A stretch of DNA of 34,010 nucleotides from Martelella mediterranea (GTDB lineage Bacteria; Pseudomonadota; Alphaproteobacteria; Rhizobiales; Rhizobiaceae): assembly GCF_004342225.1 (NCBI RefSeq), contig NZ_SMAR01000038.1, positions 1 through 34,010 of the forward strand. The letters are read 5' to 3'. Shown here one piece after another: positions 1-34,010 of the stretch. Position 1 is the first letter of the stretch. Each line of letters begins with the position of its first letter. The position numbers were made by a program, and so were the translations under genes. The notes under the pieces were generated by a model. That model was not told the origin of the DNA, did no database searches, and saw only the letters and a list, made by a program, of their open reading frames with translations.

Positions 1-97
1 TTCTTGTCATACGGGCTCCTGTTGACGGCATGATGCCGGATCGAAGAGCCGAAAACCACTTATACCGCCTGTTCAGTTTTCCCGAGCCACTTCAGTA

Positions 98-1087
98 ATG
101 AGCTGCTTCGCCGCCACGCTGTTTTGCGGAAGCGTTGCAGCTCAGCCGACATCCTATCCGCTAGCGATTGAAAATTGCGGCGAAACCGTCACGTTTGAGA
201 AGGCGCCGGAAAATGCTGTCGCTCTTGGCCAGAACAGCGCCGAAATCATGCTGTTGCTTGGCCTGGAAGACCGCATGGGGGCCACGGCCTTCTGGCCGAA
301 TAATGTTCTGCCAGAACTCGCCGAAGCCAACGACAAGGTCAAGCTGCTGACGGTTGAATTTCCAACGCTTGAACCTGTACTGGCACAACAACCCGACTTT
401 GTTGCAGCCATGCTGACAACATTGATGGGGCCGGACAGTCGTCTGGCCAAGCGGTCCGACTTTGAAGACCTCGGCATCCCGACCTATCTTTCGCCAAGCG
501 CCTGCTCGACCACGCAGAACACTGGCGATGCCTATGGCAGCCGCGATAAGCTCTGGAACATGGATCTTCTTTACAAGGAGATCGATGACATGGCCCGGAT
601 TTTCGATGTGCAGGACCGTGGCGATGCCGTTATCGCTGACTTCAAAGCGCGCGAAGCAGCATTGCGCGACGAATTCGCGAAAAACGAAGATCTGACCTTC
701 CTGTTCTGGTTCTCCAGCGCCTCACCGGCTGACGATGCATATCTCGGTGGCGGCAATGGCCCATCCGGCTTCATCGCCGACCTTCTGGGCGGGCGCAATG
801 CGATTGAAACAAAAGCCGAATGGCCGACGGCCAACTGGGAAGGCATTATGGCCGCAAATCCCACGGTCATTGTCGCTTCACAGGTTGATCGTAACCGCTG
901 GGACCTCGACGAGGCCGAGAACAAGATCGCATTTCTTGAGTCAGATCCAACCGTCAGCCAGATGGACGCCGTTCAGAAAGGTCGTATTCTGGTGATGAGC
1001 GGCGCTGCCATGAACCCCAGCATCCGCACACTCTATGGCGCAGAGGAACTGGCTGAACAGCTGAAAGAAACAGATCTTTCGCAATGA
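98..1087 (+). CDS. Iron/siderophore ABC transporter substrate-binding protein
   Basis: Periplasmic binding protein of the FecB/FepB (TroA-like) class, 329 aa, expected to deliver a ferric chelate to the permease encoded next. The N-terminus is a short hydrophobic stretch ending in SVAAQ, consistent with a signal peptide although it lacks the usual positive charges. The mature start PLAIENCGETVTF, the APENAVALGQNSAEIMLLLGL segment and the late ILVMSGAAMNPS segment follow the usual plan of the family. The ATG at 98 overlaps a TAA of another frame (TAATG), there is no good Shine-Dalgarno site, and a stop at 23-25 rules out a far upstream start, so the start may be translationally coupled. The stop overlaps the permease start (ATGA). 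The ligand cannot be told; other chelates such as cobalamin or heme are possible. Confidence 0.85.
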   Translation: MSCFAATLFCGSVAAQPTSYPLAIENCGETVTFEKAPENAVALGQNSAEIMLLLGLEDRMGATAFWPNNVLPELAEANDKVKLLTVEFPTLEPVLAQQPDFVAAMLTTLMGPDSRLAKRSDFEDLGIPTYLSPSACSTTQNTGDAYGSRDKLWNMDLLYKEIDDMARIFDVQDRGDAVIADFKAREAALRDEFAKNEDLTFLFWFSSASPADDAYLGGGNGPSGFIADLLGGRNAIETKAEWPTANWEGIMAANPTVIVASQVDRNRWDLDEAENKIAFLESDPTVSQMDAVQKGRILVMSGAAMNPSIRTLYGAEELAEQLKETDLSQ

Positions 1088-2121
1088 GAGCGAAGGGTGA
1101 AACCAGAGCCGGATTGCGGCTGGCGTTGCTTTTATTGCTATCGGGCATTGTTCTGATCGGTGCGGTCGCCGCTGCAACAGCGATCGGCGATTACAATATA
1201 CCGGTGAGGACCGTTTTTTTGACGGTCACCAACCAGATCGGCCTGACTGACGCTGACCTGCCACGGATTGAAGAAAGCGTTGTCTGGAATCTGAGGCTAA
1301 GCCGCAGCCTTGTGGCTGCGCTTTGCGGATCGGGACTGGCGATCTGCGGTGCCATTCTCCAGGCGCTTTTGCGCAATCCGCTTGCAGAACCCTTCGTTCT
1401 GGGTGTTTCCGCCGGTGCTTCAACCGGTGCGGTCTGCGTGATCGTTCTAGGCATCGGCGCGGGCGCTGTATCGCTTTCGCTCGGCGCCTTTGTCGGCGCA
1501 TTTTCCGCTTTTGCGCTGGTCGCACTCCTCTCCAACGGTGCAACCAGCGGTCCGAACCATACGATTCTGGCCGGTGTCGCGGCTTCCCAGCTGTTCAACG
1601 CTTTGACCGCCTATATCGTTACGACATCCGCCAGCGCCCAACAGGCCAGAAGCGTGATGTTCTGGCTTCTGGGAAGCTTTGGCGGCGTGCGATGGCCGCA
1701 GTTTTATCTGCTGCTGATTGTTCTGTTCGTCTGTCTTGCGATCTGTATCATTATGGCGCGCACGCTCGATGCCTTTACCTTTGGCGATGAGGATGCCGCG
1801 GCGCTGGGCATTCCGGTGGCCCGCATCAGGCTGATCCTGTTTGCCGTAACCGCGCTGATGACCGCCACCATTGTCAGTCAGGTGGGCGCAATCGGTTTTG
1901 TCGGCCTGGTTGTCCCACATGCTGCCCGTTACATCGTCGGTCCCCTGCATATGCGGCTTCTGCCCGCCGCTGCGGTCGTCGGTGCAGTCTTTATGGTGAT
2001 TGCCGATATTGCTTCGCGGGTTCTGGTTGATCAGCAGACCATTCCCATCGGTGTTGTCACCGCTCTGGTTGGCGTTCCGTTCTTTGCCATCATTCTTTAC
2101 CGTGCGAGGCCGCAGACATGA
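1084..2121 (+). CDS. FecCD-family iron ABC transporter permease
   Basis: Inner-membrane permease of the BtuC/FecCD family, 345 aa, the usual length. It is strongly hydrophobic with about nine to ten membrane segments. Visible family landmarks are the LRLSRSLVAALCGSGLAICGAILQALLRNPLAEPFVLGVSAGAS region (residues about 63-107), where the coupling and substrate path lie, and GAIGFVGLVVPHAAR near residue 270. It overlaps the binding-protein stop by four bases and the ATPase start by four bases, so the three genes form one operon. Only one permease gene is present, so the channel is probably a homodimer, unlike the two-permease system at 15-17 kb. Confidence 0.92.
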   Translation: MRAKGETRAGLRLALLLLLSGIVLIGAVAAATAIGDYNIPVRTVFLTVTNQIGLTDADLPRIEESVVWNLRLSRSLVAALCGSGLAICGAILQALLRNPLAEPFVLGVSAGASTGAVCVIVLGIGAGAVSLSLGAFVGAFSAFALVALLSNGATSGPNHTILAGVAASQLFNALTAYIVTTSASAQQARSVMFWLLGSFGGVRWPQFYLLLIVLFVCLAICIIMARTLDAFTFGDEDAAALGIPVARIRLILFAVTALMTATIVSQVGAIGFVGLVVPHAARYIVGPLHMRLLPAAAVVGAVFMVIADIASRVLVDQQTIPIGVVTALVGVPFFAIILYRARPQT

Positions 2122-2882
2122 GCGTCATCGCTGAAAACCTGACATGGGGCGTGAAACGCAGGACCATCGTAAAGAATATCTCGCTCAATGTCGCTGAAGG
2201 CGAAACGCTGGGGCTGATCGGGCCGAACGGTTCCGGCAAGTCATCGCTGCTGCGCCTTCTTGCTGGGCTGAAGCGCCCGGCGGAAGGCTCTGTGAATATT
2301 CACGGCAAAGACATAGCCCGCACAACGCGACGTGCTCTTTCAAAAGAAGTTGCGTTTGTCCAGCAGAATGCGACCACTGACACCAATGTCAGCGTGCGCG
2401 ATGTTGTTCGCCTCGGTCGCACACCGCACCGCTCGGCTCTTTCGGGCTGGACACCTGCCGATCAGGATGCTGTGGCAAACGCCCTTTCGCGCGTTGGCAT
2501 GGACCATCTGCAGAACCAGTCATGGCAAACACTTTCCGGCGGTGAGAGGCAGCGTGTTCATATTGCCCGTGCCCTGGCACAAAGTCCGCGGGTCATGTTT
2601 CTTGACGAACCGACAAACCATCTCGATATCCACCATCAGATCGAAATACTGCAAACGATCCGACAACTCGATCTGACCAGCATTATCGCGTTGCATGATC
2701 TCAACCTTGCTGCGATGTTCTGCGACCGGATTATCACCTTGAAAGACGGTGCAATCGTTGCGGCCGGCACGCCGGAAGCCGTCTTGACAGAAGAGCTGAT
2801 CCGCAATGTCTTCCGCGTGAACGCTTCCGTCAGCACCTCTCCTCACCACGGCCACCCCGAAATTCATTTTCGGGCCAGCTGA
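2118..2882 (+). CDS. FecE/FepC-type ABC transporter ATP-binding protein
   Basis: Cytoplasmic ATPase, 254 aa, powering the importer encoded by the two preceding genes. Walker A is GPNGSGKSS (residues 35-43), the ABC signature LSGGERQ is at about 139-145, Walker B VMFLDEP at about 159-165 and the switch histidine is in ALHDLNLA (about residue 193). The DLNLAAMFCDRIITLKDG segment and VFRVNASV near the C-terminus are typical of iron-siderophore and cobalamin ATPases. The ATG overlaps the permease TGA (ATGA at 2118). It ends only 27 bases before the convergent sugar ATPase gene, with no obvious terminator in that gap. Confidence 0.93.
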   Translation: MSVIAENLTWGVKRRTIVKNISLNVAEGETLGLIGPNGSGKSSLLRLLAGLKRPAEGSVNIHGKDIARTTRRALSKEVAFVQQNATTDTNVSVRDVVRLGRTPHRSALSGWTPADQDAVANALSRVGMDHLQNQSWQTLSGGERQRVHIARALAQSPRVMFLDEPTNHLDIHHQIEILQTIRQLDLTSIIALHDLNLAAMFCDRIITLKDGAIVAAGTPEAVLTEELIRNVFRVNASVSTSPHHGHPEIHFRAS

Positions 2883-2909
2883 AAACGGCAGGATGACGGC
2901 CTCAAGCGT

Positions 2910-3893
2910 TTACTGCGAATAGCAGAACTCTTTTCCTTCCATCGGCCTGGCATAAACAGTCTCACCGCCGGTAAAACTGCGATCTCCGGACGTCCGCGCC
3001 ACCAGGGGCCCGAGTTTTTCAGCTTCCAGATGCACAATCGTATCGGCGCCAAGCCGCTCAACATGGCGGACAACCCCTTTCCATTTTCCATCTGATGGAT
3101 CGATCAAAACATGTTCCGGCCGGATGCCATAGGTGTCGCAGTGCATTTGCCGGGCGACCTCGCCTTCATAAAGGTTCATCTTCGGGCTGCCGATGAAACC
3201 GGCGACAAAGGGCGTCGCCGGGCGCTCATATAGCTCCATCGGCGTGCCGATCTGTTCAATCCGTCCGTTGTTCAGCACAACGATCTTGTCGGCCATGGTC
3301 ATGGCCTCCACCTGATCATGGGTTACATAGATCATCGTATTTCCAAGCTTTTCATGGAGATCTGTCAGTTCAATGCGCATCTGCGCACGCAGTGCCGCAT
3401 CAAGGTTCGACAATGGTTCGTCAAAAAGAAAAACATGCGGGTCGCGAATGATGGCGCGGCCAATGGCCACGCGCTGCCGTTGGCCCCCGGAAAGCGCCTT
3501 CGGTTTTCGGTCCAGAAGAGCCTCCAGCTGCAACACCCTGGCCACATCTTCAACGCGTGCGCGAATTTCTGCTTTCGGCGTGCGCGTCAGTGAAAGGCCA
3601 AAGCCGATATTTTCCGCAACACTCAGATGCGGGTAAAGTGCGTATGACTGAAACACCATCGCAATGCCGCGTTTGGACGGCTCTTCATAGGTGACCTCCT
3701 TTCCCGCGATCTCAATCTGACCGGAAGTCACCTCTTCCAGGCCTGCGATCATTCTGAGCAGGGTCGACTTTCCGCAGCCGGAAGGCCCGACGAAAACGCA
3801 GAACTCACCTGCCTCGACTGTCAGGTTGATGCCTTTGATCACTTCCAGTGCACCAAAGGATTTCCGGATATCGTTTAAAAGAACATCGGCCAT
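2910..3893 (-). CDS. Sugar ABC transporter ATP-binding protein (MsmK/UgpC/MalK type)
   Basis: Cytoplasmic ATPase of a carbohydrate importer, 327 aa, slightly shorter than most members (350-370). Walker [10 protein letters not shown] is at 36-44, the Q-loop is in [18 protein letters not shown] begins at 134, Walker B VFLFDEP is at 154-160 and the H-loop histidine is 192. After residue 235 comes the OB/TOBE regulatory domain with the usual GIRPEH motif (256-261). It is the last gene of a minus-strand operon, three bases after the MalG-like permease stop, with AAAGGA upstream of the ATG. The short regulatory domain may reflect family variation rather than damage. Confidence 0.95.
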
Positions 3894-3896
3894 GAT

Positions 3897-4736
3897 TTAT
3901 CCTTTCACAGCGCCCGACGTCATGCCGGCGACGATCTGTCGATTGAAGAAAATGAAAACGAGAAGCGGCGGGACCGTCACCAGAAGAATATTCATGAACA
4001 GAAGGTTCATCTGACTGACGAACTGGCTCTGGAAATTGTAAAGCGTGATCTGGACGGTCACATTCTCGCTGCCCGGCAGGTAATAGAGCGGATGCGTGAA
4101 ATCGTTGAAGATTGTGATCGACTGAACGACGATCACCGTCACCGTCACGGGCTTTAAAAGCGGCAACACCACCTTGAAGAAAATCTGCCACGGTTTGGCC
4201 CCGTCAATCAGTGCCGCTTCGTCCAGATCGCGCGGGATGGTGGCGATAAAGGCCCGATAAAGCAGCACTGTGAAAGACAGACCATAGGCAAACTGAATGA
4301 GGATCATACCGTGCAGCGTCTTGAAAAGACCAAGGCCCTGCAGAACCCAGATCGTCGGAACGACGGCGGGCGGGATCATCAGTCCGGCAAGCACGAAGGC
4401 ATAAATGACGCGATTGAATTTCGATGGTCTGCGCTGCAGCACATAGCCAACCATGGCGCCGAATATAACCAGGAGCGTTATCGCCCCGACGGTGATCACG
4501 GTTGAGTTGAAATAGGCAAGCAGCAGCATGTAATCGCGTGCCTGAACCACTGCGACCAGATTTTGCCAGAGCTGCCATTCGCCCGGCCATGTAAAGCTCG
4601 GGTTGGCCGCTTCCGCCGACGATTTGGCCGCATTCAGCAGAACAAAAATGAACGGGATCACGAACAGAATAAATGCACATGCCAGAGCGATAAAACCGTG
4701 TACCAGTTTGCGTCTGTTTTTGTTTTTCAGGCTCAC
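3897..4736 (-). CDS. Carbohydrate ABC transporter permease (MalG type)
   Basis: Inner-membrane permease, 279 aa, with six predicted membrane segments. The cytoplasmic EAA loop, which docks the ATPase, is seen as DEAALIDGAKPWQIFFKVVLP around residues 170-190, and the C-terminus ends in the usual QIVAGMTSGAVKG. The start is GTG, overlapping the TGA of the preceding permease (GTGA), so the two are translationally coupled. It pairs with the MalF-type permease to form the heterodimeric channel of the rhamnosidase-linked importer. Confidence 0.94.
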   Translation of the reverse strand: MSLKNKNRRKLVHGFIALACAFILFVIPFIFVLLNAAKSSAEAANPSFTWPGEWQLWQNLVAVVQARDYMLLLAYFNSTVITVGAITLLVIFGAMVGYVLQRRPSKFNRVIYAFVLAGLMIPPAVVPTIWVLQGLGLFKTLHGMILIQFAYGLSFTVLLYRAFIATIPRDLDEAALIDGAKPWQIFFKVVLPLLKPVTVTVIVVQSITIFNDFTHPLYYLPGSENVTVQITLYNFQSQFVSQMNLLFMNILLVTVPPLLVFIFFNRQIVAGMTSGAVKG

Positions 4737-5593
4737 AGCTCAAGCTCCCTTCGATTGAACCACCATGCCAACGGCGCGATGATGAGGGCGATGAGAACAA
4801 ACAGGATGACATTGCCAGCAGTCGACAGCCCGTAAAAGCCGGCCTGATACTGTTTGTAGATTACCGAGGCCAGCACATCGGACGAGAAGCCGGGACCGCC
4901 ACGCGTCATGGCCCAGATGAGATCGAACAGTCGCAGACCACCAATCAGGGACAGAATGACAACCGTGGTCGTTGCAGGGCGAACAAGCGGCACAGTGACT
5001 CGCCAGAAAAGCTGAAACCGTGTCGCTCCATCGATTCTGGCCGCTTCGTAATATTCGTGACCGATCGCAGCCAGCCCTGCGATATAGATCAAAGTCGCAA
5101 GCCCAACGCCACGCCAGACATCGACAAGCGCCACTGAATAGAGCGCCAGCTTCGGGTTGGTCAGCCAGCCCGGCCCGTCAATACCGACGAACTCAAGCGC
5201 AACATTGATTGCCCCATGCGTGGGGTGCATCATCTCGGAAAACAGAATGCCGACACCGATGGTCGAGACCAGGACCGGGAAAAACACTATGGAGCGCAGC
5301 AACCCCTGCCCGAAAAGCCCGGAGGTGAGCAGAACGGCAAGCAAAAGCCCAAGAACCGTTTTGGCACCCGAGGTCAGGAGCGCGAAAATGATCGTGTTGG
5401 TCATGCCCGTGATCAGAAAGGGCTCACGAAAGAAGTCGATAAAATTCTGGACCCCGATGAACTGAAAGCCGAAGAGGTCCCAGTTGGTCAGGCTGAACCA
5501 GAATGATGCGGCTGTCGGCACCAGAAACATCACCGTGAAAACGACGGCAGCAGGCGCCAGAAACCAGTATGGGTAAGGTGATTTCATCTGCAT
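4733..5593 (-). CDS. Carbohydrate ABC transporter permease (MalF type)
   Basis: Inner-membrane permease, 286 aa, six predicted membrane segments. It opens with PYPYWFLAPAAVVFTVMFLVPTAASFWFSLTNW, typical of sugar MalF-like permeases, and carries the EAA loop YEAARIDGATRFQLFWRVTVP near residue 190. Two in-frame ATGs (5593 and 5587) are possible; GGAG about nine bases before the first favours it. It lies 108 bases downstream of the binding-protein gene, and that gap holds a strong stem-loop, so it is probably expressed less than the binding protein. Confidence 0.94.
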   Translation of the reverse strand: MQMKSPYPYWFLAPAAVVFTVMFLVPTAASFWFSLTNWDLFGFQFIGVQNFIDFFREPFLITGMTNTIIFALLTSGAKTVLGLLLAVLLTSGLFGQGLLRSIVFFPVLVSTIGVGILFSEMMHPTHGAINVALEFVGIDGPGWLTNPKLALYSVALVDVWRGVGLATLIYIAGLAAIGHEYYEAARIDGATRFQLFWRVTVPLVRPATTTVVILSLIGGLRLFDLIWAMTRGGPGFSSDVLASVIYKQYQAGFYGLSTAGNVILFVLIALIIAPLAWWFNRRELEL

Positions 5594-5625
5594 GGCAGCA
5601 GGCTCCGATTTGGCATACGGGGCTT

Positions 5626-5656
5626 GAGCCCGGCCGCCGTATTGGGGCCGGTGCTC
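5626..5656. other. Intercistronic stem-loop after sugar-binding protein gene
   Basis: The gap between the binding-protein and permease genes contains GAGC-CCGGCC paired with GGCCGG-T-GCTC, a ten-base-pair stem with one bulged base and a ten-base loop. No T-run follows on the minus strand, so it looks more like an mRNA-stabilising or attenuating hairpin than a full terminator. Such hairpins after binding-protein genes are known to let the binding protein outnumber its permeases; that role here is inferred. Confidence 0.6.
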
Positions 5657-5701
5657 TCATGCGGCATTTGGATCAGGCCGACAAAGTGGTCGGGCTTTTG
5701 C

Positions 5702-6982
5702 TTACCAGTTCGGCAAGCGAAGCTGTTTGGCCTGCTTTTCGACATCCCGGTCATAAAGTTCAGCGGCACTGTCAGCGTCACGGATGCCGGTTCCCACCTC
5801 GACGGTGATCTGCTCCAGCCCCGGTCCCTTGACCGGCGACAGGAATTCCAGCGCCGGTGCTGTGCGGCCTTCCTCTTCGAAATAGGGCATCATATCAGCC
5901 ACCGAAGGCGCAACATCATCAGGCAAGGTGCAGCCTTCAATCAGATAAGGCCCTGTCGCGCCCACCGTTTCCGTCATGATATCGCAAGCCTCAGTCGTCG
6001 CAACAAAGTTGACGAAATCCTTTGCGATATCGACGTGATCGCCATCTTTCGGCACATAATAGGCTGCAGGCATCCACACGGTCAGGCCGTTGACCTCAGC
6101 ATTATCGCCGGGTTGCGCGAAGAAGCCGACGTCTTTCAGCTGATCCGGGTGGTTTTGCTGGATCGCCGGAATTGCAAAGGTCAGCATCGGATAGTGAACA
6201 CCTTCACCGGTGGCGACCATACGCAGCCCATCATTATAGGTCGCGGCACCGAAATCCTCATTGAAATAACCGGATTCGTGAGCAGCCTGAAGCCGCTCAA
6301 AGCCTTTCATCGCTGCCGGTGTATCGGCAAACTTCGCTTCGTTTGCGGTGAACTGTTCCGCAAAATCGGGTTCTGCCTGGAGTAGGTTGTAAAAATCGGC
6401 CAGCACGAATAGCTGCGAGGTCCAGGTATCGCGATAGGTCTGGATAATCGGCGCCTTGTCTGTCTGCTCGGCGATCACGGCATTATTGGCCATGAAGTCA
6501 TCCCAGGTCTTCGGGATTTCCAGCCCCAAGGCCTCATACGTTGGAATATGATAGAGAATACCGCCGCCCATGGCCGGCTGAACCGGCACGCCGTAAATAT
6601 TCCCGTCAGAATCAGATACCGTCGTTGAAAAGCTGTCGATCAGATTGCCGATGTTCGGCAGATCATTCAAAGGCTCAAGCGTGCGCGATGGCCGCAAGGC
6701 CTGCAGAAGAGACCCTGAATTGTAAAGAAACACATCCGTCATTTCACCGGTCGCAAGCCGGGTCTTGACGATGTTGTCACCTTCACTCCCGCCGGGCCGC
6801 GCCTCCACAGTGAATGTGACATCCGGGTTCTTTTCCGAATAGGCTGCGGTGAGCGCTTCAGCAATCGCGATCGTATCCGGACTGTTATCCACCAGCAGGC
6901 TCAGTTCCTCTGCGAAAGCCTGACTTCCTCCACCGAAAATGCAAACAGCCATCGCTGTTGCAGCAACAAATTTCATTCTCAT
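5702..6982 (-). CDS. Extracellular solute-binding protein, family 1 (sugar ABC transporter)
   Basis: Periplasmic sugar-binding protein, about 426 aa, recruiting substrate for the two permeases downstream. The signal peptide runs MRMKFVAATAMAVCIFGGGSQAFA, with cleavage likely after AFA. The mature chain shows the family-1 features: EALTAAYSEKNPDVTFTVEARPGG, DVFLYNSGSLLQALRPSRTLEPLND and GVPVQPAMGGGILYHIPTYEALGLEIPKTWDDF. A TTG 15 bases upstream is in frame, but it sits in the GGGAGGAG ribosome site, which is correctly spaced for the ATG at 6982. The rhamnosidase neighbour suggests a rhamnose-containing ligand; the sequence does not prove it. Confidence 0.92.
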   Translation of the reverse strand: MRMKFVAATAMAVCIFGGGSQAFAEELSLLVDNSPDTIAIAEALTAAYSEKNPDVTFTVEARPGGSEGDNIVKTRLATGEMTDVFLYNSGSLLQALRPSRTLEPLNDLPNIGNLIDSFSTTVSDSDGNIYGVPVQPAMGGGILYHIPTYEALGLEIPKTWDDFMANNAVIAEQTDKAPIIQTYRDTWTSQLFVLADFYNLLQAEPDFAEQFTANEAKFADTPAAMKGFERLQAAHESGYFNEDFGAATYNDGLRMVATGEGVHYPMLTFAIPAIQQNHPDQLKDVGFFAQPGDNAEVNGLTVWMPAAYYVPKDGDHVDIAKDFVNFVATTEACDIMTETVGATGPYLIEGCTLPDDVAPSVADMMPYFEEEGRTAPALEFLSPVKGPGLEQITVEVGTGIRDADSAAELYDRDVEKQAKQLRLPNW

Positions 6983-7037
6983 GACTTCTCCTCCCAATAA
7001 ACCGGCCTCCTCAAGCCGGGGCGAAATGCGGGGCCCT

Positions 7038-9371
7038 TCAGCCCCCGCTCAGATCGAAACCGATTTCATGGCGGCCAGAATTAAGAGCAATCTCCTCTTG
7101 TTCCGTCAGACACGGCTTTCCATTGATTTCGAGTTTCTTCCGTCCGCCAACAGGCAATACCGCCCTGATGCCTTCAGGAAGCATAACGGTATAGATGACC
7201 CGCCCGCCCGAGATGCGCCAGTTAGCAGACAAACGCCCGGCCCTGGTATCATGCCACATCTTAACCTGGCCGAGGGCAGGAAGAATTGCCGGATCAAGGC
7301 GAACCTGACTAAAGCCCGGACCGTCTGCTGAAGGGTGAACACCGGCGACATCCTCAAACAGCCACTGGCAAACGGCGCCGTAGGCGTAGTGATTGTAACT
7401 GTTCATATCCGGATCGTAGATCGTGCCATCCGGCCCGATAGCGTCCCAGCGTTCCCAGATCGTAGTCGCCCCCTGCTCGACCTGATAAAGCCAGCCCGGA
7501 ACCTCGCGGTTCAGGAAGACTTTCTCGGCCAGATCATTCATGCCCAGCTTCGTCAGCGCTGGCAAAAGCGCAGGCGTTCCAATGAAACCGGTACCAATCA
7601 GATAACCGGCATCCTCGATCACACGGCGGAAATAGGCCTTCGCTGCATCAAAGTGCTCTTCAGGCACAAGATCATAAAGGAATGCAAGCGCGTAGGATGT
7701 CTGGTCATTGTGCGCCAGGCGTCCGGCAGGGCTGAAATATTCATGCACAAAGGCGGCGCGAATTTCCTCACATCTCGCCGAAAGGCCTTTCTCAACCTCG
7801 TCTTCACCGAGAATTCCTGCAATCCGGGCCGTCAGCTGCGTTGAAATGAAATGGTAAAGCGTTGCAGCACAATCATCGGCAATTGTCGGGCGCGGTTTGC
7901 GGTTATCTCCCACCGGCTGGAGCCAGTCACCGAAGGTAAAGCCAGTCTCGCCCCAAACGGAGTGCGGATGAATGATCGGTCCATCCGAAATCGACCAGAG
8001 GTAATCGAGCCAACGCTGCATTGCCGGAAAACACGCTTCAAGGACGGAGCGGTCGCCATAATGCAGATAAAGCTGCCAAGGGATCATGACGATGGCATCG
8101 CCCCAGCCTGTGGAACCGGCCCAGTCGCCCGGAAAGATATCCCGATGAAGGCGCGTTGGATCCGGCGAGAAATGCGGAACGGCACCGTTTTCACGCTGAT
8201 CATGCATCACATCGCGCAGATATTTCTGTAGAAAAGTCTGGCAATCGCCCAGCCAGCAGGCTGTCCCGGCGAAGACCTGAGCGTCACCCGTCCAGCCAAG
8301 TCGCTCATCGCGCTGCGGGCAGTCTGTCGGTACTTCGATGAAATTGGCCCGCTGCGACCAGACCGTATTCAGAACCAGCCGGTTTACTGCCGGTTCACCG
8401 CATTCAAACCCGCCCTTGACGTCTGCAATCGATGAAATCGGCACCTGTTCAACGGCGACAATTTCCGCTTTGCCGTCAACGGCGATGCGCGCATAGCGAA
8501 ACCCGGTGAATGAAAAGACCGGCGCGTAGGTCTCTTCTCCCTCGCCCTTCAGAATATAATGTGTCGCAGCGCGGGCGCTGCGATAATTGCGGTTATCGAA
8601 GGCTTTGTGAGGCCCAAGCACTTCGGCATGATCGATATAGACGGAAGCGCCTCGTTCACCGCTGACGGTAAACCGGACATAGCCCCCGGCATTTTGCCCG
8701 AAATCATAGATAAAACGCCCTTCGGAATCCTGCCATTTCTCAACAGGCGCGTTGGATTCCAGCGCGCGTACAGGGAAAGTCTCATGGGCCACCAGCTTTT
8801 CCGTATCGAAAGGCAGCACCTCGACAGCGCCAGTTTCAGCCGCATGTTCGAGCCGGGCATCATAGTCCTCACCATAATAGATACCCGAAGCCGTAACAGG
8901 CAGGAGCCCACTCTTCCAGCGATCATCGGTTTTGAGAAGAACCGCATCGCCATCGACCACCTCGGCGATTGCGGCGATCCGGTCACCCCAGCAGTTGAGT
9001 ATTTTCTGATGCTCCCACATCACCTGCGAGCGATACCAGCCATCGCCCAGCCAGATTTCGATGCGGTTATCACCTTCCACCACGAGATCCGACAGGTCGT
9101 AACATTGATAGGCAATGCGATTGTCATAGCAGGTCCAGCCCGGCGTCAGCAGATCCTGTCCGACACGCCTGCCGTTGATGAAAGCACGGTAAAGACCGAG
9201 TGCGGAGATAAACAAAGCCGGACGCGCGCCTCCCTCCGGCACGACGAATGACGCGGTCACAAAGCACTGTTGGGTGCCACGGCCTGCATCCACGTCAGGT
9301 GCGATCATATCAGCCTGCCATGTACGCCCGGTGAGGCCGGTGTCGGCGTGGACACTGGTTGCCATATTCAT
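7038..9371 (-). CDS. Alpha-L-rhamnosidase, glycoside hydrolase family 78
   Basis: 777 aa. It hydrolyses terminal alpha-L-rhamnose from glycosides or oligosaccharides. An N-terminal beta-rich domain (FINGRRVGQDLLTPGWTCYDNRIAYQCYDL, residues about 65-92; WLGDGWYRS, 107-115) is followed by the (alpha/alpha)6 catalytic domain with the GH78 hallmark PTDCPQRDERLGWTGDAQ (348-365), the acidic GDWAGSTGWGDA segment (415-426) and TTIWERWDAIGPDG, then a C-terminal beta domain. There is no signal peptide, so it is probably cytoplasmic and acts on imported substrate. GGGAGG six bases before the ATG at 9371 sets the start. It is the first gene of the operon, 55 bases before the sugar-binding protein gene. 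Confidence 0.95.
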   Translation of the reverse strand: MNMATSVHADTGLTGRTWQADMIAPDVDAGRGTQQCFVTASFVVPEGGARPALFISALGLYRAFINGRRVGQDLLTPGWTCYDNRIAYQCYDLSDLVVEGDNRIEIWLGDGWYRSQVMWEHQKILNCWGDRIAAIAEVVDGDAVLLKTDDRWKSGLLPVTASGIYYGEDYDARLEHAAETGAVEVLPFDTEKLVAHETFPVRALESNAPVEKWQDSEGRFIYDFGQNAGGYVRFTVSGERGASVYIDHAEVLGPHKAFDNRNYRSARAATHYILKGEGEETYAPVFSFTGFRYARIAVDGKAEIVAVEQVPISSIADVKGGFECGEPAVNRLVLNTVWSQRANFIEVPTDCPQRDERLGWTGDAQVFAGTACWLGDCQTFLQKYLRDVMHDQRENGAVPHFSPDPTRLHRDIFPGDWAGSTGWGDAIVMIPWQLYLHYGDRSVLEACFPAMQRWLDYLWSISDGPIIHPHSVWGETGFTFGDWLQPVGDNRKPRPTIADDCAATLYHFISTQLTARIAGILGEDEVEKGLSARCEEIRAAFVHEYFSPAGRLAHNDQTSYALAFLYDLVPEEHFDAAKAYFRRVIEDAGYLIGTGFIGTPALLPALTKLGMNDLAEKVFLNREVPGWLYQVEQGATTIWERWDAIGPDGTIYDPDMNSYNHYAYGAVCQWLFEDVAGVHPSADGPGFSQVRLDPAILPALGQVKMWHDTRAGRLSANWRISGGRVIYTVMLPEGIRAVLPVGGRKKLEINGKPCLTEQEEIALNSGRHEIGFDLSGG

Positions 9372-9408
9372 CGTTTTCCTCCCTCAGTCTGGTCGACATC
9401 CTCTTTAT

Positions 9409-9470
9409 GTAGACCGTTATACGTAGACTGTTCTACAAAATCAGTTGATTTGCAAGAGTGAACCGGTCTA
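9409..9470. promoter_or_regulatory. Three LacI-like operator copies between rhamnosidase operon and its regulator
   Basis: Three 12-base sites each match the palindrome TAGACCGGTCTA at 10 of 12 positions: TAGACCGTTATA (9410-9421), TAGACTGTTCTA (9424-9435) and TGAACCGGTCTA (9459-9470). The first two lie in tandem 14 bases apart; the third is 35 bases further, inside the regulator leader. A palindrome centred on C-G is the usual form of a LacI-family operator. The position between the divergent rhamnosidase operon and lacI-type gene suggests repression of the operon and autoregulation. Confidence 0.75.
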
Positions 9471-9504
9471 TTTTTTCACAACACTGATTTCTGAAAGGAT
9501 TTTC

Positions 9505-10521
9505 ATGGACAAGCCCGCCCGCGCCAGTCGCGTTACAATCCGCACAGTGGCGGCGGATGCCGGGGTGTCGGTGGCAGCCGTCTCTAAAGTTCTGCGCAAT
9601 GCCTATGGCGTAAGCGATTCACTGAAACAGAAAGTCATGACGTCCATCGACAAGCTTGGCTACCGGCCGAGCACGGCGGCGCGTGGCATGCGCGGGCGCA
9701 CATTCACGATTGGCGTTTTGCTTGTCGGGATGGATAACCCTTTCCTGCCGCCACTTGTCAGCAGTTTTAAACAGGCAATGGGCAAAGAAGGCTACAACAC
9801 GCTGATCGGCGTGGGCGAAGCCCGCACGCATGTGGAAAGTGCCTTGATTGATTCCATGATCGACATGCGTATCGACGGACTGCTTCTCATCGCGCCGCGG
9901 ATCAGCGGAGCGACACTTGATCACTATGCCGGGCAGGTCCCGATATCGGTGATCGGCCACCATGAGAATACGGCCAAAACCTTCGATACAACCAATGTTG
10001 ACGATTTTTCAGGAGGCCGCGCGGCCACGGAGGCGCTGATAAAAAAGGGCTACCGGGACATCGCCATGCTCTGCCTGAAACACAGCAAACGCCGCGATGG
10101 TGAGGTCTGGTACGAACGCGAACGCGGATATCATGCAGCAATGCAGGAAGCCGGGCTTGAGAATTTTTCCCGCATTGTCCGGATTGCGGAACGCCCGGAC
10201 GAGATGCAGCCGCAGCTTCTGACGTTACTGGAAGAGCCCGGACGACCGGAAGCCTTTTTCTGCTGGAGCGATATTCACGGTGTACCGCTGATCAACGCAG
10301 CCCGTATGAAGGGGCTGCGCATTCCCGGTGATCTCGGACTGATCAGCTATGACAATACAGCCCCAGCCGGTCTGCCCCTGATCGGCTTGGCAAGTATAGA
10401 CCAGAACCCCACGATACTGGGGCAATGCGCGGCAGATCAGCTCCTCTCCCGGCTCAAGGGACGCGCAGAGGCCTCCCATGCAGTAATCGAACCCGAGCTG
10501 ATCATCCGTAAAAGTTTCTGA
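9505..10521 (+). CDS. LacI-family transcriptional regulator
   Basis: DNA-binding repressor, 338 aa. The N-terminal helix-turn-helix reads VTIRTVAADAGVSVAAVSKVLRN and the hinge helix is in LGYRPSTAARGMRG; the periplasmic-binding-protein-like sensor domain follows (TIGVLLVGMDNPFLPPLVSSF, GLISYDNTAPAGLPLIGLASIDQNP). The ATG at 9505 is preferred over an in-frame upstream start at 9445 because AAAGGA lies in front of it and the upstream extension does not match the family. It is divergent from the rhamnosidase/ABC operon, which it most likely controls; the inducer is probably a rhamnoside or its breakdown product. Confidence 0.93.
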   Translation: MDKPARASRVTIRTVAADAGVSVAAVSKVLRNAYGVSDSLKQKVMTSIDKLGYRPSTAARGMRGRTFTIGVLLVGMDNPFLPPLVSSFKQAMGKEGYNTLIGVGEARTHVESALIDSMIDMRIDGLLLIAPRISGATLDHYAGQVPISVIGHHENTAKTFDTTNVDDFSGGRAATEALIKKGYRDIAMLCLKHSKRRDGEVWYERERGYHAAMQEAGLENFSRIVRIAERPDEMQPQLLTLLEEPGRPEAFFCWSDIHGVPLINAARMKGLRIPGDLGLISYDNTAPAGLPLIGLASIDQNPTILGQCAADQLLSRLKGRAEASHAVIEPELIIRKSF

Positions 10522-10538
10522 GACTTGCAACCTCAGTA

Positions 10539-10561
10539 AATATGATATTTACAGTCATATT
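10539..10561. promoter_or_regulatory. Candidate RirA IRO box upstream of AraC regulator
   Basis: AATATGA and TCATATT form a perfect seven-base inverted repeat separated by nine bases, containing the core TGA-N9-TCA at 10543-10557. That core is the published consensus of the iron-responsive operator bound by RirA in Rhizobiales. It lies in an AT-rich stretch between the LacI gene and the AraC regulator of the siderophore block, so iron repression of the regulator is inferred. Confidence 0.55.
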
Positions 10562-10709
10562 AAATATTCAACGGTGACGAATATGAAGCTACAGCATCGT
10601 GCTTTGGGCATCCGAATGGATGCACGGCGCTCTAATGCCTGTATTCGCTCAGCCTTAAATCGTGTTTCCGGCGCAGATTTGCTGCGGCGAAAAAGCAGTG
10701 GTGTTTGAC

Positions 10710-11612
10710 ATGGGCTTTCAACCTTCCATGACCTGGCATACGGAGGGCATCCACCCGGTTGCACCGGCTCAGTGGCGCCAGCTTGATGGTCTGATGAGTG
10801 TCTGCTGGGATGCGGAAGGCGCGACCGGGGCACATGCCTACTACCGTTCACCAAACCCCAGAATCGTGATCTTCTTTAACGATGTTTCAGCATCCATCCG
10901 GATGTCGAACCGGCAAGGTGGCATCGGCAAGGATGACCGCCCGCTGACACGGGCGATTTATGTGCCGGCAGGCATGCCGATGTGGACGCAGTTTATTGCG
11001 TCACACAGGTTCTCACACCTCGACCTGCATCTGCATGAAGATCGGCTGCTTCGTTTTCTCGCACCATCTGTCGGCTCGTCTGTCGCCCGCACCATTTTAC
11101 GCCGCCCGGTCGAGATCCAGGATATCGGACCAATCGAACCGCTTGCGCGCATGATCGCCGATGAAGTGGTCCACCCCAGCCGGCATCCGGTCTATGCCGA
11201 AAGCCTTGTCGGGGCCGTCGCGGCAGCATTGCTAGACATTCCTGCCGATAGCGGCGAAAAAGGTGCCGACGGGCGGATCACGAAAGCCCAGATGAAACGG
11301 CTGCTGTCTGCCATTGAAGGGAAAAGTGATTTTCGCATGAGCGTAGCAGATATGGCGGATACGGTCGGGCTTTCCGAAAGCTGGTTTTCTACAGCCTTCA
11401 GACAGACCACCGGGAAGACGCCTTTGCAGTGGCAGCTTAGCAAACGCATTGAACGCGCGCAGAACCTTCTTGTTTCGACCAGCCTCAGCGTTGCAGATGT
11501 TGCCGCACAGCTCGGCTTTTCCGATCAGGCGCACCTGACGAAGGTTTTCCGGCAGGTCACCGGAGAAACGCCCGCAGCCTGGCGGCGGGCGCAATTGCTT
11601 CAGTACCGTTGA
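10710..11612 (+). CDS. AraC-family transcriptional regulator of siderophore uptake
   Basis: About 300 aa. The C-terminal double helix-turn-helix is clear: FRMSVADMADTVGLSESWFSTAFRQTTGKTPLQWQLSKRIERAQNLL, then SVADVAAQLGFSDQAHLTKVFRQVTGETPAAWRR. The N-terminal part is a divergent sensor domain. The layout matches PchR-like regulators that activate a neighbouring TonB-dependent receptor when its siderophore is present. It converges on the receptor gene, 57 bases away. GTG starts at 10662, 10698 and 10701 are also in frame and no candidate has a strong ribosome site, so the N-terminus is uncertain. An IRO-like box sits about 150 bases upstream. Confidence 0.9.
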   Translation: MGFQPSMTWHTEGIHPVAPAQWRQLDGLMSVCWDAEGATGAHAYYRSPNPRIVIFFNDVSASIRMSNRQGGIGKDDRPLTRAIYVPAGMPMWTQFIASHRFSHLDLHLHEDRLLRFLAPSVGSSVARTILRRPVEIQDIGPIEPLARMIADEVVHPSRHPVYAESLVGAVAAALLDIPADSGEKGADGRITKAQMKRLLSAIEGKSDFRMSVADMADTVGLSESWFSTAFRQTTGKTPLQWQLSKRIERAQNLLVSTSLSVADVAAQLGFSDQAHLTKVFRQVTGETPAAWRRAQLLQYR

Positions 11613-11669
11613 GCGGCACCGACCGGATTTGCGGATCCGACCAGTGCCTTGCTGCATCTTGTCAGACCG

Positions 11670-13814
11670 TCACCAGGTCTGGCGCAACGTTGCATAAACG
11701 GCGCGCCCCTGATTGTACCAGTCTGCACCATAGCCGCCGTAAGCGATGTATTTTTCATTGAACAGATTGGTCGCATTGACCTGGAATGTCGTATTTTCCG
11801 CAACCTGATAGGTGAATGCTGCATCGAAGGTGATGTTGGGATCAGAAGAAATCGCGTTGTCTTCCGCGAAATAGTAAGAGCTCTGATAACGTGCACCAAG
11901 CCCGAATGTCATATCGCCGCGGCGGCCCTCACCTTCAAGCTTGTAATCCACCCAGAGCGACGCAACATTGTTGGGAACGAAGGAAAGCTGGTTGCCGACA
12001 TTTCCACTCGTCCCGTCCTCGACAATATCGGACATCATGTAGGAATAGGCGGCTGTGAAGCTGATATTGTTCATCAGCTCGGCCTTTGCTTCCAGATCAA
12101 CACCGCGAACACGGGATTTGCCGATGGTTTCCTGCATGTTCGTTGCCGGATTGGTGACGGTGATATTATCCTTTGTGAGGTCATAAACCGAAGCACTCAA
12201 CAGCGCCGGAAACGCAAGCGGTGCGTATTTTACGCCGACTTCGTACTGTTCGCCGCGTTCCGGATCCACACCGAGCGATGGCGGAGCAACAGACTGCGCA
12301 TAGCTGGCATAGGTCGAAACCTCATCGGTCACTCTGTATGTCAGTCCGGCACGGGCGGTAAACTCGCTGAAATCTCCGCTTTCGCTGATCCCGGTCAGCT
12401 TGTTGCGCTGCTTCAGATCCAGCCAGTCATTACGCAGGCCGACGCTGGCGATCACCTTGTCGGCAAACGTCAGCTCCTGCTGCAGATAAAGCGATGTGGT
12501 TTTCTGCTCGTTCTTCCGGCTCTGATATGGCCCTGAATAATTCGGTCCGCCTGAGTAGACAGGATTGGTCCAGTCGATCCCGGGCGCAGGCGCATAATAG
12601 GTATCACTTGAACCGGAATAGGTGTCGTACTGAAGGCCTGCCAATGTGCGGCTGTCAACATTTTCGAACGACGTATCATACTGGAAATGCGCATCGATGA
12701 CGAAATCGTCGTATGAGCTGTCATTGCCGTAGTAATACCGGTCGGCGATGGTGTCGCCATCATTCACCATCTCATACACATAGGCGTAGCCAAAGCCGGT
12801 ATCGGCATTGGTGTAACGCGCTTTCGAGCTGAAGCTCAGTCCCGACCCGAAGTCATGGTCGAACATCCAGGTGACGGTATTCCGGTTTACATCATTGTAG
12901 TTATAGTCCGGCTCACCGAGGAAGAAGCTGCGGTCAAAATCCGATCCGATGGGATGACCGCCGCCACCGGGCGTGCCTTTTGTATCGAGATAGTCATAGA
13001 TCAGCGTCATGCGCGTCGCATCAGAAGGGCGCCAGGTGAAGCCACCCATGACGAAGGTCTCGTCATCTCTGGAGTAGTCATATTCTGCATCTGCATTCCG
13101 GAATTTACCGGTCAGACGATATGACAGCGTATCGTCTTCAGTCAGGTTATCACCAAAGTCGAACCCGGCCTCGGCGTGACTGAAAGAGCCGCCGGTAACA
13201 TAGGCCTCTCCAAAACGCTCACGTTTCGGTTGCTTGGAAACGTAATTAACCGTTCCACCGGGATCCGAGACACCATAAATGGTTGAATCTGCGCCCTTCA
13301 GCACCTCGACACGTTCAAAGGCGTAAGGTTCCTCACGCACGCCGCCAAAGGCTGAGCCAAGCGGCAGGCCATCACGATAGGTATAGGCATCGAAGCCGCG
13401 GATTTTGAAAAAATCAAAGCGGTCGTCCGAACCATAGAAATCAGTTGTGACACCGGCGGTATAGTCAAGCACCTGCTCAACTGTCTGGGCATCACGCTGC
13501 TGGATTTCTTTTGCCGTAATCACCGAAACCGAAGCCGGAATATCGAGAATATTCTGAGAAAGACGCCCACCTCCGGAGCTTCCAAGCGCAACAATGGAGT
13601 TGGCGTCGTTATCGCCATAGGCATTGAGGTCGATATAAACCGGCTCAAGGACTGTCGTATCGGCATCAGAAGAAACAGGCGCAGAAGCGGTGATCTGATC
13701 CTGTGCCAGAAGTGTGGTCGGGGTTGCGGCCAGCGCGGTACAGCCCAGAAGAACAGCCGCCCTGTATCCAAGTGTTGATCGCTCGTCGTGTTTTTTGTTC
13801 TTTGGGTGATCCAT
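11670..13814 (-). CDS. TonB-dependent siderophore receptor
   Basis: Outer-membrane beta-barrel receptor, about 714 aa, for a ferric siderophore. A signal peptide ends near TTLLAQDQ; a TonB-box-like TTVLEPVYID follows. The plug domain shows ILDIPASVSVITAKEIQQRDAQTVEQVLDYTAGV and ERVEVLKGADSTIYGVSDPGGTVNYVSKQP, typical of FhuA/FpvA-like receptors. The barrel carries TARAGLTYRVTDEVSTYASYAQS and QYEVGVKY, and the chain ends in LRQTW, whose terminal aromatic residue fits outer-membrane insertion. An in-frame TTG at 13829 is less likely than the ATG at 13814. It is divergent from the FepBDGC-like operon across 256 bases. The siderophore cannot be named. Confidence 0.93.
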   Translation of the reverse strand: MDHPKNKKHDERSTLGYRAAVLLGCTALAATPTTLLAQDQITASAPVSSDADTTVLEPVYIDLNAYGDNDANSIVALGSSGGGRLSQNILDIPASVSVITAKEIQQRDAQTVEQVLDYTAGVTTDFYGSDDRFDFFKIRGFDAYTYRDGLPLGSAFGGVREEPYAFERVEVLKGADSTIYGVSDPGGTVNYVSKQPKRERFGEAYVTGGSFSHAEAGFDFGDNLTEDDTLSYRLTGKFRNADAEYDYSRDDETFVMGGFTWRPSDATRMTLIYDYLDTKGTPGGGGHPIGSDFDRSFFLGEPDYNYNDVNRNTVTWMFDHDFGSGLSFSSKARYTNADTGFGYAYVYEMVNDGDTIADRYYYGNDSSYDDFVIDAHFQYDTSFENVDSRTLAGLQYDTYSGSSDTYYAPAPGIDWTNPVYSGGPNYSGPYQSRKNEQKTTSLYLQQELTFADKVIASVGLRNDWLDLKQRNKLTGISESGDFSEFTARAGLTYRVTDEVSTYASYAQSVAPPSLGVDPERGEQYEVGVKYAPLAFPALLSASVYDLTKDNITVTNPATNMQETIGKSRVRGVDLEAKAELMNNISFTAAYSYMMSDIVEDGTSGNVGNQLSFVPNNVASLWVDYKLEGEGRRGDMTFGLGARYQSSYYFAEDNAISSDPNITFDAAFTYQVAENTTFQVNATNLFNEKYIAYGGYGADWYNQGRAVYATLRQTW

Positions 13815-14028
13815 CTTCAGATTCCGCAAATTGATATCAGATTATGCAGCGCCGGGTTTTCAGCACACCGTCTTGGCAGTGGTCATAGAAGCGCCACGTT
13901 CTGCCTGTCATTAACTTGATTGATTTTGTCTAGTATTGTAATTTTCCCGGTATTTGTAGGATTCCCCTGAAACTTCGGCTCTGCCATCCGGCGTGACCGC
14001 GACGAAGCTTGACCTCTTTTTCTGAACA

Positions 14029-14043
14029 TGAAACTAGAAGTCA
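14029..14043. promoter_or_regulatory. Possible IRO box upstream of FepB-like gene
   Basis: TGA-AACTAGAAG-TCA matches the TGA-N9-TCA core and ends 27 bases before the ATG at 14071. The arms do not extend beyond the core, so a chance match is quite possible in this 256-base region. Its place in a siderophore operon leader is the main support. Confidence 0.3.
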
Positions 14044-14070
14044 ACTTTTATCCATCTTCATGGGGTCGCC

Positions 14071-15063
14071 ATGCTGCGCTTTTTATCTGTGTTGACCATT
14101 GCCATTGGACTACCGCTTTTTGCAGCGGGCATCGTTCAGGCGGGCGAAAAGCTGGACGAGCCGATCACAATAGAGCACGCCTTCGGAACCACGGTCATCA
14201 CTGAAAAGCCGGAGCGTGTGGCGACTGTTGCCTGGGGCAATCATGAAGTGCCTCTGGCACTGGGCGTTGTGCCGGTTGGCTTTGCGGCGGCCAATTTCGG
14301 CGATGATGATGGTGACGGAGTGCTACCCTGGGTCGCAGAGCGGCTTGATGAACTGGATGCCGAAACACCGGTTCTTTTCGATGAGGGGGACGGGATTGAT
14401 TTTGAAGCCGTGGCGGCTGTGAAACCTGACGTGATCCTTGCTGCCTATTCCGGACTGAGCCAGTCGGACTACGATACCCTCAGCCAGATCGCTCCGGTTG
14501 TCGCTTATCCGGATTCCCCGTGGTCTACCAGTTGGCGCGACGTTATCCGCATGAACAGCGCCGGCCTTGGAATGCCGGAAGAAGGCGAAAAGCTGATTGC
14601 GAAAATCGAATCCGAAATTGCTGCAGAGGTCGCCCGCTATCCGGGGCTTGCGGGTAAAAAGGCAATGTTCATTACCCATCTGGACCCAACCGATCTCAGC
14701 GTCATCAATTTCTATACCACGCATGACACGCGTGTTCAGTTCTTCCACGATCTTGGGCTTGAAACCCCCCAAAGTGTTGCCGAAGCGTCGAAAGACGGTC
14801 GTTTCTCCGGCTCGGTCAGCGTTGAACGGATCGATGCATTCAACGACGTCGACATCGTGGTCACTTATGGCAATGACACGCTCGTAAAAGCATTGAAAAA
14901 CAATCCGCTCTTCAAGCGCATGCCCGCCGTGCAAAACAATGCCATTGTGACACTGGGGCGTAACCCGCTGGGCACGGCAGCGAACCCCACGCCGCTTTCA
15001 ATCTCGTGGGTTCTGGAAGATTATGTCGCGCTTCTGGCCGAGGCTGCCGGCACAGAACAATGA
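14071..15063 (+). CDS. Iron-siderophore ABC transporter substrate-binding protein (FepB/FecB-like)
   Basis: Periplasmic binding protein, 330 aa. The signal peptide MLRFLSVLTIAIGLPLFAAGIVQA is followed by TIEHAFGTTVITEKPERVATVAWGNHEVPLALGVVPVG, the standard start of this family; VAAVKPDVILAAYSGLSQSDYDTLSQIAPVVAYP and a C-terminal SWVLEDYVALLAEAAG also fit. The segment FGDDDGDGVLPWV is often seen in actinobacterial and alphaproteobacterial members. The last four bases are shared with the permease start (ATGA at 15060). It is the first gene of a four-gene operon serving the receptor on the other side of the shared promoter. Confidence 0.92.
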   Translation: MLRFLSVLTIAIGLPLFAAGIVQAGEKLDEPITIEHAFGTTVITEKPERVATVAWGNHEVPLALGVVPVGFAAANFGDDDGDGVLPWVAERLDELDAETPVLFDEGDGIDFEAVAAVKPDVILAAYSGLSQSDYDTLSQIAPVVAYPDSPWSTSWRDVIRMNSAGLGMPEEGEKLIAKIESEIAAEVARYPGLAGKKAMFITHLDPTDLSVINFYTTHDTRVQFFHDLGLETPQSVAEASKDGRFSGSVSVERIDAFNDVDIVVTYGNDTLVKALKNNPLFKRMPAVQNNAIVTLGRNPLGTAANPTPLSISWVLEDYVALLAEAAGTEQ

Positions 15064-16106
15064 ACGGTACCGCGTTCCAGCCAACACAAATGCACAGCAT
15101 TACCGGATACCGTTCACCCGGCAGAAAACTTGTCTGGCTTGTTGTGATGCTTGTTATTCTGGTGCTGCTGATGGTGGCCTCGCTGGCTATCGGCGCACGC
15201 CCCGTAAGTGTCTCTGATATCGCCGGTGCGCTTGCAGGGCATGCACAGTCGATCGGCGAAGCCGTGGTTACGATGCGCATTCCACGCACGGTGCTTGGCG
15301 TTCTGGCTGGCGCGGCGCTGGGGCTATCCGGGGCGCTGATGCAGGGGATGACACGCAATCCACTGGCAGACCCCGGCATTTTCGGCGTGAACATGGGCGC
15401 ATCGCTGGCTGTTGTCATTGGTGTGGCCTGGTTCGGAATCGTTTCTTCTGCAGCCTATATCTGGACCGCTATCTTCGGCGCCGGTGTCACGGCTGTCTTT
15501 GTGTTTCTTGTCGGTTCGCTCGGGCGCGGCGGCGCAACCCCGCTGAAACTGACACTGGCTGGCGCGGCAACATCGATTGCATTTGCGTCTCTGGTCATGG
15601 CTATCGTGCTGCCCCGCGGTGATATCGCTGGCGGTATCCGCGCATGGCAGATCGGAGGCATTGGCGGTGCGACCTTTGCCCGCATTTTGCCTGTTCTTCC
15701 GTTTCTTCTGGCTGGTCTGACGCTGGCCATGATCTCGGCCCGCAAGCTCAATGCCCTGGCGCTTGGCGATGAACTGGCCGCGGGGCTGGGGGAAAATGTC
15801 GCGGTCGGACGGGGACTGGCGGCCGTTTCAGCCGTGTTGTTGTGTGGCGCAACCACCGCGATATGCGGCCCGATCGGTTTTGTCGGCCTTGTCGTGCCCC
15901 ATATCTGCCGCCTGCTCATTGGCGTCGATCACCGCTGGCTGCTTCCATTCTCCGCACTTGGTGGAGCCGCCCTGCTGCTTGCCAGCGATATTGCCGGACG
16001 GCTGGCCGCCCGCCCCGGTGAAGTCGATGTTGGCATTGTCACCGCCTTGATAGGCGGCCCTTTCTTTATCTGGATTGTCCGGCGTCAGCAGGTGCGTGAA
16101 CTGTGA
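15060..16106 (+). CDS. FecCD-family siderophore ABC transporter permease (FepD-like)
   Basis: Inner-membrane permease, 348 aa from the ATG that overlaps the binding-protein stop; a start at 15090 is also possible. The TRIPRTVLGVLAGAALGLSGALMQGMTRNPLADPGIFGVNMGAS-like region (residues about 75-115) and ICGPIGFVGLVVPHICRLLIG near 275 are family landmarks. It probably pairs with the second permease in a heterodimer. Its stop overlaps the GTG of the next gene by four bases. Confidence 0.93.
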   Translation: MNGTAFQPTQMHSITGYRSPGRKLVWLVVMLVILVLLMVASLAIGARPVSVSDIAGALAGHAQSIGEAVVTMRIPRTVLGVLAGAALGLSGALMQGMTRNPLADPGIFGVNMGASLAVVIGVAWFGIVSSAAYIWTAIFGAGVTAVFVFLVGSLGRGGATPLKLTLAGAATSIAFASLVMAIVLPRGDIAGGIRAWQIGGIGGATFARILPVLPFLLAGLTLAMISARKLNALALGDELAAGLGENVAVGRGLAAVSAVLLCGATTAICGPIGFVGLVVPHICRLLIGVDHRWLLPFSALGGAALLLASDIAGRLAARPGEVDVGIVTALIGGPFFIWIVRRQQVREL

Positions 16107-17143
16107 GCGACACTTTTCATAAAGCCGTAGCCATTGCCGCAAGGCGAACGCAACAACGGCGAAAACGCAACGCACGCATGGTGATACTTACTGCCATACT
16201 TGGAATGATGTTTGCACTGACGCTGATGCTGGGCCAATCATTCACACCGCCCGGTGACGTCATCGCCGTTTTGCTGGGGGAAGAGGTGCCCGGCGCTGCA
16301 TTCACAGTTGGCCAGTTGCGCCTGCCACGCGCTGTCATGGCGGTTCTTTCCGGTCTCAGCTTCGGGCTTGGCGGTGTTGCCTTTCAGATCATGCTGCGCA
16401 ATCCACTGGCCAGCCCTGACATTATCGGGATCAGCGCCGGCGCCAGTGCGGCCGCTGTCTTTGCCATTGTCGTTTTATCGCTGAGCGGACCGGCGGTGGC
16501 TGTTTTTGCTGTTGTCGCTGGCCTTGGAGTAGCCCTTCTGGTCTATGGTCTCGCATTTAAAAATGGCGTGGCAGGAACACGGCTGATCCTGATCGGTATC
16601 GGCGTTTCAGCGATGCTTGAAAGCATCATTGCCTACATTCTTTCTCTGGCGCCGATGTGGGATCTCCAAGCTGCCATGCGCTGGCTCACCGGCAGTCTCA
16701 ATGGTGCAAGCCTCAGCCAGGCGATGCCGGTTTTGTGCAGTCTCATTGTCTTCGGTGGCCTGCTGTTAGGCCAAAGCCGCGATCTGGAAACACTTCGTCT
16801 TGGCGATGACGCCGCATCAGCCCTCGGCGTCAATGTCAGACGGACGCGATTACTCGTGATCATCACGGCCGTTGGCCTCATCGCGGTCGCAACGGCAGTC
16901 ACCGGGCCCATCGCCTTTGTTGCATTTCTGTCCGGGCCCATCGCAGCCCGGGTATTCGGCCAAAACGGCCCTCTCCTCTGGCCCGCCGCACTCACCGGTG
17001 CATGTCTCGTTCTGCTCGGCGACTACGCTGGCCAGTTCTGGCTGCCTGCCCGATATCCGGTTGGCGTGGTTACCGGGGCGCTTGGTGCCCCTTATCTCAT
17101 TTATCTCATCATCAGAGCTAACCGCTCAGGAGGTACGCTTTGA
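16103..17143 (+). CDS. FecCD-family siderophore ABC transporter permease (FepG-like)
   Basis: Second permease of the operon, 346 aa. A charged N-terminus (ARRTQQRRKRNARM) precedes the first membrane segment. The RLPRAVMAVLSGLSFGLGGVAFQIMLRNPLASPDIIGISAGAS region and GPIAFVAFLSGPIAARVFG show the FecCD fold. In the latter, SGPIA replaces the usual VPHIA, as is common in FepG-type partners. The GTG start overlaps the FepD-like stop (GTGA) and the gene overlaps the ATPase start by four bases. Confidence 0.92.
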   Translation: MSDTFHKAVAIAARRTQQRRKRNARMVILTAILGMMFALTLMLGQSFTPPGDVIAVLLGEEVPGAAFTVGQLRLPRAVMAVLSGLSFGLGGVAFQIMLRNPLASPDIIGISAGASAAAVFAIVVLSLSGPAVAVFAVVAGLGVALLVYGLAFKNGVAGTRLILIGIGVSAMLESIIAYILSLAPMWDLQAAMRWLTGSLNGASLSQAMPVLCSLIVFGGLLLGQSRDLETLRLGDDAASALGVNVRRTRLLVIITAVGLIAVATAVTGPIAFVAFLSGPIAARVFGQNGPLLWPAALTGACLVLLGDYAGQFWLPARYPVGVVTGALGAPYLIYLIIRANRSGGTL

Positions 17144-17946
17144 GTAAACTCAGGCTTGCAGCTGAAGACATCACAGCAGGCTATGGCGAAAGCGACATTC
17201 TCGAGAAGCTGAATTTTGAGGTACCAGCGGGAAAAGTTACAGCGATCGTCGGGGCCAATGCCTGTGGCAAATCGACCCTGCTGCGCACGCTCTCCAGACT
17301 TCTCACCCCCAGATCCGGCCGGGTCATGTTGGACGGTAAGGCTATACACAAAATGCCGACCAAAGCGCTGGCGCGCAGACTCGGCTTGCTGCCGCAGTCG
17401 CCTCTGGCCCCTGAAGGCATCACGGTTGCCGATCTGGTCAGCCGCGGGCGTCATCCCCATCAAGGCACCTTTGGCGGCTGGACGAAAGCCGATGATGAGG
17501 CCATCGCCACCGCGCTTGAAACCACAAAAACAGATACGCTGGCCGACCGGGCCGTGGATGAACTTTCCGGCGGACAGCGCCAGCGTGTCTGGATTGCCAT
17601 GGTGCTGGCGCAGCAGACCGATATGCTTCTGCTGGACGAACCGACCACGTTTCTCGATATCAGCCATCAGGTCGAGGTGCTCGACCTTCTGACCGACCTC
17701 AACCGCAAGAATAACACGACAATCGTAATGGTCCTGCACGACCTGAACCTTGCGGCACGCTATGCCGATCATCTGGTGGCCATGCGCGCTGGCAAGCTCC
17801 ATATTGCCGGTTCACCCGAAGAGGTTCTGACAGAGGCAATGGTTCGAGATGTTTTCGCTCTTGAGAGCAGGATCATCAGCGATCCCGTTTCCGGCAGGCC
17901 CATGATGGTCCCGATTGGCCGGCACTATTCGAACAGCGACCGGTAA
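17140..17946 (+). CDS. Siderophore ABC transporter ATP-binding protein (FepC-like)
   Basis: Cytoplasmic ATPase, 268 aa. Walker A GANACGKST (38-46), signature [10 protein letters not shown] (from 142), Walker B LLLDEP followed by TTFLDISHQVE, and switch histidine in VLHDLNLAARYAD (H200) are typical of FepC/FecE. The start is TTG, supported by a strong AGGAGG eight bases upstream and by overlap with the FepG-like stop (TTGA). It closes the binding protein-permease-permease-ATPase operon. Confidence 0.94.
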   Translation: MSKLRLAAEDITAGYGESDILEKLNFEVPAGKVTAIVGANACGKSTLLRTLSRLLTPRSGRVMLDGKAIHKMPTKALARRLGLLPQSPLAPEGITVADLVSRGRHPHQGTFGGWTKADDEAIATALETTKTDTLADRAVDELSGGQRQRVWIAMVLAQQTDMLLLDEPTTFLDISHQVEVLDLLTDLNRKNNTTIVMVLHDLNLAARYADHLVAMRAGKLHIAGSPEEVLTEAMVRDVFALESRIISDPVSGRPMMVPIGRHYSNSDR

Positions 17947-18077
17947 AGGCGTTCCTTTCGGGTACACGGCAAGTCCTATCGCGATCCTTTTTGGGATACC
18001 GCGCTTCGATGATGCCGCTCTTTTCCACGTAAAACGCGATGATTTCCCGGATTCTGTGGGAGATCGACTGAGGCACC

Positions 18078-18107
18078 TGCCCTGAAAAACAGGCATTTTC
18101 ATTTCTT
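18078..18107 (+). terminator. Rho-independent terminator after FepC-like gene
   Basis: TGCCCTG and CAGGCA pair around an AAAAA loop with one bulged C, and the stem is followed directly by TTTTCATTTCTT. It lies 130 bases past the ATPase stop and just before the GntR promoter, so it would end siderophore transcripts. The stem is short, so efficiency is uncertain. Confidence 0.5.
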
Positions 18108-18120
18108 GCCCGAAAATAGC

Positions 18121-18155
18121 TGTATATCTGATATACATGATATATAAGATATACA
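18121..18155. promoter_or_regulatory. Twin GntR operators
   Basis: TGTATATCTGATATACA (18121-18137) is a perfect 17-base palindrome with a single central base. A second site at 18139-18155, GATATATAAGATATACA, matches it at 13 of 17 positions, 18 bases centre to centre. The sites end 18 bases before the regulator start. FCD-type GntR regulators bind palindromes of this size, so autoregulation and control of the operon are inferred. Confidence 0.7.
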
Positions 18156-18173
18156 ACAACGATGGAGGCACAG

Positions 18174-18977
18174 ATGGGTTTCGCATCTGATGGCATGATG
18201 GGCATTTCAGGGAGTGGGTTCAGCGGTCGCTCAGGCACGGCAACGCAGATCGTGCACAACCGTCTTCGTGCTGAGATTGTCTCTCTCAAGCGCCTGCCGG
18301 GCGAAACGATCAGTGAAAAGGAAATCGCGGCAGAATGCGGGCTCAGCCGAACCCCCATCCGCGAAGCCCTGCTACGGCTGGCCGAAGAACAGCTTGTCGA
18401 TATCGTTCCGAAATCAGGCACACGCGTTTCACGCATTCCGGTGGCCTCACTTCTTGAGGCACAGGTTGCCCGCACAGCCCTTGAGCAGGTCAATGTGCGT
18501 GCAGCGGCCGGCCGGGTGCAAGGCAGCGATATCGCCAATATGCGGGCCATGATCGTGTTTCAGCGCGAACGTGTCGAGGCGGGCGACAGCGATCAGTTTC
18601 ATGCATCAGATGAAGCGCTTCACCGCGCAATCGCGGTTGCTGGCGGCTATCCGGGCATCTGGCGGATGATTGAACAGGTCAAGCTACAGGTTGATCGTTA
18701 CCGCAGGCTGACACTGCCACAGGTCAATCGCATGGAGCGGGTTGTCGAAGAACACAGTGAGATCGTCGAAGCCATTGCTGACCATGATGTCGACCGTGCC
18801 GTCATCGCCATGACGAAACATCTTGAAGGGTTAGGCATAGAAGACCTGCGGCCAATCCGGGAGCTTAACCCAGACTATTTCATCGGGGACATTAACGGTG
18901 CCTTCGAGAAATGGAGCGATGGAAACATCGCCGACCAGAAGCAAGGCCGTTCAGGCCCAAAACCACTGAACGACTAG
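18174..18977 (+). CDS. GntR-family (FCD) transcriptional regulator of uronate operon
   Basis: About 267 aa. The winged helix-turn-helix spans roughly residues 20-85 (IVHNRLRAEIVSLKRLPGETISEKEIAAECGLSRTPIREALLRLAEEQLVDIVPKSGTRVSRI) and the FCD sensor domain follows, with the helix-borne D/H residues in DEALHRAIAVAGG and HSEIVEAIADHDVDRA that usually bind a metal and carboxylate ligand. The ATG at 18174 is chosen because GGAGG lies five bases upstream; the in-frame ATG at 18162 would contain that site. It is 33 bases ahead of the TRAP binding-protein gene. Relatives control hexuronate and 2-keto-3-deoxygluconate pathways, which fits the downstream genes. Confidence 0.92.
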   Translation: MGFASDGMMGISGSGFSGRSGTATQIVHNRLRAEIVSLKRLPGETISEKEIAAECGLSRTPIREALLRLAEEQLVDIVPKSGTRVSRIPVASLLEAQVARTALEQVNVRAAAGRVQGSDIANMRAMIVFQRERVEAGDSDQFHASDEALHRAIAVAGGYPGIWRMIEQVKLQVDRYRRLTLPQVNRMERVVEEHSEIVEAIADHDVDRAVIAMTKHLEGLGIEDLRPIRELNPDYFIGDINGAFEKWSDGNIADQKQGRSGPKPLND

Positions 18978-19010
18978 CGTAGCAATTCAATACCCTATTG
19001 GGAGGTAATT

Positions 19011-20009
19011 ATGAAAAAGTTCAATAAAGTCCTTGGCCTGGCAGGTGTCAGCGTTCTCGCTATGGGAACGGCATTCGGCCCTTCGGCGGCTTTTGCCAAG
19101 ACCGTTTTCGAGATCGCGTTCAACCAGCCGGAAACGCATCCGCAGTTCAAGGCGATGCAGCGTTTCGGCGAGGCACTTGAAGAACGGACCGATGGCGAAT
19201 ACTCCGTCCAGATTTTCCCGAATGAGCTGCTTGGCGCTCAGAAGGAAACCGTGGAAATGGCACAGACAGGCACGATTGCCATGTCGCTCGCTGCAGCCAG
19301 CCTTCTTGAAAGCTGGAACCCCGATTTTGTGGTTTTCAACCTGCCTTACGTCTTCGACAGCATCGAACACCAGAAGCAGATCGTGAATGACCCGGAAATC
19401 GTCGGCGATCTTTATAATTCCGTCGCTGATCAGGGTATCGTCGTTGTCGCCGCCTTCACCGCTGGCTCGCGCAACGTTTATCTGAAAGACCATCCGGTTC
19501 ATACGCCGGAAGATCTGGCTGGTCAGAAGATCCGCGTGATGCAGTCGCAGACCAATATCGACATGATGAACATGATGGGCGGCAACGGTATCGCCATGGG
19601 TCAGGGTGAGGTTTACACCGCCATCCAGACCGGTGTTCTTGATGGTGGCGAAAACAACGAAGTGACCTACTGGTCGCTCAAGCATTCGGAAATCGCGCCG
19701 TATTTCTCCTACACGCAGCATCTGATGATCCCCGATTATCTGGTGATGAACGTCGATTACTTCGAAGACATGCCCGATGACGTGAAGACGATCTTCATGG
19801 AAGAGCTTCAGAAGGCTGCCAATTACGAGTTCGAAGTCTTCGCTGAAGATGCGGCCAAGTCCCGTGCTCTGGCTGAAGAAGCTGGCGCCAAGTTCAATGA
19901 AGTCGACCTTCAGCCCTTCCGCGATGCCGTTCGTCCGCTGACGGAAGAAAAGCTCACCAGCGACGTGACCAAGAAGATCTACTCGCAGATGCACCCCGCA
20001 AGCGAGTAA
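19011..20009 (+). CDS. dctP: TRAP transporter substrate-binding protein DctP
   Basis: Periplasmic binding protein, 332 aa. The signal peptide ends near AAFA; the mature chain has TVFEIAFNQPETHPQFKAMQRFGEALEERTDG, the carboxylate-binding region GQKIRVMQSQTNIDMMNMMGGNGIAMGQGEVYTAIQTGVLDGGENN with the conserved arginine in IRVM, and YLVMNVDYFEDMP. GGGAGG precedes the ATG. With the KduI/KduD genes downstream, the ligand is probably a hexuronate or an unsaturated or keto-deoxy uronate; a TRAP system for galacturonate (GaaPQM) is known in Agrobacterium. Strong use of C- and G-ending codons suggests high expression. Confidence 0.94.
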   Translation: MKKFNKVLGLAGVSVLAMGTAFGPSAAFAKTVFEIAFNQPETHPQFKAMQRFGEALEERTDGEYSVQIFPNELLGAQKETVEMAQTGTIAMSLAAASLLESWNPDFVVFNLPYVFDSIEHQKQIVNDPEIVGDLYNSVADQGIVVVAAFTAGSRNVYLKDHPVHTPEDLAGQKIRVMQSQTNIDMMNMMGGNGIAMGQGEVYTAIQTGVLDGGENNEVTYWSLKHSEIAPYFSYTQHLMIPDYLVMNVDYFEDMPDDVKTIFMEELQKAANYEFEVFAEDAAKSRALAEEAGAKFNEVDLQPFRDAVRPLTEEKLTSDVTKKIYSQMHPASE

Positions 20010-20029
20010 TCTCAACCATCACGCAAGCC

Positions 20030-20057
20030 AGACGTCCCCGGAATACCGGGGCCGTCT
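20030..20057. other. Intercistronic stem-loop between dctP and dctQ
   Basis: AGACG-T-CCCCGG and CCGGGG-C-CGTCT form a twelve-position stem with one mismatch around an AATA loop. No T-run follows. It lies 21 bases after the dctP stop in an otherwise gene-free gap and probably protects or limits the transcript so that the binding protein is made in excess. Confidence 0.65.
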
Positions 20058-20183
20058 GAAACGTCGGCCCGGAAGCCGAAAGGTTTTCCGAAAGAAGGCA
20101 CGATGTGCAGTCGATAAAGACACAGAGCATCCTTCAAGCGTCTCATGGACGCACGACTTTCCGGGATGAGAAAGAAACTTGCT

Positions 20184-20699
20184 ATGCATACGATCAAACT
20201 TTGGATAGATCGGTTTCTGGCAACCATCTGCATCACATTGTGTGGTCTTCTGACCTTTGTCGTCACCTGGCAGGTGATAAACCGCTACATCTTCAGCGGC
20301 GCCGGTGCGATGACAGAAGAACTCGCAAAGATCATGTTTGTCTGGCTGGTTCTTCTGGGCTCAGCCCTGTTGTTTGGCGAAAAGGGCCATATGAATATCG
20401 GGATCTTTGTCGAGGCCTTTTCGTCGCAAAGGCTGAAAGGCTTGTTTCAGCTTTCGACGGATGTCCTGATCCTGCTGTTTGTCGTTGCCATTCTTCTGAT
20501 CGGCGGGCTTGACGCCGTTGACCGGACAATGCGCCAGACCAATGCAGCCATACCGTTTTTGAAAACCGGACAGATCTATCTTGCGCTGCCGCTCTCAGGC
20601 GCCTTTTCGGCATTTTACTGCCTTTACAACATCTGGAACGACATTCGCGCCCTGCTCCAGCCGGCCAAGGCTGAGCCAGCAAAAGGGGAGGCCCAATAA
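20184..20699 (+). CDS. dctQ: TRAP transporter small permease DctQ
   Basis: Inner-membrane subunit, about 171 aa, with four predicted membrane segments (LATICITLCGLLTFVVTWQVI, IMFVWLVLLGSALLFG, LSTDVLILLFVVAILLIGG, IYLALPLSGAFSAFYCLY). WQVINRYIF, MTEELAKIMFVWLVLLG and the GHMNIGIFVE motif are characteristic of DctQ. ATGs at 20145 and 20166 are also in frame and none has a strong ribosome site; 20184 gives the best family N-terminus. The stop directly abuts the dctM start. Confidence 0.88.
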   Translation: MHTIKLWIDRFLATICITLCGLLTFVVTWQVINRYIFSGAGAMTEELAKIMFVWLVLLGSALLFGEKGHMNIGIFVEAFSSQRLKGLFQLSTDVLILLFVVAILLIGGLDAVDRTMRQTNAAIPFLKTGQIYLALPLSGAFSAFYCLYNIWNDIRALLQPAKAEPAKGEAQ

Positions 20700-22007
20700 A
20701 TGGCAAATGCAGCCGACATCGGTCTTATCCTGCTCCTCTCGATACCGATTCTCTTGATGATCGGTGTTCCGATCAGCGTCAGCATGGGCATTGGCTCGGT
20801 GCTGGCAATGGCCACCATTTTCACATTCGATCGCATGGCGATCACATCTGCCCAGCGTATCTTCGCAGGGATCAACTCTTTCTCGCTTCTGGCAATTCCC
20901 TTCTTCATCCTTGCAGGCAATATCATGACCTCGGGAGGGATAGCCCGAAGGCTGATCAACTTTGCCAAAGCACTCATCTGCTTTATTCCCGGTTCGCTGA
21001 TGCAGACCAACATCGTCGCCAACATGCTGTTCGGTGCGATCAGCGGTTCCGGTGTTGCTGCTGCTGCCGCCATTGGCGGAGCCATGGGCCCGCAGCAAAA
21101 GGCAGATGGCTACGATCCGAAGGTATCTGCTGCGGCCAATATTGCTTCGGCCCCTGCGGGCATGCTGATCCCACCAAGCAACACTTTCATTATCTATTCG
21201 CTTGCAAGCGGTGGCTCATCGGTCGCGGCTTTGTTTATGGCTGGCTATATTCCCGGCATTCTTTGGGGCATTGCCTGCATGATCCCTGTGGTCTTCTTCG
21301 CCCGCAAGGCTGGCTACAAGTCCGAACGGTTGGGCAGCTTTAAGGAAAATTTCCGGATCACGATTGAAGCGATCCCGGCCCTGATGATGATTGTGATCGT
21401 TGTTGGCGGCATCATTTCCGGCATTTTCACGCCAACGGAAGCCAGCGCAATCGCGGTTGTTTACGTGACTGTTCTGTCACTGGCCTACAGAACAATGTCG
21501 CTGAAGATGGTCCCTGATCTGCTGCTGGCAACGGTAAAAACCACAGCAATGATCATCTTTATGATCGGTGTTTCATCGATCATGGGCTGGATCATGGCCT
21601 ATGCCCAGATCCCGAATGTCATCGCTTCATCGCTGTTGTCGATCACCGATAACCCGATTCTGATCATGATCATCATGAATATCGTGATCCTGCTTCTGGG
21701 CTTTGTCATGGACCCAACGCCGGCCATCCTGATCTTTGCGCCGATCTTCCTGCCGATTGCCACATCTTTGGGTGTCGATCCGGTTCACTTCGGTGTTCTG
21801 ATGGTCTTCAACCTTTGCATTGGCACAATCACGCCGCCGGTCGGTCCGATCATGTTTGTCGGATGCCGCATTGCAGAGCTGAAAATTGAGGAGGTGGTGA
21901 AGCCGCTTCTGCCGTTCTTCTTCATCCTCGTGGCACTGCTGATGGCCGTGACCTTTATTCCTGAGCTTTCGCTGGCTCTGCCGCGTGCCGCGGGTCTGAT
22001 TCAGTAA
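20700..22007 (+). CDS. dctM: TRAP transporter large permease DctM
   Basis: Inner-membrane transport subunit, 435 aa, around twelve membrane segments. Family signatures include LAIPFFILAGNIMTSGGIARRLINFAKAL, GSGVAAAAAIGGAMGPQQKADGYDPKVSAAANIASAPAGMLIPPSN and MDPTPAILIFAPIFLPIATSLGVDPVHFGVLMVFNLCIGTITPPVG. It uses a sodium or proton gradient to import substrate handed over by DctP. ATG follows the dctQ stop with no gap and AGGGGAGG lies just upstream inside dctQ. Confidence 0.96.
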   Translation: MANAADIGLILLLSIPILLMIGVPISVSMGIGSVLAMATIFTFDRMAITSAQRIFAGINSFSLLAIPFFILAGNIMTSGGIARRLINFAKALICFIPGSLMQTNIVANMLFGAISGSGVAAAAAIGGAMGPQQKADGYDPKVSAAANIASAPAGMLIPPSNTFIIYSLASGGSSVAALFMAGYIPGILWGIACMIPVVFFARKAGYKSERLGSFKENFRITIEAIPALMMIVIVVGGIISGIFTPTEASAIAVVYVTVLSLAYRTMSLKMVPDLLLATVKTTAMIIFMIGVSSIMGWIMAYAQIPNVIASSLLSITDNPILIMIIMNIVILLLGFVMDPTPAILIFAPIFLPIATSLGVDPVHFGVLMVFNLCIGTITPPVGPIMFVGCRIAELKIEEVVKPLLPFFFILVALLMAVTFIPELSLALPRAAGLIQ

Positions 22008-22026
22008 AGCAACGCTCAGCGAAATG

Positions 22027-22046
22027 GCTGCGCCTTCGGGCGCAGC
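22027..22046. other. Stem-loop with UUCG tetraloop after dctM
   Basis: GCTGCGCC-TTCG-GGCGCAGC is a perfect eight-base-pair stem closed by the extra-stable UUCG tetraloop, 20 bases after the dctM stop. No T-run follows and the next gene starts at 22078, so an RNA-stability or attenuation role is more likely than full termination. Confidence 0.7.
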
Positions 22047-22059
22047 ACTCAATCGGTGA

Positions 22060-22542
<483 letters not shown>

Positions 22543-22654
22543 ATCCTCTTCAATCACAATAACAAACTGATCTTTTTATCACATTCAATCAGACACAGAC
22601 GAAAACGCTAACGGATGCCCGTTGCTGTTTCGCTGACCAGAAGGAGAAAGAACC

Positions 22655-23497
22655 ATGGAAATTCGCTATTCCGTCAACCAACGTGACTTCAAACGTTACA
22701 CGACCGAAGAAGTGCGCGATGAGTTTCTGATCGAAAATCTCTATGTCGCCGATACGGTTGTTGCCGTTTACACGCACATCGACAGAATGGTCACGCTCGG
22801 CTGCATGCCGGTTTCTGAAGCCGTGCCGCTCGACAAGGGCATCGATTGCATGGGCACTTTCGGCACGAATTTTGTTCTGGAACGCCGCGAAATCGGCATC
22901 TTTAATCTGGGCGGGGCCGGTTCGATCGAAGCTGACGGCGAGACCTTCAACCTCGATTTTCAGGATTGCCTCTACATCACCCGCGGCACCAAATCGGTGG
23001 TCTTTAAAAGCGATGATGCCGCGAAGCCTGCCAAGTTCTACATGGTTTCCGCCCCGGCGCACAAAGCCTGCAAGACGACTTTCCTGAAAATGCAAGATGC
23101 CAAGAAAGTACCGCTTGGCGATACCGCCACAGCGAACAAGCGCGTGATCAACCAGTTCATTCATCCCGACGTTCTGGAAACCTGCCAGCTTTCCATGGGA
23201 CTTACCCAGCTGGAACCCGGCAGTGTCTGGAACACCATGCCAGCCCACACACATGAGCGCCGCATGGAAATCTACACCTATTTCAACCTGCCGGAGGATC
23301 AGTCCGTCTTCCACATGATGGGTGAAGGCAAGCAGACGCGCCATATTCTCGTGCAGAACGAACAGGCTGTCATTAGCCCGTCCTGGAGCATCCATTCCGG
23401 CTGCGGCACGACCAACTACACCTTTATCTGGGCGATGGGTGGCGAAAACCAGACCTTCAACGACATGGACGTGATCCCGATCAACGAGTTGCGCTGA
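22655..23497 (+). CDS. kduI: 5-dehydro-4-deoxy-D-glucuronate isomerase
   Basis: 280 aa. It converts 5-keto-4-deoxyuronate, formed from unsaturated uronates, to 2,5-diketo-3-deoxygluconate. The bicupin chain carries the zinc ligands known from the Escherichia coli enzyme: H198 and H200 in PAHTHERRMEIYTYF, E205, and H247 in SIHSGCGTTNYTFIWAMGGEN. The N-terminus MEIRYSVNQRDFKRYTTEEVRDEFLIENLY is canonical. AGAAGGAG lies in front of the ATG. A 112-base gap separates it from the YhcH-like gene, large enough for an internal promoter, but none is evident. Confidence 0.97.
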   Translation: MEIRYSVNQRDFKRYTTEEVRDEFLIENLYVADTVVAVYTHIDRMVTLGCMPVSEAVPLDKGIDCMGTFGTNFVLERREIGIFNLGGAGSIEADGETFNLDFQDCLYITRGTKSVVFKSDDAAKPAKFYMVSAPAHKACKTTFLKMQDAKKVPLGDTATANKRVINQFIHPDVLETCQLSMGLTQLEPGSVWNTMPAHTHERRMEIYTYFNLPEDQSVFHMMGEGKQTRHILVQNEQAVISPSWSIHSGCGTTNYTFIWAMGGENQTFNDMDVIPINELR

Positions 23498-23499
23498 TC

Positions 23500-23517
23500 G
23501 CCGCATAGCGATGCGGC
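23500..23517. other. Short stem-loop after kduI
   Basis: GCCGCAT-AGCG-ATGCGGC is a perfect seven-base-pair stem with a four-base loop, starting three bases past the kduI stop. There is no T-run. It is one of a series of intercistronic hairpins in this operon. Confidence 0.55.
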
Positions 23518-23564
23518 CGCGTTTGAATGGACTATTTCACCTCTAACAGAAAGATCTTAGACCC

Positions 23565-24350
23565 ATGAATTTTGCAGACATTTTTTCCCTTGAAGGCAAG
23601 ATCGCGCTGGTGACCGGCGCTTCCTACGGTATCGGCTTTTCCATCGCCTCGGCGCTGGCCGAAGCCGGTGCAACCATCGTCTTCAACGACATTAACGAAG
23701 ACTTCCTGGCCAAGGGGGTCGCCGCCTACAAGGATGCGGGTATCGACGCCAAGGGCTATATCTGCGACGTGACCGACGAGCCTGCCGTTCAGAAGATGGT
23801 CGCCCAGATTGGCGAAGATGTCGGTCCGGTCGACATTCTCGTCAACAATGCCGGCATCATCGCCCGCACGCCGATGCACGAGATGGAAGCCAAGGACTTC
23901 CGCAAGGTCATCGATATCGATCTGACGGCACCCTTCATCATGGCCAAGGCCGTGCTGCCATCGATGATGGAGCGCAATTCCGGCAAGATCATCAACATCT
24001 GCTCGATGATGAGCGAACTCGGCCGCGAAACGGTTTCGGCCTATGCCGCGGCCAAGGGCGGCCTGAAAATGCTGACGCGCAACATCGCCTCTGAATATGG
24101 CGCCTACAACATCCAGTGCAACGGCATCGGCCCGGGCTATATCGAAACGCCCCAGACCGCGCCGCTGCGCGAACCCGGTCATCCGTTCAACTCCTTCATC
24201 CTGGCAAAGACGCCAGCCAACCGCTGGGGCACGACCCAGGACCTCAAGGGCCCGGCCGTGTTCCTCGCCTCGGCAGCCTCGGATTTCGTCAACGGTCACG
24301 TGCTTTATGTCGACGGCGGCATCCTCGCCTATATCGGCAAACAGCCATAA
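23565..24350 (+). CDS. kduD: KduD-like SDR: 2-deoxy-D-gluconate 3-dehydrogenase / gluconate 5-dehydrogenase family
   Basis: Short-chain dehydrogenase, 261 aa, expected to reduce 2,5-diketo-3-deoxygluconate to 2-keto-3-deoxygluconate with NAD(P)H. The nucleotide motif TGASYGIG is at 17-24, NNAG at 94-97, and the catalytic triad is S147, Y160 and K164 (YAAAK). INICSMMSELGRETVSAY and PGYIETPQT resemble gluconate 5-dehydrogenases as much as Escherichia coli KduD, so the name rests partly on its place after kduI. Third codon positions are strongly G/C, suggesting high expression. The ribosome site is weak (AGAAAGA). Confidence 0.85.
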   Translation: MNFADIFSLEGKIALVTGASYGIGFSIASALAEAGATIVFNDINEDFLAKGVAAYKDAGIDAKGYICDVTDEPAVQKMVAQIGEDVGPVDILVNNAGIIARTPMHEMEAKDFRKVIDIDLTAPFIMAKAVLPSMMERNSGKIINICSMMSELGRETVSAYAAAKGGLKMLTRNIASEYGAYNIQCNGIGPGYIETPQTAPLREPGHPFNSFILAKTPANRWGTTQDLKGPAVFLASAASDFVNGHVLYVDGGILAYIGKQP

Positions 24351-24361
24351 CCAGACGTCTG

Positions 24362-24397
24362 GCCGGAGCGGATGCCCTTTTCCATGTCCGCTCCGGC
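24362..24397 (+). terminator. Hairpin at the end of the kdu operon
   Basis: GCCGGAGCGGA and TCCGCTCCGGC are perfectly complementary over eleven bases with a 14-base loop, 12 bases after the kduD stop. The downstream sequence TCCCTC is not a T-run, so a factor-independent terminator is not certain, but the position at the operon end supports a 3'-end role. Confidence 0.6.
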
Positions 24398-25215
24398 TCC
24401 CTCACAAATTACCAGCTGAACTTCTGCCGCGCAGGAACGTCTTTTCAGGACGCAACTCAATCCAGCCCACCGATCCAGTACTGTTTGTTCAGCAATGACC
24501 GGATATCCTGAGACGTCCTTCACACCATACGATCTGATTGATCCTGCTCGCGAGCGTATCGGTTGTCCGGATAGAACCTCTGGCGGCACCACCACAGCCC
24601 GGTGCCCGCAATATGTGAGACGGGCGGGCCTCCCTGACACAGCAAGCTGCGGCGAAAGTACACGTTTCAAAACTTCGCCACGCATTCCGGCTCCCGACAA
24701 TGCGGGAATGTCACATAGGCGGTGAAGCGCCCTTTTTGTGGGCACGGACCGTGATATGGCAATCATCTGCATAGCGACGATCTCACCGGATCAACCTTGT
24801 CCGCATCTCCACTCTCGGTAATTGTCAGCGCGCCTTTAACGATTACCATCGTTTTTTCAGGCCCTGTCCGGACCATATTCGCCGTCGCAAACGGTGACAG
24901 GCCGCCGTGCCGATAATTGAGCACATTTCCGACCCAAACACCGGCATCTTTCCCCGCAGCGCGTTCCAGTCTTGCATCCTCCGAGTGAAAATATGCGTGG
25001 CCCGTCCCCCGCAAATTGTCCTCGTCAGACACTGCACCGGCCCGGAACACGCGATTCCTGTCGTAGCTATTTTCGTCTTATTGATGGTTTGAATCGCTGG
25101 ATCTGCTTCGTTGTTTTCGTGTTCTGTATTTTTGAAATTTGATTGCGGAGGCTGGATATGATCACAACTTGCGCCCCGAGCAAGTAAAGATGGTTGCGCA
25201 GGAATGCGCAGATCT
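24398..25215. other. Stretch without a recognisable intact gene
   Basis: About 820 bases between the kdu operon and the truncated oxidoreductase hold several open frames on both strands but none with a convincing full-length family match. The best candidate is a minus-strand fragment at 24763-25050, listed separately. A frame at 24329-24772 on the minus strand runs through the kduD terminator hairpin and into kduD, so it is unlikely to be real. I see no tRNA, insertion sequence ends or direct repeats here. Confidence 0.5.
24763..25050 (-). pseudogene. Possible gene fragment, weakly cupin-like
   Basis: A frame of 95 codons from a GTG, open upstream to 25080, reads with plausible codon use. 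The segment TGPEKTMVIVKGALTITESGD resembles a cupin beta-strand pair of the form 'x-MVIxxGxLTIT', but the frame stops soon after, too early for a complete cupin, and no ribosome site is seen. I do not recognise a specific family. It may be a remnant left by rearrangement or may be non-coding. Confidence 0.25.
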
Positions 25216-25989
25216 TCAACTGCTAATTCGATCAGCGGCGTAGCGCTGCGTACGACATAACGGCAGGGCTGTACGCACGGCAGCGCCCGAAACGTGCTGG
25301 CCGAGCTTCTCCACCAGTCCCTGCGACCACGGCACGAGCTGGAAGCCCAGCCCGTCGTCAATCATGGCGAACCGGCCTCGATAGGACCCAATGTCGAACG
25401 CGCGGTAGTCGATAACCTCGCTCACGCCCTGTGCCAGCGCTTCCTCGCGTCCGAATGCGCTGCAACTGCCGGTAACGGTTGCGCCTTGCATGCGTGCGAT
25501 CTGCACCGCCAAACGCCCCACGCTTCCCAAGCATCCGGTTATCAGGACGGACTGACCAGCTCTCAGCTTCGCCTTTTCCATGAGTGCGATCCAGGCCGCC
25601 GAACCGACAACCGTCATGGCCGCCGCCTGCTCGAAAGTGACATTGGACGGCTTCAGTGCAACTGTTTTCGTGTCCGCCACGACATATTCCGCAAAAGCTC
25701 CCGCTTGCCGGATCTCGGTAGCGCCGAAGACCTCATCGCCCACCTTAAACCGCTCTACTTCCGAGCCAACGGCATCGATCACACCGGAAAAGTCATGGCC
25801 CAGGCCACGCGGAAAGTGCGAACCCGTCATCATCTTCATTTCGCCACGTCGGATCTTCCAATCCATCGGATTGACCGCTGCGGCCCTGACCTGAACGCGA
25901 ATCTGCTCCCGTACCGGTTCGGGCAAGTTCACCTCGGCAATCCGCAGCTCTTCCGGGCCACCATATTTGAGATACTGGATGCGCTTCAT
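25216..25989 (-). pseudogene. Truncated MDR oxidoreductase fused to a relaxase (DUF3363) scrap
   Basis: Residues 1 to about 203 are a medium-chain NAD(P)H oxidoreductase of the quinone reductase type: MKRIQYLKYGGPEELRIAEV, RAAAVNPMDWKIRRGEM, GHDFSGVIDAVG and the nucleotide-binding VLITGCLGSVGRLAVQIARMQGATVTGSCS. A complete member would continue to about 310. Instead, from residue 204 (near 25380) the frame reads RFAMIDDGLGFQLVPW then EKLGQHVSG, which I recognise as the C-terminal end of DUF3363-type relaxases of Rhizobiales and relatives; it ends near 25287 and the remaining 22 residues match nothing. The oxidoreductase has lost the rest of its cofactor domain and is probably inactive. The ATG at 25989 retains a plausible N-terminus. 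Confidence 0.7.
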
Positions 25990-26053
25990 GGTCGGTGCTT
26001 CTCAAACTGTTCGGCGTGGAGATGAGCGGGGAGTGGACAATCGACGGGGTTCA

Positions 26054-26428
26054 TCATCCGGCCCACCAGACCCAGATGAAGGCGGCCCCAAGCACCGCCT
26101 CTGCGACAGCCGAACGAAAGATGCCCGCACTGACACGCCGCGCCAGGAACTCGTAAAGACCAAGACCTGCCAAAAGCATGGCTGTTCCGCCCATGACCAG
26201 GCACACAGCCGACCGGATGTCCGAGGAACCGGCTGTTCGCCCGAGGAAAAACATCAGAGCGAGGCCGAGATACATCAGGCCCATCCGGCGAAACAGGATG
26301 AGCGCGCCAATGGATTGCTCGAGCCCCCACTCCTTGAGCACGCTGCCGCCGAAGACGATGAAACGGGCGCCGAGAACGATACACGCGGCCGTCATGACGA
26401 GTGCCAGTATCTCGAAGGTCAAAGCCAA
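26054..26428 (-). CDS. Small membrane protein, four predicted membrane segments
   Basis: About 124 aa, not recognised as a named family. Hydrophobic stretches FEILALVMTAACIVLGARFIVFG, GLMYLGLALMFFLG, AVCLVMGGTAMLLAGLGLYEFLA and VAEAVLGAAFIWVWWAG suggest four helices with a positively charged loop (ARRVSAG). The start is TTG; a second TTG at 26422, seven bases after GGGGAG, is the better spaced candidate. It lies 64 bases ahead of the truncated oxidoreductase on the same strand and is divergent from the AraC regulator, so the three were probably once one unit. Confidence 0.65.
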   Translation of the reverse strand: MALTFEILALVMTAACIVLGARFIVFGGSVLKEWGLEQSIGALILFRRMGLMYLGLALMFFLGRTAGSSDIRSAVCLVMGGTAMLLAGLGLYEFLARRVSAGIFRSAVAEAVLGAAFIWVWWAG

Positions 26429-26534
26429 TCTCCCCGATCGAATGGTTGCTGGACAGCGGAAGCATCGGGTTATAGGCAGGGCATATCAGACGATCTATGC
26501 TTCAGAATCCTATTTTTATTGGAGATCATCCAAA

Positions 26535-27476
26535 ATGGACCCATTATCCGATATCGTCTCGTTCCTCAGACTGCGCAGTTATCTCGTGGGCGGCTTCGAA
26601 GCGGGCGGGAACTGGTCCATCGGCTTTGATGCCTATGAAGCCATCAAGTGCTACGCCGTAACAGAAGGCGCGTGCTGGATTGCGGTCGAAGGTGCGGGTG
26701 AGCCTGTGTTTCTGCGTGAGGGCGATTGCTTCATGCTGCCGCGCGGCAGGCCGTTCCGGGTCGCCAGCGACCTGAGCCTGCCGCCGGACGATTGGCGGCG
26801 CCACTTTCTCGGCACCGAAGAAGGCGCGTTGGTGAAGCTCAACAAAGACTCAGGGGTGACGGTGCTCGGCGGCCATTTTGCACTCGCGGGGCCGCACGCC
26901 GATATGCTGCTCGGCATGCTGCCGCCAATCGTCCTCGTGCGCGGAGAAGCGGAGCGCGAGACGTTGCGCTGGGCCTTCGAGCGGATGCGGAAGGAGCTGA
27001 CCGATCTCAAGCCGGGCAGCATCCTCATCGCGCAGCAGCTCGCCTCAATGATCTTCATCAAGGCGCTACGGCTCTATCTCGATGAGAACAAGGGCACCGG
27101 CTGGCTGTTTGCGCTCTCCGACCAACGCGTGGTGGGGGCGGCCATCAAGGCGATCCATCGTGAGCCGTCGCACAGCTGGACAGTGGAAACGCTCGCCAGC
27201 GAAGTCGGCATGTCGCGCGCAAGTTTTGCGGCGCGGTTTCGGCAACTGGTCGGCGAAAGCCCGATCGAGTATCTGACGCACTGGCGAATGCTCCTCGCCG
27301 GACGCAGTCTGGAGCACGGCGAACCCATCAGCACGATTGCCCACGCCCTCGGCTACGAATCGGAAAGTGCGTTCAGAACCGCCTTCAAGCGCGTGACGGG
27401 CAACACGCCCCGCCATCACGCGCGTTTGTTTGCACAGAACAATGCCGCGAGTTTCCTCGTGCAGAACGGTACCTAG
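26535..27476 (+). CDS. AraC-family transcriptional regulator with cupin sensor domain
   Basis: 313 aa. The N-terminal half is the cupin-type sensor common in AraC regulators next to oxidoreductase genes (MDPLSDIVSFLRLRSYLVGGFEAGGNWSI, CYAVTEGACWIAVEG, LREGDCFMLPRGRPFRV). The C-terminal half has the two helix-turn-helix units: WTVETLASEVGMSRASFAARFRQLVGESPIEYLTHWRMLLAGRSL and ISTIAHALGYESESAFRTAFKRVTGNTPRHH. GGAG ten bases before the ATG at 26535 marks the start. It is divergent from the small membrane protein and the truncated oxidoreductase, which it probably controlled. Confidence 0.94.
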   Translation: MDPLSDIVSFLRLRSYLVGGFEAGGNWSIGFDAYEAIKCYAVTEGACWIAVEGAGEPVFLREGDCFMLPRGRPFRVASDLSLPPDDWRRHFLGTEEGALVKLNKDSGVTVLGGHFALAGPHADMLLGMLPPIVLVRGEAERETLRWAFERMRKELTDLKPGSILIAQQLASMIFIKALRLYLDENKGTGWLFALSDQRVVGAAIKAIHREPSHSWTVETLASEVGMSRASFAARFRQLVGESPIEYLTHWRMLLAGRSLEHGEPISTIAHALGYESESAFRTAFKRVTGNTPRHHARLFAQNNAASFLVQNGT

Positions 27477-27583
27477 AGCACGGCCGTGAGGAGCACATCG
27501 GATCGGAAGCTGGCAGTGTTTCAGGATGGATTGCCGATGGCTGCGCCTTTCCTCCGGCACCTCGTAGGTTTGAAGATCGCCTT

Positions 27584-27781
27584 TCATCCGCTCACCCCAG
27601 TCTGACAGGAACGCCAGCGCTCAGCAACCAGGAACCGCCCAGTTGGCCTGTCGTCCAGCGTGATGCCGTAGAACAGACAGCCCTCCTCGGCTTTCGTGCT
27701 AAGGCTGATCGCCTGAATGGCGCGGATGAATGCGTCGACGTCTTGCGGTTCGGTGTGGATCTACCCCATGAGAATGAGCAT
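27584..27781 (-). pseudogene. ABM-type monooxygenase pseudogene with early amber stop
   Basis: The frame begins MLILMG, then TAG (complement of 27761-27763), then continues IHTEPQDVDAFIRAIQAISL, STKAEEGCLFYGITLDD, PTGRFLVAERW before ending near SCQTGVSG. This is the start and core of an antibiotic-biosynthesis-monooxygenase/quinol monooxygenase-like small protein. The amber codon replaces a codon at position 7, and the usual C-terminal helix and strand after ERW are missing, so the gene is broken twice. It lies 16 bases after the quinone-reductase-like gene on the same strand, so it was probably co-transcribed with it. Confidence 0.7.
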
Positions 27782-27797
27782 GCCGGTCTCCTCCCCT

Positions 27798-28814
27798 TCA
27801 CTTACCAACCGTCAGCACGATCTTTCCCTGGATATGGCCTTTGGCCGCTCGTTCATGGGCCTGGCGCGCCTCGGCGAGCGGATGAGTGCTGTCGATGACG
27901 GCGCGGATCGTACCGTCATCGAGATAACGGGCCAGTTCCGTCAGTTGAGTGCCGCTGGAACGCACCTGAGTTGTGGAGACTGTGATGCCGCGCTTTTCGG
28001 CTTCACCGGCGTCCGAGAAGCCAAGCGGGTAAATCGGGAACAGGGCACCGCCGCGCTTCAGCTTGGGCAGAAAACGACCCGTTGTCGCACCACCCACCGC
28101 ATCGATGACGAGATCCAGGTCATGGGTCACGTCCTCGGGAGGAGTTTGGGTGTAGTCGATGAATTCGTCGACACCGAGGTCGCGCAACACGGCCTCATGC
28201 TTGCCTGAGGCAACGGCGATGACCCGCGCGCCATTCAGCTTCGCCACCTGCACCGCGAAATGGCCAACACCGCCCGCGGCCCCGTTGACCAGCACAGTCT
28301 TGCCCTCAAGCGGGACAGGGTGATGGGGGCCGGGTTGCAGAGGGTTTGGCTCACTGTGCCCGACATCCACCATGAACTGCCAGGCGGTCAGCAGCGACAT
28401 GGGGGCCGCGGCAGCATGGATGTGGTCGATGCCGGCGGGTTTCCTTGCAAGTTCCGTCGCTGGCACGCTGACAAACTCAGCATAGGCCTTGCTGTCCCCG
28501 ACGCTGAAAAACCGCACCATGGAATAGACTTCGTCGCCGACGGAAAAGCCCTCGACGTCCTCGGCGACCGCCTCGACTACCCCTGAGATGTCGGTGCCCA
28601 GAATAAGGGGGAAATCTACCTGCGGCCGCCATTCCGGCGGCAGGGCCTTGTAGCCGTCGCGCAGATACCAATCGGGCGGGTTGATCCCGATGGCATGGAC
28701 GCGCACCAGGACCTCGCCCGGCTGAAGCACGGGTTTCGGCGCATCTTCGTATCGCAGAACATCCGGGCCGCCGAAGGCGTGGATCCGGACGGCTTTCATT
28801 GTTTCATTCGGCAT
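27798..28814 (-). CDS. Zinc-independent MDR NADP-dependent oxidoreductase (quinone reductase type)
   Basis: 338 aa, a complete medium-chain dehydrogenase/reductase. The N-terminal GroES-like domain shows MKAVRIHAFGGPDVLRYEDAPKP, VHAIGINPPDWYLRDGY, LILGTDISGVVEAVAEDVEGFSVGDEVYSMV; the Rossmann domain has KTVLVNGAAGGVGHFAVQVAKLNGARVIAVAS, and AKGHIQGKIVLTVGK closes it. The zinc-binding cysteines of alcohol dehydrogenases are absent, as in quinone reductases. Start at 28814 follows AAGGA by seven bases; in-frame starts further upstream would run through the operator. Divergent from a TetR regulator that probably represses it; likely role is reduction of quinones or enones. Confidence 0.93.
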   Translation of the reverse strand: MPNETMKAVRIHAFGGPDVLRYEDAPKPVLQPGEVLVRVHAIGINPPDWYLRDGYKALPPEWRPQVDFPLILGTDISGVVEAVAEDVEGFSVGDEVYSMVRFFSVGDSKAYAEFVSVPATELARKPAGIDHIHAAAAPMSLLTAWQFMVDVGHSEPNPLQPGPHHPVPLEGKTVLVNGAAGGVGHFAVQVAKLNGARVIAVASGKHEAVLRDLGVDEFIDYTQTPPEDVTHDLDLVIDAVGGATTGRFLPKLKRGGALFPIYPLGFSDAGEAEKRGITVSTTQVRSSGTQLTELARYLDDGTIRAVIDSTHPLAEARQAHERAAKGHIQGKIVLTVGK

Positions 28815-28869
28815 GGCTTTGTCCTTCGAAGGCAGGCGTGCTATAGCTGGAGTACTGCCCCGCATTATG

Positions 28870-28905
28870 TGGAGCGCGGCACCGTTTAAACGGCGCACCA
28901 CTCCA
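28870..28905. promoter_or_regulatory. Palindromic TetR operator between MDR gene and its regulator
   Basis: A perfect 12-base palindrome CCGTTTAAACGG (28882-28893) is extended by GC on both sides with one mismatched pair, and flanked symmetrically by TGGAG (28870-28874) and CTCCA (28901-28905), both 15.5 bases from the centre. It lies in the divergent promoter, 17 bases before the TetR start, where a dimeric repressor could block both genes. Confidence 0.7.
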
Positions 28906-28921
28906 TTTGTCAAGTGATATC

Positions 28922-29500
28922 ATGAGATCAGACGCCCGAAAGAATTACGACCACATCCTCGCCGTCGCCCGCGACCTCCTTTCCGGGGACGGCGCCGATG
29001 CGTCGCTGCGTGACATTGCCCGCAAGGCCGGCGTTGGCGATGGAACGCTGCATCGCCACTTTCCCACGCGCGAAGCCCTGCTGGAGGCCTTGCTCCGCAC
29101 GAGCTTCGACGCGTTGAGCGCGCGGGCGGACGAACTGGCGCAGTGCGAAGCGGCCGACGAAGCGCTGTTGACATGGGTGCGCGAGGCGATTGCGGTGACG
29201 CACAGCTACCAGGGCGTCATCGCGCCGATGGTGGCCGCGATCGCCGACGAAAATTCCGCCCTGCATTCCTCATGCGTCGATCTGCGCCAGGCGGGGGCGG
29301 TGCTTCTCAAGCGGGCGCAGGCCAGGGAACTGGCGCGTCAGGACATGGATGGCAATGATCTGTTCGCGCTGATCAGCGCCCTGGCCTGGCTTGCCGACCA
29401 GCCACCGCTTGTCCCGCGGGCCGATCACCTGTTCGACATCATATCGGACGCCATTCTCCTGAGGCGGCCCGGCGGGGTCCCGGAAAACCAGCGCGTATAA
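28922..29500 (+). CDS. TetR-family transcriptional regulator
   Basis: About 192 aa. N-terminal helix-turn-helix: RKNYDHILAVARDLLSGDGADASLRDIARKAGVGDGTLHRHFPTREALLEALL; the C-terminal ligand domain matches the group of small TetR regulators found next to oxidoreductases (LTWVREAIAVTHSYQGVIAPMVAAIADENSALHSSC, LISALAWLAD). A TTG at 28907 is in frame but the ATG at 28922 gives the usual length; the ribosome site is weak. Divergent from the quinone-reductase-like gene with a strong operator in between. Confidence 0.92.
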   Translation: MRSDARKNYDHILAVARDLLSGDGADASLRDIARKAGVGDGTLHRHFPTREALLEALLRTSFDALSARADELAQCEAADEALLTWVREAIAVTHSYQGVIAPMVAAIADENSALHSSCVDLRQAGAVLLKRAQARELARQDMDGNDLFALISALAWLADQPPLVPRADHLFDIISDAILLRRPGGVPENQRV

Positions 29501-29527
29501 GCTGCCTGAGAAGATTTGCCCGGCGAC

Positions 29528-29577
29528 TAGAGCCATTCCGCGTTTCACGGAAACGAGAAAAGGCTCTATCTCTTTGT
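29528..29577 (+). terminator. Palindromic unit with T-run between convergent genes
   Basis: TAGAGCC (29528-29534) pairs with GGCTCTA (29562-29568), enclosing a second hairpin TTCCG-CGTTTCA-CGGAA (29536-29552); a T-rich run TCTCTTTGTTTTT follows. It probably ends the TetR transcript. The form (GAGC ends around a TTCCG/CGGAA core) resembles palindromic units scattered between genes of Rhizobiales genomes; that likeness is from memory. Confidence 0.6.
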
Positions 29578-29613
29578 TTTTACGCAATTCCGGACGGTGA
29601 ACCGGTGTCCACT

Positions 29614-30048
29614 TCACCTGTAATTGCTTTCGTCGGGCTCATGTGAGGGACCCGCAGCGCCTTGCGGATCGGCCGCGCGATAACGCAGCCCGTCAACCAG
29701 AAGCGCGACCAGCCGGCGCACGGCGGCTGGATTGCCGTCGCTTGACGGCATGCACAGGCTCGCCACCGCGCGCAGGAGATCATAGGGATTTGCGTCGGGG
29801 CGTATTTCACCGGCGGTGACGGCAGCATCGAGCAATCTTTGCAGCGCAGGCTCGAACCGGCTGTCGAAATAGGCCGGCAAGGCCTCGAACGCCGGGTCGC
29901 CCGAATGAAGCGCGGCGGCGAGCCCGCGCTTGGCAACGATGAAGTCGACAAAGCGCTGCAACCACCGTTCGAGCGCTTCTTCGGGAGGATAGGCTTGCGG
30001 CAAGCCGGCTGCGACGTCCTGCGGGGCGATCTGCGTGATCCGGAGAGC
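29614..30048 (-). pseudogene. TetR-family remnant lacking its DNA-binding domain
   Basis: The frame reads ALERWLQRFVDFIVAKRGLAAALHSG, FEPALQRLLDAAVTAGEIRPDANPYDLLRAVASLCMP and VRRLVALLVDGLRYRA, the C-terminal ligand domain of a TetR regulator. The N-terminal helix-turn-helix, about 60-70 residues, is absent: the frame is closed by TAG at 30049-30051 and the upstream bases instead carry fragments of other genes on the opposite strand. A TTG at 30003 could still start a 129-residue protein, which could not bind DNA on its own. Confidence 0.65.
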
Positions 30049-30199
30049 CTACGCCGGGGGCGCGGAGCAGGCGGGCGCCGTCATCCAGCGCATCACCTGG
30101 GCCTATCTCAAAAGCGCGCGCTATCCGGACGATACGGCCTGGAGCACGATCACGAGCGAAACTGAAACCGGTTCAGAGGCGCGGATCGAGAGCAAATAG
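29995..30199 (+). pseudogene. Fragments of one or two other genes (NmrA/SDR-like scrap and unknown tail)
   Basis: Plus-strand codons from 29995 to 30057 read LRQAGCDVLRGD and LRDPESLRR, the hallmark second strand and loop of NmrA-like NAD(P)-binding proteins. In another frame, 30035-30199 reads YAGGAEQAGAVIQRITWAYL, KSARYPDDTAWSTITSE and ends at TAG, resembling a gene tail I cannot name. Neither has a start or a complete domain. They lie between the TetR remnant and the broken LysR, so the segment seems to be stitched from several deletions. Either match could be chance. Confidence 0.35.
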
Positions 30200-30207
30200 A
30201 AAGAGGC

Positions 30208-31065
30208 TTAAAAGCCGATCTCCGGGGCGGACGATTGCGCCGCCGACCGGCACGACTGAATTGGCGACGAGGCTGATGCGGTGGCGCGTGGCTCAGCCTG
30301 CCTGTGTCCAGGTGCTCTTTCACAAGATGCTCGGGCATCCGGCACCATCCAAAGCCCGCGAGCAGGAAATCCATGCGCCGCCCGAGATCGACGAACCGCC
30401 AAGGAGCAGAGCCGGTCAGGCCGTAGTTCGGCCCGTCCCGGTTCGCCGGGTCGGACAGAACAAGCTGAATATGGGCCTCCAGATCGACACGGGATGCCGG
30501 ACGCCCAAGGGTCGCCAGCGGGTGGTCCGCTGCGGCCACGGGCAAAAGGTTGATCCGGATGAGCGGCGCCGCCACGACATCCTCCGGCACGTCGGGCAAC
30601 AGCAGGCAAAGGGCAAGCGACACATCGCCTGCGCGCAAACGACGGAGCGCGCCTCCAAGTCCCTCGGTCGAGAAGCTGATCTGCAATTGTGGATGGGTCT
30701 CGTGCAGCGCGCGAAGACTGTCGATCAGGGGTGCGGTGGGGACCAGCGGATCGATGGCCAGCGCCAGTTCCGCCTCCATCCCCTGACGTGATCCCGCGGC
30801 CACGGCCTCGAAACGGGCAGCGCTTGCCAGCACCATACGTGCTTGCTGCACCAGGATCCGGCCCGTGTCCGTGAGCTGCGGGCGGTGCCCGCTCCGATCG
30901 AAGAGCGCGACCCCCCTGGGTGGCCTCCAGTGTGGCGACGGTCTGGCTGATGGCGGATTGCACCCGTGCCAGTTTGCGGCCGGCGGCGGAAAAACTGCCG
31001 GTATCGGCAATTGCGACCAGCACGCGCAGCTGATCAAGGCTCAGCGAAGAAATCAAAACTATCAC
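30208..31065 (-). pseudogene. LysR-family regulator, frameshifted and truncated
   Basis: The N-terminal helix-turn-helix reads SLDQLRVLVAIADTGSFSAAGRKLARVQSAISQTVATLEATQG in one frame; the rest (VALFDRSGHRPQLTDTGRILV, then the effector domain with ELALAIDPLVPTAPLIDSLRALHE and AGFGWCRMPEHLVKEHLDTGRL) is in another. The switch falls at a run of six C on the plus strand (30911-30916); five would restore the frame, so one base was gained, or it is a sequencing error. The last 30-40 residues of the effector domain are also missing after GRL. It is divergent from the azoreductase gene, its probable target. Confidence 0.8.
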
Positions 31066-31075
31066 CTGATGTGAT
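31061..31075. promoter_or_regulatory. LysR-box-like T-N11-A palindrome
   Basis: ATCAC-CTGAT-GTGAT has perfect five-base arms and fits the T-N11-A form of LysR-type binding sites. It lies at the LysR start, 88 bases before the divergent azoreductase gene. It overlaps the GTG at 31063-31065, so the true LysR start is probably the TTG a few codons further in. Confidence 0.5.
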
Positions 31076-31162
31076 CGAAACCATCTAAATTATATCACTC
31101 CCGCAGGATGATCGGAACCCTTACCTTCGTCGTCATGCTTCCAACAGCAAAAGGAATGTAGC

Positions 31163-31780
31163 ATGACCAGACTTCTCGTTATTGAAACCAGCCCGCGCGG
31201 CAGCGCCTCGGTTTCGCGCAACATGACGCGCCGCTACCTTGCGCAATGGCAGGCGCTGAACCTGAACGGCAAGGTCGTCCTGCGTGACCTCGCGAAAGAG
31301 CCCCTGCCACACGTGACGATGCCCTGGCTTGCGGCCTATTTCACGCCGCCCGATGCACAGACGGCGGAGATGAAGGCACAGTTGGCGCTTTCCGATACGC
31401 TTGTTCAGGAACTTCTGGGCTGCGACGAGCTTGTGATCGCCACGCCGGTCTATAACTACAACATCCCGGCCGCGCTCAAGGCGTGGGTCGACCATATCGT
31501 GCGCAAGGGCTTGACGCTCGGATTCGATGGCACGGGCCTGGTCACCGGGAAAAAGGCCACGCTGCTGATCGCCTCGGGCGGCGAATATGGTGAGAACTCG
31601 CCGATCAGGGACCGTGATATTGCCACGCAATATCTCAGGATGATCCTGAATGTGCTCGGGTTCGAAGACATCACGGTCGTCGCCGGCGGCGGCGCCAAGA
31701 ATGTCGATCTCGGCGAAATCAGCATGGAAGACTTCGTCGACAGGCTCGATATGCAGCTCAGAGAAGAGACTCTCGCCTGA
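31163..31780 (+). CDS. azoR: FMN-dependent NADH:quinone oxidoreductase / azoreductase
   Basis: 205 aa flavodoxin-like enzyme using FMN and NADH to reduce quinones or azo compounds. The FMN-phosphate loop is [17 protein letters not shown] (residues about 10-26), [23 protein letters not shown] (about 94-116) binds the flavin, and ASGGEYG closes the site. Length matches AzoR. AAAGGAATG lies just upstream of the ATG. It is intact although the divergent LysR regulator is broken, so its expression may now be constitutive or off. A hairpin follows at 31801. Confidence 0.94.
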
Positions 31781-31800
31781 GGCGGCGGCAAAAACCGCGC

Positions 31801-31824
31801 GGGCCAGCATCAATCTGCTGGCCC
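31801..31824 (+). terminator. Hairpin after azoreductase gene
   Basis: GGGCCAGCA-TCAATC-TGCTGGCCC is a perfect nine-base-pair stem 20 bases past the azoR stop. The following bases ATGGGC are not T-rich, so it is a terminator-like or 3'-end stabilising hairpin. Confidence 0.55.
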
Positions 31825-32230
31825 ATGGGCTGCATAGCGTCTAGCCTCCGGGGTTGCCGTACTGCCCACCAGAGTGACTGAAAGGGGACGGCTAGACATA
31901 GCTATATTCCAAGTCTGCCTCGCGCTCGGCTTTACTTGCAGCTGCAGATCTAATTGGATGATCGTAACCGAATACCATATCAGTCAGCTTTGCTCGCTTC
32001 TTCCCCTAGGACTTCGTTGCACATGGTCGGCGGGCAACAACAGGCATCGCCTCAGCGATCAACGACACGTCTTCTTCCTCGAGCTGGCGCTTTGTACCAC
32101 GCATCGCGGTGCCCAACGGGAGTCGTGGTCGCGTGTCAGACAGGTTGGTGGAAGGCCAAATTATGCATTCTTTGGTAATGACAGGCCGTTTGGGCGAAAG
32201 GCAGTTCCTCGCCCCGGCGGAACTGCGGCT
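31825..32230. other. Intergenic stretch without a clear gene
   Basis: About 400 bases between the azoreductase hairpin and the convergent TetR stop. Plus-strand frames have no family resemblance. On the minus strand, a frame from an ATG at 32104 reads MRGTKRQLEEEDVSLIAEAM, then meets TAG at 32006-32008 and continues open for 37 codons to 31892. It may be a small decayed gene, but no ribosome site or family is apparent. No repeats or insertion-sequence ends were seen. Confidence 0.4.
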
Positions 32231-32785
32231 TTACGCTGTCAACGTGCGAACCTCATCAAAGACAAGCTGGACCTGTTGTCGGAAGTCACCACCGCCATCC
32301 AGCCAAGCCTCGAAGGCTTTGCCGAACGCGGCCATGCCGAGCTGCGCTGCCAGAAGGGCCGAGGCGTATGAAAGCCCCCGTTCGTTCAAGGCGCCGGCAA
32401 GGGCATGGCTTAAGGCCATGGCTTTCGTGAGTTCGCGCTCTCGCAAAGCTGGACTGGCGGCGATCGCTGCTCGCCGCGCCTCTGCCAGATCACCGTTAGC
32501 GGTCATGATCTTGTCTGTCGCCTCAAATGCTCGCCGAAGCGTCGCCCATGTTCCGAGCGTCGCAGGACTATCCTTTACGGCCCTGATCAGAACGGCGCTC
32601 AATTCCTCCTGACCATCAAACAGCACTTCGCGCTTGTCAGGAAAGTGGCGGAAGAACGTGCGTTCGGTGACGCCTGCCCGCTCAGCAATCTGGGCGGCGG
32701 TCGCCTGTTCATAACCGACCAGTCCGTACAATTCCAACGCTGCCTTTTGCAACCGGCGGCGCACCTTTTCGCGATCACGTGGCAT
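32231..32785 (-). CDS. TetR/AcrR-family transcriptional regulator
   Basis: 184 aa. The helix-turn-helix is canonical: KVRRRLQKAALELYGLVGYEQATAAQIAERAGVTERTFFRHFPDKREVLF, followed by a helical ligand domain of the kind with TLRRAFEATDKIM and ASPALRERELTKAMALSHALAGAL. ATG at 32785 gives the expected N-terminus MPRDREKVRRRL. It is divergent from the last oxidoreductase gene; the region between carries a very strong double palindrome, its probable operator. Confidence 0.94.
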   Translation of the reverse strand: MPRDREKVRRRLQKAALELYGLVGYEQATAAQIAERAGVTERTFFRHFPDKREVLFDGQEELSAVLIRAVKDSPATLGTWATLRRAFEATDKIMTANGDLAEARRAAIAASPALRERELTKAMALSHALAGALNERGLSYASALLAAQLGMAAFGKAFEAWLDGGGDFRQQVQLVFDEVRTLTA

Positions 32786-32795
32786 TTCACCTCTT

Positions 32796-32833
32796 GTCAG
32801 TCACTGACGATACGATTATCGTCAGTGACTGAC
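32796..32833. promoter_or_regulatory. Double TetR operator in a 38-base inverted repeat
   Basis: GTCAGTCACTGACGAT (32796-32811) and ATCGTCAGTGACTGAC (32818-32833) are perfect reverse complements separated by six bases. Each arm itself contains a 13-base palindrome with one central base (GTCAGT-C-ACTGAC and GTCAGT-G-ACTGAC), so two dimer sites lie 25 bases apart, centre to centre. It lies 11 bases before the TetR start and 70 before the oxidoreductase start. Confidence 0.8.
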
Positions 32834-32902
32834 TATACCACTATGGCTGATCCGCACAACCCGTTTCGGCCGCACGTTTGATCGGCCAACCTGGAGAAGA
32901 CG

Positions 32903-33868
32903 ATGCCAGATACCCAAGAAACGAATATGCGCGCGCTGCGCTTTGACAGTCACGGCGAATGGTCGGAGGTGCTGCATCTTGTCGACGCGCCGGTCCCGGC
33001 GCCGGGGGCGAACCAGATCCGTATCAAGGTCCATGCCTGCGCCCTCAATCCGATGGACTGGGTGCTGTGCCTCGGATTGATGCCGGGTCCGCTGCCGGGC
33101 GGGATCGGGCTCGACGTATCCGGAGAGGTGGAGGCCATCGGCGAAGGCGTGACCAACGTCAAGATCGGCGACAACGTGTTCGGCGTTCCCGACTATCTCG
33201 GTTTTCCAACCGCCGGCGTGGCAGAATCCGCGGTCCTGTCGGTGTGGGAACCCGTTCCTGCGGGTCTGGATATGCTCGCAGCGGCGACCTTGCCGATGGC
33301 CGTGGAAACAGCCATGCGAAGTCTCGACCTCCTCGGCGTCTCGTCGGGCCAGACGTTGCTGGTCAACGGTGGCGGAACGATGGTCGGCTTTGCGGCAGTT
33401 CAGATCGCGCTCGCGCGCGGCGCGCGCGTCATTGCGGCCGCTGGCAAGACTTTCGAAAAGGAACTGCGCGGGTTCGGCGCCGAGGTCACGCCCTATGGCG
33501 AAGGCCTGGTCTCGCGCGTGCATGAAATAGCTGGCGGCAAGGTGGACCGGGTGCTGCAAACCGCCCTCGCCCCGGGCCAGCTCCACGACTTTATCAAGAT
33601 CGTCGATGGCGAGCCCAAACATGTCATGAGCATCACCGACTTCGACGACGAAGGTCTCGGGATCAAGACCACGGGTCGCGAGGAGGATCTGGTCCCTCGC
33701 TACGACGCCCTGAGTTCCTATGCGCAGCTTGCTGCGGAGGGGCGCTTCGTTATTCCCGTCGCGCGCACCTTTGGCCTGGATCAATGGCGTGAAGCACTTG
33801 AACTGTGCCACTCCGGACACGCGCACGGCAAGCTTATGATCCTGCCGGCTCAGGGCAACGCCAGCTAA
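32903..33868 (+). CDS. MDR NADPH:quinone reductase-like oxidoreductase
   Basis: 321 aa, complete. GroES-like domain: MRALRFDSHGEWSEVLHLVDAPVPAPGANQIRIKVHACALNPMDW, GLDVSGEVEAIGEGVTNVKIGDNVFG; Rossmann domain: GQTLLVNGGGTMVGFAAVQIALARGARVIAAAG, where GGGTMVG departs from the usual GAAGGVG; the C-terminus is SGHAHGKLMILPAQ. No zinc ligands. A second ATG (MRALRF) 24 bases downstream could be the start, but GGAGAAG lies ahead of the first. It is probably repressed by the divergent TetR and induced by a small electrophile or drug. Confidence 0.92.
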   Translation: MPDTQETNMRALRFDSHGEWSEVLHLVDAPVPAPGANQIRIKVHACALNPMDWVLCLGLMPGPLPGGIGLDVSGEVEAIGEGVTNVKIGDNVFGVPDYLGFPTAGVAESAVLSVWEPVPAGLDMLAAATLPMAVETAMRSLDLLGVSSGQTLLVNGGGTMVGFAAVQIALARGARVIAAAGKTFEKELRGFGAEVTPYGEGLVSRVHEIAGGKVDRVLQTALAPGQLHDFIKIVDGEPKHVMSITDFDDEGLGIKTTGREEDLVPRYDALSSYAQLAAEGRFVIPVARTFGLDQWREALELCHSGHAHGKLMILPAQGNAS

Positions 33869-34010
33869 ATGCATGTCGACGCGAGGAATTTGAGATGGTT
33901 CCCTTCCAAGGAAGGTGTCCGTCGTCGAATGATTATGGACAGAATGGGTTCTGGCTATCAGGAGGGTCTGGCTCGTCTGATTTGTTGATTTAAGCGGCGT
34001 TTGCGTGATG
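33869..34010. other. Terminal stretch, no gene recognised
   Basis: The last 142 bases contain short frames only. CCTTCC-AA-GGAAGG (33904-33917) is a small inverted repeat. Codon choice and lower GC differ slightly from the preceding gene. Whether another gene starts beyond the window edge cannot be told. Confidence 0.3.

Follow-up and report, generated by a model that had tools for sequence, protein, structure and literature searches.

What kind of event produces an open reading frame that passes without a stop from an MDR oxidoreductase into a relaxase, and does such a frame still encode a working protein? Both questions are raised by a locus in the window (the whole stretch of DNA analysed, namely all 34,010 bp of contig C38, from a 105-contig draft genome of 4.30 Mb). 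Our answer, with a probability of about 0.87, is that decayed integrative-element DNA left a scar here, in which the fused ORF arose by chance as a pseudogene. The features of the locus are:

23565-24350, plus strand: SDR oxidoreductase gene, the last gene left of the scar, adjoining a KduI/IolB-family gene
24353-25135: stretch in which four ORFs were tested, none with a Pfam match below E 0.05
25136-25243, plus strand: relic similar to certain large serine-recombinase genes at their 3' end (its peptide, ...LRPEQVKMVA...IRSAA, runs up to a stop)
25193-25288: segment common to a scar in G011, a genome of the same genus, at 85% identity
25216-25989, minus strand: fused ORF of 257 aa (MDR residues 1 to about 206, a relaxase piece at about 204-235, and about 22 antisense residues)
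25283-25288: second join, at which the relaxase scrap meets the relic; in G011 other DNA stands between the same segments
25283-25377, minus strand: scrap left from a relaxase gene of the DUF3363/RlxS-like kind (about positions 326-359 of 375 in the PF11843 profile)
25368-25377, minus strand: 10-bp tract alike in both parent genes, the MDR/relaxase join (from the overlap of homology ranges, alignments and a chance estimate)
25368-25989, minus strand: what is left of an MDR oxidoreductase gene, its 5' two thirds (from blastn to G031, G006, G009, G001 and G005, protein alignment and Pfam ADH_N)

Composition of the fused frame and its first join

An earlier note on this DNA described 25285-25989, the first 235 residues of the ORF, as an open frame running from an MDR oxidoreductase into the C-terminal segment of a DUF3363-type relaxase, and Pfam, NCBIfam and blastn agree with that description. 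The whole ORF matches ADH_N (4.8e-18, residues 28-114, profile positions 3-103 of 104), and its first 202 residues alone return MDR domains plus one family at chance level (Pfam, E 0.08). A complete MDR protein, with a GroES-like and a nucleotide-binding domain, is not encoded, as ADH_zinc_N is matched only at profile positions 2-46 of 129 and under its cut-off. The MDR families of NCBIfam matched outside the tail all score under their cut-offs, the best being the PIG3-type quinone oxidoreductase model. The first ~206 residues are like those of other MDR oxidoreductases (65-67% identity over the alignment with four relatives), but the last ~105 residues of those relatives are missing. In five relatives the gene has 310-311 aligned codons, and one of these copies (G001) carries an internal stop.

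The tail is of different origin. PF11843 (DUF3363) matches the whole ORF at 29.5 bits, above the curated Pfam cut-off of 28.4 bits, through residues 203-237; searched by themselves, the last 55 residues find PF11843 (6.4e-8, 32.5 bits) and no other Pfam family up to E 10. In both searches the match is confined to profile positions 325-359 of 375. The NCBIfam model relax_RlxS also finds the tail (2.4e-5, 23 bits), far under the model's cut-off of 850 because the match spans just 34 residues. The one outcome that the earlier note held would overturn its reading, that residues 204-235 are an ordinary MDR C-terminus, is ruled out by the alignment, in which five relatives continue with different MDR sequence. 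An N-terminal nuclease domain is the defining part of a relaxase. The frame upstream of the scrap is MDR sequence, in which Pfam finds no relaxase domain, and the relaxase-derived part is a gene fragment rather than a relaxase.

Two details of the earlier description need amending. The name of the relaxase segment was right, but the piece is only ~95 bp (~31 codons) long, is broken at both ends and stops before the relaxase's own C-terminus: full-length relaxases run ~19-21 residues past ...GQHVSG (or variants of it), and the window diverges there, at about 25283. Likewise, the ORF does contain the relaxase stretch, but continues ~22 residues beyond it into other DNA, where it is read as the antisense of the relic. 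The frame is open across both joins and strings together three unrelated sequences in one chimeric ORF.

The first of these joins can be placed closely. In blastn, the window DNA is 77-83% identical to the MDR genes of five relatives, and this homology ends at 25368 in four genomes and at 25360 in G009. Relaxase homology ends at 25377 or 25378 in all ten relaxase loci compared. The two homologies thus stop at opposite edges of a 10-bp tract, which bears out the earlier proposal that the join is a recombination or deletion endpoint. By eye, the tract is identical at 9-10 of its 10 positions in most MDR and relaxase relatives, these relatives standing in for the true ancestors. When the MDR gene of one relative (L004) was compared with each of four relaxase loci and their flanks, in 200,000 draws each, similarity of at least 10 bp with at most one mismatch occurred at 0.047-0.063% of random position pairs. 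A short similar tract at a join is the usual mark of illegitimate recombination, and the join at 25368-25377, as far as its sequence tells, fits such an event. The missing part of the MDR gene was not found elsewhere in the window (best match E 0.12).

Segment 25230-25430 matched 65 of 297 family genomes (its own included) in a search whose query had a short MDR portion and which missed most MDR-only relatives; most relaxase matches stop at 25377, some earlier. Matches extend more than one base past 25377 in three genomes, by 5 bases in G067 and G095 and by 31 in G100. The last was considered as a possible carrier of the join and proved to be plain relaxase over 235 open residues. Among 296 other family genomes, a sample in which at most two candidates were scored per genome, none showed the MDR/relaxase join.

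Substitution rates in the MDR remnant

The result that speaks most against a long-dead pseudogene is the rate of substitution. The dN/dS of the MDR remnant against five relatives is 0.13-0.22, compared with 0.17-0.30 among the relatives themselves (10 pairs, 203 codons). The first range is no higher than the second, so that no decay is measurable. The truncation may be recent, or the fragment may still be under constraint; a recent truncation explains the values equally well. The G001 copy of the same MDR gene (G001:C2, L006) has an in-frame stop, an independent loss, and the gene can therefore be lost.

One could accordingly propose that the fused ORF is a working protein, a truncated MDR enzyme with a borrowed tail that is expressed and kept by selection. 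The open frame over both joins and the low dN/dS agree with this, as does the position of the relaxase motif GRFAMIDDG, which sits where MDR proteins have GRFDVIFDTAG. We nevertheless consider it improbable, given that ~105 C-terminal residues are gone, that the ORF ends in ~22 residues read antisense to the relic, and that none of the 296 other family genomes sampled showed the join (at most two candidates per genome; one doubtful match checked). A more specific version, in which a relaxase C-terminal strand replaced a strand of the MDR nucleotide-binding domain and the shortened oxidoreductase-like protein has been expressed and maintained by selection, is a shade more doubtful still; if true, it would be a case of a new protein born from mobile-element debris. 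Structure prediction of the fusion from five sequences gave a mean pLDDT of 36.7, too poor to judge either way.

The second join, the relic and the surrounding gene blocks

The reading of the locus as a scar draws on a second genome. In G011 a relaxase scrap is broken at the same 3' point as in the window, is followed by ~150 bp containing an MFS-transporter-like piece (MFS_1, E 3.7e-5, under the cut-off), and then the match to 25193-25288 resumes. The same 3' break together with the shared segment means that the two scars are related. Either the window lost the MFS piece or G011 gained it. On its other side the G011 relaxase piece extends ~34 bp further than that of the window. It lies between a tyrosine integrase adjoining a Dus gene, ~630 bp away, and a TetR-MDR pair at a distance of ~365 bp. 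As this pair shares 90% identity with window 32208-33867, it probably once belonged to one island with the scar; in the window the two now stand 6.8 kb apart. The MDR block of the window is absent from the matches listed for G011. The G011 locus (L155, G011:C1:2430000-2446000) holds the Dus gene, the tyrosine integrase, a mosaic of gene scraps, the TetR-MDR pair and a heavy-metal P-type ATPase, and is likely an island.

The related scar also bears on whether the join is real. False joining of unrelated sequences is conceivable in a draft of 105 contigs, and this contig has a dispersed repeat at its end. Apart from the scrap, PF11843 has no match in the genome, which makes misassembly unlikely, as no second copy was found that could have been mis-joined. 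The closer end of the contig is 8.6 kb away from the join, and G011 too has the scrap together with part of the relic. We give an assembly artefact very little credence. The repeat in question is ~95 bp long (33916-34010), with copies on contigs C88, C24, C65 and C59 of the same genome and in other genomes, and may have ended the assembly.

The relic at 25136-25243 has no Pfam match, and its tail peptide gives a tblastn E of 0.03. Its motif stands at the end of a long frame with a Recombinase domain in 4 of 18 loci, three of which also have a Resolvase domain; the fourth (L080) is cut by the end of the locus and has no Resolvase, with a zinc ribbon just under the cut-off. In the remaining 14, where the frames were tested in part, no recombinase frame is shown. 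In the window itself neither domain is present, and what there is of a large serine recombinase is a relic like its 3' end. From these sequence resemblances we infer a serine-recombinase origin for the relic. Similar sequence turns up in other Alphaproteobacteria. In the family sample, 24353-25292 was matched over some portion in 9 of 246 other genomes: eight matches fall in or near the relic, and that of G266 at the far left end only; six plasmid records matched 25090-25300. The idea that 25136-25240 encodes a widespread protein was dropped, as plasmids gave no tblastn match up to E 1, and a phage origin of 24330-25400 was likewise rejected, there being no match in a phage collection up to E 0.01. 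Left of 25102, besides itself, only one match of ~36 bases was found in 247 family genomes. Part of 24766-25050, minus strand, is weakly like cupin-type 'ethanolamine utilization' proteins (30-39% identity, best E 0.01, nine plasmid records), and is perhaps another gene scrap.

A sequence on contig C6 of the same genome is 84% identical to the relic over 64 bp, and holds 18 bases identical (18/18) to the 3' ends of tRNA-Met on C79 and C82; a fourth exact copy of the 18 bases, on C64, lies in no tRNA. The frame on C79 is a serine recombinase, and that on C82 is very like it in sequence. Both frames (L095 and L096) are long, and their 3' ends run into tRNA-Met genes on the opposite strand. This suggests that relic-type sequences, the window copy perhaps among them, come from the ends of integrative elements. 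The tRNA-Met match raised the relic as an attachment site, an idea we set aside: the window copy is degenerate and no bounding site is shown. The window contains no tRNA or known RNA, and no attachment sites bounding an element are established at the scar. The presence of this recombinase-tail-like relic ~125-230 bp from the join, and the 18 bases shared by its C6 relation with tRNA-Met 3' ends, would favour site-specific insertion of a conjugative or integrative element into the MDR gene, followed by decay in place with the join as the old attachment site, but the DNA joined to the MDR gene is relaxase coding sequence and not a recombinase end, the rest of the MDR gene is missing from the window, and G011 has the scrap while its listed matches lack the MDR block, all of which makes such an insertion most unlikely.

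Right of the scar come the MDR remnant, an AraC/cupin regulator, and then genes of MDR, TetR, LysR and flavodoxin-fold type. Of the ORFs near the scar, ten were tested (eight right, two left); they belong to metabolic or regulatory families, one having no family, and among them there is no conjugation family, nor any integrase, T4SS or coupling-protein family that would mark an ICE. Elsewhere in the genome, T4SS-DNA_transf has one match (C24:468-866, 24.5 bits, cut-off 20.1). The earlier note's link to mobile DNA holds, but its evidence is the scar itself and the patchy blocks that flank it; in the scar, it is the relaxase scrap and the recombinase-tail-like relic, both partly common to G011 near an integrase.

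The flanking blocks differ in distribution. Among the matches listed, the kduI-SDR block has strong matches (81-88%) in 5 of 12 other genomes of the genus (G004, G007, G008, G010, G012) and the MDR-AraC block (81-84%) in 4 of 12 (G001, G005, G006, G009), with weaker or repeat-type matches in all 12. The two sets of strong matches do not overlap; the window's own genome alone has both, with the scar between them. In G006 and G005 (L139, L141) the MDR-AraC block (window 25368-29530) lies inverted inside the MDR/TetR pair, which is contiguous in the window, and in G006 ~330 bp (window 28673-29006) occur on both sides of the block. Window 29527-29628 is a dispersed repeat of ~100 bp, with copies of up to 97% identity in at least 11 of the 12 other genomes and, among the matches listed, less similar copies at several places in its own.

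A proposed history and comparison with known elements

The scar most likely marks the border between decayed integrative-element DNA and chromosomal genes, and between patchily inherited blocks. In the history we favour, mobile DNA would first have been reduced to a broken RlxS-like relaxase piece beside a relic like a recombinase 3' end. This remnant would then have been joined end to end with the MDR gene, by illegitimate recombination or deletion using ~10 bp of similarity. The join would have removed the last third of the MDR gene (~105 codons) and, with it, presumably its function, the reading frame being kept by chance. The locus shows, on a small and clean case, how the decayed DNA of a conjugative element can mark where patchily inherited gene blocks meet. 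It is also a caution for annotation, as a pipeline may call the chimeric ORF a DUF3363 protein or an oxidoreductase.

The source of the scrap can be compared with known elements. On plasmids of Mesorhizobium jarvisii and Rhodopseudomonas, traG comes directly after a full relaxase that carries its segment, and in both DUF736, S26-peptidase and transglycosylase genes precede the relaxase; trb genes follow in the Rhodopseudomonas record. These full relaxases score 582-593 bits against the RlxS model, under its cut-off of 850, and RlxS-like is therefore the safer name. The window scrap matches the DUF3363 C-terminal segment of the RlxS relaxase (MOBP1) of ICEMlSym-type elements. According to PMC8627217, the shared core of these elements includes rlxS, traF, traG, transglycosylase and trb genes, and the genes around the full-length relatives of the scrap are ones named in that core. 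At the scar, by contrast, there are ~31 codons only, and tests of ten neighbouring ORFs brought up neither a traG nor a trb family.

A parallel to the scrap itself is the ~100-bp remnant of the traR1 3' end that Lotus ICESyms carry, as described in PMC8627217. Unlike that remnant, the window scrap has no intact element around it and is fused in frame to a chromosomal gene. The two are alike in being pieces of an element gene, ~100 bp long, that record a past deletion.
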